From Bacteroidota bacterium (lineage in GTDB: Bacteria > Bacteroidota > Bacteroidia > Bacteroidales > NBLH01), in NCBI GenBank assembly GCA_025361565.1, contig JANYKN010000116.1, positions 348,470 to 412,469 of the forward strand: a stretch of DNA of 64,000 nucleotides, written 5' to 3'. This document shows positions 1-64,000 of the stretch, in pieces. A program made the translations under genes and the position numbers. Each line of letters begins with the position of its first letter. Position 1 is the stretch's first letter. The notes beneath the pieces are model-generated. The model was given only the letters and a program-made list of their open reading frames with translations. It was not told the origin of the DNA and did no database searches.

Positions 1-1
1 G

Positions 2-217
2 GAGTGGATTGGGAATCATAAAGTAAAAGGTGATATTTATAATGAAACTGAATTTAGATCAAGCCCTCGTGTAAAAGGCAAGTGGGTTAATGAAAAAAGT
101 AATAGAATTGGTTTTTATAGAACTTATGGGAAATGGGAAACGCTGGTGGGCACTCTTCAGAATAAAAACAAAGTATACCTTCCATTATTCGGTCTAATAG
201 TTCAAGAACAGAAGTAA
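2..217 (+). CDS. C-terminal fragment of an unknown protein (cut by the window edge)
   Basis: An open frame enters from the left edge (first full codon at base 2) and runs 71 codons to a TAA at 215-217 without an internal stop. The fragment is rich in Lys, Trp and Tyr and ends LIVQEQK. I recognise no domain. The start and most of the gene lie outside the window, so no function can be given. Being open from the edge and unopposed by a longer frame supports a real gene end, but codon evidence over 71 residues is modest. Confidence 0.5.
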   Translation, partial: EWIGNHKVKGDIYNETEFRSSPRVKGKWVNEKSNRIGFYRTYGKWETLVGTLQNKNKVYLPLFGLIVQEQK

Positions 218-590
218 GCTAAAAAATAAAATAAAAAACTAAAAATACTTATTCCTTAAATTGCTCCTCAGCGGAATTTTTTTTTCCATTTCGCTTGATA
301 TAACAAATATTGAAAAGTAAAATAAAATAATAGAAAAAGCTATTACCCGAGAATTGAAAGTTGCAAAATACTGTCAACCAAATTCATGAATGGACATCTT
401 ACTTCATTCTAACTTAAAAATCCTTGCTGAAATTTGATATTTCTGTATTCTTGAAATGATCACTTAGAACTATTAACAAATAAAGACTTGAAAAGTAAGA
501 TTCAAATTTTTATTTTTACTAAGTTAGCTATTCAATTCATTTGGATGTAATAGCTTGCCCCAAATTAAATACAGGAGATATACACCTTGC
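218..590. other. Intergenic stretch without a gene
   Basis: About 370 very AT-rich bases between the cut gene and the TPR protein. Only a 65-codon opposite-strand frame without family features occurs here, and it overlaps the next gene. A T9 run follows CAGCGGAA near 270-290, but no pairing stem precedes it. No clear promoter box or repeat was seen. AGGAG at 573-577 lies 13 bases before the ATG at 591. Confidence 0.5.
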
Positions 591-2462
591 ATGAATACGG
601 TAATCTGGAAAACCGAAATAAAAGACCTTGAAAAGCTATGCTTAACCTTCAAAGGTAAACTACCAGCGCTTGAAAAAGAACTGGAACCATTGATGAATTC
701 TAACGATCCAGTTGTTGTCATGGTCTATTCCCGAAGAATCCTTGAGGTAATAATTACCAAACTTTGTGAAACTGAATTAAACCGGCCTCGTAAAACGGAA
801 CCGCTGAAAGGCATTCTTGACAAATTAAACAATGAATTAAAGGTTCCTTCTCATATTATCACATCAATGCATAGTCTGAATAGCTTATCTGCTTATGGTG
901 CGCATCCCAAAGATTTTGAAGTGGAGCAGGTGAAACCTGTTATTAATAATCTTTCTACAATTATTAAGTGGTACTTGAATTATCAGGATATTCAAGTGAA
1001 TGGTAAACTTGGTTTAAAAAACTTGCAATCTGAAAGTAAAAATTCAGAAAGTCAATTCATTCATTCGTCACAAGTTAATCAATCCATTGCAGTATTGCCT
1101 TTTACAGATATGAGCCCTGAGCGCAACCAGGAGTTTTTAGGAGATGGTCTGGCTGAAGGTTTACTAACTATTCTTTCCCAATTAAGTGGACTGAAGGTAA
1201 CAGGCCGTACATCTTCATTTTCATTTAAAAATAAAGAGGTTGATTTAAAAACCATTGGCGAAGCTTTACATGTTGATAATATTCTTGAAGGAAGCATTCA
1301 AAAAGCTGGAAACAGGGTACGGATCACAGCTCAACTGATTAATGCTGCTGATGGATATCATATTTGGAGTGAAAGATATGATCGAGAAATGGAAGATATA
1401 TTTGCATTGCAGGATGATATTTGCTCAAAGATTTCGGAGCATTTAAAAGTAACTTTACTGGATGGACATAAAACAATTTTGAAAAAAAGGCCAACTAAAA
1501 ACCCCGAAGCCTATGAATTGTTTTTAAAAGGAGATTTTTACAATAAAAAATACACGAGGGAAGGTTTTGAGAAAGCAATTGAATACTTTGAAAAAGCCAT
1601 TGAATTGGATCCTGAATACGCAGATGCTTGGTGGTATTTAGGTTTTATGCATTTTGAATTGCATGCCTGGCTTTCTTTAAAGCATGAAAGTATCGAAAAA
1701 GTTATCTATTGTGCAAAAAAGGCAATGACAGTTGATGAAACTTGCGCGGATGCACATTTTTTGCTTGCCCTAGTCCATTTTAACTGGGATTTTGATTGGG
1801 ATAAGGTAGAACAAGGGATTGAATTGGGAAATAAGTATTTGCAGACTCAATTTCCTTTAACATTTTTACCATTAGAAGCCTGGTACAAGGCAATGGTCCT
1901 TAGTGATTTTGACTTTGCCAATAAACGGATGCAATTGGGCGTGGAACACGATCCTCTCAATATTTATTACAAATTTCATCTGGCTCAACTCTATTTTTAT
2001 GGAGCACGCGATTACAAAAAAACCATATCCATTCTAAACAACCTGATAGATTTGGGTTTGCCACCAAATACTGCCTGGCATACCATTTGCCTTGCTTATT
2101 TATTTGACAAGCAATATGAACTGGCCGAGGAATTTGCCCGGAAAGATTATAATACCTCTGAAGGGAAAGGACATGGTGCGGTTAACCTAATTGTTTGTTT
2201 AGCAATTATTGGAAAAAAAGAGGAAGCAGAACAGATCTATCAAATTGCTAAAAGTTTTCCGGCTTCAATATTTCAGAATCTTTTTCATGCCAGGTCAAAT
2301 GCATACCTAGGTGATATAGACATGGCTTTTGATTATCTTGATAAAGGAATACAAAATAAAGATTATTGGCTGTTTACATTAAAATGTTCTCCGGAATGGG
2401 ATTTATTGCGATCAGACTCACGTTTTAACAACGCATTGGAACGAATGAAATTTCCGAAGTAA
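591..2462 (+). CDS. DUF4145-like / TolB-like / TPR repeat protein
   Basis: Cytoplasmic-looking protein of 623 residues when started at ATG 591; an upstream TTG at 555 would add 12 residues but has poor context. Residues about 1-135 resemble DUF4145 (VVMVYSRRILEVIITKLCE, then a region around AYGAHPKDF). Residues about 165-290 match the TolB-like domain placed before TPRs in many signalling proteins (SIAVLPFTDMSPERNQEFLGDG and ADGYHIWSERYDRE). The rest is tetratricopeptide-like helical repeats (EAYELFLKGDFYNKK, AIEYFEKAIELDPEYADAWWYLG). No catalytic residues or membrane segment are visible, so a scaffold or sensor role is likely. DUF4145 is elsewhere linked to nucleases and defence proteins; this fusion is unusual. 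It stands alone, followed by 225 bases before rpsA. Confidence 0.8.
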   Translation: MNTVIWKTEIKDLEKLCLTFKGKLPALEKELEPLMNSNDPVVVMVYSRRILEVIITKLCETELNRPRKTEPLKGILDKLNNELKVPSHIITSMHSLNSLSAYGAHPKDFEVEQVKPVINNLSTIIKWYLNYQDIQVNGKLGLKNLQSESKNSESQFIHSSQVNQSIAVLPFTDMSPERNQEFLGDGLAEGLLTILSQLSGLKVTGRTSSFSFKNKEVDLKTIGEALHVDNILEGSIQKAGNRVRITAQLINAADGYHIWSERYDREMEDIFALQDDICSKISEHLKVTLLDGHKTILKKRPTKNPEAYELFLKGDFYNKKYTREGFEKAIEYFEKAIELDPEYADAWWYLGFMHFELHAWLSLKHESIEKVIYCAKKAMTVDETCADAHFLLALVHFNWDFDWDKVEQGIELGNKYLQTQFPLTFLPLEAWYKAMVLSDFDFANKRMQLGVEHDPLNIYYKFHLAQLYFYGARDYKKTISILNNLIDLGLPPNTAWHTICLAYLFDKQYELAEEFARKDYNTSEGKGHGAVNLIVCLAIIGKKEEAEQIYQIAKSFPASIFQNLFHARSNAYLGDIDMAFDYLDKGIQNKDYWLFTLKCSPEWDLLRSDSRFNNALERMKFPK

Positions 2463-2617
2463 TAATAAACCATAATCCGATTACGAATAAACCTCATTAA
2501 ATCCTTTTATTTTGTTTATCCTCCTCAATTTACTTTTATCAAATTGACACTTATGTTTATCGATAAATTATATTGTTAAAGGCTTAAAACTAATTATGTA
2601 AATTCAAATATTAGTCT

Positions 2618-2625
2618 TAACTTCG
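2618..2625 (+). promoter_or_regulatory. Possible -7 box of the rpsA promoter
   Basis: TAACTTCG, followed by CAGCC, matches the Bacteroidota -7 consensus TAnnTTTG with one mismatch and lies 63 bases before the rpsA ATG. I see no clear TTG at the expected -33 distance, so support is weak. Confidence 0.3.
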
Positions 2626-2687
2626 CAGCCTATTTTTTATCAATACATAATGTCTAACTTACTAGTTTTAATTTGATTATTAATAAA

Positions 2688-4628
2688 ATGAAAGACGAAG
2701 AAAAAAACCCAGAAGAAACAAATTCTTTAGAAAATCAAGAAATTGTTGAAAATGAACTGGAACAAACTGAAGAGCTTGAGCTGGTTGAAGATGAAACTGA
2801 AGAAGAAGTAATCGAAGAAGAAATTGAAGAAGAAGAGGCTCCAAAAAAAGCCGCTAAAAAATTCGAATTAAGAGAAGAAGAAGTTTTTGATTGGGACAAT
2901 TACGATGCTGTTAAAGATGGTTATATTCTTAGTGAACGTAACACACTTGAAGCTCAATATGACAAAACCCTTTCAACAATTGTTGAAAACGAACTAATCG
3001 ACGGAACTGTTATTTCGCTTACCAGCCGCGAAGTTGTAATCAACATTGGTTACAAATCTGAAGGTATTGTTAGTTTGAACGAATTCCGTTACAATCCGGA
3101 CTTAAAACCTGGCGATACTGTTGAAGTATACGTTGAAAGCCAAGAAGACAAAAATGGCCAGCTTAGGTTGTCACACAAAAAAGCTAGGGCATTAAAATCA
3201 TGGGATAGGGTTAACACAGCTCTTGAACAAGACGAAATTATCAAAGGTTTTATCAAATGTCGTACTAAAGGCGGTATGATTGTGGATGTATTCGGTATTG
3301 AAGCTTTCCTTCCAGGTTCACAAATCGATGTGAAACCTATCCGCGATTACGATATTTATGTTGGCAAAACCATGGAATTTAAAGTGGTTAAAATCAACCA
3401 TGAATTCAAAAACGTTGTTGTATCTCACAAAGCTCTTATTGAAGCTGAACTTGAGCAACAAAAGAAAGAAATTATTGCAAAACTTGAAAAAGGTCAAGTA
3501 CTTGAAGGTACCGTTAAAAATATCACATCATATGGTGTATTTATCGATTTAGGCGGTGTTGACGGTTTAATCCACATTACAGACTTATCATGGGGCAGGG
3601 TTTCTCATCCGGAAGAAGTTGTTGAATTGGATCAAAAATTAAACGTTGTTATCCTTGACTTTGATGATGAGAAAAAACGTATTGCCTTAGGTTTAAAACA
3701 ACTTACTCCTCATCCATGGGATTCATTGAACGCAGAACTTAAAGTTGGCGACAATGTTAAAGGTAAAGTAGTTGTTATTGCAGATTATGGCGCATTTATC
3801 GAAATTGCTCCAGGGGTTGAAGGTCTTATCCACGTATCAGAAATGTCATGGTCACAGCATTTACGCAGTGCCCAGGAATTCTTGAAAGTTGGAGATGAAA
3901 TTCAAGCTGAAATCCTTACTTTGGATCGCGAAGAGCGTAAAATGTCTTTGGGTATCAAACAGTTAAAAACGGATCCATGGGATATTATTGAAACCAAATA
4001 TGTTGTTGGTTCAAAACACAAAGCTACCGTTCGTAACTTTACCAATTTTGGCGTATTTGTTGAAATCGAAGAAGGTGTTGATGGTTTAATTCACATTTCT
4101 GATTTATCATGGACTAAAAAAATCAAGCATCCAGCTGAATTTACCTCAATTGGCGAATCTGTAGATGTTGTTGTTTTAGAAATTGACAAAGAAAACAGAA
4201 GATTAAGTCTTGGTCACAAACAATTGGAAGAAAATCCATGGGATGTTTTCGAAACCATTTTCACTGTTGGATCAGTACATGAAGGTACCATTACCAATAA
4301 AATAGAAAAAGGCGTTCTTGTAGCATTACAATATGGTGTTGAAGGTTTTGCCGGTCAAAAACACATTGTTAAAGCCGACGGTTCTAATGCAAAAATTGAA
4401 GAAAAACTTGATTTTAAAGTAATTGAGTTCTCAAAAAGCGCAAAAAGAATCATCCTTTCACATACCAAAACTTGGGAAGATGATGTAAAAGAAGTTGAAG
4501 AGACAAAACAAGAGCCTCAAAAAGCTAAAAAAATGAAGATCAACCTTGAAAAAACAACCCTGGGAGATGTGAGTGATTTAGCCGCATTGAAAGAAAGACT
4601 CGAAGAAAATAAAAAAGACAACAACTAA
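2688..4628 (+). CDS. rpsA: 30S ribosomal protein S1
   Basis: RNA-binding ribosomal protein S1, which helps load mRNA on the 30S subunit. The 646-residue product has an acidic, low-complexity head (Glu/Asp-rich, residues about 1-65) followed by six S1 repeats beginning near LIDGTV, IIKGFI, VLEGTV, NVKGKV, HKATVR and VHEGTI. Repeats 3-5 are the most canonical (YGVFIDLGGVDGLIHITDLSW and variants, with PWD linkers). A short basic/acidic tail follows. The acidic N-terminal extension is, to my knowledge, usual in Bacteroidota S1. ATG 2688 is preferred over an in-frame TTG 15 bases upstream. It heads a same-strand run with the STAS gene, rnz and guaA, with no terminator seen after it. Confidence 0.96.
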   Translation: MKDEEKNPEETNSLENQEIVENELEQTEELELVEDETEEEVIEEEIEEEEAPKKAAKKFELREEEVFDWDNYDAVKDGYILSERNTLEAQYDKTLSTIVENELIDGTVISLTSREVVINIGYKSEGIVSLNEFRYNPDLKPGDTVEVYVESQEDKNGQLRLSHKKARALKSWDRVNTALEQDEIIKGFIKCRTKGGMIVDVFGIEAFLPGSQIDVKPIRDYDIYVGKTMEFKVVKINHEFKNVVVSHKALIEAELEQQKKEIIAKLEKGQVLEGTVKNITSYGVFIDLGGVDGLIHITDLSWGRVSHPEEVVELDQKLNVVILDFDDEKKRIALGLKQLTPHPWDSLNAELKVGDNVKGKVVVIADYGAFIEIAPGVEGLIHVSEMSWSQHLRSAQEFLKVGDEIQAEILTLDREERKMSLGIKQLKTDPWDIIETKYVVGSKHKATVRNFTNFGVFVEIEEGVDGLIHISDLSWTKKIKHPAEFTSIGESVDVVVLEIDKENRRLSLGHKQLEENPWDVFETIFTVGSVHEGTITNKIEKGVLVALQYGVEGFAGQKHIVKADGSNAKIEEKLDFKVIEFSKSAKRIILSHTKTWEDDVKEVEETKQEPQKAKKMKINLEKTTLGDVSDLAALKERLEENKKDNN

Positions 4629-4703
4629 TTGGAGTTTTGGATTACAATTTGTACTTTTAACTTCATAATTCTTATCAATGGTTTAATTAATATTTAAATA
4701 AAC

Positions 4704-5075
4704 ATGGACGCTGATAACAAAAAATACGACATTCAAAAAAAAGGAAATCATACTATTATTAAAGTTCTGGTTGAAAAATTGGATACAAATATAGCCCCTG
4801 CCTTAAAATCTGAATTGGTTTTAATTGCCGGTAATGGTGAAAAAAATATGGTTATCGATTTAAGTGAATGCAGATATTGCGATTCCTCCGGTTTAAGTGC
4901 AATTCTTGTTGCTAACAGGCTTTGCAAAAACTCAAGAGGTATATTTGTGCTAACTGGCCTGCAAACTGCTGTAGAACGGTTAATTACAATTTCTCAGCTC
5001 GATACCGTGTTGAATATTAAAGATTCACTGGTAGAATCTGAAGAATATATTAAGCAAGAGGCAGGTAAAGATTAA
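4704..5075 (+). CDS. STAS-domain anti-anti-sigma-factor-like protein
   Basis: A 123-residue single STAS domain of the SpoIIAA/RsbV type. Such proteins bind a partner kinase when unphosphorylated and release it when phosphorylated on a conserved serine. The motif MVIDLSECRYCDSSGLSAIL carries the DSSGL signature with the phosphorylatable Ser at about residue 62. It lies 75 bases after rpsA and 23 bases before rnz, so it is probably co-transcribed with translation and RNA-processing genes. No RsbW-type kinase is in the window; SpoIIE phosphatases at 7750, 13439 and 63175 are candidate activators. Which partner it serves is unknown. Confidence 0.88.
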   Translation: MDADNKKYDIQKKGNHTIIKVLVEKLDTNIAPALKSELVLIAGNGEKNMVIDLSECRYCDSSGLSAILVANRLCKNSRGIFVLTGLQTAVERLITISQLDTVLNIKDSLVESEEYIKQEAGKD

Positions 5076-5098
5076 ATTTCAATACTTGTATTCTGAAC

Positions 5099-6046
5099 AT
5101 GACATTTTCAGTGACTGTACTAGGAAGTAGCTCTGCTTTACCTACTTCCTCGAGATATCCAACCGCTCATTTGCTCAATGCAAATGAGCGGTTTTTTTTA
5201 ATCGATTGCGGCGAAGGCACGCAAATTCAATTAAGAAAATTTAAATTTAGACTTTTAAAAATCAACCATATATTTATTAGCCATTTACATGGCGATCATT
5301 ACTTTGGATTGTTTGGGTTGCTTTCAAGTCTTTCTTTATTGGGAAGGACGAATGATTTACACATTTTTGCCCATTCCGATTTGGAAGATATCCTGAATTT
5401 CCAGTTTAAATATTATGATTTGGGTTTTAAATTGGTTTTTCATCCAATTAAAAATAATTTTGCGGGGATTTTATTTGAAGACAAACAGTTAATAGTAAGT
5501 ACTTTTCCGCTAAAGCATAGAATTACATCCAATGGTTTCATTTTTCAGGAAAAACAAAAAGATAAAAACCTGATCAAAGAAATGGTACAATTTTATCAAT
5601 TGGGAATAAAAGATATTTTGAAAATTAAACAAGGTGAAGATTTTGTAGACAAAGAAGGGAGATTGATCCCAAACAGCCGTTTGACAATACCCTCTTACAA
5701 ACCCAGGTCATATGCATTTTGCTCCGATACAGCTTTTGCGCCATCTATTGTTAAACATATACATGGAGTGGATTTGCTTTACCACGAAAGTACATTTACA
5801 GATGCCCTAATAAAACGTGCAGAAGAAACTGGGCACTCTACAGCTAGGCAAGCTGCTGAAATTGCGAAAATGGCAAATGTTAAGAAACTACTTTTAGGTC
5901 ATTTTTCAGCCCGGTACAAGGATTTATCTATTTTTAAAAATGAAGCGATAGAAGTATTTGATAATTCCGAAATCGTAAACGAAGGCCAAACTTATGAAAT
6001 TGAATTACAGCGTGATAACATTATAAATAAAACAGATGCAGGATAA
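5099..6046 (+). CDS. rnz: Ribonuclease Z (tRNA 3' processing endonuclease)
   Basis: Metallo-beta-lactamase-fold nuclease that trims the 3' trailer of tRNA precursors. The 315-residue length fits the short bacterial form. The zinc motif HLHGDH gives H62, H64, D66 and H67; further ligands lie in CSDTAFAPS and [12 protein letters not shown], and [12 protein letters not shown] is the family motif near the end. The N-terminus [18 protein letters not shown] is the conserved first strand, so ATG 5099 is the right start. The gene's last 11 bases overlap guaA, implying translational coupling. The sequence coding residues about 21-34 also forms a near-perfect intrinsic terminator (see separate entry). 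Confidence 0.95.
5161..5199 (+). terminator. Intrinsic-terminator-like hairpin inside rnz
   Basis: A perfect 13-bp stem (5161-5173 with 5181-5193; core CCGCTCATTTG / CAAATGAGCGG), a 7-base loop and an uninterrupted T8 tract at 5192-5199 form a textbook Rho-independent terminator on the plus strand, 62 bases into the rnz reading frame. The coded residues belong to the conserved start of the enzyme, so the frame is real. It could act as an attenuator separating rpsA-STAS from rnz-guaA, held open by translating ribosomes. This role is inferred. Confidence 0.6.
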
Positions 6047-7565
6047 AATTGTTATTTTAGATTTTGGATCCCAATATACCCAACTCATTGCAAGGCGGGT
6101 TAGGGAGTTGAACGTTTATTGCGAAATATTTCCTTACAATTCAACCCTTAAAAAAGGTGAAAACATTAAAGGGTATATTCTTTCGGGTAGTCCTTCATCA
6201 GTCCGTGATGAAAATGCACCATTTCCGGATTTGACCAGCATTAAAGCTAAATTTCCTATTCTTGGAGTATGCTATGGTGCCCAATATCTTGCCCACAATT
6301 TTGGAGGAGAAGTATTGCCATCCAAACACAGGGAATACGGCCGCGCCAATTTAATGTTCATCAATCAACAAAATGAGCTATTGAAAAACATAAGTTCAGG
6401 TACGCAGGTATGGATGTCTCATGGTGATACAATTGCGACCATTCCTGATAATTTTGAGATAATTGCAAGTACAAGTGATGTTAAAGTTGGTGCATTTAAA
6501 ATAAGTGGTGAAGAAACTTATGGAATCCAGTTTCACCCTGAAGTATATCACACTACCGAAGGCCTTGAATTACTAAAAAATTTCGTGGTTAATATATGTG
6601 GATGTAGTCAAAATTGGACAGCAGACTCATTCATTGACAGTACCATAGCAGATTTAAAAAGTAAATTGGGAAATGATAAAGTTGTATTGGGACTATCAGG
6701 TGGTGTTGATTCGACTGTAGCCGCAGTTATACTGAATAAGGCTATTGGGAAAAACCTATACGCTATTTTTGTTGATAATGGGCTTTTGCGACTCAATGAA
6801 TTTGAAGAAGTGCTTGAATTGTACAGGAAAATGGAACTCAATGTGGTTGGTGTTGATGCCAAAGATAAATTTTATAAGGCACTCAAAGATATTTCGGATC
6901 CCGAACTAAAACGGAAAGCTATTGGAGCAACTTTTATCGAAGTTTTTGATGAGGAAGCTCATAAAATTCAAGACATCAAATGGTTGGCACAAGGAACTAT
7001 TTACCCAGATGTGATTGAATCTGTTTCGGTAAATGGCCCATCGGCAACAATCAAATCACACCATAATGTGGGTGGATTACCTGATTTTATGAAGTTAAAA
7101 ATAGTAGAGCCGCTCAGGCTTTTATTTAAAGATGAAGTTCGTAGAGTGGGTAAAGCGCTTGCTATTCCGGAAGCCAATCTTGGTAGGCATCCATTCCCTG
7201 GACCGGGATTGGCTATTCGTATTTTAGGTGATATTACTCCTGAAAAAGTTAGGGTATTGCAAGAAGTTGATCACATTTTTATCAGTGGATTAAAAGAATA
7301 TGGGCTTTACGATGAAGTTTGGCAAGCGGGTGCCATTTTGTTACCCATCCATTCGGTAGGCGTTATGGGCGATGAAAGAACCTATGAACAAGTAATTGCA
7401 CTAAGGGCAGTGGGTTCAACCGATGGAATGACAGCGGATTGGTCACACCTTCCATATGAATTTTTGAGTAAAATGTCGAACAAAATCATTAATCAGGTTA
7501 AAGGTATAAACCGTGTAGTTTATGACATAAGCTCAAAACCACCTGCAACTATTGAGTGGGAATAA
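6036..7565 (+). CDS. guaA: GMP synthase (glutamine-hydrolysing)
   Basis: Converts XMP to GMP using ATP and glutamine in purine synthesis. The 509 residues hold a class I amidotransferase domain (nucleophile C79 in [11 protein letters not shown]167 and E169 in QFHPEVYH), an ATP-pyrophosphatase domain with P-loop SGGVDS at 221-226, and the GMP-synthase C-terminal dimer domain ending [12 protein letters not shown], with [16 protein letters not shown] before it. ATG 6036 overlaps the rnz stop, and the N-terminal [19 protein letters not shown] is canonical. A terminator follows 4 bases after the stop, closing the rpsA-STAS-rnz-guaA run. Confidence 0.97.
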
Positions 7566-7569
7566 AAGA

Positions 7570-7593
7570 AACAGCCATAAAAGGCTGTTTTTT
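7570..7593 (+). terminator. Terminator after guaA
   Basis: AACAGCC (7570-7576) pairs with GGCTGTT (7583-7589) around a 6-base loop and is followed by TTTT. It sits immediately after the guaA stop codon. Confidence 0.8.
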
Positions 7594-7749
7594 GTTTAAT
7601 CTAGATAAAATCCTAAAATAAAATAAGGAATTTTGAATATCAATTTGGTCCAAAGCTTTTTTATAAATATTTATGCAAAATCAGCAATAAATTAGACGAA
7701 ATATACTAAATTTAAACTTTCAATTTCATTATGTTGCACATATTAGACG

Positions 7750-9744
7750 ATGAGTAAGGTATTGTTGTATAAATTTATATTATTATTAACTTTATTGTTA
7801 ATTGGTAATCATTTCATCTTCGCACAAGATAAGTTTAATCTAAGTGCTCAACTTTTGGTAGATAAAAAAGTAGTTTACGATGCAGAAGTAATTGTTTATA
7901 AAGGAAAAACTACTATCGCACAAACCAAAACCAATAAAATTGGGAAGTTTGATGTTGAATTGCCTTTTCAGGAAGTATTTGTTATTCAATTCAAAAAAGA
8001 AGGTCTTCCTGTTCTTAAAGTTCTGATTTCGACAAAAGTGAAAGACCTTGAAGCCGATTTAACAAAAACTAAAGTGGTTGTTTTTACCTTACTTTCAAAA
8101 AATATTTCAAGCGAAGGAGCTGATGCAAAGGATGTTTCAGCAGCTTTTCAAATTAACAAGAACGGTTTATTGGTTGAGGATAACCGAGAATTCTCTAAAA
8201 TTGTCAATAATAGTGAAAAGGAACAGGTCAAAACTGATAATCAAGTTGAAATATTGAAAGATGAAGTAAGTAATGCAATTTCGGAATTACCGGATTCAAT
8301 CCGAATTCCATTTAAATCTAAATATGACTTTTTAAATCTAAAAATGGATAGTATGCTTTTACTATCTGAAAAACATGCTGCACTGGTTCTTCAAACTGCA
8401 AACCTGAAATCAGAAGAAATAATTGCAAAAGCATTTTATAGTCTGCCTGAGGCTATAAATTCTCAGAAAATAACCTCTTCAAGTACAATCAAAAAAATTG
8501 ATAAAGAATTGAAAAACCTGGCCGTTAAGGAAGAAACCTTTAATAGCCGCAATGACATTAAAGCATATAAATTAAAACTTGACAAAATTGAGAGTAAATC
8601 CAATATGTCAAAAAAAGATTCATTAGAATATCTTGAAACTATTGTAATGTTTAAAGATGAAATGGTGAAATCAGCAAAGATGCAATTAGAAATTGATAAG
8701 CTTAATGCAAAAACAAGAAAAGACAGTGTTGAACTTCAGGTACGTGAAGCTCAAATCTTCTTAGTAGAAAAGGATATACAAGAGGCTAAAGATAAAATTG
8801 CGATTCAACAGCTTGAAATAAGACAAAAAAATACAATGCTACTGTTTTCGATTATAGCACTTTTATTCTTCATACTAGTATCCATCCTTGTTTACAATAG
8901 CTTTAGACATAAAAAAAGAACCAACGCAATACTCGAAAAGCAAAATTGGGAAATTGCCAATAAAAACAAAAAAATAATAGACAGTATACGTTATGCCCAA
9001 ACTATCCAACAGGCCATTTTGCCTATCAAATCAAACATTGATAAATATTTTGATTGGTTTGTGATATTTCAGCCCAAGGATATCGTATCCGGTGATTTTT
9101 ATTGGTTTAACCATTTCGAAGAAACTGGCAAAAGCGTATTTGCAGTAGTAGACTGCACCGGGCATGGTGTTCCAGGTGCATTTATGTCAATGATTGGTAA
9201 TCGTCTGTTAATTGAAGCTGTTAAGGAAAAAGGAATAATTAAACCCATCGATATTCTAGAAGAAATTGATGAGCGGATTAGAATTGCTCTTATGCAGGAC
9301 GAAACATCTAATAATGATGGAATGGATATGTGCCTTTGTACGTTGGAATATATCGATAACAACAAATGTAAAGTTGGATTTGCAGGAGCTAAAAGGCCTA
9401 TGTTCTATTCTGATATTCAAAATAAGAAAATGGAACACATCAAAGGAACAGTTCGTGGCATTGGAGGCAAAAAGCGAATTCGCGAAAAATCAAAAAAAAT
9501 GTTCGAAGAACATAACATTGTTATTAATCGGGGCGAAATGATTTATTTAACTTCTGATGGCTTTTTTGATCTACAATCCCCAAACAGGAAAAAATTTGGA
9601 AGACTTAATTTCATGAGTCTTTTGGAAGAACAAATTCATAAGCCAATGCAGGAACAAAGGGAGGCAATAATGGATGCTTTGCACTTGCATAAAGGTTCTG
9701 AGTTTCAGATTGATGACATTACTATTTTAGGAATAAAAGTATAA
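7750..9744 (+). CDS. Membrane SpoIIE-family (PP2C-type) serine/threonine phosphatase
   Basis: A 664-residue membrane phosphatase. Residues 1-26 form a signal peptide ending IFAQ; about 28-110 look like a beta-sandwich with a carboxypeptidase-regulatory-like pattern; about 180-360 are predicted long helices or coiled coil; one membrane span lies near 363-385 (MLLFSIIALLFFILVSILVY); the cytoplasmic SpoIIE domain covers about 410-664. Metal-binding acidic motifs are intact: VSGDFYWF, VDCTGHGVPGAFMS, NNDGMDMCL, TSDGFFD and the terminal DDITILGIKV. SpoIIE phosphatases dephosphorylate STAS or SiaC proteins. The next gene codes for a SiaC-like protein, so this resembles the SiaA-SiaC pair of Pseudomonas. 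The periplasmic signal is unknown. Confidence 0.9.
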   Translation: MSKVLLYKFILLLTLLLIGNHFIFAQDKFNLSAQLLVDKKVVYDAEVIVYKGKTTIAQTKTNKIGKFDVELPFQEVFVIQFKKEGLPVLKVLISTKVKDLEADLTKTKVVVFTLLSKNISSEGADAKDVSAAFQINKNGLLVEDNREFSKIVNNSEKEQVKTDNQVEILKDEVSNAISELPDSIRIPFKSKYDFLNLKMDSMLLLSEKHAALVLQTANLKSEEIIAKAFYSLPEAINSQKITSSSTIKKIDKELKNLAVKEETFNSRNDIKAYKLKLDKIESKSNMSKKDSLEYLETIVMFKDEMVKSAKMQLEIDKLNAKTRKDSVELQVREAQIFLVEKDIQEAKDKIAIQQLEIRQKNTMLLFSIIALLFFILVSILVYNSFRHKKRTNAILEKQNWEIANKNKKIIDSIRYAQTIQQAILPIKSNIDKYFDWFVIFQPKDIVSGDFYWFNHFEETGKSVFAVVDCTGHGVPGAFMSMIGNRLLIEAVKEKGIIKPIDILEEIDERIRIALMQDETSNNDGMDMCLCTLEYIDNNKCKVGFAGAKRPMFYSDIQNKKMEHIKGTVRGIGGKKRIREKSKKMFEEHNIVINRGEMIYLTSDGFFDLQSPNRKKFGRLNFMSLLEEQIHKPMQEQREAIMDALHLHKGSEFQIDDITILGIKV

Positions 9745-9745
9745 G

Positions 9746-9759
9746 ATTCAGATCTGAAT
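9746..9759. repeat. 14-base perfect palindrome between phosphatase and SiaC gene
   Basis: ATTCAGATCTGAAT begins two bases after the phosphatase stop codon. It has no T-tract, so it is not a normal terminator. It might be an operator, an RNA stem within the operon, or chance in AT-rich DNA. Confidence 0.35.
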
Positions 9760-9820
9760 TAATAAATGCTCATTTTATTAACGATATTCAATTATAGCAT
9801 TGATAATTATTTATAAAAAA

Positions 9821-10213
9821 ATGGAAAATTTATATATCGAAGGCTCCCAGGATAATTATTATGTTCCTACAGTCGATTTTAGCGCTGAAACCGGAGTTTG
9901 CACCATTTCAGGAAAATCATATTTAGAGGATACGAATCAATTTTATTTGGTACTTCTCGAATGGCTCGATAAATATTTCGATGAAGTAAACAAGCCTGTG
10001 CAATTTAATGTAATGCTTAGTTATTACAATACATCATCATCACGTTCAATTTTGGATATTTTCGATCTTTTAAAAATATATGAAGATGATGGAGGAACAG
10101 TTGAAGTAAATTGGTATTGCAGGGATGTTGATATGGAAGTAGTTAAGGAAGAAGTTGAAGATTATGTTGAAGAAAGTGATTTGAAAATAAACGTAATTAG
10201 TTTCACAGACTAA
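9821..10213 (+). CDS. SiaC-family (DUF1987) regulatory phosphoprotein
   Basis: A 130-residue DUF1987 protein. In Pseudomonas aeruginosa, SiaC is phosphorylated on a threonine by SiaB and dephosphorylated by the SpoIIE phosphatase SiaA, and its unphosphorylated form activates the diguanylate cyclase SiaD. The family motif SYYNTSSSRSI places the likely phosphosite at T71. The N-terminal YVPTVDFSAETGVCTISGKS and FYLVLLEWLDKYF are also typical. ATG 9821 is chosen; a TTG at 9800 would add 7 residues with no family match. It follows the phosphatase gene by 76 bases. No SiaB or SiaD homologue is in the window, so the output is unknown. Confidence 0.9.
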   Translation: MENLYIEGSQDNYYVPTVDFSAETGVCTISGKSYLEDTNQFYLVLLEWLDKYFDEVNKPVQFNVMLSYYNTSSSRSILDIFDLLKIYEDDGGTVEVNWYCRDVDMEVVKEEVEDYVEESDLKINVISFTD

Positions 10214-10294
10214 ATATTTTAATCTTCATAAATTATCTAAATTATTCTATTTTAGAATTCTCGCTTTTTTATTTTTGTTCAGATAAGTTTTTTT

Positions 10295-11152
10295 ATGGGT
10301 TCAATATCAAAATATTTTTCACTGGTTAAATTTAGTCATACCATTTTCGCTTTACCTTTTGCCTTAATCGGTTTTTTTCTGGCAGTTCAATATGCCCATT
10401 ATGAATTAAGCTGGAGGATTTTTGTTATGGTTTTGGGGTGTATGGTTTTTGCCCGTAATTCAGCTATGGGATTTAACCGCTATATTGACAGAAATATTGA
10501 CAAACTAAATCCTAGAACCGCTATCAGGGATATTCCTTCAGGTAAAATTAAATCTTCGAACGCCCTTTTATTTGTGATTATCAATGTTCTTCTTTTTATA
10601 ACGACTACATGGTTTATAAACCGTTTGGTCTTCTTTTTATCACCAGTTGCCTTGTTGGTTGTGCTTGGTTATAGTTTTACCAAACGATTCACTTTTCTTT
10701 GTCATTTTATTCTAGGTATAGGCCTTGCCCTTGCTCCTATTGGGGCGTATTTATCGGTTTCGGGAAAGTTTGATTTGGTTCCAGTGCTATTTTCGTTTAT
10801 TGTACTTTTCTGGACTGCGGGTTTTGATATCATTTATGCACTTCAGGATGATAATTTTGATAAAGAAAATCAATTATTTTCTATACCAGTTTGGTTGGGA
10901 AAAAAGAAAGCACTTTTGGTTTCTACTCTATTGCATTTGCTTGTGTCTATGCTAATTATTGCCGTTGGTTATTATGCGCACTTTGGGCTGTGGTATTGGT
11001 TGGGCTCCTTAGTCTTCATTTCGTTATTGATTTATCAACACACCATTGTTAAAGCAGATGATTTATCACGAGTAAACCTGGCATTTTTTACAACAAATGG
11101 CATTGCCAGTGTTTTATTTTCCTGTTTTACGATACTTTCTCTGTTTTTTTAA
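10295..11152 (+). CDS. UbiA-family polyprenyltransferase (probable menaquinone step)
   Basis: Integral-membrane prenyltransferase of 285 residues, joining a polyprenyl diphosphate to an aromatic ring. Two Asp-rich motifs are present: NRYIDRNIDKLNPRTAIRDI (first) and DIIYALQDDNFDKEN (second), set in about eight hydrophobic helices. The first motif and the pattern RTAxRxIPSGKI resemble 4-hydroxybenzoate-type enzymes and the MqnP enzyme of the futalosine route to menaquinone. As Bacteroidota normally make menaquinone and not ubiquinone, an MqnP-like role is the better guess. No other quinone gene is near. A hairpin follows the stop codon. Confidence 0.85.
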   Translation: MGSISKYFSLVKFSHTIFALPFALIGFFLAVQYAHYELSWRIFVMVLGCMVFARNSAMGFNRYIDRNIDKLNPRTAIRDIPSGKIKSSNALLFVIINVLLFITTTWFINRLVFFLSPVALLVVLGYSFTKRFTFLCHFILGIGLALAPIGAYLSVSGKFDLVPVLFSFIVLFWTAGFDIIYALQDDNFDKENQLFSIPVWLGKKKALLVSTLLHLLVSMLIIAVGYYAHFGLWYWLGSLVFISLLIYQHTIVKADDLSRVNLAFFTTNGIASVLFSCFTILSLFF

Positions 11153-11173
11153 AATACTACTGTTAATAAATAT

Positions 11174-11209
11174 AAAACCCTTCGAGAGTATAAATCCACT
11201 CGAAGGGTT
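11174..11209 (-). terminator. Terminator between convergent genes
   Basis: AACCCTTCGAG (11176-11186) pairs perfectly with CTCGAAGGGTT (11199-11209) over a 12-base loop. Read on the minus strand it ends in TTTT and suits the operon ending at 11222. It may also stop the prenyltransferase transcript from the plus side, although no T-tract follows there. Confidence 0.65.
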
Positions 11210-11221
11210 CATAAATAAATT

Positions 11222-12109
11222 TTACATATTATATACATAGGCAAACGTTGAAGCAAAATCTTCTATTCCTGTTGGAGTTGTGCTTTCATGGTCACGTTTT
11301 GCTTTTTCAGTAATTCTGCCTTCGTTAAATGCTTTTACAAAAACATTAAAATTATCGGCAACATTTGCCGATGCACCCATTTGGCCTACCATTGCATTTT
11401 TAAAGTCATCATAAGTGGTTTCAATATAGGAAAGCTCAGGTTTACCTATTGCTTTTCCATAGACTTTAGCTATTTCAGGATAGCTAACATCTTTTTTTCC
11501 AAGCAGATCTTGCACATTATGGCCACTAAAGTCAAGTGCTAAAAGTCTTTTTATGGCATATTCAGCAATATCTTTTGTTGCTATAATCGGAAATTTTAAA
11601 TTTGGTTTAACAGGGCTTCCCATAATACCCATATTTTTAATCATACCTATCATGCCCATTGAATTTTCCATAAAATAAGTAGGACGAAGGTGTAATGTAT
11701 TTAATCCTTCAATCTGGTCAAATAAGGTTTCCATCTTATGCAAACCTAGCACAACGCCTGAATCTTTTTCAAGATGCGCTCCCTGGCTGCTTAATGAAAC
11801 TACATATTTTACTTTGGCAAATTTCAAAGCCTCTGCTATTGCGGTTGCTTGTTTTACCTGTGCAGCGGTCATGTCAAGAGTCGCAAAATCTATTGCTACC
11901 ATGGCATAAACTGCATTTGCGCCCTCAAATGCCTTTTTTAAAACATCAACATTTGAAGAATCGCCTAAAAATAGTTCTGCGCCATTTTCTACCAATTCTT
12001 TTGCCTTTTGAGCATTTCTGCTAATAATCCTTACTTTTTTACCAGCTTTTAATAAAGCCAACGCGATTGGTTTGCCTGTATTGCCTGTTGCTCCAATTAT
12101 TACGTACAT
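11222..12109 (-). CDS. NmrA-family NAD(P)-binding protein (quinone-oxidoreductase-like)
   Basis: A 295-residue Rossmann-fold protein of the atypical short-chain dehydrogenase (NmrA/QOR2-like) group. The nucleotide-binding motif is at the N-terminus (YVIIGATGNTGKPIA), followed by VRIISRN, where the Arg suggests NADPH preference. No canonical Tyr-x-x-x-Lys catalytic pair is evident, as in NmrA-type proteins. Relatives either reduce quinones or act as redox-sensing regulators. It starts 26 bases after the oxidoreductase gene ending at 12136 and is probably in the same operon, downstream of a MarR-type operator. Confidence 0.85.
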   Translation of the reverse strand: MYVIIGATGNTGKPIALALLKAGKKVRIISRNAQKAKELVENGAELFLGDSSNVDVLKKAFEGANAVYAMVAIDFATLDMTAAQVKQATAIAEALKFAKVKYVVSLSSQGAHLEKDSGVVLGLHKMETLFDQIEGLNTLHLRPTYFMENSMGMIGMIKNMGIMGSPVKPNLKFPIIATKDIAEYAIKRLLALDFSGHNVQDLLGKKDVSYPEIAKVYGKAIGKPELSYIETTYDDFKNAMVGQMGASANVADNFNVFVKAFNEGRITEKAKRDHESTTPTGIEDFASTFAYVYNM

Positions 12110-12135
12110 ATGATAATTTTTTAAATGATTATTGA

Positions 12136-12783
12136 TTATTTTTTTAAAAGTTTAAAAGCATGTGCCCACTTGTTTTCTCTAAGTCCCGGAATGCACCAAA
12201 GCATACATAATGGTTCTATAGCTCTGGCAGCCTCGGCCCCGCCCATATCTTCCACTTCAAAGCCAAATTGATCAACAATGGTTTTAACTTCTGATTTTGA
12301 CTTTTCATCATTTCCACAAATACACATTGATGGTTTAATTCCACCAAAATCAGGATTCACCATAAAAGGGCTTCCAATGCTGTTGAATGCTTTAACAAAT
12401 TTCAACGTTGAAAAAGTAGCTTGTAAATCTTCCAGAAATGATTTATCCAGATTGGTAAAAAACCGAAGAACGCCATTTTCAGGTGCAACATCAGCTATTG
12501 GATTTGTTGTGTCAATCACCGTTTTCCCTGTTAAATTTTCAACACCTGCCATTTTTAAAGAATCTTTGGCATATGTGCCTTTTGTTGCCAAAACAATTAA
12601 TTCACCAAACTTCGCTGCATCAGAAAATGTTCCTACACGAGCATTAGTCCCAGCTTGTTTTTTCCAATCATCAAGTTTCGAAGCAGTCCTTGTTCCAAGC
12701 ATTACCTGATAGCCATGTTTGACAAATCCATTTCCGAGTGCTTTTGCAACGTCACCCGATCCTAAAATTCCAATTTTTTTCAT
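12136..12783 (-). CDS. NADPH-dependent F420-reductase-like oxidoreductase
   Basis: A 215-residue Rossmann protein of the coenzyme-F420-dependent NADP oxidoreductase group (COG2085). The binding loop is KKIGILGSGDVAKALGNGF, and VMLGTRTASKL follows the second strand. VLATKGTYAKDSLK and KAFNSIGSPFMVNP are typical of family members found in organisms without F420, where the second substrate is unknown. It is first in a two-gene operon with the NmrA-like protein. A 17-base element identical to one in front of the MarR gene lies 12 bases before its start codon, so it is probably MarR-controlled. Confidence 0.85.
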   Translation of the reverse strand: MKKIGILGSGDVAKALGNGFVKHGYQVMLGTRTASKLDDWKKQAGTNARVGTFSDAAKFGELIVLATKGTYAKDSLKMAGVENLTGKTVIDTTNPIADVAPENGVLRFFTNLDKSFLEDLQATFSTLKFVKAFNSIGSPFMVNPDFGGIKPSMCICGNDEKSKSEVKTIVDQFGFEVEDMGGAEAARAIEPLCMLWCIPGLRENKWAHAFKLLKK

Positions 12784-12795
12784 TTGTTTCAGTTG

Positions 12796-12812
12796 TTTGT
12801 TTGTACATACAA
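12796..12812 (-). promoter_or_regulatory. Probable MarR operator in front of the oxidoreductase operon
   Basis: TTTGTTTGTACATACAA is identical to 13281-13297. Its core is an inverted repeat, TTGTA-CA-TACAA. On the minus strand it follows a plausible promoter, TTG-N22-TAATATTG, and ends 12 bases before the start codon, so a bound repressor would block transcription. Confidence 0.65.
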
Positions 12813-12830
12813 TATTAAATAATAAAAAAA

Positions 12831-13259
12831 TTATTCTTCCAATTTTTTAGTTGCATTATAAATCATTGCCGTGAGATTTTTTCCTTCTTCATCTCCAAGT
12901 ACTTCAGAGTATCTTTTATACAAGTTCATCCATGACTCCTTAATAGTTTTACCAAGTATAACACTTTTCTCTGTAGGATAAACTTCGGTAGTCTTCCCCA
13001 CTGTTTTTCTTTCAACCAAGCTTTTATGCTCAAGTTTTTCAATTAATCGAGTAATGGTTGATGGACTCAATTGCATTTCAGCACTCAAGTCTTTAGGCTG
13101 TATGCCCGGATTTTCATTTATTGACATTACTAAAAAAGCATAGGATGGTGTTAAACCCGTGGAAGCAAACTCTTCCTCAGCCATTTTTGTTATAATTCTA
13201 GCCAAAGCATTGGCAGAGAAATACAAACATCCACAATATTTCGAATCGCATTTTATCAT
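12831..13259 (-). CDS. MarR-family transcriptional regulator with a Cys-rich N-terminus
   Basis: A 142-residue winged-helix regulator when started at ATG 13259. The helix-turn-helix is around PKDLSAEMQLSPSTITRLIEKL and the wing around VERKTVGKTTEVYPTEK. A start at 13307 gives 16 more residues but would place the operator-like element and a TATATTTG promoter box inside the gene, so 13259 fits better. The N-terminus CDSKYCGCLYF holds three closely spaced cysteines (C4, C9, C11), which might sense oxidants or electrophiles. It lies just upstream of the two oxidoreductase genes and probably represses both itself and them. Confidence 0.85.
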   Translation of the reverse strand: MIKCDSKYCGCLYFSANALARIITKMAEEEFASTGLTPSYAFLVMSINENPGIQPKDLSAEMQLSPSTITRLIEKLEHKSLVERKTVGKTTEVYPTEKSVILGKTIKESWMNLYKRYSEVLGDEEGKNLTAMIYNATKKLEE

Positions 13260-13280
13260 TTCACAACAAAGATATTTCTT

Positions 13281-13302
13281 TTTGTTTGTACATACAAATA
13301 TA
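13281..13302 (-). promoter_or_regulatory. MarR operator overlapping a -7 box (autoregulation)
   Basis: TTTGTTTGTACATACAA (13281-13297) repeats the element in front of the oxidoreductase gene. Here the arms extend to TTTGTA-CA-TACAAA. On the minus strand the -7 box TATATTTG (13295-13302, exact TAnnTTTG) overlaps it. No TTG at the usual -33 distance is visible. Confidence 0.6.
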
Positions 13303-13438
13303 TTCATGTTTTATTTCTAAATCTTTTTTCAAATAATTTTCCGAATAAACATGATTTGAAAATATATTCATTAAAAAATTAAGTTTGGAACGGTTTTTAT
13401 AACAATCATTAAATATCAATTTATGCATAAGTTAGCGA

Positions 13439-15511
13439 ATGAATAAATATATTATCATTGCCCTCTTGATTGCAACATTCACAGTAAAAATGCAATCGCA
13501 GGAATCAAAAAAAGACAGTTTAACTCTTAAACTCCACTCTGCAAGCCTATACGATAAGGTTGGCCTTTATTTGCAGTTGTCTGATTTAGCAGATAGTTAT
13601 ACTGAAAGTATAAATTATTGTGCAAAAGCATTAAATATAGCCAACGAGTTAAAAAACATTGGATTTCAGGCAGATATAAATTTTGAGATGGGAATAGTTC
13701 ATTATTCCGAAGGAAAATATATGTACTCCGAAAAAAGATTTTTGGAAGCACTGAGTTTCTACCAACAAAGAAACGATTCAATTTCAATTGCATCAACCTA
13801 CTACAGATTAGCACTCTGCGATAAAAATTGGGAGAAATACAGGAACGCTATAAAATATGCACAACTAGGGCTTGGCTTGAATGAAAGATTAAAATCGATC
13901 AATGGTATTATGGAAATTACATTGGCCTCTGGCTTTATTTATCAAGCTCATGGCGACCAAAAGGAAGCAGAGATTTATTTCAACAAAGCACTAAAGGCAA
14001 TCGATAGAAAAATCCATAATTCAAATCTTGCTTTTGCCTTATTGGGAAAAGGAAATGTATTTTTTGCATTGTCAAAAAAAGACAGTGCAAAAATAATGTT
14101 CAATGAATCATATAAGATATTTCTTGATTTAAAAAATGCATATGGGCAAGCTCTGTGCTTGCGGGATCAGGCAAACTATTATATTTCAGAAAAGGATTAT
14201 AATAAAGCAGAATTATCGATAGATAAATCATTAGGCCTTTTTAAATCGATAAAGAACAAAAGAGGAATTTTCGAAGTATTAGTTTTAAAGGGCGATTTGT
14301 ATTTCAAAAAAGGTAATTATACGAGAGCCATTGAGTTATACCTTGCAGGTCAAAAACTTGCCATGGAAATGCAACTTCAGGAAGAAACCGTCAAAAACTT
14401 TAAAACAATTTCAAAAGTATATGAAGCTCAAAAAGATCTTGCTAAATCTTTGAAATACTATAAATTATATACCGAATTAAAGGATTCTGTCGTTACATCA
14501 GAAACTTTGGAGCAGTTGTCTGAAATGCAAAATAAATACGAAACTGAAAAAAATGAGAAGGAAAATAATCTACTAAGGATTGATAATGAATTAAAACATT
14601 CCATTATTGAGAAACAGTATATCTTAGTGCTTTCAATTATTATTGTTCTCGGCTTAACTATTGCGCTGGCAGTTATATTTTTCAAGGGCAGGCAGAGGGA
14701 AAGAGAAAACAACCAGATTATGGAGCAACAGAAAGAAGAAATTGAATTTAGCCATCAGCAAATTACTACAAGTATTAATTATGCAAGTCGCATTCAAGGT
14801 GCATTATTACCAGAAACAATATTGTTTAAAAACTCGATAAAAGATCATTTTGTGCTTTACAAACCGCGTGATATTGTAAGTGGTGATTTCTATTGGATAA
14901 AACAAATCAAAAACCAACTTGTCATTGCAGTGGCAGATTGCACCGGACATGGGGTGCCGGGTGCATTTATGAGCCTTCTGGGCATTTCTTTTCTAACTGA
15001 GATAATGAGCAGGCAGATTATCCCCAATGCAAATGAAATTCTGGAAAAACTAAGGGAGATGATAAAAGTTTCGCTTAAACAAGATAATTTGGAACAACCA
15101 ACCAAAGATGGAATGGATATGGCACTTTGCATTATCAATACGGATTCGCTTAAAATGCAATATGCCGGAGCAAATATGCCTTTATACCTTATCAGGAAGG
15201 GAAATCTTGAAATAGTTAAAGGCACAAATAATCCAATAGGCATCTATTTGAAGGAAAAGCCCTTTGAAAATCAACAAATTCAACTTATGCCTGACGATAA
15301 TATATATCTTTTCTCAGATGGTTATGTTGATCAGTTTGGTGGAAAAAAGGGAGGAAAATTTAAACATACGCATTTCAGAGAGGCGTTATTGGCTATTTAT
15401 CATTCTAATATGAGTTTGCAAAAACAACTGTTGGAAGATATTTTTGAAGAATGGAAAAATTCAGCTTATGACCAAACTGATGATGTTTTGGTCTTAGGAA
15501 TGAAGATATAA
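13439..15511 (+). CDS. TPR-containing membrane SpoIIE-family phosphatase
   Basis: A 690-residue sensor phosphatase. A signal peptide (about 1-20) precedes six to eight tetratricopeptide-like repeats (about 40-345; for example SINYCAKALNIANELKN and AEIYFNKALKAIDRK). A coiled coil, a single membrane span near 395-415 (YILVLSIIIVLGLTIALAVIFF) and a linker with DLxTSIxYAxRIQxALLP-like sequence lead to the SpoIIE domain (about 455-690). Metal-site motifs are intact: VSGDFYWI, VADCTGHGVPGAFMS, KDGMDMALC, FSDGYVDQFGG and TDDVLVLGMKI. The TPRs would sit in the periplasm. The gene is alone on its strand between a MarR gene and a convergent protease gene; its substrate is not apparent locally. Confidence 0.9.
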   Translation: MNKYIIIALLIATFTVKMQSQESKKDSLTLKLHSASLYDKVGLYLQLSDLADSYTESINYCAKALNIANELKNIGFQADINFEMGIVHYSEGKYMYSEKRFLEALSFYQQRNDSISIASTYYRLALCDKNWEKYRNAIKYAQLGLGLNERLKSINGIMEITLASGFIYQAHGDQKEAEIYFNKALKAIDRKIHNSNLAFALLGKGNVFFALSKKDSAKIMFNESYKIFLDLKNAYGQALCLRDQANYYISEKDYNKAELSIDKSLGLFKSIKNKRGIFEVLVLKGDLYFKKGNYTRAIELYLAGQKLAMEMQLQEETVKNFKTISKVYEAQKDLAKSLKYYKLYTELKDSVVTSETLEQLSEMQNKYETEKNEKENNLLRIDNELKHSIIEKQYILVLSIIIVLGLTIALAVIFFKGRQRERENNQIMEQQKEEIEFSHQQITTSINYASRIQGALLPETILFKNSIKDHFVLYKPRDIVSGDFYWIKQIKNQLVIAVADCTGHGVPGAFMSLLGISFLTEIMSRQIIPNANEILEKLREMIKVSLKQDNLEQPTKDGMDMALCIINTDSLKMQYAGANMPLYLIRKGNLEIVKGTNNPIGIYLKEKPFENQQIQLMPDDNIYLFSDGYVDQFGGKKGGKFKHTHFREALLAIYHSNMSLQKQLLEDIFEEWKNSAYDQTDDVLVLGMKI

Positions 15512-15572
15512 AATTTATCAGTGATTTTATAAGCTGGATTATTTAAATGATTTTTATGAAATCACTAACTTG

Positions 15573-17021
15573 TTAATATAAATCCACCTTTACAGTGTAC
15601 GCATCAACATGCTTTGATTCGGTTTTAGTTGATATCACCTGTAAATAATACCAATCGGAGACAGCACCGTTAAAACCCAATTCAATTTGTTCTCCGGGTT
15701 TTGCAATAACTTTTCTTGATAATGCCATTTTGTTCTTATCGTAAAATACAGCAGTCATTGGATTTTCATTCCCAGAATTAGATGCTATTATAATTTTTAT
15801 ATTTCTTTTATCTTCATACTTTACCTCAAATTTTATCCAATCACAAGTATCATTAAAGTCGGTTTTTTTGCCCATAAAAATTTTATGGAAATTAAAATCC
15901 TGATTTACACCAGTTTCAATACTGCCTGCTATTTCCATATAATCATCAGGTTCATTTTTATCAAAAAAATATTTATGGTTTAACTCATTTTCAGTATTCC
16001 AATATTTCGCGTATTTATTTTTTGATGCAGAATATAACATAACTCCTTTTTGGCTTAAAGTAAATGAATCTCTACATTCATAATGGGTTGGATATGACAT
16101 GATATTGTTAACTTCTGATTGGTAATTATCACCCCATGCATCTTTCATTGCTGATCCGGTGAAATTGCAATCATTGTCAACCAAATGGGTAAGATTAGGT
16201 TCAGCTTTCGTGTCTGCAAGTAAATCACCTCTTTCTTCGCATAAAGGTATTCCTTTGCCATCTTCATTTTTAGTCCTGATTCGGCTAACTGGTTCTTGTT
16301 TGGACTTACCTTTATCAAAATGCCTATGTGGATGTAAAAGTCCAAAATAATGGCCAACCTCATGGGTTAAACCTGTATTTGAATTTTTTCGTTGCAGAAT
16401 TATTGACTTTGTAATCATATTATAAGTACCCCTAACCACTTTTCTCGATTCCTGCTTTTTTTTAAATCCATCAATCAGATAAACATTTATTGCAGGTTTT
16501 GTATGCCTGAAAATAGATTGCAATGTGGCTTCAATATAATAACCAAAAACCTGTCGGTTCGAATTATCAATGTATTTTATATTGCTGGTATAGAATTGAA
16601 TACCTGTTTGGTTTAGTTGATTATATAGATTAAGATCTGTGATAAATTTCTTGATATCAACTATCGATGCTCCACCTTGGCCCTTATTATCTCGATAAAC
16701 CCAAAATTTAACTGGTACAAGAAAGCGTATTTTGTCCTTACTTTCAAAATATTTTATTTCATTGAGATATACCATCAAAAACTGGTTATTTCCTTTCCAT
16801 GGTTTTTTCCGGTAATCCATTTCCAGTTTTCCTCCACTAAGGCAAGCTGCATCATCCAAAATTTGTGCTTTTAATTGTGAGAAAAATAAAAATAATATAA
16901 GAATAGCAAATATTAATCTCGGCTTAAAGGAATCATATTCCTGTTCTATTAAATTATGGTTCAAAATGCTATTCAGTCTTAACATAGATATCTTAATTAA
17001 AAAGGCAAAACAAGATTTCAA
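15573..17021 (-). CDS. Secreted metzincin-type zinc metalloprotease
   Basis: A 482-residue exported protease. The zinc site THEVGHYFGLLH (H220, E221, H224, third ligand H230) has the HExxHxxGxxH form of metzincins, and NIMSYPTHYECRDSFT supplies the Met-turn, as in M43/pappalysin-like enzymes. Residues about 34-53 are a hydrophobic export signal ending LKAQ; the start is uncertain (ATG 17021, or ATG 36 bases inside), as about 20-33 residues precede the hydrophobic core. The C-terminal 130 residues form a beta-rich domain like bacterial pre-peptidase C-terminal domains. No type IX sorting tail is seen. Substrate unknown. Confidence 0.85.
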   Translation of the reverse strand: MKSCFAFLIKISMLRLNSILNHNLIEQEYDSFKPRLIFAILILFLFFSQLKAQILDDAACLSGGKLEMDYRKKPWKGNNQFLMVYLNEIKYFESKDKIRFLVPVKFWVYRDNKGQGGASIVDIKKFITDLNLYNQLNQTGIQFYTSNIKYIDNSNRQVFGYYIEATLQSIFRHTKPAINVYLIDGFKKKQESRKVVRGTYNMITKSIILQRKNSNTGLTHEVGHYFGLLHPHRHFDKGKSKQEPVSRIRTKNEDGKGIPLCEERGDLLADTKAEPNLTHLVDNDCNFTGSAMKDAWGDNYQSEVNNIMSYPTHYECRDSFTLSQKGVMLYSASKNKYAKYWNTENELNHKYFFDKNEPDDYMEIAGSIETGVNQDFNFHKIFMGKKTDFNDTCDWIKFEVKYEDKRNIKIIIASNSGNENPMTAVFYDKNKMALSRKVIAKPGEQIELGFNGAVSDWYYLQVISTKTESKHVDAYTVKVDLY

Positions 17022-17190
17022 ACTCCTGCTTGCCTTATTTTATTTATTCAAAAACAGATATAATCAAATTAATTAATACATATAATATTATATGCAAATG
17101 AGAAAACTATAATTACAAATACAAATTATTGTTACCCACAATCTAATGCACTTTTGATACCAGGTAATAGTATTGGTATAAGTGTTCCTT

Positions 17191-18921
17191 TTACTTATTA
17201 AAAAATTTAAGGATCTTTTCCAATTTATTGTCAAGTTCCTTATTCATCTTCTCAAATTCGGCAGCACCTAACAATTTCCCTTTTGTACTTACATAAAATT
17301 TAATTTTTGGTTCAGTACCGGAAGGCCTTACCGAAATTTTGGTCCCATCTTTCAATATAAATTGCAAGACATTAGAAGATGGCAGCTCGATTTTTTCAGA
17401 AAGATTTTTTTCCATATCTAAAGATATACATTTTTTGTAATCTTTTACAAACAATACTTTAGAATCATTGATTTCAACAGGTGGATTCCGCCTTAAATCA
17501 GACATCATTTTATCTATTTCTTCGGCACCTTCTTTACCATGTTTTTCCAGATTCATAAGTAATTCCTTGTAAAATCCGAATTCAGTATAAATATCAAGTA
17601 AGAGATCATAGATTGATTTACCTTGAGTTTTTGCCCATGCAGCAGTTTCTGCTATTAAGGCACAAGACATAATGGCGTCCTTATCTCTTACAAATTCACC
17701 AGCCAAGTATCCATAACTTTCTTCGCCACCGCCAATAAAATGCTTTTTCCCTTCATTTTGCTTTATGATATCTGCAATATATTTAAACCCAGTCAAAACA
17801 TCAAAATACTCTACTCCATATTTTTTAGCAATATCACTAATTAAATCAGTGGTAACAATGGTTTTAACAATATATTCCTTGCCCTTTATTTTTCCGAGTT
17901 CATTCCAACGCCTAATAAGATAATAAATAAGAATTGAACCTGTTTGGTTTCCATTTAAAAGAACAAATTTTCCTGAATTATCCCGTACTGCAATGCCAAC
18001 TCTATCTGCATCCGGATCTGTAGCCATAACCAACTCCGCTCCTACTTTTATGGCTTTTTCAATTGCCATTTTCAAAGCATCGGCATTTTCTGGATTTGGA
18101 GATTTAACCGTTGGAAAATTCCCATCAGTAATATCTTGCTCAGGAACATTAAAAATATTGGCAAATCCAAATTTTCTAAGTGCTTTTGGGACCAAATCAA
18201 CCCCAGTGCCATGAATTGGAGTATAAACAATTTTCATGTCTTTGTTCTTCTCAATTGCTTCCGGAGATAATGACAACGATTTTAATTTTTCGAGATATAT
18301 TTCATCAAATTCTTCACCGATTGTCTCAATATTCTGCTTTACAGGCTGAAATCTTACCTGCGATGGATTTGTAATTTTTCTTACTTCGTCAATCACTCTG
18401 GTATCATGCGGTTCTATTAATTGTCCACCATCGTTCCAATAAGCTTTAAATCCATTATATTCTTTGGGATTGTGCGATGCAGTAATTACAACACCTCCAT
18501 GGCAGCCAAAAGCCCTGATAGCAAAGGAAAGCTCAGGTGTTGGCCTAAGGCTTTCAAATAAATAAACATAAAAGCCATTAGAAGAAAAAATATTGGCTAC
18601 AGTTTTGGCATATAGTCTGCTATTATTTCGGCAATCGTGTGCTATTGCAACTTTGGGTTGCTCTATGTTTTTAAAATTAATTTTTATATAATTAGCGAGT
18701 CCCTGGGTAGCCATTCCAACCGTATAAATATTCATACGATTTGTACCTGTACCCATAATACCACGAAGCCCACCTGTCCCAAATTCCAAATCTTTATAAA
18801 ATGATTCGATTAATTCCTTTTCGTTTTCAGGTTTTAATAATTCTTCGACTTCTTTTCTGGTGTCAGCATCAAAGTTTTCATTTAACCAGCTTTTAGCTTT
18901 TATCTTGACATCTGTAATCAT
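17191..18921 (-). CDS. Phosphoglucomutase / phosphomannomutase (alpha-D-phosphohexomutase)
   Basis: Interconverts hexose 1- and 6-phosphates, feeding nucleotide-sugar synthesis. The 576 residues contain the four family signatures: phosphoserine loop ITASHNPKEYNG (S149), magnesium loop DPDADRVG, sugar-binding loop GGGEESYGYL and phosphate-binding loop RPSGTEPKIKFY. The length and GTGGLRGIMGTGTNRMN near the start fit the PGM2-like group common in Bacteroidota. It could supply glucose 1-phosphate for the rfbA and UDP-sugar genes at 48-52 kb. It is monocistronic on the minus strand, preceded by about 300 bases without a recognisable gene. Confidence 0.95.
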   Translation of the reverse strand: MITDVKIKAKSWLNENFDADTRKEVEELLKPENEKELIESFYKDLEFGTGGLRGIMGTGTNRMNIYTVGMATQGLANYIKINFKNIEQPKVAIAHDCRNNSRLYAKTVANIFSSNGFYVYLFESLRPTPELSFAIRAFGCHGGVVITASHNPKEYNGFKAYWNDGGQLIEPHDTRVIDEVRKITNPSQVRFQPVKQNIETIGEEFDEIYLEKLKSLSLSPEAIEKNKDMKIVYTPIHGTGVDLVPKALRKFGFANIFNVPEQDITDGNFPTVKSPNPENADALKMAIEKAIKVGAELVMATDPDADRVGIAVRDNSGKFVLLNGNQTGSILIYYLIRRWNELGKIKGKEYIVKTIVTTDLISDIAKKYGVEYFDVLTGFKYIADIIKQNEGKKHFIGGGEESYGYLAGEFVRDKDAIMSCALIAETAAWAKTQGKSIYDLLLDIYTEFGFYKELLMNLEKHGKEGAEEIDKMMSDLRRNPPVEINDSKVLFVKDYKKCISLDMEKNLSEKIELPSSNVLQFILKDGTKISVRPSGTEPKIKFYVSTKGKLLGAAEFEKMNKELDNKLEKILKFFNK

Positions 18922-19218
18922 CTTTTTTATTTTAAATTGAAACCAGGTTTAAAAATAGTATAATAAAATGATTGGTAAAGATAGGAAAAATCCATTGAAT
19001 ACCCTCTTGACAACAAGATACTTAATCATTTTTATTATAAATTGTTATGATACAATAAAGAGTGTAATATGTTATTTTTCTGCATTTTAATTTGTTTTAA
19101 GATCCAAAAACAAGTAAGTTGGAAGCAATTGCATTCCAAAATAGCTGTCGTTATTATTAAGCATTTTTGTTATTTCAAATTAATCATTAATTTAGTCTTC
19201 GAATTAATAATTTTAACT

Positions 19219-19611
19219 ATGGTACCTATATTAGAAACGGATTACGTACAAGTCACTTTAGATCAAGAAACTGATATTTTGAAATTAGTATGGAAAAGTG
19301 ATTGTAAAAGTGATACTTACCGTTTTGTTTACAACAATATTCTTGATTTGATTCAAAAAACCAAAATTAAATACTATATTGCTGATATCAGAAAACTTAC
19401 AATGGTAGCCCCATCAGATAGAGTTTGGCTTCAAACTGAAGTTATTCCTAAATTATTCGCTTCAGGTATAAGGAAAGTAGCAGCAATTGTAGCCGGCGAT
19501 GTGTACATTCAGCGCCATATTGCACATATAAATAAGTCATTAATTGATCTACAGCCAATCAAACAATTTGGGAATTTAGACGAAGCCATTAGGTGGTGCT
19601 TAACAGAATAA
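19219..19611 (+). CDS. Small STAS-like protein of unknown function
   Basis: A 130-residue protein from ATG 19219; the frame extends 150 bases further upstream but that part reads as hydrophobic non-family sequence. The pattern (beta start VQVTLDQETDILKLVWKS, helix, YYIADIRKLTMVAPSDRVWLQTEVIPKL, then VAAIVAGDVYIQRHIAHIN and GNLDEAIRWCL at the end) resembles the STAS/SpoIIAA-like fold in small Bacteroidota signalling proteins. The usual DSSG phosphorylation motif is absent. It is single, between convergent minus-strand genes, and ends at a strong bidirectional terminator. Function unknown. Confidence 0.75.
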   Translation: MVPILETDYVQVTLDQETDILKLVWKSDCKSDTYRFVYNNILDLIQKTKIKYYIADIRKLTMVAPSDRVWLQTEVIPKLFASGIRKVAAIVAGDVYIQRHIAHINKSLIDLQPIKQFGNLDEAIRWCLTE

Positions 19612-19644
19612 AAAAAAGCTTGCATAAAATGCAAGCTTTTTTTT
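19611..19644. terminator. Bidirectional terminator between STAS-like gene and citF
   Basis: AAGCTTGCAT and ATGCAAGCTT form a perfect stem over a 3-base loop, flanked by A7 on the left and T8 on the right, so it works on either strand. It overlaps the last base of the plus-strand stop codon and the last bases of citF. Confidence 0.9.
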
Positions 19645-21190
19645 AAATTACTTTTCGAACTGAATCTATTAAAGTTCCATCGACCCACTTTATAACGGCC
19701 ACAACTTCTTCGCCAAAGTTTATTTTCTCGGGCTTGCCACAAATTTTTTCAGCTTCTTCTTTTAATTCCTGTATAGTTTTTATCGGTAAGCCTGAATTTT
19801 TGACTTTTTCAATTAAATCTGTACGAAGCGGATTAATTGCAATTCCTCTTTCAGTAACAATCACATCAATTAATTCACCAGGTCCGCAAATGGTAGTAAC
19901 TTCATCACGGATTACCGGAATTCTATCCCTAAAAAGTGGAATGGGAAGAATAACCGTTTTCGAAAACAAACAATTTTGCCAACCGCCAATACCGTGTAAT
20001 AAATAACCATCGGAGTGGGTAACTACGTTTCCGTTAAAATTAACATCCACCTCAGTTGCACCAAGTATTACAACATCTACCATTCCTGCAAAATTGCCTT
20101 TGCTATGGTAATTATAGCTTGTAAAAGGGCTGGTCCAAACATGGTTTTTGTTTTCTGCCATGGAACGGACTCCTTCCAAATCAAAAGTCTGGCCATCAAG
20201 GATGTAATCTATCAAGCCTTTCTCGAGCATTTCAACGAGATATTTATTGCTTCCACCTCGAGCAAAACGAGCTTTAATGCCTCTCTTTTCCATTATTTCC
20301 TTAAAATAAAGGCTTACAGAAAGTGATGTTCCACCTGCTCCTGTTTGAAAAGAAAAACCATCTTTGATGATTCCTGTAATATCACAAAATTTGGCAGTTA
20401 ATTCGGCAAGTAACAATCGATCAGGACTTTTGGTTATCTGAGTGGTTCCTGAAACTATTTTTTCAGGAATACCAATCTTATCTGTAACTACAGTATAATC
20501 TACATAATTACCTTGAATTTGCCAGGGAATGCAAGGAAAAGGAACCATATTATCGGTTACAACAATCACTTTGTCAGCATATTCGGAATCTGCCAGGGCA
20601 AAACCCAATAATCCACTTGCTGATTTTCCGTATAATCCGTTTGCATTTCCAAAAGAATCGGCACATCCAGCACCAATTACAGCTATATCGATTTTTACAT
20701 CTCCGTCCTGAACTGCTTGATATCGACCACCATGAGATCGTAAAACAGCAGTCCCTTTCATTTTTCCTTCGGAACAAAATTTACCAAGAGCTCCGTTCAT
20801 GCTGCCTTCAATTCGGTTTATGGTTCCATCTTCAAGGTATTTCAACAAATGGGTATGACAAGGAAATGAAGCTGAAGGAAACCATCGTAAATTTTTAATA
20901 CCCAATTCTTTGGCAATATCAAATACTTGATTGGCAATTAAATCCCCATCTCTAAAATGATGATGTGTAGAAATGGTCATTCCATCTTTTATTCCAGCCT
21001 TTATCAAAGCTTCTTTAATCGATGCAACTGTTTTATTCCCATCGACTGGAAAATCTGAGTTCGAGCTTATTCTTGGGGCCTGTTTTACTCCATCAGGCTT
21101 ATATATTCCAACTCCCTGATAAGGAATTTGTTTTTCACCATTAATTTCGGTTGGCACTAAGCGGCCTATAGCATTTTTTATAAGTTCCAT
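19643..21190 (-). CDS. citF: Citrate lyase alpha subunit (citrate:acetyl-ACP transferase)
   Basis: Alpha subunit of citrate lyase, which swaps the acetyl group on the acyl carrier for citrate before cleavage to acetate and oxaloacetate. The 515-residue length matches CitF. Typical segments are the N-terminal AIGRLVPTEINGEKQIPYQGVG, ISTHHHFRDGDLIANQV, GGRYQAVQDGDVKIDIAVIGA and FQTGAGGTSLSVSLYF. The start codon lies 50 bases after the stop of the upstream CitD-CitE fusion gene, suggesting an operon. No citC, citX, citG, citrate carrier or oxaloacetate decarboxylase is in the window. A related substrate such as citramalate is possible. Confidence 0.93.
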   Translation of the reverse strand: MELIKNAIGRLVPTEINGEKQIPYQGVGIYKPDGVKQAPRISSNSDFPVDGNKTVASIKEALIKAGIKDGMTISTHHHFRDGDLIANQVFDIAKELGIKNLRWFPSASFPCHTHLLKYLEDGTINRIEGSMNGALGKFCSEGKMKGTAVLRSHGGRYQAVQDGDVKIDIAVIGAGCADSFGNANGLYGKSASGLLGFALADSEYADKVIVVTDNMVPFPCIPWQIQGNYVDYTVVTDKIGIPEKIVSGTTQITKSPDRLLLAELTAKFCDITGIIKDGFSFQTGAGGTSLSVSLYFKEIMEKRGIKARFARGGSNKYLVEMLEKGLIDYILDGQTFDLEGVRSMAENKNHVWTSPFTSYNYHSKGNFAGMVDVVILGATEVDVNFNGNVVTHSDGYLLHGIGGWQNCLFSKTVILPIPLFRDRIPVIRDEVTTICGPGELIDVIVTERGIAINPLRTDLIEKVKNSGLPIKTIQELKEEAEKICGKPEKINFGEEVVAVIKWVDGTLIDSVRKVI

Positions 21191-21240
21191 ATTTTTAGAA
21201 ATTGATTATTGAATACTGTTTAATTATTATTCAATAAATA

Positions 21241-22467
21241 TTATTCATTTAATGATGCTTTCCAGTTTTCGTCTATCAAGCCCAGATTAAAAGCTAGTTT
21301 AATGGTATTTTCAGCCCTCTTGACAACCGGTGCATCAATCATTTTTGTTCCGATTGAAACTACTCCAAGGCCTTTCAGCTTAGCTTGATCAAATGCAAGT
21401 ATAATTTTTTTCGCTTTTTCGATCTCAGCGTTTTCGGGTGCAAAGTTTTGATGTATTACTGCAATTTGCAATGGATGAATACAACCCATCCCTTCAAATC
21501 CGAGCGATTTTGAGTTTTTAACATTTTGGGCAAGTCCCTCCATATCAGCAATATCGGAAAATACGGAATCTATTGGCTGAATTTTAGCAGCTTTACAAGC
21601 ATTCACAATTCTGGTTCGTGCATAAAATGACTCATGTCCTTCTTTTGTCCTCGAAACACCCATATCAGCAGTATAATCCTCCAATCCTATTGCCAGGGCA
21701 ACTACATTTTCAGATGCTTTGGCAATTTCAAATGCATTTTCTACGCCCAATGCACTTTCAATAATTGGCATATAATAAATAGGATAATTTACGCTGGCTG
21801 CTTTCTTTAACTTTTCAATTTCTTTATCAACTTCCTTGATTTGTTCTGCAACTTCGCACTTTGGCAATAAAATGAGGTTTACATGATGCGCCACAATAAA
21901 TTTCAAATCTTCCAAACCTTTAGGAAATTGATTGATCCTAACCATTCGCTCTGCACCATAGAAATTGATTGCTCGTAAAGAATTACGAACTAAATAAGAT
22001 GCTTCAGCCTTTTTATCAGGTGCCACAGCATCTTCCAAATCAAGAATAATTCCATTGGGTTTATGAATTCCTGCATTGATTATCATGCTTGGTGTATTAC
22101 CAGGCAAGTACAAACGAGAAAACCTGAATTGTTCTTTTTTCGAAATCGAAGTGTTCTCTTCCAGCATTTCAGGCAGGAACTCCTTTTCAGTATCAATCAA
22201 TTGTTTTATTGCATATTCTAATCTAGCCATTATCACATGTGGAAGTGCCCCGGTGTCCTGAATTTTTAGTTTAGCATTCTTAATATCGAAAAACTTTAAT
22301 CCATCTATGCAAAGTTGCTTGATCGAATTACCATAAAGACTATTCACCTTACTCAGAACTTCTATTTGAAATCCACTCTCCTGCATTAACTCAAGGGTAA
22401 TAAAACAATCGGATCTGACTTTTTCACCAATATTGCCTGCAGTTACGGGCGTATTATATTTTTCCAT
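21241..22467 (-). CDS. citE: Citrate lyase acyl-carrier (CitD) - beta subunit (CitE) fusion
   Basis: A fusion of two lyase subunits normally made separately. Residues about 1-95 match CitD: TAGNIGEKVRSDCFITLEL, then VNSLYGNSIKQLCIDGLKFF and DTGALPHVIMARLEYAI; S19 of RSDCF is the likely attachment site for the phosphoribosyl-dephospho-CoA group. Residues about 112-408 are CitE, which cleaves citryl-ACP: RLYLPGNTPSMIINAGIHKP, ILDLEDAVAPDKKAEA, YMPIIESALGVENA and GFEGMGCIHPLQI. ATG 22467 is preferred; an ATG at 22491 would add 8 residues but sits too close to a possible promoter box. citF follows after 50 bases. Confidence 0.92.
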   Translation of the reverse strand: MEKYNTPVTAGNIGEKVRSDCFITLELMQESGFQIEVLSKVNSLYGNSIKQLCIDGLKFFDIKNAKLKIQDTGALPHVIMARLEYAIKQLIDTEKEFLPEMLEENTSISKKEQFRFSRLYLPGNTPSMIINAGIHKPNGIILDLEDAVAPDKKAEASYLVRNSLRAINFYGAERMVRINQFPKGLEDLKFIVAHHVNLILLPKCEVAEQIKEVDKEIEKLKKAASVNYPIYYMPIIESALGVENAFEIAKASENVVALAIGLEDYTADMGVSRTKEGHESFYARTRIVNACKAAKIQPIDSVFSDIADMEGLAQNVKNSKSLGFEGMGCIHPLQIAVIHQNFAPENAEIEKAKKIILAFDQAKLKGLGVVSIGTKMIDAPVVKRAENTIKLAFNLGLIDENWKASLNE

Positions 22468-22500
22468 TTCACAAACAATTTTAACAAACATTTAATAAAA

Positions 22501-22508
22501 CAAAAATA
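22501..22508 (-). promoter_or_regulatory. Possible -7 box of the citDE-citF operon
   Basis: On the minus strand TATTTTTG exactly fits TAnnTTTG, 34 bases before ATG 22467. No TTG lies at the -33 distance and the region is AT-rich, so chance is possible. Confidence 0.3.
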
Positions 22509-22680
22509 CGAAGGAATAAGGATTTAATTTGAATTAAAATTAAATTTAATCATGATACTTATCAGGATATAAATGAGAATCTATGCTATATATGAGAACT
22601 TAGAAATTGGAAATTTGCATTTTCGTTTATAGATATTTAGAAAGGCAATTTGTAATGTTTCATTTTCAGGAACTTGTTTA

Positions 22681-22724
22681 AAAAAAGATGTAGATTCGAA
22701 ATTTAATCATCCAAATCTACATCT
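22681..22724 (-). terminator. Terminator after tnaA
   Basis: AGATGTAGATT (22686-22696) pairs perfectly with AATCTACATCT (22714-22724). On the minus strand the stem is followed by T6. It lies about 50 bases after the tryptophanase stop, separating tnaA from the citrate lyase operon. Confidence 0.85.
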
Positions 22725-22776
22725 AAGTTTCAGGCAACTTTACTTATTTAATAAACTATTGTTAATTTGCTTAATA

Positions 22777-24153
22777 TCAAAGTTTTGCCAATTCAACTGT
22801 AAAGTGTCTTAAAACAGGAGCTTCTTTCAAAATTTCAACTCCTCTTTTTATTTCATTTCTTCTGTCAAACACATTTTTCAATGCGGCAGCTACATATTCA
22901 ATATGGTTATCGGTATATGTTCGCCTTGGAATTGCCAACCGCAATAATTCTAAATCAGAATAACGGTTTTCACGTGTACCTGGATCGCGATCTGCTAAGA
23001 TTGCACCAATTTCAACACCTCTCACTCCAGCTTCAATATAAAGCTCTATAGCCAATGTTTGGGCCGGAAATTCCTCTTTGGGGATTTGAGGATAAAATTT
23101 TAACGCATCAACAAAAATTGCATGACCTCCAAAAGGCTCCAATACAGGAACACCATACTCTTTACATTTTTTACCAAGATATGCTACCTGGCCAACTCTG
23201 TTTTCGAGAAAATCAAATTCAGTAGCTTCACGAAGTCCCTGAGCAAGTGCATTCATATCTCTTCCAGACATTCCTCCATAGGTAATAAAGCCTTCGAACA
23301 AAATATTGTAAACAGTTGCCTGGTTATATAAATTCTCATCGCGCATGGCAATGAATCCACCCATATTTACAATTGCATCTTTCTTGCTCGACATGGTCAT
23401 TATATCTGCATAACTGAACATTTCTAGAACAATTTCACGGATGCTTTTATCTTTATAACCTTCTTCTCTTGTTTTGATAAAATATGCATTTTCGGCAAAG
23501 CGGGCAGAGTCAAAAACAACTGGAATTTGATAATTATCTGCCAATTGTTTCACTTCTTTCATATTTTTCATCGAAACGGGCTGTCCTCCAGCTGTATTAC
23601 AAGTAATTGTGACGATGATACATGGAATCTTTTCAACCGGATGATTTCTAAGTACTTCATCTAATTTGTCAATGTCTACGTTTCCTTTAAAAGGGTGAAT
23701 TAAAGTAGTATCAAATGCCTCTTTTATAGTACAATCGACAGGTGTTGCATGTCTGAATTCAATATGTCCTTTTGTGGTGTCAAAATGAGCATTTCCAGGA
23801 ATAAAATCACCAGCTTTAACCATTGTTGAAAACAGTACATTCTCTGCTGCTCTACCTTGATGGGTAGGCAAAAAATATGGAAATCCTGTAATTTCAGTTA
23901 TTGCGTCTTTCATTTTATAATAAGATGATGCTCCAGCATAACTTTCGTCACCAAGCATCATTTCCGACCACTGTCTGTCACTCATTGCACCAGTTCCTGA
24001 ATCAGTTAGCAAATCAATATAAACATGTTCGCTCCTGAGGTTAAACAGGTTATATTTGGCATCTTTAATCCATTGAACCCTCTGCTCACGGTTTGTTTTC
24101 CGGATGGGTTCAACCATTTTTATTCTATATTCTTCTGCAAATGGAAGTTCCAT
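22777..24153 (-). CDS. tnaA: Tryptophanase (tryptophan indole-lyase)
   Basis: PLP enzyme cleaving tryptophan to indole, pyruvate and ammonia; 458 residues. The PLP lysine is the second Lys of MSSKKDAIV (K258); GTGAM, PTHQGR and DSARFAENAYF are shared by tryptophanase and tyrosine phenol-lyase. Three positions that differ between the two point to tryptophanase: D125 (Thr in the phenol-lyase), I382 (Arg381 there) and H450 (Phe448 there). It lacks the short insert after the PTHQGR region of the E. coli enzyme. It has its own promoter and terminator and a 23-codon frame in its leader, where E. coli carries tnaC. No tryptophan transporter is next to it. Confidence 0.93.
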   Translation of the reverse strand: MELPFAEEYRIKMVEPIRKTNREQRVQWIKDAKYNLFNLRSEHVYIDLLTDSGTGAMSDRQWSEMMLGDESYAGASSYYKMKDAITEITGFPYFLPTHQGRAAENVLFSTMVKAGDFIPGNAHFDTTKGHIEFRHATPVDCTIKEAFDTTLIHPFKGNVDIDKLDEVLRNHPVEKIPCIIVTITCNTAGGQPVSMKNMKEVKQLADNYQIPVVFDSARFAENAYFIKTREEGYKDKSIREIVLEMFSYADIMTMSSKKDAIVNMGGFIAMRDENLYNQATVYNILFEGFITYGGMSGRDMNALAQGLREATEFDFLENRVGQVAYLGKKCKEYGVPVLEPFGGHAIFVDALKFYPQIPKEEFPAQTLAIELYIEAGVRGVEIGAILADRDPGTRENRYSDLELLRLAIPRRTYTDNHIEYVAAALKNVFDRRNEIKRGVEILKEAPVLRHFTVELAKL

Positions 24154-24218
24154 AATTATATTTTTAAGTATTTATTAAAAGAGAAAAATAATTACCTGAA
24201 AAGGTATTGATATAATTA

Positions 24219-24290
24219 CTAGAATCGGTAAAAGTCCCGTTCTTTGATGTTGATGTAGCGGAATTTGGAATTTATATTAAAGAGCAACAT
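24219..24290 (-). CDS. Possible tnaA leader peptide (23 codons)
   Basis: A 23-codon frame in the 5' leader of tnaA, starting about 10 bases after the inferred transcript start and ending 65 bases before the tnaA ATG. It starts MLLFNINSKF and six of 23 residues are aromatic. E. coli TnaC is 24 residues with a TSKWFNID core; here SK is followed by Phe, and neither the essential Trp nor the terminal Pro is present. A weak 5-bp hairpin with a T-rich tail follows. Position fits regulation by translation; the sequence does not prove it. Confidence 0.3.
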   Translation of the reverse strand: MLLFNINSKFRYINIKERDFYRF

Positions 24291-24305
24291 AGTTACTTTT
24301 TTTTG

Positions 24306-24335
24306 CAAAGATAAAGATTTTTGAAAGATATCCAA
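24306..24335 (-). promoter_or_regulatory. Promoter of tnaA
   Basis: On the minus strand TTG (24335-24333), 19 bases, then TATCTTTG (24313-24306) match the Bacteroidota consensus exactly. The predicted transcript start is near 24300, leaving a leader of about 147 bases before tnaA. Confidence 0.75.
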
Positions 24336-24442
24336 TCTTGAATTTACACTATAAACCCTTGCATTTTTCGATTCGTTAATTTTCGTTCATCAACAAATTT
24401 TGTCTGTTAAACAAATATTGACAATCATACACATATTGAGAT

Positions 24443-24472
24443 TTGCAAGGCATAGTAAAAGTACTAAATTAG
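24443..24472 (+). promoter_or_regulatory. Probable promoter of the ACP - amidotransferase cluster
   Basis: TTG (24443-24445), 19 bases, TAAATTAG (24465-24472): one mismatch from TAnnTTTG with ideal spacing, 72 bases before the ACP start codon. Confidence 0.5.
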
Positions 24473-24544
24473 CATCCTTTAATATTTTATTATTAACAGA
24501 AATTGAAATTTCGATCAATTACAAACATAAATAATTTGCAAATA

Positions 24545-24784
24545 ATGGAAGATAAAATTAAAGATTATGTAAAGCGTACTGCAGCAGTTTCAGCTAATTT
24601 CAGCATCAATAACGACACTTTGCTTTTTGAAGAAGGGCTTTTTGACTCAATGGGATTTATGTCTCTGATCAACTTTTTACAAGAAGAACTAAAAATTCAA
24701 CCCAATGATGATGAATTGGTTGTTGAAAATTTTGAATCAATAAATGCTATAGTTGCTTATGTAAATAAAAAACAAGCAGCCTAA
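24545..24784 (+). CDS. Acyl carrier protein
   Basis: A 79-residue carrier protein. LLFEEGLFDSMGFMSLINFL contains the pantetheine-attachment motif with S35 (DSM instead of the common DSL). It starts at ATG 24545; an upstream start would add 14 residues unlike the family. It is the first gene of a close run with the amidotransferase (16 bases), NadE-like gene and AMP-forming ligase. Being away from fatty-acid genes and beside a ligase suggests a dedicated carrier for one acyl or aminoacyl group, not the housekeeping ACP. Substrate unknown. Confidence 0.88.
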   Translation: MEDKIKDYVKRTAAVSANFSINNDTLLFEEGLFDSMGFMSLINFLQEELKIQPNDDELVVENFESINAIVAYVNKKQAA

Positions 24785-24800
24785 AATAAACTAAATACTT

Positions 24801-26771
24801 ATGTGTGGAATTGCCGGAGGAACTAAATTTTATTCACCAAAATCGATTAATGAAGAGATTTTGGTAAACATGCTTGGCAGAATACGGCATAGAGGTCCAG
24901 ATGAAAGTGGTATCTATTCCTCTGATGATCTGGCAATTGGAAATGTTCGTTTAAGCATTATTGACATAGCTTCTGGCCAACAACCATTATCAAACGGTGA
25001 TGGGAATATTTGGATCGTTTATAATGGTGAAGTTTTTAATTACATTGAATTACGTGAAGATCTTGTTAAAAAAGGTTATCAGTTTAAAACACATAGCGAT
25101 ACAGAAGTTATTGTTCTGCTTTATGAGGAATATGGAATTGATTTTATAAATAAATTGAACGGCCAATTTGCCATTTCGCTGTGGGACAAAAGAAAGAAAG
25201 AATTGATCCTTGTAAGAGACAGAGTAGGCATTAGACCTGTTTTTTATACAGTTAAAAACAAAGAACTTTATTTTGCTTCAGAAATCAAAGCCATTCTTGA
25301 ACATCCGGATATTGATGCAAAAATATCTTCTCAGGCTCTTTCGCAAATTTACACGTTCTGGACAACAATTAGCCCAGGCACTGCTTTTGAGGATATTTAT
25401 GAATTGCCTCCAGGTCATTACATGATCTTTAAAAAAGGAAGCATGATCATTGAGCCTTATTGGCAACTCAGTTTTCCGAGTCAAAACGATTATGCTAAAA
25501 TAAGTTTGAATGATGCGCTTGAACAATTTACAGAGATACTTACAGATGCAACAAAAATTCGTTTACGCGCGGATGTTCCGGTTGCAGCCTATTTGAGCGG
25601 AGGTCTTGATTCCACTGTAACAACATCAATTATTAGAGACGTGGTTCCTGATATGTTACAGACATTTTCAGTTGGATTTGCAGATAAAGATTTCGATGAA
25701 TCTGAATATCAAAATATTGCATCTAAATTCTTTGGAACTAAACACACTGGTTTTAAAATTCAATCTTCCGAAATTGCCGAGATCTTTCCTGATGTAATTT
25801 GGCACAGTGAAATCCCAATTTTAAGGACATCTCCTGCTCCGATGTTTAGTCTATCGAAACGTGTAAGACAAAGTAATATAAAGGTCGTAATTACAGGCGA
25901 AGGCGCAGATGAAATGCTTGCCGGTTATAATATTTTCAAGGAAGCTAAAATCAGGCAATTTTGGGCCAAGCAGCCATCATCAAAATTCCGCCCGCTTTTG
26001 TTAAAAAAACTGTATCCTTATATTCCATCTATTAGTGAAGCAAATAGCAATTCACTCAAATTCTTTTTTGGATATAAACTGGCTGAAACATCATCACCCA
26101 TTTATTCACATATGCTCCGGTGGAATAATGGAAATCAGATAAAGAAATTTTTTTCTAAATCGATTACCGATAAATTAAATGGTTATAATCCAATAGATGA
26201 ATTACTTACAAAAATTGGCAATAAACTTGATAATTTCGATTATCTGGCAAAAGCACAATGGCTTGAAATAAATCTGTTTATGTCTGGATATCTTTTATCT
26301 TCACAAGGAGACAGGATGGCGATGGCCAATTCAGTTGAGGGACGTTATCCATTTTTAGACTACCGATTAATTGAATTTTGTTCAAAACTAAACCCTGATT
26401 TAAAACTTAATGGCCTGAATGAAAAATATTTGCTAAAAAAAATAGCTACCAATAGAATTCCAAAAGAAATTCTCAACAGACCCAAACAGGCTTACAGGGC
26501 TCCTATACAAAGTAGCTTTATTTCTAAAAATCCACCACAATATGTTAAGCAAATGCTTGACCGAAATAAAATTGAGGAACAACAAATATTTGATATTTCA
26601 AAAGTATCAGATTTTGCAAACAAGCTGAACTCAGGAATAATAAGTTCTGAAACAGATGACATGGCTTTAACTGCCATTCTATCTACAGGATTATTAATAG
26701 ATCAATTTCAGAACAGGCAAGGATTTCAAAAGCAGGAAAGACTTGCAAACTGCAGAATAATTAAAGATTAA
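24801..26771 (+). CDS. asnB: Asparagine-synthase-like glutamine amidotransferase
   Basis: A 656-residue AsnB-type enzyme. The mature N-terminus MCGIAGG has the class II glutaminase nucleophile C2; RHRGPDESG and YNGEVFNYIELR are glutaminase signatures. The synthetase domain carries the PP-loop LSGGLDSTVTT and ITGEGADEMLAGY, with SVEGRYPFLDYRLIEF near the end. The family adenylates a carboxylate and transfers ammonia. Such genes in cell-surface clusters often amidate a sugar acid or an acyl chain instead of making asparagine. The position between an ACP and a NadE-like gene supports a specialised role; plain asparagine synthase cannot be excluded. Confidence 0.88.
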   Translation: MCGIAGGTKFYSPKSINEEILVNMLGRIRHRGPDESGIYSSDDLAIGNVRLSIIDIASGQQPLSNGDGNIWIVYNGEVFNYIELREDLVKKGYQFKTHSDTEVIVLLYEEYGIDFINKLNGQFAISLWDKRKKELILVRDRVGIRPVFYTVKNKELYFASEIKAILEHPDIDAKISSQALSQIYTFWTTISPGTAFEDIYELPPGHYMIFKKGSMIIEPYWQLSFPSQNDYAKISLNDALEQFTEILTDATKIRLRADVPVAAYLSGGLDSTVTTSIIRDVVPDMLQTFSVGFADKDFDESEYQNIASKFFGTKHTGFKIQSSEIAEIFPDVIWHSEIPILRTSPAPMFSLSKRVRQSNIKVVITGEGADEMLAGYNIFKEAKIRQFWAKQPSSKFRPLLLKKLYPYIPSISEANSNSLKFFFGYKLAETSSPIYSHMLRWNNGNQIKKFFSKSITDKLNGYNPIDELLTKIGNKLDNFDYLAKAQWLEINLFMSGYLLSSQGDRMAMANSVEGRYPFLDYRLIEFCSKLNPDLKLNGLNEKYLLKKIATNRIPKEILNRPKQAYRAPIQSSFISKNPPQYVKQMLDRNKIEEQQIFDISKVSDFANKLNSGIISSETDDMALTAILSTGLLIDQFQNRQGFQKQERLANCRIIKD

Positions 26772-26806
26772 TATTTAAATTTAAAACAATTAAACCCAAA
26801 TACACC

Positions 26807-27790
26807 ATGGAAAAAAAAGCATTTTCAAAAAGCATCATAAAATTAGAAGATATACAGAAAACCTGTGACACAATTATTCAAAAACTCAGACATGACGTAC
26901 ATACAGTTTTAAATAGAAAAGGAGGAATTGTTGGAATTAGTGGAGGTATTGATTCTTCAGTAAGCCTTGCTTTAACTGTAAAAGCTTTTGGCGCAGAGAA
27001 TGTAATAGGCATTATGTTACCTGAAAAAGATTCTAGTCCTGACAGTAAGGCATTTGCTCAAAAACTGGCAGATAAATTTGGCGTTAAAACGATAGTTGAA
27101 GATATAACAGGTGCACTAGAAGGGTTTAAGTGCTATCAGAGACGTGATGAAGCCATGACTAGGGTTTTTCCTGAATATAATCCAGTTGATTATAAATCAA
27201 AAATCAGCATAAAACAAAATGTATTGATGCAAAATATTCCATCGGTATTTTCATTAACAATTATTGATAAAAAAGGTGAAGTAAAAAGCAAAGTTCTGCC
27301 AATTAAAGAGTATCTTCAAATTGTAGCTGCTTCAAATTTCAAGCAGAGATGCAGGATGTCAATGTTGTATTATCATGCTGAGGCTAATCATTATGCTGTT
27401 ATTGGTACTCCAAACAAGCATGAAGTTGAGCAAGGATTTTTTGTGAAATATGGTGATGGTGGTGCTGATGTTATGCCAATTGGTGATTTATACAAAAACC
27501 AGGTATATCAAATTGCTGAATATTTAGGAGTTCCAAAGGAAATTATTAACCGCACTCCTACAACAGATACTTATACTATGGAACAGACACAGGAAGAATT
27601 TTTCTATCAACTTCCTTATGAGCTAATGGACTTACTTTGGTTTGGATGGGAAAATGGTTATGAACCTGCAGAAGTTGCAAAAGCGCTTGATCTGACTTCC
27701 GAGCAAGTAGCCCATGTAAACAAAACTTTTGAAAGAAAGAAAAAAACGACCGAATACTTGAGAATGGCTCCGATGAGGGAATACAGATAG
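26807..27790 (+). CDS. nadE: NadE-like ammonia-dependent synthetase
   Basis: A 327-residue N-type ATP-pyrophosphatase resembling NAD synthetase. The PP-loop is GISGGIDSSVSLA; NFKQRCRMSMLYYHAEANHYAVIGT and KYGDGGADVMPIGDLYKNQVY match NadE closely. It lacks a glutaminase domain. It is about 50 residues longer than short NadE, mainly through an insert (about 105-165, around FPEYNPVDYKSK and SLTIIDKKGEVKSKV). Together with the neighbouring amidotransferase this points to a paralogue activating another carboxylate, though a true NadE cannot be excluded without knowing the rest of the genome. It starts 35 bases after the amidotransferase gene. Confidence 0.85.
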   Translation: MEKKAFSKSIIKLEDIQKTCDTIIQKLRHDVHTVLNRKGGIVGISGGIDSSVSLALTVKAFGAENVIGIMLPEKDSSPDSKAFAQKLADKFGVKTIVEDITGALEGFKCYQRRDEAMTRVFPEYNPVDYKSKISIKQNVLMQNIPSVFSLTIIDKKGEVKSKVLPIKEYLQIVAASNFKQRCRMSMLYYHAEANHYAVIGTPNKHEVEQGFFVKYGDGGADVMPIGDLYKNQVYQIAEYLGVPKEIINRTPTTDTYTMEQTQEEFFYQLPYELMDLLWFGWENGYEPAEVAKALDLTSEQVAHVNKTFERKKKTTEYLRMAPMREYR

Positions 27791-27862
27791 GAAAGCTAAA
27801 TTGATTCTGGGTTGATGTTAAAGTTGAAATTACCATGAATTTTATTTTATGTATTCAAAATT

Positions 27863-27904
27863 CCGAAGCATAGTTTCTGAGATACACAGCTATGCTACGG
27901 TTTT
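27863..27904 (+). terminator. Hairpin between the NadE-like gene and the ligase gene
   Basis: CCGAAGCATAG (27863-27873) and CTATGCTACGG (27890-27900) pair with one mismatch over a 16-base loop and are followed by TTTT. It may end or attenuate transcription before the ligase. No good promoter was seen after it, so partial read-through is likely. Confidence 0.5.
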
Positions 27905-27998
27905 AAATTCAAGCTATTACAGTAGATATTTTCAGGGATTTAAAATATCCTTTCAAACTGCTTAATCGAAGCTATAAACCAATCCTAATTTTATAAAT

Positions 27999-29477
27999 AT
28001 GAATGCAATTGATTATTTCTTTGAATATTCGAAAAATTCAGATAAAATCTTTCTGCTAAATAAAAGGGAGCAAATTAGCCATGGTGATTTATATTCCAAA
28101 GCATGCAAAATAGCTTTATATTTAAACAATAATGTTGGTTCAAAACAAAACATCCTTCTATATAGCACCAATAATCAATTCTTCATATTAGCCTATCTGG
28201 GAATTATAAAATCCGGGAATATTTGTGTACCAATTAATCCAGCAGCATCAAAGTCCACACTTGATTTTATTATCAATGAAACAGAGCCTAAAATTGCATT
28301 TATCCAAAACAGGTTTGTTGACAACCTAAATTCTACTTTTATCGAACTAATAACAGAAGAATTACTTGGAAAAAATATATTGGATTTTTCTTCCAATTCA
28401 AATGAAGCTGAAATATATAAATTAGAAGATAATAATCAAATTGCAGAAATCATCTATACTTCTGGTTCGACAGCTCTTCCAAAAGGTGTTATGATTAGTC
28501 ATAAAAATCTGATTGCAAATACAAGCTCAATTGTTGAATATTTAAAATTAACAAGCAACGATATTATGCTTGTTGTATTGCCATTTTATTATTGCTATGG
28601 ATTATCCTTATTGCATACTCACATTAGAGTAGGAGGCTCTATCGTTTTAAACAATACGTTTATGTTGCTTGGAAGTGTTATAAATGACATTATTAATTAT
28701 AAATGTACAGGGTTTGCAGGTGTACCAAGTCATTTTCAAATTTTATTGCGCAAAACCAAATCTTTCAAAGAAAACACTTTTGAACATTTAAGATATGTTA
28801 CACAGGCAGGAGGGAAACTTCATAGTGTATTTATCGAAGAATTTATAGAAAGTTTCCCCAATATTATGTTTTATGTTATGTATGGTCAAACGGAAGCCAC
28901 TGCAAGGTTGTCTTATTTGCCCTTTGAGAATTTAAGGAAAAAGATGGGTTCCATTGGTATTGGTATTCCAGGTGTGGAATTAAAACTTATTGACACTGAA
29001 GGCAAAGAAGTTGTTACCGATGAAATTGGCGAAATTGTAGCAAAAGGTGATAATATTATGAGTGGTTATTATAAAGCTGAAGAGCTTACTAATAAAACAT
29101 TGATATCAGGATATTTACATACTGGTGATTTAGCAAAAAAAGATCAAGATGGATATTTCTATATAGTTGCCCGTAAAAAAGAAATTATAAAAGTAGGTGG
29201 TGAAAGAATTAGTCCTAAAGAAATTGAAGAGGTAATTGTGCGCATTCCTGAAGTAGTGGATTGCACAATTGAAGGTGTCTATGACGATGTTTTAGGCGAA
29301 AAAATAAAAGCAACAATTGTAATTAATGAAAATACAGATACAAAAACATTAAAGGAAAAAATTATTATTGAGTGCAAAAGTAAACTTAGCTCTATCAAAG
29401 TACCTCAAATAATCGAGTTCGACAATCAAGTAAAGGTAAATTCTTCAGGAAAAAAGGTTAAAAATACCAATGAATAA
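27999..29477 (+). CDS. AMP-forming acyl-CoA/acyl-ACP ligase family protein
   Basis: A 492-residue ANL-superfamily adenylating enzyme. The phosphate-binding loop is IIYTSGSTALPKGVMISH; YGQTEATARLSYLP, the hinge motif GYLHTGDLAKKDQDGYFYIV and KKEIIKVGGERISPKEIEEVI are complete, and the C-terminal catalytic Lys is probably in NSSGKKVKN. It would adenylate a carboxylic acid and pass it to CoA or to the ACP coded four genes upstream. Similar ligase, ACP and amidotransferase sets occur in polysaccharide loci of Gram-negative bacteria. The acid itself cannot be told from sequence. The sugar transferase gene follows after 167 bases. Confidence 0.88.
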   Translation: MNAIDYFFEYSKNSDKIFLLNKREQISHGDLYSKACKIALYLNNNVGSKQNILLYSTNNQFFILAYLGIIKSGNICVPINPAASKSTLDFIINETEPKIAFIQNRFVDNLNSTFIELITEELLGKNILDFSSNSNEAEIYKLEDNNQIAEIIYTSGSTALPKGVMISHKNLIANTSSIVEYLKLTSNDIMLVVLPFYYCYGLSLLHTHIRVGGSIVLNNTFMLLGSVINDIINYKCTGFAGVPSHFQILLRKTKSFKENTFEHLRYVTQAGGKLHSVFIEEFIESFPNIMFYVMYGQTEATARLSYLPFENLRKKMGSIGIGIPGVELKLIDTEGKEVVTDEIGEIVAKGDNIMSGYYKAEELTNKTLISGYLHTGDLAKKDQDGYFYIVARKKEIIKVGGERISPKEIEEVIVRIPEVVDCTIEGVYDDVLGEKIKATIVINENTDTKTLKEKIIIECKSKLSSIKVPQIIEFDNQVKVNSSGKKVKNTNE

Positions 29478-29644
29478 TTCTTTTAAAAAATTCAAAATTA
29501 TTGTATTAAAAATTTGCAATTTCATAAATGATAAACATACATTAATCAAACATTTTTTGATTTTTTTTAATGATTCCTTTACTTGCATAATATTAAAAAG
29601 ATTAAATATTTAATAGCACATTCCAAACCAAAAGATGCAGAACA

Positions 29645-31210
29645 ATGCAATTGGATAAATTATTTTACAAATACAACAAGTACTTTATTATTCTATTTGA
29701 TCTTTTATTAGTAAGTTCATCATTTCTAATTTTAGCTTGGGCAAAACCAGCAACAATAAGGCTTGTATTGCCACAATACCTTACTCCATTTTTTATTTAC
29801 CTTATTATTTGGCTTGCGATTTCTTTTATAATGGGCAAATATGATCTTGCCAATTTCAAAAAACCAATTCATCTTTTGGTAACCATAACCATCATAACTT
29901 TTATCATACTATCAATAGTTTCGATTCTACTTTTTGCATTGAAACTAAATGCTTATTCTCGTGCTATTGTTTTTGGAACAATAATTCTCTGTTATATTCT
30001 CGAAATAATTTCTTACCGCATTATTTATAGTTGGGTTCGGATTAACAGCATAAAATTCGAAAATAAATACTTCGAAGAACAAATAGTTATTGAAAGAGAA
30101 CATATTCCATTGATAAATCTAGACTCGGAAGATTACAAAAGCCAGGATTCAACAAAAAAAAGAGAAGAATCTACACGAAAAAAGCTGATAACCAGAGAAA
30201 CCGGCCCAAGTGTTTTTGAATATTTTTCCGAACATCTTAATGTCGATTCTGAATCAATAGTGCTAACTGCTACTACAACTCCTTTTAATATCGAAAATTT
30301 GAATGGTCAAGAATTACCAGCTATCATCAATTTAAAAAAAGTGAATGATATGAGGTATATAAACAAATTCTTTGAAGCAGTCAACAGTAAGCTTCGTGAT
30401 GCAGGTATGTATATAGGATGTGTAGAAACAAGCAGACAGCGGTATGTTAGAATTGGAAATAAATATCCCGCATTTATCAGACAACTTGTTATTCTTTTTG
30501 ATTTTGGTATTAACCGAATAATACCTCGGCTTTCGGGATTTAAAAATATATATTTTAACATAACAGCTGGCGTAAAACGTACTATTTCTAAAGCTGAAGT
30601 GCTTGGAAGACTTGTAAGTTGTGGATTTGAGATTATCGAATACAAAGAGATTAACAATCTTACATATTTTGTGGTAATGAAAACAGGCGAACCAGCCTAC
30701 AATCCTAATCCGTCATATGGGCCATTGTTTAAAATGCCTAGAATTGGGAAAGAAGGAAAAATCATTAATGTTTACAAGTTTAGGACGATGCATCCTTATT
30801 CTGAATATCTTCAGGATTATGTATTGCGACTAAATGGTTATTCAATAGTAGGGAAACCTGCAGATGATTTCAGATTGACCAAATGGGGCAAGTTTATGCG
30901 AAAATATTGGCTTGATGAATTACCTCAATTAATAAATGTCCTAAGGGGAGAAATGAAATTAGTAGGTATTAGACCTTTAAGCCGCCGCGCTTTCGAAGAT
31001 TATCCGGATGATGTAAAAGAAATGCGTATCAAATATAAACCAGGATGTATTCCTCCCTATGTAGCCTTACTTAAACAAGGCATGGCTCAATCCATAGAAG
31101 CAGAGCGCACTTATCTAAAAGAAAAAGAAAAAAATCCATTTGTGACAGATCTTAAATATTTTAAGATGGCAGTTTTCAATATTATCACCAATAAAATAAG
31201 AAGTGCCTAG
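29645..31210 (+). CDS. Atypical membrane sugar transferase (WcaJ/PglC-like catalytic core)
   Basis: A 521-residue protein. Residues about 10-140 form four membrane helices. Residues about 185-365 are an extra globular domain (SKLRDAGMYIGCVETS, then LGRLVSCGFEIIEYKEINNLTYFVVMKTG), reminiscent of a methyltransferase fold without its SAM motif. The C-terminus is the polyprenyl-phosphate hexose-1-phosphate transferase core: VYKFRTMHPYSEY, DDFRLTKWGKFMRKYWLDELPQLINVLRGEM with the Asp-Glu pair, and KLVGIRPLSR. The usual start of this core, with a re-entrant membrane helix (KRxxD...), is missing. It probably begins a lipid-linked glycan, although loss of the helix leaves activity uncertain. Confidence 0.82.
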   Translation: MQLDKLFYKYNKYFIILFDLLLVSSSFLILAWAKPATIRLVLPQYLTPFFIYLIIWLAISFIMGKYDLANFKKPIHLLVTITIITFIILSIVSILLFALKLNAYSRAIVFGTIILCYILEIISYRIIYSWVRINSIKFENKYFEEQIVIEREHIPLINLDSEDYKSQDSTKKREESTRKKLITRETGPSVFEYFSEHLNVDSESIVLTATTTPFNIENLNGQELPAIINLKKVNDMRYINKFFEAVNSKLRDAGMYIGCVETSRQRYVRIGNKYPAFIRQLVILFDFGINRIIPRLSGFKNIYFNITAGVKRTISKAEVLGRLVSCGFEIIEYKEINNLTYFVVMKTGEPAYNPNPSYGPLFKMPRIGKEGKIINVYKFRTMHPYSEYLQDYVLRLNGYSIVGKPADDFRLTKWGKFMRKYWLDELPQLINVLRGEMKLVGIRPLSRRAFEDYPDDVKEMRIKYKPGCIPPYVALLKQGMAQSIEAERTYLKEKEKNPFVTDLKYFKMAVFNIITNKIRSA

Positions 31211-31508
31211 TTAAAAAAGTGATCCCGTTTGATTATTTTTTCACAAAAATTTTGGATTCCCCCTTTCAGCCCCTTTAAATTGTTTTTAATATTTGCAAAT
31301 TTGAGGTTTGCTTTCTTAAAACTGATGCTTTGTTCCCTTACTTATTTTTATAATCTAGCCATTAAAAACAAAATGTACGGTATCGAACGCTAGTGACCGA
31401 TTATGATACAACTTAAAATTCAATGTTTTCATATATTTCTGGTTATCTTGTTGTTGAGATTTTTGGAATAATAGTTGCCTAAACGATTAAAATTCAAAAT
31501 TCTTAGAA

Positions 31509-34142
31509 ATGAATATAAAATTACTCGCACTTTTGATTATACTATTTTTTCAGTTTCAATTTATATCGGGTCAAACAAGAACCTATACAACTTCAAAACT
31601 GACAGGCACACCGCCAGAAATTGATGGAGTATTGGATGATCCAGCATGGCAAATACTTGAATGGGAAGGGGATTTTATTCAACATCAACCGAATAATGGT
31701 GAAAAGGCATCTCAAAAAACTGCTTTTAAAATTTTATATGATCATGACTATATCTATGTTGCATTTAAAGCTTATGACACAGAAAAGGATAAAATTGCAA
31801 AAAGAATGACCCGACGAGATGGTTTTGATGGTGACTTAGTTGGAATAATGTTTGATTCATATTATGACAAAAGAACGTCCTTCTTCTTTGTTGTAAATGC
31901 TGCGGGTGTAAAAAGTGATGCTATTCAAACTGATGATAACGGTGATATGATGGATGATAGCTGGGATCCAATTTGGTTCACCAAAACATCGTATGATGAT
32001 GAAGGATGGAATGCTGAAATGAAAATTCCGATAAGCCAACTTCGTTTTAGTAAAAAAGATGAACAAATCTGGGGATTGGAAGTTGCCAGACTTGTATTTA
32101 GAGAAAATGAATTAAGTTTTTGGAACCACATTCCAAAAGATGCATCGGGATGGACAAGTCTCTATGGAGAATTAAAAGGGCTCAATAGCCTTAAACCCAA
32201 AAAACAAATTGAAATCGCTCCATATTTGGTTGGAAAACTTGACAAATACGAAAAAGACGACAAGAATCCTTATGCTACTGGTACAGATTATAGTTATAAC
32301 ATAGGTTTAGATGGTAAAATAGGAATAACCAATAATATGATCCTCGATTTTACAATCAATCCCGATTTTGGGCAAGTTGAAGCCGATCCATCGGAGGTAA
32401 ATCTTTCTGCATTTGAATCGTACTTTAGCGAAAAGAGACCATTTTTTATCGAAGGTAAAAATATCACTGATTATCAGATCACTCCGGGTGGTCATCCATG
32501 GGCAAGTGATAATTTGTTTTACTCCCGAAGAGTCGGACGCGCCCCACAGGGAGAACCAAGCCTAACCGATAGTGAGTATTTAAAAATGCCGGATAATACT
32601 AAAATTTTGGGAGCTTTTAAATTAACAGGAAAAACCAAAGATGGATGGTCTGTTGGAATAATCGAGAATATTGCAAACCAAGAAAAGGCAGAAATTAATA
32701 ATCAAGGACAAACCAGAAAAGAAATAGTAGAACCTTATACTAATTATTTGATTGGGCGGGTGCAAAAAGATATCAATAAAGGCAACACTATTATTGGCGC
32801 AATGTATACTACTACAAACAGAAAACTTGAAGTCACAAATATGGATTATCTAAATAAAAATGCAATAACAGGAGGTTTAGATTTTCAGCAATTTTTTCTT
32901 TCCAAAAAATATTTTGTGTCAGCAAAATTTATTGCAAGTAAAATAAGTGGAAGCCAGGAAGCCATTCTTGAGCAGCAAATGTCACCTCGTCGTTATTATC
33001 AAAGGCCAGATGCAAATTATCTGAAAGTTGACTCAAACAGAACTTCTCTTAGCGGGCATGGTGGAACATTTTTGATTGGCAAACAAGAGAATAGTGGTTT
33101 TAGATTTTTATTTAATGCTACCTGGAGGTCGCCTGGATTGGAATTAAATGATGTAGGATATTTGAGACAGGCCAACACAGTTTTTCAGTTTTTGTGGGCT
33201 GGATACAGCATAACCAAACCATTTTCTATTTTCAGAAGAATTGATTTTAATGCTAACCAATGGGCAGGGTGGGACTTTGGCGCGGTAAACTTATTTAATG
33301 GTGTAAATTTTAGCATAGGTGCAGAATTCACAAACCAATGGCAGCTTGGCTTTGGTGTTAATCGAGATTTTGATCAAATTGACAATACCATGCTTTGGGG
33401 TGGGCCATCAATGAAAATTCCAGGTGATTGGAATTATTTTGCTCAATTAAGTTCAAATAGTACTAAAAAATTACATGCAAACATCTCCTTTTCTCAAACT
33501 TTTGGTAGTGAAAATTATATGTCTTCAACTAATTCTGAGTTTTCATTAAATTACAGACCATTTGATTTTGTATCCTTCTCACTTAGTCCATCTTATTCAG
33601 TAAACAAGACAGAACTTCAATATATTGATGAGTCAAGCTTTAATAATCAAGCAAGGTATATTTTTGGAACTATTGAACAAAATACATTTGTCTTAACTGC
33701 AAGGATAGATCTTAATATTAAACCCGATTTGACTCTTCAATATTATGCATCGCCTTTTATTAGTTCAGGTGATTATTATGACATTAAGCGAATTACAGAT
33801 CCTATGGCTGATAATTATCAGAACAGATATCACACTTTCTCTTCTGCTGAAATTACTTATTCGGAGCCTGATCAAACATATTCCATTGATGAATCGGGAG
33901 ATGGTATTGTTGACTATGCAGTTGGAAATCCTAATTTTAATTTTAAACAATTCCGTTCCAATCTTGTCCTAAGATGGGAATATACACCTGGATCTTTAAT
34001 CTATGTAGTCTGGTCTCAAGGAAAAACAAAAGAAGATTCATACGGTAGTTTTGATTATTTGAATGACATGAACAAATTATTTTCAGTTGTCGGACATAAT
34101 ACCTTCCTAATTAAAATATCGCACCGCTTTAGAGCAAGATGA
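31509..34142 (+). CDS. CBM9-like / DUF5916 outer-membrane protein
   Basis: An 877-residue exported protein with a signal peptide ending ISGQ (about residue 21). Residues about 28-220 are the carbohydrate-binding family 9-like domain (PPEIDGVLDDPAWQ, DHDYIYVAFKAYD). The remainder is DUF5916, a beta-rich region probably forming an outer-membrane barrel (DFTINPDFGQVEADPSEVNL, FFIEGKNI, then many aromatic-alternating strands, ending HRFRAR). Family members are widespread in Bacteroidota and of unknown function; a glycan-related or surface role is a guess. It stands in its own unit, with a terminator after it. Confidence 0.88.
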   Translation: MNIKLLALLIILFFQFQFISGQTRTYTTSKLTGTPPEIDGVLDDPAWQILEWEGDFIQHQPNNGEKASQKTAFKILYDHDYIYVAFKAYDTEKDKIAKRMTRRDGFDGDLVGIMFDSYYDKRTSFFFVVNAAGVKSDAIQTDDNGDMMDDSWDPIWFTKTSYDDEGWNAEMKIPISQLRFSKKDEQIWGLEVARLVFRENELSFWNHIPKDASGWTSLYGELKGLNSLKPKKQIEIAPYLVGKLDKYEKDDKNPYATGTDYSYNIGLDGKIGITNNMILDFTINPDFGQVEADPSEVNLSAFESYFSEKRPFFIEGKNITDYQITPGGHPWASDNLFYSRRVGRAPQGEPSLTDSEYLKMPDNTKILGAFKLTGKTKDGWSVGIIENIANQEKAEINNQGQTRKEIVEPYTNYLIGRVQKDINKGNTIIGAMYTTTNRKLEVTNMDYLNKNAITGGLDFQQFFLSKKYFVSAKFIASKISGSQEAILEQQMSPRRYYQRPDANYLKVDSNRTSLSGHGGTFLIGKQENSGFRFLFNATWRSPGLELNDVGYLRQANTVFQFLWAGYSITKPFSIFRRIDFNANQWAGWDFGAVNLFNGVNFSIGAEFTNQWQLGFGVNRDFDQIDNTMLWGGPSMKIPGDWNYFAQLSSNSTKKLHANISFSQTFGSENYMSSTNSEFSLNYRPFDFVSFSLSPSYSVNKTELQYIDESSFNNQARYIFGTIEQNTFVLTARIDLNIKPDLTLQYYASPFISSGDYYDIKRITDPMADNYQNRYHTFSSAEITYSEPDQTYSIDESGDGIVDYAVGNPNFNFKQFRSNLVLRWEYTPGSLIYVVWSQGKTKEDSYGSFDYLNDMNKLFSVVGHNTFLIKISHRFRAR

Positions 34143-34579
34143 TTAAATGTCCACATCGTTAACAATGTAATAAATGAATAAAATATAAAAAGACTAAAGA
34201 TACCGGAAGATTGAAAATCCGGTATTTATTTTGTTCCTAAAAAACACAATGCATTATCATTGAAGGCTTATCCTTCTGCATTACATAAATTCAAAGTTTA
34301 AATAGTTTTACAGCAAAACTTTCACATTTCCAAATTATTTGAAAATACAATACCACTTGCTGCATAACGAACAACTACAAAATCGCTTGATAGGAATAAT
34401 TAGGTTCAACTGAAATATACCTCTTTGCAATTTCTGAAAAGCTCGCATATAACCATTAAAAAAAATAAAAAGTACATTTTTTTATACTTTAAATAATATA
34501 TACATTAATTTATTAGTTATATAATTAATCAAATATTTTTCACTTAATTTGCACTTTCTGTTTTACTAATAAACGATGC
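34143..34579. other. Intergenic region with terminator and a second RNA-like hairpin
   Basis: About 440 bases without a gene. Besides the terminator, 34248-34282 can fold: AATGCA with TGCATT, and GAAGG with CCTTC, with an 8-base bulge on one side. The remainder is very AT-rich; no convincing promoter was found before the gene at 34580. Confidence 0.45.
34200..34230 (+). terminator. Terminator after the DUF5916 gene
   Basis: ATACCGGA (34200-34207) and TCCGGTAT (34218-34225) form a perfect stem over 10 bases, followed by TTATTTTG. It lies 57 bases after the stop codon. Confidence 0.75.
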
Positions 34580-35491
34580 ATGTTTGATCCTACACGATTA
34601 ATTATTAACGCATTCATTGAAAAGCTCAAAGACGATTATACTGATATTTATGGTGTAATGGAACAAGGGTATCCTGACATGATCACTTTTATTGGGAAAA
34701 TGGCGCTTGAAAATATTGCAAATTGTGATGCCGCTTACCACGATCTACATCATACAATTATGGTTACTGATGTAGGAAAAGAAATACTAAAAGGTAAACA
34801 CATTCTTGAAGGTGGAATTTTTCCGTATGATTGGTTACACTTTATTATTGCAGCCCTTTGTCATGACATTGGCTATGTACGAGGAATTTGCCCCGGTGAC
34901 AAGGAAGGCAGGTATGTAATTAATCAGGCAGGAGAAACCGTAAGTCTGAGTAGAGGAGCTACAGATGCTGCCTTAACTCCATATCATGTTGAAAGATCCA
35001 AATTATTTGTTCGTTCCAGATTTAAAGCTGTTAAACAAATTAATGAGGAATTGATTTGCCAGATGATTGAGCAAACCAAATTTCCTGTTCCAAATGAGAA
35101 ATCTTATCAAACAACTGATGACATGCCTGGATTATTAAGATCTGCAGATTTAATTGGGCAATTAGCAGATTTGGCTTATTCAAAAAAAAGTTCTTCATTA
35201 TTTATAGAATTTGAAGAAATTGGTACTGCTCAACTTATGGGTTATAAAAGTGGTGCTGATTTACGGTTGAAATATCCTGATTTTTTCTGGAACAGTGTTA
35301 GTCCCTTGGTTAAAGATGCAATCAAATACTTAAGGGTTACTCAAACTGGTAAAAAATGGCTGGCCAATCTTTATTCTAATATTTTTACTGAAGAGCATTC
35401 CGCTTTATGGTTTGGTGCAGAAAGAGGCCATTGCGAAAGCAAAGAAATTATATTTGATTTGCCATTTGAGGTTGCCGGCTCCAAGTTTTAA
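34580..35491 (+). CDS. HD-domain phosphohydrolase resembling cyclic-nucleotide phosphodiesterases
   Basis: A 303-residue soluble hydrolase. The metal site is seen in AAYHDLHHTIMVTDVG (H54, H57/H58, D64) and AALCHDIGYVRG (H95, D96). The YHxxxHxxxV...HDxxxxxG arrangement is closer to class I cyclic-nucleotide phosphodiesterases (YHNxxHAxDV...HDxxHPG) than to plain HD hydrolases. The C-terminal half is helical (LLRSADLIGQLADLAY has a further Asp often contacting metal). The substrate is unproven: a cyclic nucleotide or another phosphoester is possible. It converges with mnmA, with 10 bases between stops. Confidence 0.8.
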   Translation: MFDPTRLIINAFIEKLKDDYTDIYGVMEQGYPDMITFIGKMALENIANCDAAYHDLHHTIMVTDVGKEILKGKHILEGGIFPYDWLHFIIAALCHDIGYVRGICPGDKEGRYVINQAGETVSLSRGATDAALTPYHVERSKLFVRSRFKAVKQINEELICQMIEQTKFPVPNEKSYQTTDDMPGLLRSADLIGQLADLAYSKKSSSLFIEFEEIGTAQLMGYKSGADLRLKYPDFFWNSVSPLVKDAIKYLRVTQTGKKWLANLYSNIFTEEHSALWFGAERGHCESKEIIFDLPFEVAGSKF

Positions 35492-35501
35492 TGATTAATT
35501 A

Positions 35502-36554
35502 TCAGGAAATTATTCCTCCGCCTATTAAATCATTGCCTTCATAAAATGCAATGGATTGCCCGGGACTAATAGCATATACAGGTTCTTTAAAACTGATTCT
35601 AAGTTGTTGGTTTTCAGCTAATATTGTGCTCTGTATTTCAGGATTCTTATATCTTAATTTGGAATTAATTATAATTTTATCAGGAATTGATATATATTTT
35701 GAAAGATTATAATCTTTAATAATTAGTTCGTTTTGCATTAATTCTTGTCTTTGTCCGAGAACAATTTGATTTTCTTTTGCATTTATTTTTATTACATACA
35801 TTGGTAAATCTGTTGAAAGTTCTAATCCCTTGCGCTGACCTATTGTATAGTTTTCAATTCCTGAATGATTACCCAAAATTTGCCCGGACTCTGTCACAAT
35901 CTTTCCAATATTAACTCCTGGTGTATGACCCTTTAAATATGCACGATAATCCCCTTCAGGAATAAAGCAAATATCATAGCTTTCTTTTTTAAACGCAATT
36001 GTCTTAAATCCTTTTTCTGCAGCAATTCGCTTTATTTCTTGCTTTTTAAAGTTTCCTAGCGGAAAAATCGTCCTTTTAAGTTCATTTTGATTTAAACGCC
36101 ATAAAAAATAACTTTGATCTTTTGTGTCATCTTGTGCTTTTGTAATGTAATAACGACCGTTACTATTATTAATTTGGGCATAATGTCCAGTAGCTATATA
36201 ATCGCATTTAAATTTATCAGCAATTTTGATGAGATTTTTCCATTTAATCTCAGGATTGCATAATGCACAAGGGTTAGGGGTTCTTCCTGACTGATATTCA
36301 GATACAAAATTATCAATTACAATTTGTTCGAACTCTTCATGAACATCAATAACATAATAGGGTATTTTCAATTTATCTGCAAGCTTTGATGCATCTTTAA
36401 TGCTTTGTGCAAGAGGATCCAATCTATAATAATCTGATTTAAATACCCTTAATGTAATTCCAATCAAATCATATCCTTGTTCTTTAAGCAACATGGATGC
36501 CACTGAGCTATCAACCCCTCCACTTAAAGCTACCAAAACTTTTATGCCTTTCAT
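35502..36554 (-). CDS. mnmA: tRNA-specific 2-thiouridylase MnmA
   Basis: Thiolates U34 of Lys, Glu and Gln tRNAs. The 350 residues contain the PP-loop ALSGGVDSSVAS (SGGVDS at 11-16), the cysteine C99 in NPCALCNPEIKW and the second catalytic C196 in SYDICFIPEG, plus ATGHYAQ and KDQSYFLWRL. ENYTIGQRKGL and PGQSIAFYEG are C-terminal family motifs. It has an additional Cys (C96) in the first motif. It stands alone on the minus strand. Confidence 0.94.
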   Translation of the reverse strand: MKGIKVLVALSGGVDSSVASMLLKEQGYDLIGITLRVFKSDYYRLDPLAQSIKDASKLADKLKIPYYVIDVHEEFEQIVIDNFVSEYQSGRTPNPCALCNPEIKWKNLIKIADKFKCDYIATGHYAQINNSNGRYYITKAQDDTKDQSYFLWRLNQNELKRTIFPLGNFKKQEIKRIAAEKGFKTIAFKKESYDICFIPEGDYRAYLKGHTPGVNIGKIVTESGQILGNHSGIENYTIGQRKGLELSTDLPMYVIKINAKENQIVLGQRQELMQNELIIKDYNLSKYISIPDKIIINSKLRYKNPEIQSTILAENQQLRISFKEPVYAISPGQSIAFYEGNDLIGGGIIS

Positions 36555-36582
36555 TATCTTTCTGTCTTTTCAGTTGAAATAT

Positions 36583-36612
36583 AAAAAAAGTCGTCCGATA
36601 TGAACGACTTTT
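36583..36612 (-). terminator. Terminator of the DoxX - oxidoreductase - DUF1080 operon
   Basis: AAAAGTCGT (36586-36594) pairs with ACGACTTTT (36604-36612) over 9 bases. On the minus strand it ends in a T7 run, 26 bases after the DUF1080 gene stop. Confidence 0.85.
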
Positions 36613-36637
36613 AATTTTAGAAATCACTTTTCATTTT

Positions 36638-37408
36638 TTACAACTCTCTAATTTTAATATTCCGATACCAAACATCATCGCCATGATCTTGTAATCCAAT
36701 AAGACCTTCAGATGCTACTTTTGCCCAATCTGGATTCAGTGCAGGGAATTTACTCTCTGCAACTAATTTTTCCCATTCAGGAGTCCACAAATGATACTCA
36801 AGCACAGTTTTACCATTCATTTTATGAACTACAGTTCCTTTAAAGCAAATAATCTCAACTTGGTTCCATTCGCCATATGGCTTTGCATTTTGTGGTTTGG
36901 CAGGAATAAGATCATATAAAGATCCTGCTTGACGGTTTCCGTCTTTTCCCAATAAAGCATCGGGATGATTTGCGTTATCCAGGACCTGCATCTCTGGTGC
37001 AGTTCTCCATATTGTTTCCAATTTTTCCTGTCCTAAATAGAAAATACCTGAATTGCCTCCTTTAGATATTTTCCACTCTAATTTTAAATCAAAGTTGGAG
37101 AAAATTTTGTTATAAACAATATCTCCACCATCGGCAGAGCCCGCTTCACCCCTGCCCGATGCAGCACATTTAAGTGCACCATCTTCAATTACCCATCCTT
37201 TTGGAAAAGTTTGTTTTTGGTAACCCCTCCAACCGTTAGTTGATTTTCCATCGAATAACAATACCCATCCTTCCTTAACTTCAGCTTTAGTAAGTGTATT
37301 AAAAGTGGAAGCATTTGTTTTATTTCCAGAAACAGCAGTATTTTTCACTTTGCAAGAGAATGTAAAAGTTAATAATCCTAACAATATCAATAAATTTTTA
37401 AATTTCAT
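36638..37408 (-). CDS. DUF1080 (3-keto-disaccharide hydrolase-like) lipoprotein
   Basis: A 256-residue lipoprotein: the leader ends TFTFSC, with C19 as the lipidation site. The domain begins KEGWVLLFDGKSTNGWRGYQ and ends VWYRNIKIREL, with GNSGIFYLG and EWNQVEIICFKGTVVHKMNG in between, all typical of DUF1080 (concanavalin-like fold). Members are annotated as 3-keto-disaccharide hydrolases, cleaving sugars first oxidised at C3 by a Gfo/Idh/MocA enzyme. Two such oxidoreductase genes lie directly upstream, which supports the same chemistry here. The glycan is unknown. Confidence 0.88.
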   Translation of the reverse strand: MKFKNLLILLGLLTFTFSCKVKNTAVSGNKTNASTFNTLTKAEVKEGWVLLFDGKSTNGWRGYQKQTFPKGWVIEDGALKCAASGRGEAGSADGGDIVYNKIFSNFDLKLEWKISKGGNSGIFYLGQEKLETIWRTAPEMQVLDNANHPDALLGKDGNRQAGSLYDLIPAKPQNAKPYGEWNQVEIICFKGTVVHKMNGKTVLEYHLWTPEWEKLVAESKFPALNPDWAKVASEGLIGLQDHGDDVWYRNIKIREL

Positions 37409-37438
37409 AATACATCTTTTAATGGTTTATACTTTTTT

Positions 37439-38923
37439 TTAAACAGGCATATCCGGTAATTTATAACCATTCCTATAAGTATGCTTAATTAGTTCACCAG
37501 CAAAATCTTTTGCAGATACTTCATTTGTCCATTTTTTATCGAATGTTGGATGTCCATTGTGAATTTTAAATCCATCCTCGATAACTGTTTTTATTTTGTC
37601 GCTATCTACAATGTTGGTAAACTGCATTTTTGCTCCATCCCATTCCAGTTCTTTATTCAATCCTTGCAAGCGAACAGCTAGAACACCCATTACTACCATT
37701 TCATTGAATGGACCAGCTTCGCTGAAAGGTGATGATCCTTCAACTCTATTTTGAGGAGTTTCTTTGCAGGCACGAACCCAATCCATCTCGTGACTTACTG
37801 AAATTTTTCGCATAGTTGGTTCAATTGCAGGTACTCTGCCTGACAATAACCAGGGGTCTTTACCATAACAACCGCAAATCAATGTATCTTTTGTTCCATG
37901 AAACAAAACTCCTCCACCATCATCATCCATATTTTTACCCGCTGGCCAATTCGCTGGTTTCATCGGTTGTATTCCTCCATCGTACCAAATTACTTCAACA
38001 GGAGGAAGTTTTAATTTTTTATATTTTCCTCTATCTGGGAATAACATTCTGACGACTTGGGCATTTGGTGCACAATCTGTTAACAGAAGCGTTGAACTTC
38101 CTTGAGCTTTTGTTGGATATTTTAATTGCAAACTTTTAAAAACAGGATGTAAAATATGACAAGCCATATCTCCTAAAGCGCCAGTCCCAAAATCCCACCA
38201 ACCGCGCCAATTCCAAGGAGTGTAAATCTCGTTATAAGGTCGCATTGGAGCAGGTCCAATAAACAGATCCCAATTCAAATTATCAGGCACCCACATACCA
38301 AGAGTTGGCCTGTTAAGACCTTGTGGCCAAATAGGGCGATCAGTAAAAGCTTCAACTTTTGTAACTTCTCCAATTTCACCGTTCCAAAGCCATTCAGCAG
38401 TTTTACGGACTCCTTCACCTGACGCTCCCTGGTTACCCATTTGAGTGGCAACTTTATGTTTTTCTGCTAATTTTGTAAGTAAACGAGACTCATAAACGCT
38501 ATGCGTCAATGGTTTTTGAAGGTAAACATGTTTTCCCATTGCCATCGCGTTTGCCGAAATCACAGCATGTGAATGATCTGCTGTTGCAACAACCACAGCA
38601 TCAATACTATCTTTCATTTCATCGAACATTTTACGCCAATCCCAATATTTCTTTGCATTTGGAAAATCATTGAAACAATTTTGAGCGTAATTCCAGTCAA
38701 CATCGCATAATGCGACGATGTTTTCGGATGTTAATTCATTGAGGTTGCTATGTCCCATTCCTCCAACTCCAATGCCAGCAATATTCAATTTATCACTGGG
38801 AGCTTTGTGTCCAAGCCCGCTAATAACTGAAGACGGTAAAATTGTAAATCCTGCCAATGCGGTTGCAGACAGACTTACAAACTGACGTCTTGAAAACTTC
38901 ATTTTTTCGTCTTTTTCACTCAT
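37439..38923 (-). CDS. Gfo/Idh/MocA-family oxidoreductase with twin-arginine-like leader
   Basis: A 494-residue NAD(P)-dependent sugar oxidoreductase. ATG 38923 is chosen because MSEKDEKMKFSRRQFVSLSATALAG then forms a normal twin-arginine leader (SRRQFVS); an upstream start adds 21 unlikely residues. The Rossmann part has LNIAGIGVGGMGHSNL, CDVDWNYA, VVVATADHSHAVISANAM and GKHVYLQKPLTHSVYE with the catalytic-type Lys-Pro. NWRGWWDFGTGALGDMACHILH is typical of the exported Bacteroidota group. It probably oxidises a sugar at C3 in the periplasm, with the nucleotide bound before export. It lies 30 bases before the DUF1080 gene. Confidence 0.88.
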   Translation of the reverse strand: MSEKDEKMKFSRRQFVSLSATALAGFTILPSSVISGLGHKAPSDKLNIAGIGVGGMGHSNLNELTSENIVALCDVDWNYAQNCFNDFPNAKKYWDWRKMFDEMKDSIDAVVVATADHSHAVISANAMAMGKHVYLQKPLTHSVYESRLLTKLAEKHKVATQMGNQGASGEGVRKTAEWLWNGEIGEVTKVEAFTDRPIWPQGLNRPTLGMWVPDNLNWDLFIGPAPMRPYNEIYTPWNWRGWWDFGTGALGDMACHILHPVFKSLQLKYPTKAQGSSTLLLTDCAPNAQVVRMLFPDRGKYKKLKLPPVEVIWYDGGIQPMKPANWPAGKNMDDDGGGVLFHGTKDTLICGCYGKDPWLLSGRVPAIEPTMRKISVSHEMDWVRACKETPQNRVEGSSPFSEAGPFNEMVVMGVLAVRLQGLNKELEWDGAKMQFTNIVDSDKIKTVIEDGFKIHNGHPTFDKKWTNEVSAKDFAGELIKHTYRNGYKLPDMPV

Positions 38924-39105
38924 GTTCTTTTGGTTTAAATTTAAAGTATGGTATAAACTAGAATTGAATTTTGACGAATTTAACAATTTTTTATCTACTT
39001 ATAACATATTTTCGAATCTGGTTTTGTATTTTGAATCTGGTCAAAACAAGATTCATTATTCTTATATAAGTCTTTGAAAACATGTTCATCCTAATAGGTC
39101 AAAGT

Positions 39106-40674
39106 TTAAATAATTTTTTCCTTTTCAGCATCCCATTCTACCCGACGACCTTCTTTATAAGCAATAGTTCCCATATGCGCGGTTATTGCTTCCTCAAAAC
39201 CCCGGTCTATATTGCAACTTGTTGTGCCTCCAGACCTGATAGTATCAATCCATTCTCTGATATGCAGATGGGTTGTATCCATCCTCTTACCGTTTCTATA
39301 TGTATACAATAAGCCTCTACCTGCAAAATATTTTTCAGTCGCTGAAGAAACTGCATCCACATTTTTTCTTCCAGGTATATACGAATAGATTGGCTGTGAA
39401 GGATCTATAATCTTTTGATTGATTTTTTCTCCATAACGGGTAGATTCACGATCGGCAAGAATGGTGAGAGTTTCTCCAATCAACATACTTCCATCGTGCC
39501 CCATAATCACTTTACCCCGATCTTTGTCGCTAGATAAAGTTGCACTATATAACATGGTCAGATCCTTATCAGGAAACTCAAAAACTGTCTGAAGCACATC
39601 TGGCACAGTTCTTCCGTCTTTGTAGAAGTATATCCCACCTGAAGATGTAGCATATTTTGGAATTCCCAAACCTAAAACCTGATTCATGGCATCATACTCA
39701 TGGGTAAGCAAATCACCTGAAAGCCCTGTACTATAATCCCACCAACAACGCCACCTGAAAAAACGTTCCAAACTGAATTCGTGCCAAGGAGCCTGTCCTA
39801 TAAATTGTGCCCAATCAATTGTTTTTTCACTTGCTAGTTCATGAATTGGGTAAACCCATGCTCCATTTGGACTGTTTCTATTGGTTGTTACTTCAATGAG
39901 TGAAATTTTTCCTAAAATATTTTTATCTATTGCTTCTTTTGCTTTAATATAACTTTCAGTTTGCCTACCTTGATGCCCCAACTGAAAAACAATATTGTTT
40001 TTTTTCACTTCGTCCCTGACGATATAGGTTTCAGGAACAGTCCAAGTCATTGGTTTTTCACAATAAATGTGTTTTCCGTTCCTAGCAGCTTCAATCGTTA
40101 TAGGTCCATGCCAATGATCAGGAGCTGCTATAATAATTGCATCAATGTCTTTTGAAGAACACAGTTCTTTATAAGTCTTATACCTTTTTATATCGCCTTT
40201 CACTGCCTTGCTTGTTCCCTTTCGGCCATTGTTACTGGCCGCAGCTATTGCTCGATCAGAATGTACGTCAAATATATCGCAAATTCCGTTTACCTGAAGA
40301 TTCAAGTCTTCCTGTTCTATAAATTCATCATATCTTTTATCCGAAGGATTTTCAATTGCCGATTTCATTACTTCATCAATCCATTCGGGATGAGCAAAAC
40401 CAGCCCCACGCATTAATTGCTCCCCCCTGATACCATAACCAACTAACCCTAAACGAATTAACTTACCTTTGACAGGTTTATCTGCAAACTCAATGGAATT
40501 CTGATTCATTCCCAATTCACTGATAATGTTCGAATTTAAAATCCTTTCGTATTTATTTTTTTTATAATAACCATAAGCAAAAGCTCCAACTAAAGGCAAT
40601 GTTGCCAAACTTTTCAATAATTCGCGCCTGCTAAAACGTGCAGACTTTTCCTTTCTGTCATTTGTATTTTCCAT
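39106..40674 (-). CDS. Second Gfo/Idh/MocA-family oxidoreductase with twin-arginine-like leader
   Basis: A 522-residue paralogue of the downstream gene. The leader FSRRELLKSLATLPLVGAFAYG has the twin-Arg motif. The fold signatures are RLGLVGYGIRGEQLMRGAG, GICDIFDVHSDRA, AIIIAAPDHWHGPITIEAARNGKHIYCEKPMTW and FRWRCWWDYSTGLSGDLLTHEYD. It differs from its neighbour in having a longer segment before the second Rossmann strand and HLHIREWIDTIRSGG near the end. It lies 31 bases after the DoxX gene and 182 bases before the next oxidoreductase gene. Two paralogues may form a mixed complex or act on two substrates. Confidence 0.88.
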   Translation of the reverse strand: MENTNDRKEKSARFSRRELLKSLATLPLVGAFAYGYYKKNKYERILNSNIISELGMNQNSIEFADKPVKGKLIRLGLVGYGIRGEQLMRGAGFAHPEWIDEVMKSAIENPSDKRYDEFIEQEDLNLQVNGICDIFDVHSDRAIAAASNNGRKGTSKAVKGDIKRYKTYKELCSSKDIDAIIIAAPDHWHGPITIEAARNGKHIYCEKPMTWTVPETYIVRDEVKKNNIVFQLGHQGRQTESYIKAKEAIDKNILGKISLIEVTTNRNSPNGAWVYPIHELASEKTIDWAQFIGQAPWHEFSLERFFRWRCWWDYSTGLSGDLLTHEYDAMNQVLGLGIPKYATSSGGIYFYKDGRTVPDVLQTVFEFPDKDLTMLYSATLSSDKDRGKVIMGHDGSMLIGETLTILADRESTRYGEKINQKIIDPSQPIYSYIPGRKNVDAVSSATEKYFAGRGLLYTYRNGKRMDTTHLHIREWIDTIRSGGTTSCNIDRGFEEAITAHMGTIAYKEGRRVEWDAEKEKII

Positions 40675-40705
40675 TTCTGTATATTTTGAGGTTGGAGTTT
40701 AATCT

Positions 40706-41191
40706 TTAACTTTTATTTGAAGGATTTCTAAATACCAGCCTGTCTAATCCAATTAACTTGCTTGTAGGAAAAACCAATAAAACACACATTGCAAATAATT
40801 CAATAAGGGTTTTATTTATGAACAAATAGCTACCTTCGGAAGGCATCATATAATCAGCGCCGATTATTGCAGGATGTGACAAATAATAAAGAGCAAGAAG
40901 AACAATTCCGGAAATTAAAGCAGGCCTTGAAAATAGACCTACAATTAATCCCAGACCTATTAACATTAGTCCCCATAAATTTATAAAATCGATAAACGGA
41001 ACAACTTTAATATTATTTGCCATTGCTTTAAACAAGTTCTCAAAAAGCCCTTTGGAATCGACTAAAAATCCAATTGAAGTCCAATTCGGATTCGAAAACT
41101 TCACTAAGCCTTCGTATAAAAAATGCCAGCCTATGGAAACCCTTAAAATAACAAGCATAATTAATTGAGCATTTGAATATTTTTTATCCAT
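40706..41191 (-). CDS. DoxX-family membrane protein
   Basis: A 161-residue membrane protein with four hydrophobic helices. LRVSIGWHFLYEGLVKF and the segment GLGLIVGLFSRPALISGIVLLALYYL are DoxX features; a loop of about 45 residues after the first helix (around PNWTSIGFLVDSKGLFENLF) is characteristic of the form found beside Gfo/Idh/MocA genes. DoxX proteins are linked to quinone-dependent electron transfer. As first gene of this operon it may pass electrons from the sugar oxidations to quinone. This is inference from gene order. Confidence 0.82.
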   Translation of the reverse strand: MDKKYSNAQLIMLVILRVSIGWHFLYEGLVKFSNPNWTSIGFLVDSKGLFENLFKAMANNIKVVPFIDFINLWGLMLIGLGLIVGLFSRPALISGIVLLALYYLSHPAIIGADYMMPSEGSYLFINKTLIELFAMCVLLVFPTSKLIGLDRLVFRNPSNKS

Positions 41192-41543
41192 GTATTATTG
41201 CTTTGTTTGATTAATAAATGAGATTTGTTTTATTGATAAACTATTGGAAACTAAATACTTTAAACTATTTACTTATTAACTTCCTCGCCGAAAGCGAACA
41301 AGGTATTGTAGTGAAAATATTTTCTTATATTTCGTTGCGAGCAGCAGGGAATAAGACCCAAAATCCCTACAAGCTTCGCTTTCGGGATCAATTCGACTGA
41401 ATAATTTTAATGCGTCTTCAACTTCTAAAATTATAGTCTACTAATTTATATAATGAAATTGCTGCATACGATCATAAATCAATAAGCAATTTGCACATAA
41501 AGATCATTATACTTTGTAAATATAAAAAGAATTTGAGAAATGA
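41192..41543. other. Intergenic region holding an inverted-repeat element
   Basis: A 352-base gap with a visibly GC-richer island at about 41285-41400 flanked by AT-rich DNA. CCGAAAGCGAA (41288-41298) and TTCGCTTTCGG (41375-41385) are perfect inverted repeats 76 bases apart. Between them AGGGA and TCCCT can form an inner stem. A 60-codon frame crosses it but has no family features and is rejected as a gene. Confidence 0.55.
41288..41429. repeat. Intergenic repeat element, copy 1
   Basis: Contains the 11-base inverted repeats, then GATCA, 10 bases and a 29-base block (41401-41429, starting ATAATTTTAATGCGTCTTC) that matches 52616-52644 at 26 of 29 bases. GGAATAA (41348-41354) and GATCA (41386-41390) also recur in the second copy in the same order and nearly the same spacing. 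Confidence 0.5.
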
Positions 41544-43991
41544 TTATGGCTTTACAAATTTTTTCGAAATTTTTCCATAATCCGAGGTTATTTCAATGAT
41601 ATACATGCCTTTGGGCAAAGTGGAAATATCAATTACTTTACGTTCATCTAAATTATTATAAGGAACAACCATTGACCCGTCCAATTTAAAAATGGCAAAT
41701 TGTGAATTATTGTATAACTCCATAAATGCTCCTTCAATAACCAGTTCTGTTTCTGCAGGATTTGGATAAACATTGAAATCCGCTAAATTAGTGGATGGAT
41801 TTAATGTAAATTCTTCAGTTATTGAACCATTAACAGATAATCCCTTTACTATCTCGTGGCTATTTAGTACGTTATGAATACTATAGCCATTAACTCCAAG
41901 ATTTTCGCTATATAAATTAAAACGATAACAACCTTTGCGCACGCAAATTTTTTGTGTATAATATGCATTTGGTTCTAAACCACAATCATGGTATAAAACA
42001 TTTCCGGTACAATCTTCAATAGACCAACAGACTGATGATCCGTTATCACCAGTGGCAATTTGCAAATCCAGAGTTTGTTCCAGTACATCAATCTCTATAG
42101 GTTCAGCATCAAAGGAATTACAAAGATTGGTAATATTAAGGCTTAGACTTCTATAACCCCAATCATTCCATTTAACTGAAACAGATTCTATTGTATCGGT
42201 TCCTTCAATCGAGCCTCCATTTGTTTTCCAAAGATATTTACCCGGTATATTGACTGAATAAATACCATTTAAGGCTTGACTGCAAATTTCTTTCGGACCA
42301 TCAATGGGTATATTATCAATGAGTCCCTGACCGACAAAAGAAGAAACCATTGTATCATTGTAATTTGTATTATCCGTTACTCCATTAGGTATTGATGTAA
42401 AGGCTTTGAAATTAAAATTACCTACAGGTATTGTAATTGAATCGAACAAGATGGTTGCTATCTCACTGGTAGCTAAATTTCCATTCCACATTTTATAGAC
42501 AATACTTCCATTGTCAAGTTTATAGTTTACCAAGACGCTAGTCAAATCAATTGTTCCCTTATTCTGAATAGTTATATTTGGAATTACTTTACTACCTGAA
42601 CAATACGTTTTCTCAGGCGCTATAACCTGAATAACCCCAACATCAACACCCGGTGTAATTAAATTTGGATCAAATCCGTCGAGAGTCTGAACATTTGTAT
42701 TTCCAGGATCTAACCATTTCTTGAGTTGTTTTGTTACGTCGGTATAATGATCCCAACTCATATCGAAACGTGCATAGAAATCATTGAATTTATAAGAGCA
42801 ATCAGAGTCCCCTCCTGTCAAATCACCCACTATTCTATGATTTTCATCAAACAAAGGAGAACCAGAAGAACCAGGTTCGGTAGCAGCCAAATCCCACTGT
42901 ATAATATTCCAATGTGAAAATGGAATATAACCACTGACATAAACACTAGCAACATCTCCAATAATTGGTGCATCATAATCTTTACTTATTTTTTTAATAT
43001 CGCCTTCAGGATGATGAATGGTAACTGTATTTTGGGCAGGGCTTGTCCCTCTGTTCCAACCAGCATAATAAACTTTATATGAAGGAGGTGGAGCAACACT
43101 GAGTTCAAGTAAAGTAAAATCCAAATCGCCACCGGTGGCAATTAATTTTGCTGATGAAATGCTTTGATAGGTAGGATTTCCAGTTGCAGTGCAATTAGGG
43201 CTCTCATAATTAAACATAAATACTGCTGAATTTGCTCCAGACGATGAGCTAATGCAATGTTCCGCAGTTAATAAATATGGTTTGGAATTATATGCTGTAT
43301 TATTAATTAAAACTCCGGTACATAAAGAGCCGCCAGAAGAAAGCATGACTACTGATCTTTTTTCATTTTGCCAATTAACTCCTTTGGGACAATTAATATT
43401 CACATTACAAGCAGCTGAAGCTCCAAAACCTGTTTTAAGTCCAAATGCATTTTTATAATCATGAATAATTCCAGAAATATTGATTTCCCCATATTCTTTA
43501 TTTGCAGAAAGATCAATTTCAATGATAATTTTTTCACCAGCCACAGCAATAGTAGAAAACCATCCACTTTTATTGTTGTTTTCATTGGTAAATGAGCCAA
43601 TAACTTGTTGATGGTCAGCCGAAAAAATAAACATTTTTGCACCTTCATTTAATTTGAATTTATCGAAAATTAAACCAATAGAAAAAGCTTTTGCAGATTG
43701 AATTTCAAGCTGCCATATCCTATCACCATTTGACGCAGTACTCCAGGTACCTGAATTGTAAGGTGATAGATTCACTTCATGTAATTTACCATAACGGTAA
43801 GGCTTAGCTCGGTCCGCCTGCAAATCTTCCTGTACTAATTTTTGATAATCAAAATTGGGTGTATTGAAAACAGATGCACTCTTTAGCGAATGTTGTTTAA
43901 AAGAAAGAGGTTCTCCACCATAACTTATTTGTGCATTTGCAATATAACTTAATATGAAAGTCAGAAAAATTAATATATAAAGTCTAATCAT
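41544..43991 (-). CDS. Secreted trypsin-like (lysyl-endopeptidase-like) protease with type IX sorting domain
   Basis: An 815-residue exported protein from ATG 43991 (a TTG 15 bases upstream is less likely); the signal peptide ends IANAQ. Residues about 200-430 are a chymotrypsin-fold protease with H245 (LTAEHC), D291 (GGDLDFTLLEL) and S376 (TEPGSSGSPL), close to Achromobacter/Lysobacter lysyl endopeptidases. A CARDB-like beta domain (GVIQVIAPEKTYCSGSKVI) and a PKD-like segment follow. The last 75 residues (FNVYPNPAETELVIEG to ISKKFVKP) are a type A type IX secretion sorting domain, sending the enzyme across the outer membrane. uvrB lies just upstream on the same strand. Confidence 0.9.
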   Translation of the reverse strand: MIRLYILIFLTFILSYIANAQISYGGEPLSFKQHSLKSASVFNTPNFDYQKLVQEDLQADRAKPYRYGKLHEVNLSPYNSGTWSTASNGDRIWQLEIQSAKAFSIGLIFDKFKLNEGAKMFIFSADHQQVIGSFTNENNNKSGWFSTIAVAGEKIIIEIDLSANKEYGEINISGIIHDYKNAFGLKTGFGASAACNVNINCPKGVNWQNEKRSVVMLSSGGSLCTGVLINNTAYNSKPYLLTAEHCISSSSGANSAVFMFNYESPNCTATGNPTYQSISSAKLIATGGDLDFTLLELSVAPPPSYKVYYAGWNRGTSPAQNTVTIHHPEGDIKKISKDYDAPIIGDVASVYVSGYIPFSHWNIIQWDLAATEPGSSGSPLFDENHRIVGDLTGGDSDCSYKFNDFYARFDMSWDHYTDVTKQLKKWLDPGNTNVQTLDGFDPNLITPGVDVGVIQVIAPEKTYCSGSKVIPNITIQNKGTIDLTSVLVNYKLDNGSIVYKMWNGNLATSEIATILFDSITIPVGNFNFKAFTSIPNGVTDNTNYNDTMVSSFVGQGLIDNIPIDGPKEICSQALNGIYSVNIPGKYLWKTNGGSIEGTDTIESVSVKWNDWGYRSLSLNITNLCNSFDAEPIEIDVLEQTLDLQIATGDNGSSVCWSIEDCTGNVLYHDCGLEPNAYYTQKICVRKGCYRFNLYSENLGVNGYSIHNVLNSHEIVKGLSVNGSITEEFTLNPSTNLADFNVYPNPAETELVIEGAFMELYNNSQFAIFKLDGSMVVPYNNLDERKVIDISTLPKGMYIIEITSDYGKISKKFVKP

Positions 43992-44036
43992 TTTATGTTG
44001 AATCAAGTATCTATATTAAACGTGGCATTTTTCTAT

Positions 44037-46058
44037 TTATGATTTTCTGGATGCAAGAAGTTTCTGTAATTCAAACATTTCGTCCCTTAATCTTGCAGCT
44101 TCAATAAAATCAAGTTCTTTTGCTGCTTTTTTCATTGCTTTTTGTGTAGTTTCTATCACTTTCTCAAGTGCATCAGCATTCATATATTTAACGACCGGAT
44201 CAGCAGCAATTCCTGATGTATGTTCAACAGCGTAAGCTTTTACATTATCTACCTGTCCTGATTTCTTGTCACTAAGCATAGAATTTAATGATCTTATAAT
44301 CTGGGTTGGAGTTATGTTATTGTCCTGGTTATACTTTAATTGTTTTTCGCGTCGTCGATTTGTCTGATCAATGGTTCTTTGCATAGAACCAGTCATTTTA
44401 TCAGCATACATGATTACTTTTCCATTCAAATTACGGGCAGCTCTTCCTGCTGTTTGGGTAAGCGATTTTTCTGAACGTAAAAAACCTTCCTTATCCGCAT
44501 CAAGTATGGCAACCAAAGAAACTTCAGGTAAATCAAGTCCTTCGCGCAGCAGATTTACGCCGATAAGAACATCGAAAACACCTTTGCGCAGGTTCTCCAT
44601 AATTTCAACACGTTCAAGTGTAACAACATCCGAATGGATATACCTACACCGAATATTAATTTTGGTGAAATATTTTGATAATTCTTCAGCCATTCGTTTG
44701 GTGAGTGTAGTAACCAATACACGCTCTGCAAGTTCAACTCTTGAATTAATTTCACCTATCAAATCATCAATTTGATTCAGACTTGGCCTAACTTCAATTA
44801 ATGGATCAATTAAACCTGTTGGTCTAATAACCTGCTCTACAACAACACCTTCACATTTATTCAATTCATAATCTGAAGGTGTTGCGCTCATATAAATGGT
44901 TTGGCCGGCAAGTGCCTCAAATTCATTAAATTTGAGAGGCCTGTTATCTATTGCAGCCGGCAATCTAAAGCCGTATTCAACTAAATTTATTTTTCTTGAA
45001 TTATCTCCTCCATACATTGCCCTCACTTGCGGAAGAGTTACATGGCTTTCGTCAATAATAGTAAGGTAATCTTTTGGGAAAAAATCGAGCAAGCAAAATG
45101 GCCTTGTACCTGATTCGCGACCATCAAAATATCTTGAATAGTTTTCTATACCTGAACAGTGACCAAGTTCCTTTATCATCTCCAAATCGTAAGTCACACG
45201 GTCTTCAATTCGCTTTGCTTCTATATGTTTTCCGATCTCTTTAAAAAATTGAATTTGCTTAAACAAATCATCTTGGATTTGTTTAATTGCTAGTTGCATA
45301 CGTTCTTTTGTGGTAATAAAAATATTGGCAGGATAAATAATAGCTTCTTCCACTTTTTCTAATCTTTGACCATTGATTGGATCAAATTTTTCAATTTCTT
45401 CTATTTCATCTCCCCAAAAAATTACTTTAAACGCATAATCGCCATAGGCTAGAAAAATATCAACAGAATCGCCTTTAACTCTAAATTTTCCCCGGTCAAA
45501 ACTCACTTCGTTTCGTGAATATAAACTATCGACCAATTGGCGTAAAAAAGCATTTCGTGCAATTTTCTGCCTCTTTTGTATATGAATTACACTTTTATGG
45601 AAATCATCAGGATTTCCAATACCATAAAGGCAAGATACAGAAGAAACTACAATTACATCCCTTCGTCCCGAAAGTAGCGATGAGGTTGTACTCAAACGAA
45701 GTTTTTCGATTTCGTCATTTATACTTAAATCCTTCTCAATGTATGTATTAGTAACCGGTATATACGCTTCGGGTTGGTAATAATCATAATATGAAACAAA
45801 GTATTCAACTGCATTTTCAGGAAAAAACTGTTTAAACTCTCCATATAACTGAGCTGCAAGAGTTTTATTATGGCTTAGTACCAATGTTGGCCGTTTCATC
45901 TGAGCAATGACATTGGCTAAGGTAAAGGTTTTTCCAGAACCGGTTACACCTTGCAGAACTTGAAATGGAGAACCTTGGTTAACACCTTCAACTAATAATT
46001 GAATAGCTTCAGGCTGATCACCTGTTGGTTTGTAATCAGAAACAAGTTTATAGTCCAT
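44037..46058 (-). CDS. uvrB: Excinuclease ABC subunit B
   Basis: DNA-damage recognition helicase of nucleotide excision repair; 673 residues. Walker A is LQGVTGSGKTFTLANVIA, the beta-hairpin that clamps DNA is around YYDYYQPEAYIPVTNTYIEKD, DEAD-type box is TIIDESHVTLPQV, and helicase motif VI is QTAGRAARNLNGKVIMYAD. The C-terminal UVR motif that binds UvrC is ELDFIEAARLRDEMFELQKLL. All motifs look intact. It precedes the secreted protease gene by 45 bases; this is probably incidental co-transcription. Confidence 0.97.
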   Translation of the reverse strand: MDYKLVSDYKPTGDQPEAIQLLVEGVNQGSPFQVLQGVTGSGKTFTLANVIAQMKRPTLVLSHNKTLAAQLYGEFKQFFPENAVEYFVSYYDYYQPEAYIPVTNTYIEKDLSINDEIEKLRLSTTSSLLSGRRDVIVVSSVSCLYGIGNPDDFHKSVIHIQKRQKIARNAFLRQLVDSLYSRNEVSFDRGKFRVKGDSVDIFLAYGDYAFKVIFWGDEIEEIEKFDPINGQRLEKVEEAIIYPANIFITTKERMQLAIKQIQDDLFKQIQFFKEIGKHIEAKRIEDRVTYDLEMIKELGHCSGIENYSRYFDGRESGTRPFCLLDFFPKDYLTIIDESHVTLPQVRAMYGGDNSRKINLVEYGFRLPAAIDNRPLKFNEFEALAGQTIYMSATPSDYELNKCEGVVVEQVIRPTGLIDPLIEVRPSLNQIDDLIGEINSRVELAERVLVTTLTKRMAEELSKYFTKINIRCRYIHSDVVTLERVEIMENLRKGVFDVLIGVNLLREGLDLPEVSLVAILDADKEGFLRSEKSLTQTAGRAARNLNGKVIMYADKMTGSMQRTIDQTNRRREKQLKYNQDNNITPTQIIRSLNSMLSDKKSGQVDNVKAYAVEHTSGIAADPVVKYMNADALEKVIETTQKAMKKAAKELDFIEAARLRDEMFELQKLLASRKS

Positions 46059-46207
46059 TCTACAAAATTAGAATATATTTTATTATTAAACTCAGCCCTT
46101 TAGTTCAAGCGTATAATCAATTGCATAAAACAATAAGATAAATCATGAAAAATTCAACAGAAACGGGTTAAATTAAGGCATTCATTTTGGATTTTATGCG
46201 AGATATT

Positions 46208-46239
46208 AAAAAGTTGCAATTTAAAAAATGCAACTTTTT
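46208..46239 (-). terminator. Terminator after the endonuclease/exonuclease/phosphatase gene
   Basis: AAAAAGTTGCA (46208-46218) and TGCAACTTTTT (46229-46239) form a perfect 11-bp stem with a 10-base loop and T5 at the minus-strand end, 75 bases after the gene's stop. Confidence 0.8.
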
Positions 46240-46313
46240 ATACAATCTCAGATTTCGATTCAAAATTTGCGATGAACATAACTTTTAAGAAAATCTAAAA
46301 AATTACCTGATTA

Positions 46314-47348
46314 CTATTTTTTTAAAATCATATAAACCGGTAAATGATCACTATAACCTCCATGGTAGCTTGTTCCACTATAACTTCGGTTAGGGGTAAG
46401 TTCGCCTGTTTTAACATTATCGTACATCATCCAACGGGCACTAAAGATTTGTCCACCATCAAAAGAAAGTTGGTATTTTCCGGGTGAATTAAGCAAAGAA
46501 CTGGAGACAATCAAATTATCGAGCATATTCCATGCGGTTTTATAATAATAAGTGCCATATCCCAATAAATGCTTATCAAACATTAGATTATAAAGTTGAC
46601 CCTTGTTTTGAGGATTTTGATGGTTTTTGGCCATTAAAACTTCATTCAGACTTTTGTTCGATGGTTCATCGTTAAAATCTCCCATAATAATAATCTTTGC
46701 TTTTTTGTCTTTTTTAATAATTACATCAACTTTCTCTCGAAGAAGTGCTGCTGTATATAATCTTTTAGGTTCTGATGTTTCTTCACCATCTCTTCTAGAA
46801 CTCCAATGATTGACAAAGACATATAAGATTTCACCGTTTTTAAGTTTTCCTTTTACGTAGAGTATGTCACGGGTTGTAGTTTTTGGTTCAAAATCATAAA
46901 AAACATTAATTGCTTGTTCTTCAACTACTTGAAACTGATCTTTTCTATATATCAATGCAACATCAATACCACGCTCATCAGGGCTTTCATGATGAACTAT
47001 ACCATAATTGCCAGCAGATAAAAAACTGCTGTTTATTAAATCCTGAACCACATTTTCATTCTCAATCTCAACCAACCCAACCAATTCAGGTAATTCATAT
47101 TTATTAATTGAACTGATTACTTGTGCCAGATTCTTTATTTTCTTTTGATATTTATCTGAATTCCAATCACTTTTTGTGCCCGGTAAAAACTCATTATCAT
47201 CTTTATTTGGATCATCAATAGTATCGAACAGATTTTCAACGTTATATGAAACAATTGTTAAATAATTATCTTTATTATACAAACTATCCTGAGCACAAGA
47301 ATGATTATATAAAAATAAAACGAGTATAAGTGTAAAGAGATTTTTCAT
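46314..47348 (-). CDS. Secreted endonuclease/exonuclease/phosphatase-family protein
   Basis: A 344-residue exported protein with a signal peptide ending HSCAQ. The EEP fold is shown by VSYNVENLFDTIDDPNKDDNEF, LVGLVEIENENVVQDL (metal Glu), HHESPDERGIDVALIYRKD, VFVNHWSSRRDG, IIIMGDFNDEPSN and GYSDHLPVYMIL (catalytic His near the C-terminus). This group is common in Bacteroidota and probably cleaves extracellular nucleic acid or phosphoesters; the substrate is not known. It is monocistronic, with a promoter-like box in front and a terminator behind. Confidence 0.9.
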   Translation of the reverse strand: MKNLFTLILVLFLYNHSCAQDSLYNKDNYLTIVSYNVENLFDTIDDPNKDDNEFLPGTKSDWNSDKYQKKIKNLAQVISSINKYELPELVGLVEIENENVVQDLINSSFLSAGNYGIVHHESPDERGIDVALIYRKDQFQVVEEQAINVFYDFEPKTTTRDILYVKGKLKNGEILYVFVNHWSSRRDGEETSEPKRLYTAALLREKVDVIIKKDKKAKIIIMGDFNDEPSNKSLNEVLMAKNHQNPQNKGQLYNLMFDKHLLGYGTYYYKTAWNMLDNLIVSSSLLNSPGKYQLSFDGGQIFSARWMMYDNVKTGELTPNRSYSGTSYHGGYSDHLPVYMILKK

Positions 47349-47380
47349 CTTTCTAAGATTAAATTCATAAAATAGTTGGA

Positions 47381-47388
47381 CAAATTTA
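47381..47388 (-). promoter_or_regulatory. Probable -7 box of the endonuclease-family gene
   Basis: TAAATTTG on the minus strand exactly fits TAnnTTTG, 32 bases before the ATG. The only nearby TTG is 13 bases away, shorter than usual. Confidence 0.4.
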
Positions 47389-47546
47389 GCATGATTTAGT
47401 CCAAATAATGAATGAATTAGATAAAAAGTTAAGTTTGATCCAACAAAATTTCATTTTCAAAGAATATAAATTGTGCTTGCAATGTTAAGAGTAAACCATA
47501 ATAGATTTTTCTTGATATAATAATTATTAAATTGCATTTGGAAGGA

Positions 47547-47580
47547 TTGATTCTTTTTGAAAAAAATATCACTAACTTAG
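47547..47580 (+). promoter_or_regulatory. Possible promoter of the THX gene
   Basis: TTG (47547-47549), 23 bases, TAACTTAG (47573-47580), one mismatch from TAnnTTTG; 30 bases before the THX start codon. Confidence 0.4.
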
Positions 47581-47610
47581 TAGACTTTATAATAATTAAT
47601 ATTTTTTATT

Positions 47611-47760
47611 ATGGGAAAAGGAGATAAAAAAACAAGGCGAGGTAAAATTTTTGCAGGAAGTTTTGGAGTTCGAAGACGAAAAAAACCAGAAAAACTGACG
47701 ATAATTGAAAGTCCGCAAAAAATTGTAAAAACTGTAAAAGCAAAAAAAAGTAAGGCTTGA
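47611..47760 (+). CDS. 30S ribosomal protein THX
   Basis: A 49-residue, very basic protein starting MGKGDKKTRRGKIFAGSFGV, the hallmark of the THX family of small ribosomal subunit proteins; about one third of residues are Lys or Arg. It is short enough to be missed by routine gene calling. The start at ATG 47611 is fixed by the family N-terminus. It stands alone on the plus strand between two minus-strand genes, with a promoter-like pair of boxes in front and a GC-rich hairpin behind. Confidence 0.9.
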   Translation: MGKGDKKTRRGKIFAGSFGVRRRKKPEKLTIIESPQKIVKTVKAKKSKA

Positions 47761-47785
47761 AAAACTTACTTACTAAAAAAGATTA

Positions 47786-47809
47786 GGCTGCAAGATAAAT
47801 CTTGCAGCC
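47786..47809 (+). terminator. GC-rich hairpin after the THX gene
   Basis: GGCTGCAAGA (47786-47795) and TCTTGCAGCC (47800-47809) pair perfectly over a TAAA loop, 25 bases after the stop. No T-tract follows on the plus strand, so termination may be weak or the stem may protect the 3' end. Confidence 0.6.
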
Positions 47810-48235
47810 CATCCCAAAAATCAATGTTTAACCCTAAAATTAAAATTAACCTAATGTTTAATCACCTCTGCACATAACCCTCAGTCTTTGTAACTATTGT
47901 TACTTTTCTTTTTAAATCTAATTTCTGATTTAGCTATCTATTTACTTATTTCAGAATTCTTTTATTATTAATCTTGTACTAAGATATAACAAATTGATAT
48001 TCTTCAACAACATTTTATTTAAATGCAACTTAGAATCTTTGTTGTAAATAAAAAAACATCACCAGATAACTAACTATTATACTTAACATTAGGAACAATA
48101 TTCAGATATTCGCAATTTTTAATCTTTTATTTTTTTATAGAGTATCATAATAAAAAATTCACTAATAGCTTTAATAAATGAATACCATTAAAATGAAAGC
48201 AATTGAAATTTGAGGATAAACTTGGATTTAAGCAG

Positions 48236-48260
48236 GGAAATTATTTATAAAATAATTTCC
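48236..48260 (-). terminator. Hairpin at the end of the rfb operon
   Basis: GGAAATTATTT (48236-48246) and AAATAATTTCC (48250-48260) are a perfect 11-bp stem with a 3-base loop, 26 bases after the rfbC stop on the minus strand. No T-tract follows, so it is only a possible terminator. Confidence 0.4.
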
Positions 48261-48286
48261 ACTTTGGAACCGAAATATAAGATCCT

Positions 48287-48835
48287 CTATTTGAAAAAAT
48301 CCGCATTATCAATCAAAGGCCAAAGCAGATCTTTTTCACTGATAATTTGCTTGTATTTGTCAATTTTCCAATCAATATTTAATTTTGAATCGTTAAGATT
48401 GACACCACGTTCTGAGTCTTTATTGTAGTAATTATCGCATTTGTAATTAACGATTGTCTCTGGGCTAATAACTGAAAAACCATGGGCAAAACCTTTTGGT
48501 ATATAAAATTGGCGTTTGTTTTCAGCCGAAAGTTCGATTGCGAAATATGAGCCAAATGTTTTTGAGTTCTGTCTCATATCAACTGCAACATCCAAAATTT
48601 TGCCTTGTACCACTCTAAGCAATTTAGTTTGCGCAAAAGGTTCTAATTGATAATGCAAGCCTCTGATTACACCGTAGCTAGACTTTGATTCATTATCCTG
48701 TATAAATTGTGCTTTCAACCCGTACTCTGATATTTTTTTCAAATTGTAAGATTCGAAAAAATAACCTCTTTCATCTTCAAATACCTGAGGCTCTATAATA
48801 TATAAGCCATCAAAACCTGTTTCAATTATTTTCAT
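48287..48835 (-). CDS. rfbC: dTDP-4-dehydrorhamnose 3,5-epimerase
   Basis: Cupin-fold epimerase of dTDP-L-rhamnose synthesis; 182 residues from ATG 48835, four bases after the rfbA stop. An ATG at 48850 would overlap rfbA and add five residues. Typical features: FEDERGYFFESYN, QDNESKSSYGVIRGLHYQ with catalytic H61, GKILDVAVDMRQNSKTFG, FYIPKGFAHGFSVISPETIVNYKCDNYYNKDSERGV. rfbB and rfbD are not in the window, so full rhamnose synthesis would need genes elsewhere. Confidence 0.95.
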   Translation of the reverse strand: MKIIETGFDGLYIIEPQVFEDERGYFFESYNLKKISEYGLKAQFIQDNESKSSYGVIRGLHYQLEPFAQTKLLRVVQGKILDVAVDMRQNSKTFGSYFAIELSAENKRQFYIPKGFAHGFSVISPETIVNYKCDNYYNKDSERGVNLNDSKLNIDWKIDKYKQIISEKDLLWPLIDNADFFK

Positions 48836-48839
48836 TAAA

Positions 48840-49727
48840 TTAGAAATCAAACGTTTTTACTTTTCCCGAAGCCAAATTAAAAAGATATTCGCCATATTGG
48901 TTGTTCTTCATTTCCCCAGCTAATTTAAGTATTTGGTCTTTATTAATATACCCTTTAAAATAAGCAATTTCCTCAATACAAGCTACTTTTAATCCTTGTC
49001 TATACTCAATAGTGGCAATAAAATTAGATGCCTGCAATAAACTCTCATGAGTACCAGTATCAAGCCATGCCATTCCTCGCCCCATTAATTGAACTTGTAA
49101 TCGATTCTCGCTCAGGAAAATACGGTTTAAATCCGTGATTTCAAGCTCGCCTCTTTTTGAAGGTTTTAGATTTTTAGCTTTTTCAACAACATCATTGGTA
49201 TAAAAATACAAACCAGTAACTGCATAATTCGATTTTGGAATTTCAGGTTTTTCTTCAAGACTTATAACTTTACCCTGATCGTTAAATTCAACAACACCAT
49301 AACGCTCAGGATCTTTAACGAAATAGCCAAATACTTTTGCCCCATCAGCAAGCTTTGCCGCCTCCATGAGCGTTTTTTGGAAACCGTAGCCAAAATATAT
49401 ATTATCGCCCAAAATTAGACAAACAGAGCTACTTCCAATAAATTTTTCACCAATGATAAAAGCTTGTGCCAATCCATCAGGCGATGGTTGAATGGCATAT
49501 TCAAGTTTTAATCCAATTTGAGAACCATCGCCTAAAAGGTTTTCATAGAGTCCTATATCCTGAGGAGTTGATATTACAAGAATCTCCTTTATACCGGCAA
49601 GCATAAGAGTAGAAAGTGGATAATAAATCATTGGTTTATCATAAACAGGAATAATCTGTTTAGAAATGCTCTTGGTGATTGGATACAATCTTGTACCTGA
49701 ACCTCCGGCTAAAATAATACCTTTCAT
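48840..49727 (-). CDS. rfbA: Glucose-1-phosphate thymidylyltransferase
   Basis: Makes dTDP-glucose from dTTP and glucose 1-phosphate; 295 residues. The nucleotidyltransferase signature [23 protein letters not shown] is at the start, followed by [31 protein letters not shown] and [34 protein letters not shown]. The length and sequence match the RfbA/RmlA long form. It lies 50 bases after the UDP-xylose synthase gene and is followed directly by rfbC. Confidence 0.96.
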
Positions 49728-49777
49728 ATTCTATATTTATAATTTCAATTAATTTATTATCCGTAACATCTAAATAA

Positions 49778-50722
49778 TTATGTAAAATTCAATGTTCTCT
49801 TGAAATAATCAATAGTTTTAAGCAAGCCTTCTTCGAGTTGAATTTTAGGTTCCCATCCACCTAGTTTTTCTTTAGCAAGGCTAATATCCGGCTGCCTTTG
49901 AGTGGGATCGTCCTGGGGAAGTGGCATGAAAATTAGTTTTGATTTTGAATTAGTTAATTCAATCACTTTTTGAGCAAGTTCCAAAATAGTAAATTCATAT
50001 GGATTCCCTATATTTACAGGTCCATGAAACTCATCCGGTGTATTCATCATTCGGATCATTCCTTCTACTAAATCATCAACATATTGAAAGCTACGAGACT
50101 GATTTCCAGTTCCATAAATGGTAATATCCTGATTTTTTAATGCTTGAATGATAAAATTAGAAACTACCCTGCCGTCATTCGGGTGCATTCGTGGTCCGTA
50201 TGTGTTAAATATCCTTATAATTTTAATCCGGGCATTGGTTTGTTCAAGATAGTTCATAAACAAAGTTTCTGCACATCTCTTTCCTTCATCATAACATGCC
50301 CTTGGCCCTAAGGTATTTACATTTCCCCAATAAGATTCAGGTTGCGGATGTACTTTGGGATCACCATATATTTCGCTGGTTGAAGCTTGTAATATTTTTG
50401 CTTTCTTACGTTTTGCCAATCCTAGCATATTGATGGCTCCCATCACTGATGTTTTTATGGTTTTAATTCCATTAATTTGGTAATGAATGGGTGAAGCCGG
50501 GCAAGCGAGATTGTATATTTCGTCCACTTCGGCAAAAAATGGCATGGTTACATCGTGCCTAACCACTTCGAAAAACTTATTGTTCATCAAATGAATGATA
50601 TTCGATTTTGAACCAGTGAAATAATTATCAAGTGATATCACATCATTTCCTTCATCAAGCAATCTTTCACATAAATGAGAGCCAATAAAGCCTGCTCCGC
50701 CTGTTACCAATATTCTTTTCAT
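49778..50722 (-). CDS. UDP-glucuronate decarboxylase (UDP-xylose synthase)
   Basis: Short-chain dehydrogenase-fold enzyme turning UDP-glucuronate into UDP-xylose; 314 residues, the length of the soluble bacterial form. [20 protein letters not shown] binds [53 protein letters not shown] and the catalytic YDEGKR (Tyr and Lys) are characteristic, as is [20 protein letters not shown]. The upstream ugd gene would make its substrate; a terminator lies between them but both are on the same strand. Confidence 0.94.
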
Positions 50723-50776
50723 ACATTTTATTTGGGGCTAAAGTTAATAGCATTTTTTAATTGTCGCAAAAAAATC

Positions 50777-50812
50777 AAAAAAGCCTTGATATTTAATTAA
50801 ATATCAAGGCTT
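50777..50812 (-). terminator. Terminator after ugd (32-base perfect palindrome)
   Basis: 50781-50812 is a perfect palindrome (AAGCCTTGATATTTAA and its complement). On the minus strand it is followed by TTTT, GA and a T7 run. It lies 23 bases after the ugd stop. Confidence 0.85.
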
Positions 50813-50834
50813 AAATATATGAAATTTATAAATT

Positions 50835-52160
50835 CTATTTTACATTTGGCCTGCCAATGCTATAATATACAAAGTTATTTTCTTTCATTTCGCTTGGCTC
50901 ATAAATATTTCTACCATCAAATATCAAATTATTTTTTAATAAACGAGATAATATTTCAAAATTCAAAACTCTGAATTCGTTCCATTCTGTAATCAATAAA
51001 AGAGCATCAGCACCTACTAGCGCATCATACTGATCTTTGGCATAATAAATTTCAGTCATGGACATTTTTTTGGTTTCTTCCATTGATACTGGATCGTAAG
51101 CTTTTACTTTTCCTCCAGCAGCTACAATTTTATCAATAATAACCAATGATGGTGCTTCGCGCATATCATCGGTATTTGGTTTAAATGAAAGACCCCAAAC
51201 TGCAAATGTTTTCCCTTTTATATCATGATTAAAATGATCCATAATTTTAGTAAACATCACTGATTTTTGGGCATCATTCACATTTTCAACAGCTTTAAGA
51301 ATTTGTAAAGAATATTTATTATCGTCTGCTGTTTTAATCAGTGCCTTTACATCTTTCGGGAAACACGAACCTCCATAACCTACTCCTGCATAGATGAATT
51401 TATTACCAATTCTGGAATCGGATCCAATTCCTTTCCGAACCATATTGATATCAGCACCAACAATTTCGCATAAATTTGCAATATCATTCATAAATGAAAT
51501 TTTAGTAGCTAGCATAGAATTAGCTGCATACTTGGTTAGTTCAGCCGATGGAATATCCATAAATAATATAGGATGACCATTTAAAAGAAACGGCTTGTAA
51601 AGTTTGCTCATAATTTTCTCTGCCCTATCAGATTCTATTCCAATAACAATCCGGTCTGGCTTAAGAAAATCATCAATTGCGTCTCCTTCCTTTAAAAATT
51701 CGGGATTTGATGCAACATCAAAAGGTATGTTAAGTCCTCTTTTATCAAGCTCTTGCTGGATGGCCAATTTCACCTTTTTAGCTGTTCCAATTGGTACTGT
51801 ACTTTTGGTAACCATTACAATATAATCAGTCATATGCTGTCCGACCTCCCTTGCAACAGCCAATACATACTGCAAATCTGCACTTCCATCTCCTCCAGGC
51901 GGTGTACCAACCGCACTAAAAACAACTTCTGAACCTTCCAGACTTTCTTTGAGGCTGGTTGTAAAATGTAACCGACCTTTTACAACATTGCGTTCAATTA
52001 AACTTTCAAGTCCTGGTTCATAAATTGGTACAATACCTTCCTTTAAACCATTGATTTTTTTTTCATCAATATCAACACAAGTTACATCTATTCCAGTTTC
52101 GGCAAAACATGCGCCTGAAACCAATCCTACATAACCTGTTCCAACTACAGCTATTTTCAT
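50835..52160 (-). CDS. ugd: UDP-glucose 6-dehydrogenase
   Basis: Oxidises UDP-glucose to UDP-glucuronate; 441 residues. The NAD site is KIAVVGTGYVGLVSGACFAE; GTPPGGDGSADLQYV, TKSTVPIGTAKKV and NPEFLKEGDAIDDFLKPDRIVIG are family motifs, and the catalytic Cys is C266 in GVGYGGSCFPKDVKAL. FAVWGLSFKPNTDDMREAPS marks the C-terminal domain. It supplies the decarboxylase coded downstream and possibly uronic acids for the glycan cluster at 24-31 kb. The 600 bases in front hold a repeat element but no clear promoter. Confidence 0.96.
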   Translation of the reverse strand: MKIAVVGTGYVGLVSGACFAETGIDVTCVDIDEKKINGLKEGIVPIYEPGLESLIERNVVKGRLHFTTSLKESLEGSEVVFSAVGTPPGGDGSADLQYVLAVAREVGQHMTDYIVMVTKSTVPIGTAKKVKLAIQQELDKRGLNIPFDVASNPEFLKEGDAIDDFLKPDRIVIGIESDRAEKIMSKLYKPFLLNGHPILFMDIPSAELTKYAANSMLATKISFMNDIANLCEIVGADINMVRKGIGSDSRIGNKFIYAGVGYGGSCFPKDVKALIKTADDNKYSLQILKAVENVNDAQKSVMFTKIMDHFNHDIKGKTFAVWGLSFKPNTDDMREAPSLVIIDKIVAAGGKVKAYDPVSMEETKKMSMTEIYYAKDQYDALVGADALLLITEWNEFRVLNFEILSRLLKNNLIFDGRNIYEPSEMKENNFVYYSIGRPNVK

Positions 52161-52767
52161 ATCTAATATTTTATTGAATTTTATGTTTAAATGGGGATTT
52201 CAATTGAATACCTCCATGTTTTTTGAAATTTCCTATGACTTAATCAATCAATATCCATTATTTACAATTTATAGAATTCAAGAAGTGTAACTATATACTA
52301 ATGAATACTTTACTATTGATGATCTTTATAAAACCTTGTATTTTTTTGATTTGAAAATTATCGTAAAAATAAAAAAAAATTTGTTCTCATTAATTGATTA
52401 CCTATTAATTACATGAAACATCTATGATTATTGACAAACACAAAAGAACTCCATTCCAAATTACATATAATCAATGAGTTGTAAAATGAACTTTTCCGGC
52501 ACAAGTAGAAGGGGTATATCTACTTTATCTTTTTTTGAATAAAACTTCGCAAACAATGTGGAATAAAAACCAATTAGATCACGATATATTTTGCTGCCTT
52601 GATCATTTTTACATGATAATTTTAATACGTCTTCGACTTTTAAATCATTGTGTTACTGATTAATTTCATTTGTTAAACACTATAAGATTTTTTCCAACGT
52701 ATTGGGCATTTCTTGCTAGTTAATTGGTGCAAATTGATTATCTTGTCACCGATTTAAAAAATAATTT
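52161..52767. other. Long divergent intergenic region with second repeat copy
   Basis: About 600 AT-rich bases between ugd (minus) and the small membrane protein gene (plus). It carries a diverged copy of the 41.3-kb element. I found no convincing -7/-33 promoter pair for either gene, which is surprising for a divergent region of this length. Confidence 0.5.
52560..52644. repeat. Intergenic repeat element, copy 2 (diverged)
   Basis: GGAATAA (52560-52566), GATCA (52601-52605), 10 bases, then a 29-base block (52616-52644) matching 41401-41429 at 26 of 29 positions. The long inverted repeats of copy 1 are not kept. Confidence 0.45.
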
Positions 52768-52956
52768 ATGCTCAAAAAGAAGACTGAAATTATAAAAATG
52801 AAACAAATGGAAACCTTTGTTATCAAAGAAAAAAACTTGAAGCGGCTCGGAGATTTAACCAATGACGGACAAAAATCAATTTTGCCATTTGCTATATTTC
52901 TGGTGTTCGTTTTTATTATCGCTTACTTGTATTTTAACAATGTGTTTTTTAAATAA
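52768..52956 (+). CDS. Small single-span membrane protein of unknown function
   Basis: A 62-codon frame coding a basic, helical head and a C-terminal hydrophobic span (ILPFAIFLVFVFIIAYLYF) ending NNVFFK. In-frame ATGs at 52798 and 52807 are alternative starts. It lies 33 bases before the 5'-nucleotidase gene on the same strand and could be co-transcribed. No family is recognised. The long clean hydrophobic stretch favours a real gene, but the evidence is thin. Confidence 0.45.
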   Translation: MLKKKTEIIKMKQMETFVIKEKNLKRLGDLTNDGQKSILPFAIFLVFVFIIAYLYFNNVFFK

Positions 52957-52989
52957 TTCAATCAATAATAACCATCTAACTTTATATTA

Positions 52990-54747
52990 ATGTATAATAA
53001 ATTTCTTCTTATTCTTTCGGGTTTATTGGTATTCAGTTTTGGATTGTTCTCATTTGGCCAGGATAAACCCGAAATTTTACATTTAAAAATTATTGAAACA
53101 AGTGATGTTCATGGTGCAATTTTCCCTTTTGACTATATTAAAAACACAGCAAAGGAATATTCTCTAGCTTCTGTAGCTACATATGTAAACAGTGAAAGAG
53201 AAAAAAAAGATATGGAAGTTATACTTCTTGATAACGGTGATATTTTGCAAGGTCAACCATTAGTATATTATTCAAATTTTGAAAATCCTGATACAACGCA
53301 TATATGTGCAGCAGCAATGAACTATATGAAATATGATGCAGCAACAATTGGTAATCATGATATTGAAGCCGGGCATGGAGTCTATGATAAAATAGCAAAG
53401 GAGTTTCATTTTCCATGGATGGCAGCAAATGCCGTAGATACAAAAACAGGTTCCCCATATTTTAAACCCTATACGATAATCGATAAAAATGGTTTTAAAA
53501 TTGCAATATTAGGACTTATTACTCCTGCAATTCCGCAGTGGCTTCCTGAGAACATTTGGAAAGGAATGGAATTTGAAGATATGCTGGAATCTGCAAAAAA
53601 GTGGTTAGCAATTATCAACAAAAATGAAAAACCGGACATTCTTGTTGGATTGTTTCATACAGGAATTGATTATACCTATAATAATGAGACGGATACAACC
53701 TATAAAAATGAAAACGCTGCCAAATTAATTGCACAAAAAATACCTGGTTTTGATATAATCTTTGCCGGACATGATCATCAAAAATTCAATGAAATGATTT
53801 TGAATCCTGTTGGTAACGAAGTACTTTTGATCGATCCGGCTAGTAGTGCGCAAGCCATTGCTGTTGCCGATATTCAACTGAAATGGAATGAGCAAACTAA
53901 AACCTATACAAAAACCAAAACCGGTCAATTGATTGAAACAGAAAATTATGCACCGGATACGATTATGCTGAAGTATCTCGAACCTTATCAAGTTAAAGCA
54001 TCGACCTATATTAATCGTGTAATCGGAGTAAACAAAAAAACAATTTCAGCAAGAGAATCCCTTTTTGGAAATTCAGCTTTTATTGATTTTATACAACAAA
54101 TTCAAATGGAAATAAGTGGTGCCGAAATTTCATTTGCAGCTCCGCTAAACTTTGATTTTGAAATTAAAGAAGGTCAAATAAGCGTACGTGATATGTTTAA
54201 ACTCTATCGATTTGAGAACTTATTATACAGCATGGTTCTGAGTGGCAAGGAAATAAAAAATTATCTTGAATTTTCTTATGGTTTATGGTTTAATCAAATG
54301 GCTTCAGAAAATGATCCTTTGCTTAAATACCATAAAAAAGAAAATGGAAAAATAATGCTTGACAATCCTTTTTATAATTTTTCTTCAGCAGCTGGAATCA
54401 TATATACAGTTGATGTTTCAAAACCTGTGGGGAAAAGAGTTCAAATTATAAGTCTTTCGAATGGGAAAAAATTTAAATTGGATACGAAATATAAGGTTGC
54501 TATAAATTCATATACAGGAAATGGCGGTGGAGGTCTTTTAACAACCGGTGCAGGCATTAATAAAGAATTGCTTGCAAACCGAATTGTTTTCTCTACCGAA
54601 AAAGATTTGAGATTTTATATGATGAAATACATAGAAAAAAAAGGTGTCATTGAAATTAAAAAAACCGATAATTGGAAAGTAATACCTGAAGATTGGTGGA
54701 AAAAAGCCAAAGAAAGTGATTATCGACTTCTATTTCCCAAATATTGA
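52990..54747 (+). CDS. Periplasmic 5'-nucleotidase / 2',3'-cyclic phosphodiesterase family protein
   Basis: A 585-residue exported metallophosphatase of the UshA/CpdB family. The signal peptide ends FSFGQ. The N-terminal calcineurin-like domain has metal ligands in ETSDVHGAIFPF, LLDNGDILQGQPL, ATIGNHDIEAG, GLFHTGIDY and FAGHDHQKFNE. The C-terminal nucleotide-binding domain holds ISFAAPLNFDFEIKEGQISVRDMFKLYRFENLLY and NSYTGNGGGGLLTTGAGI. It would release phosphate and nucleosides from extracellular nucleotides; which nucleotide is preferred is not clear. It ends near a bidirectional terminator. Confidence 0.92.
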   Translation: MYNKFLLILSGLLVFSFGLFSFGQDKPEILHLKIIETSDVHGAIFPFDYIKNTAKEYSLASVATYVNSEREKKDMEVILLDNGDILQGQPLVYYSNFENPDTTHICAAAMNYMKYDAATIGNHDIEAGHGVYDKIAKEFHFPWMAANAVDTKTGSPYFKPYTIIDKNGFKIAILGLITPAIPQWLPENIWKGMEFEDMLESAKKWLAIINKNEKPDILVGLFHTGIDYTYNNETDTTYKNENAAKLIAQKIPGFDIIFAGHDHQKFNEMILNPVGNEVLLIDPASSAQAIAVADIQLKWNEQTKTYTKTKTGQLIETENYAPDTIMLKYLEPYQVKASTYINRVIGVNKKTISARESLFGNSAFIDFIQQIQMEISGAEISFAAPLNFDFEIKEGQISVRDMFKLYRFENLLYSMVLSGKEIKNYLEFSYGLWFNQMASENDPLLKYHKKENGKIMLDNPFYNFSSAAGIIYTVDVSKPVGKRVQIISLSNGKKFKLDTKYKVAINSYTGNGGGGLLTTGAGINKELLANRIVFSTEKDLRFYMMKYIEKKGVIEIKKTDNWKVIPEDWWKKAKESDYRLLFPKY

Positions 54748-54800
54748 AATTCAATATGCAAAAGTTTGCAAGAATTTAGTGGATGAAGATATTAATAATG

Positions 54801-54822
54801 AAAAAGCCCTTTCCGGGCTTTA
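54801..54822. terminator. Bidirectional terminator between the nucleotidase and SiaC genes
   Basis: AAAGCCC (54803-54809) and GGGCTTT (54815-54821) pair over five bases. Minus-strand reading ends in T5 and plus-strand reading in TTTATTC, so it probably serves both convergent genes. Confidence 0.75.
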
Positions 54823-54828
54823 TTCATT

Positions 54829-55215
54829 TTATTTTGATGCATGTATTGCAATTAGTTCGAACGGAACATCGATTAAATCATCGTATTCTTCACCAGCTTC
54901 TTCAAGTGCTTCATCATCATCTGGATAATACCACTTTACAAGTATATCTTTACCTGTTTCGTAAATATTTTCGAGTTTTTGCATAATTATAAAAAGCACT
55001 TTCGACGATGCAGTATTGTAATATTGCAAACGAAATTCAAATACAGTTTTATCTAATGCTATTTCTTTATAATCATCCAGCCAATCTAAAATGGGTTGAT
55101 AATACTCTACAACATTTTCAGGACAAGATTTTCCCGAGATCTCAAATTTATTGTTATCAACATCCAGTGTAACGCCTGGTTTTAAACCATCTGGTTTATA
55201 ATGGATTATTCTCAT
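54829..55215 (-). CDS. Second SiaC-family (DUF1987) regulatory phosphoprotein
   Basis: A 128-residue DUF1987 protein, paralogous to the one at 9821. FRLQYYNTASSKVLFIIMQKL contains the phosphosite motif, with T68 at the same number as in Pseudomonas SiaC. DVDNNKFEISGKSCPENVVEYYQPILDWLDDY is the conserved N-terminal half; the C-terminus is acidic (PDDDEALEEAGEEYDD). It has its own promoter and terminator. The nearest phosphatase gene is the one cut at the right edge, about 8 kb away on the same strand. The partner kinase and output are not in the window. Confidence 0.9.
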   Translation of the reverse strand: MRIIHYKPDGLKPGVTLDVDNNKFEISGKSCPENVVEYYQPILDWLDDYKEIALDKTVFEFRLQYYNTASSKVLFIIMQKLENIYETGKDILVKWYYPDDDEALEEAGEEYDDLIDVPFELIAIHASK

Positions 55216-55257
55216 CTTTATTTATTTCAGAATCTATAATAATTTTATTTTCAATTG

Positions 55258-55288
55258 CAAAGATAATTAATCAAATGCGGCAAAGCAA
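55258..55288 (-). promoter_or_regulatory. Promoter of the second SiaC gene
   Basis: On the minus strand TTG (55288-55286), 20 bases, TATCTTTG (55265-55258) match the Bacteroidota consensus. The box ends 42 bases before the ATG. Confidence 0.7.
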
Positions 55289-55421
55289 TCCTGAATCAAA
55301 AATAAATCCAAAATTTGATAAATCAATATAAAAGAATCAGGAAAATAGGAATAGTTTGGATAAAGTCGATTGTTTGTTATGAAAGAAATAAATTTGTTAA
55401 TATTGGAACAAAGAACTCTAT

Positions 55422-56645
55422 TTAACTATTTATCTGTATATTAAGATATTTCATTAGCCGTTGCTTCAATTCATCTTGATTTAATGGTTTTGTTAAATAG
55501 TCATCAAATATCCCACTATATTTTTGGATTTCATGCTCTAAAGCATAAGCTGATTGTGCAATTATTGGCAAAGTCGGTCTAAATTCCTTTATCATTTGTG
55601 CTGCCATGTTTCCATCCAATATTGGCATTTTGATATCCATTAAAATCAAATTGATATTCGGATTTGATTTACAAATTTCAACAGCTTCTTTTCCGTTTTT
55701 TGCATGAATCAATTTCAAATCCATATCTATTAAAATTTCTTCAACAAATAGAAAATTAAATTCTTCATCTTCAGCGACTAATACTGTTAAAAAGTTTTCT
55801 TTTTGTTGGGTATGCAACTTATTTTTTTCAATTTCATTAACTGGTTTATACGGAATTGTAAAATTAAATGTAGAACCTTTTTCAGGCACTGATTCAACCC
55901 AAATTTCACCACCTAATAATTCTACAAATCCTTTCGAAATTGATAAACCCAACCCATTTCCACCGTATTTTCTGGTAATTGACAAGTCAGCCTGGTGAAA
56001 ACATTCAAAAATTTTTTCACGCTGGTCAAATGGAATTCCAATTCCTGTGTCTTTTACGTAAAATTGTAATTGCAGAGAGGCAATATTTTGCATCTCTACC
56101 AATGTGTAACCAAATTCAATAGATCCGCAGTGCGTAAATTTTAAAGCATTAGTCAGTAAATTTGTCAAAATTTTGATAATTTTTGCTCTATCGGTATAAA
56201 TTTCTGATTGTTTGTCGGTTAAGTGCTGTTTAGCGTATATTGAAATATTTTGATTGCTGGCTTGATTTTTAAATATTGAAAGTAAATCAATAATAATGTC
56301 ATTTATACAAACTTTGTCAATATTTGTATTTTCTTGTTTTGTTTCTATTGATGAAATAGTCAGAATATCCGTTACAATTGAAAGCAATTGATTTGTACTG
56401 TTTATGATGATAGTTGTAAAACTTTTCCGCTTTTCGGTTGATAATGCAGGCTTTTCAAGCATTTTTGAGAACCCGATAATAGAGTTCATTGGTGTTCGGA
56501 CCTCATGCGACATGTTTTGCAAAAATGCTGTTTTTAACCGATCGCTTTCCTCTGCTTTTTCTTTAGCAATTTTTAAATTATATTCATAAACTTTTCTTTC
56601 GGTTATATCCCTAATAATAGCAATAGTGAATTTTTCATTATTCAA
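55422..56645 (-). CDS. C-terminal half of a frameshifted hybrid histidine kinase (HisKA-HATPase-REC)
   Basis: A 407-codon frame that begins mid-PAS domain (TTG at 56645, TIAIIRDITERK), so it is not a complete protein. It holds the kinase H-box NMSHEVRTPMN (H47), the ATP-binding domain with DTGIGIP and GNGLGLSISKG, and a receiver with LILMDIKMPILDG and TKPL. Reading the same strand backwards past 56645 gives NCYETIGLKKDGKEFPFEIN, the missing part of the PAS domain whose front half is in the frame at 56696-57823. One base is lost in the T7 run at 56744-56750. It is either a real mutation, a slippage-prone site, or a sequencing error. Confidence 0.8.
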   Translation of the reverse strand: MNNEKFTIAIIRDITERKVYEYNLKIAKEKAEESDRLKTAFLQNMSHEVRTPMNSIIGFSKMLEKPALSTEKRKSFTTIIINSTNQLLSIVTDILTISSIETKQENTNIDKVCINDIIIDLLSIFKNQASNQNISIYAKQHLTDKQSEIYTDRAKIIKILTNLLTNALKFTHCGSIEFGYTLVEMQNIASLQLQFYVKDTGIGIPFDQREKIFECFHQADLSITRKYGGNGLGLSISKGFVELLGGEIWVESVPEKGSTFNFTIPYKPVNEIEKNKLHTQQKENFLTVLVAEDEEFNFLFVEEILIDMDLKLIHAKNGKEAVEICKSNPNINLILMDIKMPILDGNMAAQMIKEFRPTLPIIAQSAYALEHEIQKYSGIFDDYLTKPLNQDELKQRLMKYLNIQINS

Positions 56646-56695
56646 GTTATAATTACCAACATTTATTTCAAAAGGAAATTCTTTTCCATCTTTCT

Positions 56696-57823
56696 TTAAT
56701 CCAATTGTTTCGTAGCAATTTGGTATATTTTCGCCTTTTTCTCTTTTTTTATATATTCCGTTATTTTTTTTCTCTCAGATGACGCAATTTGTTCTAATAT
56801 AGATTTCCCGATTAAATCCTCTTCGACATTATATCCAAATAATTTCACATAAGCCAAATTGGAAAAAACATTAATCCCTTGTTTTGACACACCAATTGCA
56901 TCTTGTGAATTTTCAAAGACAGCTTTTAATTTTGTTTCACTTTCTTCAATTTTTTCCTTGGCGTGTATTAGTTCAAGTTCCGCTAATTTTCTTTCAGTAA
57001 TATCCTGCAAATTATGAAGAAAATATAAAGGCTCATTTTTCTTGTTTTTTATAATCGTTGCATTCAATAAACTGTAAATAATTTGTCCATTTTTATGAAT
57101 TAGTTTTTTTTCTAATTGAAATGATGGAATTAATCCATCACCTAATTTCTTTTGTAATTTAAGGTTCTCTTTTATTGTATCTGCATGTGTAACATCAATT
57201 AATGTTTTTCCTACTAATTCATCCTCATGATATCCCAACATTGAACAATAGGCTTTATTGGAAGCAATAATCTTATAGTCCAATGAAATAACAACAATTC
57301 CCACACTTGTATTTTCATACATTAACCTAAATTTCAACTCGCTTTCTTCTGCCTGCTGCTTTGCAATTAGTAATTCTTTATTCATTTTTTTTACTGCACG
57401 GCTTTCAGCAATTTCAATCTCCTGTTCTTTTAGTTTTTGAGTCAATTTAACAAAATCAATGTGTGTATTTACTCTTGCAACCAACTCTTCTTTTTGAAAC
57501 GGCTTGGTAATATAATCTACAGCACCAAGTTTCAAGCCTTCAACTTTATTATCAACTTCATTGGCAGAAGAAAGAAAAATTATAGGAATATGGCTCAAAT
57601 TATCATTAGCTTTTATCTTTCGGCAAACTTCTAATCCATCAATTCCAGGCATTCGCACATCCAGAAGTATTAAGTCAGGCTGACGTTTTTCCACTACAAC
57701 CAATGCAAGTTCCCCACTATCGGCAGAATAAGTAGTGTACCCTTCTTCGTTTAATAGATTGGTCAACATCGCCAACGTTTCATGGGTATCATCAACTACT
57801 AGTATTTTGCCTTTACAACTCAT
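56696..57823 (-). CDS. N-terminal half of a frameshifted hybrid histidine kinase (REC-PAS-PAS)
   Basis: A 375-codon frame coding a receiver (D55 in ILLDVRMPG; TKPF) at 1-125, a helical linker, one complete PAS domain (about 165-280, ending LQDITERK) and the front of a second PAS (KAVFENSQDAIGVSKQG). After EYIKK the frame runs off into nonsense and stops 14 residues later, while the correct continuation lies one frame away and joins the kinase half downstream. The intact protein would be a roughly 800-residue REC-PAS-PAS-HisKA-HATPase-REC kinase. It starts 3 bases after the upstream kinase gene's stop, so the two are in one operon. Confidence 0.85.
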   Translation of the reverse strand: MSCKGKILVVDDTHETLAMLTNLLNEEGYTTYSADSGELALVVVEKRQPDLILLDVRMPGIDGLEVCRKIKANDNLSHIPIIFLSSANEVDNKVEGLKLGAVDYITKPFQKEELVARVNTHIDFVKLTQKLKEQEIEIAESRAVKKMNKELLIAKQQAEESELKFRLMYENTSVGIVVISLDYKIIASNKAYCSMLGYHEDELVGKTLIDVTHADTIKENLKLQKKLGDGLIPSFQLEKKLIHKNGQIIYSLLNATIIKNKKNEPLYFLHNLQDITERKLAELELIHAKEKIEESETKLKAVFENSQDAIGVSKQGINVFSNLAYVKLFGYNVEEDLIGKSILEQIASSERKKITEYIKKEKKAKIYQIATKQLD

Positions 57824-57826
57824 TTA

Positions 57827-59605
57827 TTAGCTTTGATTAATAAATATTTGTTTTAAAATACGAAATATCTCAGTTATTTTGAAATTCGAAACATAATAAT
57901 GAAGTATATTTCCTAACTCTTTGTTTTTCAACGATATTCGTTCTACTAATTCATAAAGTTTAACATTATCCAAATTTTCAGTATATTCTTTGAGTTCCAA
58001 TAAAACATGATCATCTAATCTTTTGAGCATCTCCGCAGTTAAAGGAATATTTCCTTGTTCTTTTGAATCTATATTATTATAATACAAATATTTAACTTCT
58101 AAATGTTTTTGCAAACTTCCATAAATGTCATTAAAATGATATGGTTTTTTTATAAAATCGTCCATCCCTGAAGATAATATATTTTGAATTTCGTCTTCGA
58201 ATACATGGGCTGAAATGCCTATGATTTTCACTTTTTTACCGTTTTCTGACTGTCTGATGTTTTTGGTTGCTTCCAAGCCATCCATAATGGGCATACGGAT
58301 ATCCATGAATATGAGATTTGGTTTAAAGGTTTTAAATGCTTCGATACCATCAGCTCCGTTTTCGGCAACCTTCACTTTTAAACCGACGTTTTCAAGGATT
58401 CGTTGCAACAACAACCAGTTTTCGAGCTGGTCTTCAACAATCAGAATTTTATATTCCGGCTCACCCAGGGCAAGTGATTTGATTAATTGATAATTTCTTT
58501 GTTTAATTTCGGTGTTATTGATTTGCAGATAAGGTATTTGCACCGTAAATTTGGAACCGATACCAAGCTTGCTCTGAACCTCAATAATTCCGCCAAGCAA
58601 TTCAGTAAATTGACGACAAATAGTAAGTCCAAGCCCTGTTCCTTTAGTTAATGAAATGTTTCCAACCTGAACAAAAGGCTCGAATATCCTATCTATTTCA
58701 TTTGCCGAAATTCCAATTCCAGTGTCAATGACTTCTATTTTCAATAAATCAGAAACAGTTTGCTTATTTTCAAAAGCACTGACATTCAATTCAATGTTTC
58801 CAAATTCGGTAAATTTTATCGCATTACCCAATAAATTAATAAGTATCTGTTTTAATTTAAGTTCATCGCTCAAGATATAAGAAGGTAGTTCTTTAGAAAG
58901 TGAAGTTTTCAGAAACAGACCTTTTGCTTCAGCCCGTTGGCTTATTATCTGGGTAATATCATTCAATGTGTTGTTCAAATTAAATGAAGATATGTCAATT
59001 TTAATCTGTCCTGCTTCAATTTTAGAAATATCCAGCACATTATTTATTAAATTTAAAAGATGCTCTCCACTCCGGTTTATTATTTCCAAATTTTTCTTTT
59101 CTTCTTCTGGAATTTTTGAATTTAGCTGCATTAACTCAGTAAATCCAAGTATTGCGTTTAATGGAGTTCTAAGTTCGTGGCTCATATTGGCAAGAAAAAT
59201 ACTTTTCGACCTGTTGGCCAATTCTGCCTGTTCCTTTGCTTTATCAGCTTTTTTACGTTGTCGGCTTGAATAGTCCGAAATTGCAGAAATAATAATACAA
59301 TTAAATAAAAAAACACTCAAACTTATCCAGTCGGCAGTGGAGTTAATAAAAGGCGAAGTTGAAAAAAATTGCCATCCATAGACAGCTATCAATACTGTTA
59401 AAATTGCCGAAAGCAAACCTGTTAAAAACTCACCAAAGAGTGCGGCGGCAATAACTGCAGGATAATATGTTATCCACACCACTTTATTTTCGAGCGAGCC
59501 TAACAAAAACTTTCGCAACAAAGATGCTACAACAACAGCTATTATGGCAATAAAAAACTGTTGCAGTATATTTTTAAGTGATATCTTCTTTATGGCTATT
59601 GTCAT
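57827..59605 (-). CDS. Membrane hybrid histidine kinase (DUF4118-like sensor, HisKA, HATPase, REC)
   Basis: A 592-residue hybrid kinase. Residues about 15-110 form four hydrophobic helices of the KdpD/DUF4118 type (ITYYPAVIAAALFGEFLTGLLSA). The H-box is NMSHELRTPLN (H143), the ATP domain has DTGIGISANEIDRIFEPF and GTGLGLTICRQF, and the receiver holds LIFMDIRMPIMDGLEA with KKPY. The C-terminal 90 residues (LTAEMLKRLDDHVLLELKEY onwards) are a helical module common after receivers in hybrid kinases. The next gene, the frameshifted kinase, follows after 3 bases. No response regulator with a DNA-binding domain is nearby. Confidence 0.9.
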   Translation of the reverse strand: MTIAIKKISLKNILQQFFIAIIAVVVASLLRKFLLGSLENKVVWITYYPAVIAAALFGEFLTGLLSAILTVLIAVYGWQFFSTSPFINSTADWISLSVFLFNCIIISAISDYSSRQRKKADKAKEQAELANRSKSIFLANMSHELRTPLNAILGFTELMQLNSKIPEEEKKNLEIINRSGEHLLNLINNVLDISKIEAGQIKIDISSFNLNNTLNDITQIISQRAEAKGLFLKTSLSKELPSYILSDELKLKQILINLLGNAIKFTEFGNIELNVSAFENKQTVSDLLKIEVIDTGIGISANEIDRIFEPFVQVGNISLTKGTGLGLTICRQFTELLGGIIEVQSKLGIGSKFTVQIPYLQINNTEIKQRNYQLIKSLALGEPEYKILIVEDQLENWLLLQRILENVGLKVKVAENGADGIEAFKTFKPNLIFMDIRMPIMDGLEATKNIRQSENGKKVKIIGISAHVFEDEIQNILSSGMDDFIKKPYHFNDIYGSLQKHLEVKYLYYNNIDSKEQGNIPLTAEMLKRLDDHVLLELKEYTENLDNVKLYELVERISLKNKELGNILHYYVSNFKITEIFRILKQIFINQS

Positions 59606-59810
59606 TCCTTTTCAAACCTGGTCTAATGGCCTTGAAGTTTAATGTATTTGCCCTCAATAGTAAATGTAACAAAGATTTTTGAATAACTGAAATTATTGAA
59701 GATTTGAAGGTAATATATTTTTAGATTTTTAAAATCTGGAAAGAAAGCAACAAAAATAGAATGAAGTTGGGAAAAAGCATATTTTTTTACAAAACTCAGT
59801 ATGGAGTAAT

Positions 59811-62800
59811 TTATGCTCGGTCAATTTTATTGAGTGTAAAAAAGAAAGAGCTACCTTTACCAAGTGTGCTTTCCACCCAAATTTCACCACCATTTTTCTC
59901 AACAAATTCTTTGCAAAGAACCAATCCCAGACCGGTTCCTTTACTTTTGGCCGAGTCAATATTAGATTTTGAAAATCCTTTAAAAATTGAATCAATATTT
60001 TCAACAGAAATTCCAATGCCTTGATCTTTTATCTCAATTTGGCAAAATGGATCTTTATCTTTAAGGGATACCTCAATTTCTGAGTTTTCATCTGAAAATT
60101 TGATGGCATTATTTAATAAATTTCTAATAATGCTGTTCAGCATATTTTCATCTGCATTAACAAACATGACTCCGTAGATAGGATATATAATAGAAATATT
60201 CTTTTTCTCGGCATTGATTTTAAGAAGTTCTATATTGCTTTGGATCAATTCATCGATATCAATTGATATTTGTTTAAATTTTATTTGTTGGGTCTGTGTG
60301 AGTGCCCATTGAAGTAAGTTTTCAAGTAAGTCATACAACCTTTTTGCGCCGTGCCTTATTTCCTTGATATAGCCCCTTCTTTCTTTTTCATCTATTTCGT
60401 TATAATCATCGTCTAACAATTCGGTTAACGATAACAATGGATTAAAAGGATTCCGCAAATCATGAGCTATAATTGAAAAAAATTTATCTTTTGTATCATT
60501 TAAAACTTTCAGGTTTTTTTCAGATATCAATAATTTCACATTTGCCTGCTCCAATTCATGATTTTTAGACGCTAAAAGTTTATTCGTCCGCAATTTAACC
60601 AGAAAACTATAAATTGAAATAATTATCAATAAAGCCAAAATACTGATAATAAAGAAGAAACCTCTAGTTTCCCAAAATGGAGGTCGGACTAAAATCGAAA
60701 TGGCGAGTCCTTCTTCATTTAAAATTTTGTCGTCGTTTGTACCGCGAATTCTCAATATGTATTTTCCTGGCTTTAAGTTGGTAACCATGATGGTTCTTTT
60801 GTTACCATAATCAATCCAATTATTATTGATTCCTTCTATTTTATATTGAAAATAATTCTCTTCAGGATTAGTATAATCAAGCGCCGCAAATTCTATCGAA
60901 AAAATATTTTTGTCATAATCCAGAACAAATTCATTGTTTTTTGAGTTGTCTTCCGAAATGAATAAATCTTCGGTAAACCATTGATTATCTTTTAATAATG
61001 AGAATTTAGTAATTACTATTTGAGGTTTAATCTGGTTTAATTTTATTTCGTCCGGATGAAAATATACCAATCCTGCGTTTGTGCCAAAATACATCCATCC
61101 ATTTTCATCCTGATAAGCAGATCGCCAGTTAAAACCATCGGATAACAATCCATCGTTCACATTAAAATTTGTAAACTTTTCATTTACAGCGTCAAACTTG
61201 GACAGTCCTTTAGATGTGCTTATCCAAAGATTTCCTGAATAATCTTCAAGAATGGCCATTACCTCATTACTGGCTAATCCATCTTTCATGAAATAACGTT
61301 TAAAAGAGGTTCCATCTTTTTCCAATCTGTTTAATCCACCACCGGCAGTACCTATCCATAGGGTACCAAGATGATCTTCGAAAATGGTGTGTATACAATT
61401 GCTACTAATTGTTCCAATGTTATTTATCTCATTTACAAAAGATTTTATCTGACCAGTTTTGATATTTAAACTATTCAAACCCATTGAATAAGTACCTATC
61501 CATATTTTTCCCTGATGATCCTGATAAATAGATGTTATATAATTATCGCTAATTGAATTATAACTGTTAAAGTTCTTTTTGTATGTAATAAAATAAGGAG
61601 GTTTATTAGCGCAAGTATCAATCATTTTATTTAAACCATCACGGGTTCCAATCCATAAAAAACCATCCTTGTCATACATCATTGCATTTATCTGGTTATT
61701 ACAGATTTCCGTTGAATCCATACCTCTCATATATTTGTTAATCTTAAATTGGTTTTTAACCAATTCCAAAGAATTAAGGCCCCCAGTATGCATCCCAAGC
61801 CATATTTTATCTTTACCGGAACATAATGACCAAATCTGGTCGTCTGAAAGCGTGTTGCTATTATTCAATTTCTGCTGATAGCATCTTAGCGTGAAATTTT
61901 TATTATTAAATATGCAAATACCTCCACCATCAGTACCTATCCAAATATTTCCGGTCGAATCACCTGTTAAAGCCGTTACACTTGGGTGTGATAAACTTTT
62001 ATTATTATTGGGACCGTATCGGAGACTATAAAACTTTTTACGTTTCAAATCTAATTTGTTAACGCCTCCACCTTTGGTAGCTATCCATAATATTTTTGAA
62101 CGGTCTTCGAAAATTGTCCAAACCCTGTTGTTACTTAGACTGTATTTATCGAGTATATCATAAAAATAGGTAATAAAGTGTTTGTTCTTACGATCGTAAA
62201 AGTTCAGGCCATTTTCAGTGCCAATCCAAATATCACCGTTTGAATCTTCAAAAACTTTATTTACATATTCATCACTAATGGAGTATGGATTAGAAATGTC
62301 GTATTTAAATTGCTTGAGTTGTTTTCTATCTTTATCAAAAGTATATAACCCATCGGAAGTGCCAATCCATAGCAATTCATTTTTATCGATCAAAAGCGAT
62401 CTGATTGAAATTTCTCTTGCTTGATCATAACTCTCAAAACCAAGAATATAATGTGTTATTTTATTTGTTTTTAGATTGAAGTAATCTAGGCTTTTATTTG
62501 TTCCAACCCAAAGATTCTTATCCTTATCAATAACTAATGCATCAACATCATTTGACGAAATTGTATTTGTATCTTTATCATTATATAAATATCTTTCAAA
62601 TTCGCCAGTTTTTACGTTTAAATAATTTATTCCACCGCCTGATGTAGCTATCCAAAGGTTACCTTTTTCATCTTCGATTAGGCAACGTATATTATTGCTG
62701 CTTATACTGGAAGGTTCATCTTCACTATTAACAAAATGAGTAAACTCATTTTTTAATGGATCAAATCGATCCAATCCTCCATAATGAGTCCCAAACCACA

Positions 62801-63098
62801 AATATCCTTGCTTATCTTCAAGGATTTCACCAAAATTATTTGAAATAAGTGAATTTAAATTGGTAGGATCGTTAAAATATTGTTTAAATGAAAAGCCATC
62901 GTATCTGTTTAATCCATCCTGAGTGCCAAACCACATAAATCCATAGCGATCCTGAAAAATAGCATACACATTATCGTGCGATAATCCATCCCTCCTAGTC
63001 AAATTATCAAACCTCACGTCTATTTGAGAAATAGCGTTATTGGTTTGCAGGAATATAGTAAAACCTAAGAATAATATGTAAACAATGCTTTTGTACAT
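59811..63098 (-). CDS. Two-component propeller histidine kinase
   Basis: A 1095-residue kinase of the Bacteroidota propeller type. A signal peptide ends NAISQ. About 14 short repeats of the form DxxGxLWIGTxxGLNxYD (about 30-690) make two extracellular seven-bladed beta-propellers, followed by a Y_Y_Y domain (about 720-785), one membrane span (FFFIISILALLIIISIYSFLV) and the cytoplasmic kinase: H879 in FFSIIAHDLRNPF, RNLLNNAIKFS, DQGIGIS and KGTGLGLVLCKEF. Unlike hybrid two-component systems it ends after the ATPase domain, with no receiver or AraC-type DNA-binding domain. Related sensors detect glycan fragments, but this ligand is unknown. Confidence 0.93.
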   Translation of the reverse strand: MYKSIVYILFLGFTIFLQTNNAISQIDVRFDNLTRRDGLSHDNVYAIFQDRYGFMWFGTQDGLNRYDGFSFKQYFNDPTNLNSLISNNFGEILEDKQGYLWFGTHYGGLDRFDPLKNEFTHFVNSEDEPSSISSNNIRCLIEDEKGNLWIATSGGGINYLNVKTGEFERYLYNDKDTNTISSNDVDALVIDKDKNLWVGTNKSLDYFNLKTNKITHYILGFESYDQAREISIRSLLIDKNELLWIGTSDGLYTFDKDRKQLKQFKYDISNPYSISDEYVNKVFEDSNGDIWIGTENGLNFYDRKNKHFITYFYDILDKYSLSNNRVWTIFEDRSKILWIATKGGGVNKLDLKRKKFYSLRYGPNNNKSLSHPSVTALTGDSTGNIWIGTDGGGICIFNNKNFTLRCYQQKLNNSNTLSDDQIWSLCSGKDKIWLGMHTGGLNSLELVKNQFKINKYMRGMDSTEICNNQINAMMYDKDGFLWIGTRDGLNKMIDTCANKPPYFITYKKNFNSYNSISDNYITSIYQDHQGKIWIGTYSMGLNSLNIKTGQIKSFVNEINNIGTISSNCIHTIFEDHLGTLWIGTAGGGLNRLEKDGTSFKRYFMKDGLASNEVMAILEDYSGNLWISTSKGLSKFDAVNEKFTNFNVNDGLLSDGFNWRSAYQDENGWMYFGTNAGLVYFHPDEIKLNQIKPQIVITKFSLLKDNQWFTEDLFISEDNSKNNEFVLDYDKNIFSIEFAALDYTNPEENYFQYKIEGINNNWIDYGNKRTIMVTNLKPGKYILRIRGTNDDKILNEEGLAISILVRPPFWETRGFFFIISILALLIIISIYSFLVKLRTNKLLASKNHELEQANVKLLISEKNLKVLNDTKDKFFSIIAHDLRNPFNPLLSLTELLDDDYNEIDEKERRGYIKEIRHGAKRLYDLLENLLQWALTQTQQIKFKQISIDIDELIQSNIELLKINAEKKNISIIYPIYGVMFVNADENMLNSIIRNLLNNAIKFSDENSEIEVSLKDKDPFCQIEIKDQGIGISVENIDSIFKGFSKSNIDSAKSKGTGLGLVLCKEFVEKNGGEIWVESTLGKGSSFFFTLNKIDRA

Positions 63099-63174
63099 TT
63101 ATTTTTTAATCATTTATGCAAAGATCGTAATAAATAATTGTGTTTAATGAATATCGCCAATTCATTAACACATT

Positions 63175-64000
63175 CTATCCATTGATTTTAATTCCCATTA
63201 CCAATATGTCATCAATTTGCTTTTCGTGTCCTTTCCATTTTTGCAAAGCTTTATTGAGCTCCATACTTTGCTGTTCCATGCTTTGAGATGAAACCGAAAT
63301 AAGCAATTGTTTGAATTTGCTATACAAAAATTTCAAACGCCTGTCACCTCCAAATTGATCAGCATATCCATCCGAAAACATATACAAAACATCATTTTCT
63401 TTCAGATCAAAAGATTTAAGATTATACTTTTGAACTTGTCCATGAGAAATACCTATCGGATTTTTATCCGGTTTAATTTCAATTAAAATTTTTCCATCAG
63501 ATTTTTCAATTGTAAAATCATGTGTTTTATTTGATTTTATTATATCTTCAATTTCTTTATCCGATTCGGATGAGCGAACAATATAAATAGGATTGTAAGC
63601 TCCTGCATATTTTAATTTTCTGTTTTCATAATCAATCAAACAAACAGACAAGTCTATTCCATCTTTGGATTTGCCTGTTTGGTTGGTTTGGTGAAGTGCA
63701 CTTACCACATTGGCTTTTAAATTATCAAGAATTTCTGACGGGGTGGTTATTCCTTTTTTTAAAATAATTTCATTTAACAGAGTAATACCCAACATACTCA
63801 TGAATGCTCCGGGAACACCATGCCCTGTGCAATCAGCAGCAACTACGATTACCTTTTTCTTTTTTATTTGATGTGCCCAATAAAAATCACCACTTACAAT
63901 ATCGCGAGGCAAAAAATAAATAAAATGATCCCCTAATATATTCTTCATATATTCTAGTGGAGGAAGTACCGCTGATTGAATATTTCCTGCATATTCGATA
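63175..64000 (-). CDS. SpoIIE-family phosphatase (5' end beyond the window)
   Basis: The last 275 codons of a phosphatase whose start lies outside the window: the frame stays open to 63999, with YAGNIQSAVLPPLEYMKNIL upstream of the internal Met at 63948, exactly as in complete relatives. Metal-site motifs are intact: VSGDFYWA, AADCTGHGVPGAFMSML, KDGIDLSVC, MFSDGYADQFGG and IDDILVMGIK. By analogy with the genes at 7750 and 13439 the missing part is probably a sensor with a membrane span. The gap to the propeller kinase is 76 bases. Confidence 0.92.
   Translation of the reverse strand, partial: IEYAGNIQSAVLPPLEYMKNILGDHFIYFLPRDIVSGDFYWAHQIKKKKVIVVAADCTGHGVPGAFMSMLGITLLNEIILKKGITTPSEILDNLKANVVSALHQTNQTGKSKDGIDLSVCLIDYENRKLKYAGAYNPIYIVRSSESDKEIEDIIKSNKTHDFTIEKSDGKILIEIKPDKNPIGISHGQVQKYNLKSFDLKENDVLYMFSDGYADQFGGDRRLKFLYSKFKQLLISVSSQSMEQQSMELNKALQKWKGHEKQIDDILVMGIKING

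Follow-up and report, generated by a model that had tools for sequence, protein, structure and literature searches.

A four-gene cassette pairs a NAD-synthetase paralogue with a carrier protein in several phyla and may make an amide for surface glycans

Several described systems share parts of the gene set analyzed here. In Vibrio cholerae O1, rfbK and rfbL encode an acyl carrier protein (ACP) and a ligase activating tetronate for the N-acylation of perosamine; our set likewise has a ligase with a dedicated ACP, and we know of no amidotransferases in the rfbK/rfbL set. The best solved relative of our AsnB-like protein, PDB 7ylz, is presumably an AsnB-like hydroxyamidotransferase of the TsnB9 type and resembles our protein as an AsnB-like enzyme that would act on an acid other than aspartate; to our knowledge it is not linked to glycans and has no NadE partner. 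NadE, including subfamily PRK00876 (NF002048), is an ammonia-using N-type ATP-pyrophosphatase that shares its fold and catalytic motifs with the third protein of the set. The XrtA/PEP-CTERM exopolysaccharide genes also combine an AMP ligase, an ACP and an AsnB-like amidotransferase (TIGR03098, ACP and TIGR03108), and in Rubrivivax gelatinosus biofilm is affected when transposons insert in the AsnB-like genes (wbpS) of one such cluster (PMC3684757). WbpS, which serves P. aeruginosa O6, the H. pullorum N-glycan and the P. gingivalis T9SS linking sugar, is another amide-forming AsnB-like enzyme of surface-glycan synthesis. It makes uronamides, as mutants show, and the excerpts on which we draw mention no NadE-like partner (PMC7468200, PMC6025236). 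By contrast with the XrtA/PEP-CTERM genes, the set described here includes a NadE-like gene and misses all XrtA family cut-offs. Its ligase scores 296 bits on TIGR03098 (cut-off 592; the closest relative tested reached 467), and the best match to PF09721, the one exosortase family searched in the genome, scores 22 bits against a cut-off of 25.7. With ligase, AsnB-like protein and exosortase all below their cut-offs, the exosortase link raised in the first-pass annotation was not supported.

The locus lies in a window of 64,000 nucleotides from a Bacteroidota bacterium. ORF analysis and Pfam/NCBIfam profile searches recovered all five genes of the earlier description on the + strand at 24503-31210, each in the family first assigned to it (Table 1). 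That description had them share one likely promoter. A promoter scan found promoter-like sites at chance level (38 observed vs 39 expected), and the gaps of 208 bp between the NadE-like and ligase genes and 167 bp between the ligase and transferase genes leave room for further promoters. However, the NadE-ligase gap is only 2-73 bp in relatives (L018, L019, L046 and L047), which supports a single operon for the first four genes.

Table 1. Features of the locus in window coordinates
Feature	Position	Strand	Basis or remark
Possible promoter/leader region	24400-24544	+	Read from the sequence; without significant signal
ACP	24503-24784	+	PF00550, 1.5e-6; likelier start ATG 24545
AsnB-like glutamine-dependent amidotransferase	24801-26771	+	PF13537 and PF00733
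NadE-like ATP-pyrophosphatase/amide synthetase	26807-27790	+	NF002048 (PRK00876) subfamily
AMP-forming acyl ligase	27999-29477	+	PF00501 and PF13193
Sugar-1-phosphate transferase-like protein, loosely associated	29645-31210	+	PF02397 (Bac_transf)

The first four genes form a conserved cassette. Of 38 related loci, 29 contain the complete set inside 6.5 kb, in seven gene orders, and the four-gene loci span Bacteroidota, Pseudomonadota and Myxococcota. The genes often overlap by 3 bp or stand <40 bp apart, and in alphaproteobacteria, myxobacteria and Bacteroidota they are immediate neighbours. Their co-occurrence is far beyond chance. In the window copy the four genes are adjacent and the AsnB and NadE proteins fall in the cassette clades, as our definition of the cassette has it. 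The pair of ACP and NadE-like genes also occurs in Fibrobacterota and in one Thermoplasmatota archaeon; other phyla were covered by one profile scan of genome contigs and a plasmid collection, and no phage in INPHARED carried the cassette. The archaeal locus has two NadE-like genes beside the ACP and no AsnB, as if two amide-forming steps were needed. One locus (L036) has no local AsnB and a cassette-type AsnB elsewhere in the same genome, and no cassette-type AsnB was found in genome G406, suggesting that the AsnB step is dispensable there. An apparent NadE-AsnB fusion (L042) was rejected because the NadE lies in another frame. The apparent lack of the cassette in G397, a genome of the same genus, was also rejected, since one of its contigs ends in a fragment of a cassette-type AsnB. 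We found no paper describing the four-gene set in the literature searched, in keeping with the earlier suggestion of an undescribed system.

The sugar transferase, by comparison, is a loose neighbour and not a core member: of 31 loci, 8 have it beside the cassette, so the proposed five-gene neighbourhood held for its first four genes and not for the fifth. Within the order, transferases of this kind are common where the cassette is absent, their neighbours in genomes lacking an adjacent cassette are mostly unrelated genes, and in G406 transferase and cassette lie on different contigs. The fifth protein has N-terminal hydrophobic helices, a methyltransferase-like middle and a Bac_transf catalytic core. 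It has the Asp-Glu core of monotopic phosphoglycosyl transferases, with WLDELPQ and VGxRP conserved in an alignment of eight homologues. However, its PF02397 match begins at profile position 35, leaving positions 1-34 unmatched, whereas for the genome's four other transferases the match starts at position 1 or 2; the re-entrant membrane helix before the core, present in the genome's canonical L100, is absent. Its structure model is too poor to use (pLDDT 62), giving a weak methyltransferase-like fold match only. With four conserved genes and a loose neighbour, the view of the five genes as a self-contained minimal glycan pathway did not hold. The missing glycosyltransferases and flippase are instead explained by a portable cassette, which some genomes carry within complete polysaccharide loci and others on its own.

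The ACP carries its phosphopantetheine serine in the motif FDSMG, and the ACP profile matches 34 ORFs of the related loci with the carrier serine conserved. The AMP ligase adjoins the ACP or NadE-like gene in most loci, has malonyl-, oxalyl- and coumaroyl-CoA ligases as its nearest solved relatives, and is proposed as the loader of the ACP. We propose that the cassette makes a carrier-bound, amide-bearing acyl group for a surface glycan or glycolipid, and give this about the same weight as its being wrong. In such a pathway, of which we infer the substrate, the order of steps, the carboxyl used by each synthetase, the acceptor and the glycan product, the ligase would adenylate a small carboxylic acid and load it onto the phosphopantetheine arm of the ACP. 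Using glutamine-derived ammonia, the AsnB-like enzyme would form an amide on one carboxyl group, and the NadE-like enzyme would adenylate a second carboxyl, on the carrier-bound acid or the sugar acceptor, and amidate it with ammonia. A transferase that differs between loci (GNAT-like or hexapeptide-type in relatives) could then move the group to a sugar or amino sugar, and a PrmC-like enzyme may N-methylate the amide in some species. The product would, in this genome, be joined to a lipid-linked glycan through the neighbouring sugar-transferase-like protein.

The two synthetases could have more ordinary roles. It is very improbable that the NadE-like gene encodes a genuine NAD synthetase stranded in an unrelated operon, although the protein exceeds the NF002048 cut-off (434 bits vs 313), is modeled with a NadE fold (pLDDT 92) and keeps the ATP-pyrophosphatase and carboxylate-site motifs SGGIDSS, GTxNKxE and FFVKYGDGGAD. 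A second NadE is present in the genome (C167), so this copy is not the only one, and a separate housekeeping NadE occurs in all 7 sampled genomes of the genus. In the NadE tree, 28 cassette sequences are split from 19 others by a 100/99 branch, apart from housekeeping NadE. The protein has an insert of ~60 residues and an altered C-terminus replacing the FKR/HK motif, and despite the catalytic motifs the label "NAD(+) synthase" is therefore probably a misnomer. Moreover, what stays constant beside the ACP across phyla is the NadE-like protein and not AsnB; the ACP and NadE-like genes are nearly always neighbours. This last point is also left unexplained by an alternative that we rate as unlikely, in which the AsnB is a WbpS-type uronamide synthase acting on a nucleotide sugar, while the ligase, ACP and NadE-like protein separately acylate the same sugar and no carrier-bound amide is made. 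TIGR03108, the XrtA/WbpS family, is the second-best NCBIfam match of the window AsnB (425 bits), and in the excerpt describing the P. gingivalis T9SS linking sugar the uronamide is on a sugar that also bears an amino acid (PMC7468200). Yet cassette AsnB proteins of relatives score 428-456 bits, and those of no phylum tested reach the cut-off of 816.9; the window protein is also below the cut-off of TIGR03104. Its Cys2 (MCGIAG) is present and its ATP-pyrophosphatase domain intact, and it belongs to a cassette clade of its own (99/98). PF00733 gave eight strong matches in the genome, of which two are fragments of a single gene, leaving six AsnB loci besides that of the cassette. Both synthetases are thus specialised paralogues and not housekeeping copies, as the first-pass annotation had anticipated. 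Neither of the outcomes that it named as refuting was seen: the genome has other NadE and AsnB copies, and relatives conserve the gene order.

The surroundings of the cassette bear on what its product is for. About half of the loci, by raw count and in several phyla, lie among polysaccharide genes, consistent with the glycan setting first proposed. Nearby genes include Wza/Wzc/Wzx (L025), glycosyltransferases with Wzx (L031) or with a transferase (L020), UDP-GlcNAc 2-epimerase (L036 and L048), and dTDP-sugar and aminotransferase genes (L023 and L043). PrmC-like methyltransferases with an NPPY motif are found near the cassette in seven loci from four phyla, suggesting an amide product. GNAT-like and exported accessory proteins also occur near it and matched no curated family. 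We counted against glycan decoration that no acyltransferase or methyltransferase accompanies the window's own copy, that G406 does without a cassette-type AsnB, and that the sequences pointed to no substrate. A less probable reading, though likelier than the two above, is that the product is a small molecule, either diffusible or in the membrane, such as an amide-bearing lipid, an osmolyte or a siderophore-like compound, and that polysaccharide regions merely gather mobile accessory genes. Several loci (S. meliloti, Nitratireductor and Rhizobium) have no obvious glycan genes within ~10 kb, which leaves room for a free metabolite or a lipid as the product. In S. meliloti the cassette is a bare four-gene operon on pSymB, ordered asnB-ACP-ligase-nadE, and in Sinorhizobium such operons stand beside minCDE. 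The weak best matches of the ACP include AmcB and the OlsHI-associated ACP, from small-molecule and lipid pathways, far under their cut-offs. Against a small molecule stand the clear polysaccharide context of roughly half the loci and the finding that in related loci neither an exporter nor a release enzyme turns up repeatedly next to the cassette.

Our preferred reading in its boldest form, a carrier-protein pathway that spans phyla, is undescribed and has a NAD-synthetase paralogue making an acyl amide, or less likely an amidine, for the decoration of surface glycans, is tentative and falls somewhat short of an even chance. Because pipelines name one member as NAD synthase and another as asparagine synthase, the module can pass for central metabolism; if we are right, the mislabeled NAD(+) synthases would include one in Sinorhizobium meliloti. 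The cassette occurs in S. meliloti, S. medicae, Mesorhizobium and Azospirillum, non-pathogenic symbionts that serve as tractable models. The pathway, if it exists, would add a new reaction to the NadE family and explain many "second NadE" genes, and its product would be a new kind of glycan substituent, an amide-bearing decoration common to several phyla.

Four genes, encoding an ACP, an AsnB-like protein, a NadE-like protein and an AMP-forming ligase, form the conserved unit. Of 38 loci compared, drawn from plasmids as well as from genome contigs and sampled genomes, 29 hold all four genes inside 6.5 kb; many of the loci come from related genomes and are hence not independent. At least seven gene orders were seen: ACP-AsnB-NadE-Lig in most Bacteroidota, AsnB-ACP-Lig-NadE in rhizobia, NadE-AsnB-Lig-ACP in myxobacteria and Mesorhizobium sp. 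AR07, ACP-Lig-AsnB-NadE in Azospirillum, and additionally NadE-AsnB-ACP-Lig, AsnB-NadE-ACP-Lig and ACP-AsnB-Lig-NadE. Adjoining genes frequently overlapped by 3 bp. Adjacency kept across three phyla despite shuffled order is strong evidence that the four genes function together.

The first-pass annotation had described five same-strand genes, and all five open reading frames were found in place. However, as a set only four are conserved together: the fifth, sugar-transferase-like gene adjoins the cassette in just 8 of 31 loci and is a member of the neighbourhood outside the cassette core. Within the order, 20 of the 70 genomes sampled encode this protein, against 6 of 41 relatives in which the cassette NadE was seen; in one sampled genome (G406) the transferase-like gene and the cassette are on different contigs. 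The protein retains the catalytic WLDELPQ core, but the segment bearing the re-entrant membrane helix in the canonical transferase of this genome is missing; several relatives also lack the N-terminal membrane helices. In a poor structure model, the central region of the protein shows weak similarity to a class I methyltransferase. Intergenic gaps in the window are 16 bp (ACP/AsnB-like), 35 bp (AsnB-like/NadE-like), 208 bp before the ligase and 167 bp before the sugar transferase, while NadE-to-ligase spacing in the closest relatives is just 2-73 bp. Promoter-like sites in our scan were no more frequent than chance, and so the proposed single promoter for the whole cluster is not established.

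Coordinates of the genes in the window and of features in related loci
Feature	Location	Strand	Remark
ACP	24503-24784	+	listed start TTG; ATG 24545 likelier
AsnB-like	24801-26771	+
NadE-like	26807-27790	+
AMP-forming ligase	27999-29477	+
Sugar transferase (fifth gene)	29645-31210	+
Citrate-lyase beta-like domain fused to N-terminal carrier domain	21241-22491	-	PF06857 + PF03328; carrier of citrate lyase/malonate decarboxylase type
Housekeeping NadE of the genus	L002 / G000:C167:41922-42716		274 aa
Archaeal ACP and tandem NadE-like genes	L031:9689-12796
AsnB-less variant (G406)	L048:6431-9412		ACP, NadE-like, ligase
Ligase, S. meliloti strain Ak57	L053:7449-8990		apparently split across two frames, unannotated; other S. 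meliloti records differ
Predicted exported LHHSTG protein	L020:3852-4667; L031:3731-4573		also at four more loci
Second, different AsnB-like gene	L038:13496-15367; L039:206-2077		some kilobases off cassette

Of all parts of the cassette, ACP and NadE stay together most consistently. In Fibrobacter (L032) only these two genes of the cassette are still side by side, and so they are in a Thermoplasmatota archaeon (L031), which carries an ACP and two tandem NadE-like genes beside Wzx and glycosyltransferases, with a PrmC-like methyltransferase scoring above the bacterial PrmC cut-off. G406 has a natural variant without AsnB, and a search of that genome found no cassette-type AsnB. The NadE-like gene is on 117 PLSDB plasmids.

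By our raw count, neighbours of polysaccharide type were present at about half of the loci. They comprise Wza, Wzc and Wzx (L025); GT2, Wzx and GT1 (L031); a dTDP-sugar epimerase, C-methyltransferase and nucleotidyltransferase with NusG (L023); UDP-GlcNAc 2-epimerase (L036, L048); DegT aminotransferase and RmlD (L043); and GTs with a hexapeptide acyltransferase (L020). Two accessory genes recur. One encodes a GNAT-like protein of ~365 aa, seen in rhizobial loci and in L034 and L035; the other, for a HemK/PrmC-like methyltransferase carrying NPPY, occurs at seven loci in four phyla. Neither lies beside the window's copy. Because PrmC-type enzymes methylate side-chain amides, the methyltransferase would fit an amide product. 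The predicted exported LHHSTG protein (~280 aa) near some cassettes had no match in Pfam and is possibly an SGNH-type hydrolase. The second AsnB-like gene of L038 and L039 follows genes of unknown type and a methylmalonyl-CoA-epimerase-like gene, matched in L038 and only an ORF of similar size in L039.

The first-pass annotation's reading would have failed had these been the genome's only AsnB and NadE, or had no relative kept the gene order; neither is the case. Relatives do keep it, a second NadE is present here as in all seven genomes sampled from the genus, and PF00733 gives eight strong matches, which mark six AsnB loci beyond the cassette's, one gene giving two matches. That housekeeping NadE is of a divergent short type (motif FWTLHGDVGDYG), separated from other NadE by a very long branch. 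The cassette NadE is found in 5 of the 7 genomes, in a sixth a fragment of a cassette-type AsnB sits at the end of a contig, and 13 of 394 sampled Bacteroidota genomes passed the cut-off of the NadE subfamily profile NF002048. When 28 cassette NadE-like proteins were placed in one tree with 19 other NadE, a 100/99 branch set all cassette rows to one side; 33 cassette AsnB rows likewise form one group (99/98), separate from other AsnBs of the same genome. Long internal branches leave exact placements in both trees uncertain, and the split is present in all bootstrap trees.

That the NadE-like protein is a true NAD synthetase is the least likely explanation. It retains SGGIDSS, KQRxR, GTxNKxE and FFVKYGDGGAD, and its predicted structure is a NadE fold (pLDDT 92; best match 2e18, TM 0.84 on target). 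It also has a ~60-residue insert with a conserved GCY..RRDEA motif, and has YLRM/YLH in place of NadE's FKR or HK. In NadE structures this C-terminal motif contacts deamido-NAD; because it is replaced, the substrate of the NadE-like protein likely differs. A rival is a small-molecule pathway, in keeping with the bare operon that the four genes make up on a symbiotic megaplasmid of S. meliloti and S. medicae, close to minCDE; the sugar-related neighbours point instead to glycans. Another is WbpS-like uronamide formation with acylation separate. Two papers place WbpS, an AsnB-like enzyme, in uronamide synthesis in surface glycans of P. gingivalis and H. pullorum (PMC7468200, PMC6025236), a precedent we count in support of the cassette reading; a biofilm screen also hit AsnB-like genes of a Rubrivivax exopolysaccharide cluster (PMC3684757).

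The best reading of the observed gene content, conservation, intact motifs and clades is an amide-forming carrier-protein route to glycan decoration. The ligase would load a carboxylic acid onto the ACP, the AsnB and NadE-like enzymes would form amides, and a transferase would pass the group to a glycan; substrate, step sequence and acceptor are those we infer. The nearest known sets are exosortase-A exopolysaccharide genes, but the cassette missed their curated cut-offs in every test run, and no exosortase in the window's genome passes the cut-off. We found no description of the cassette in an open-access library, a coverage that leaves out most subscription journals. We place it with the carrier-protein/ligase/amidotransferase sets of polysaccharide loci, relative to which the new element is the NadE-like partner.
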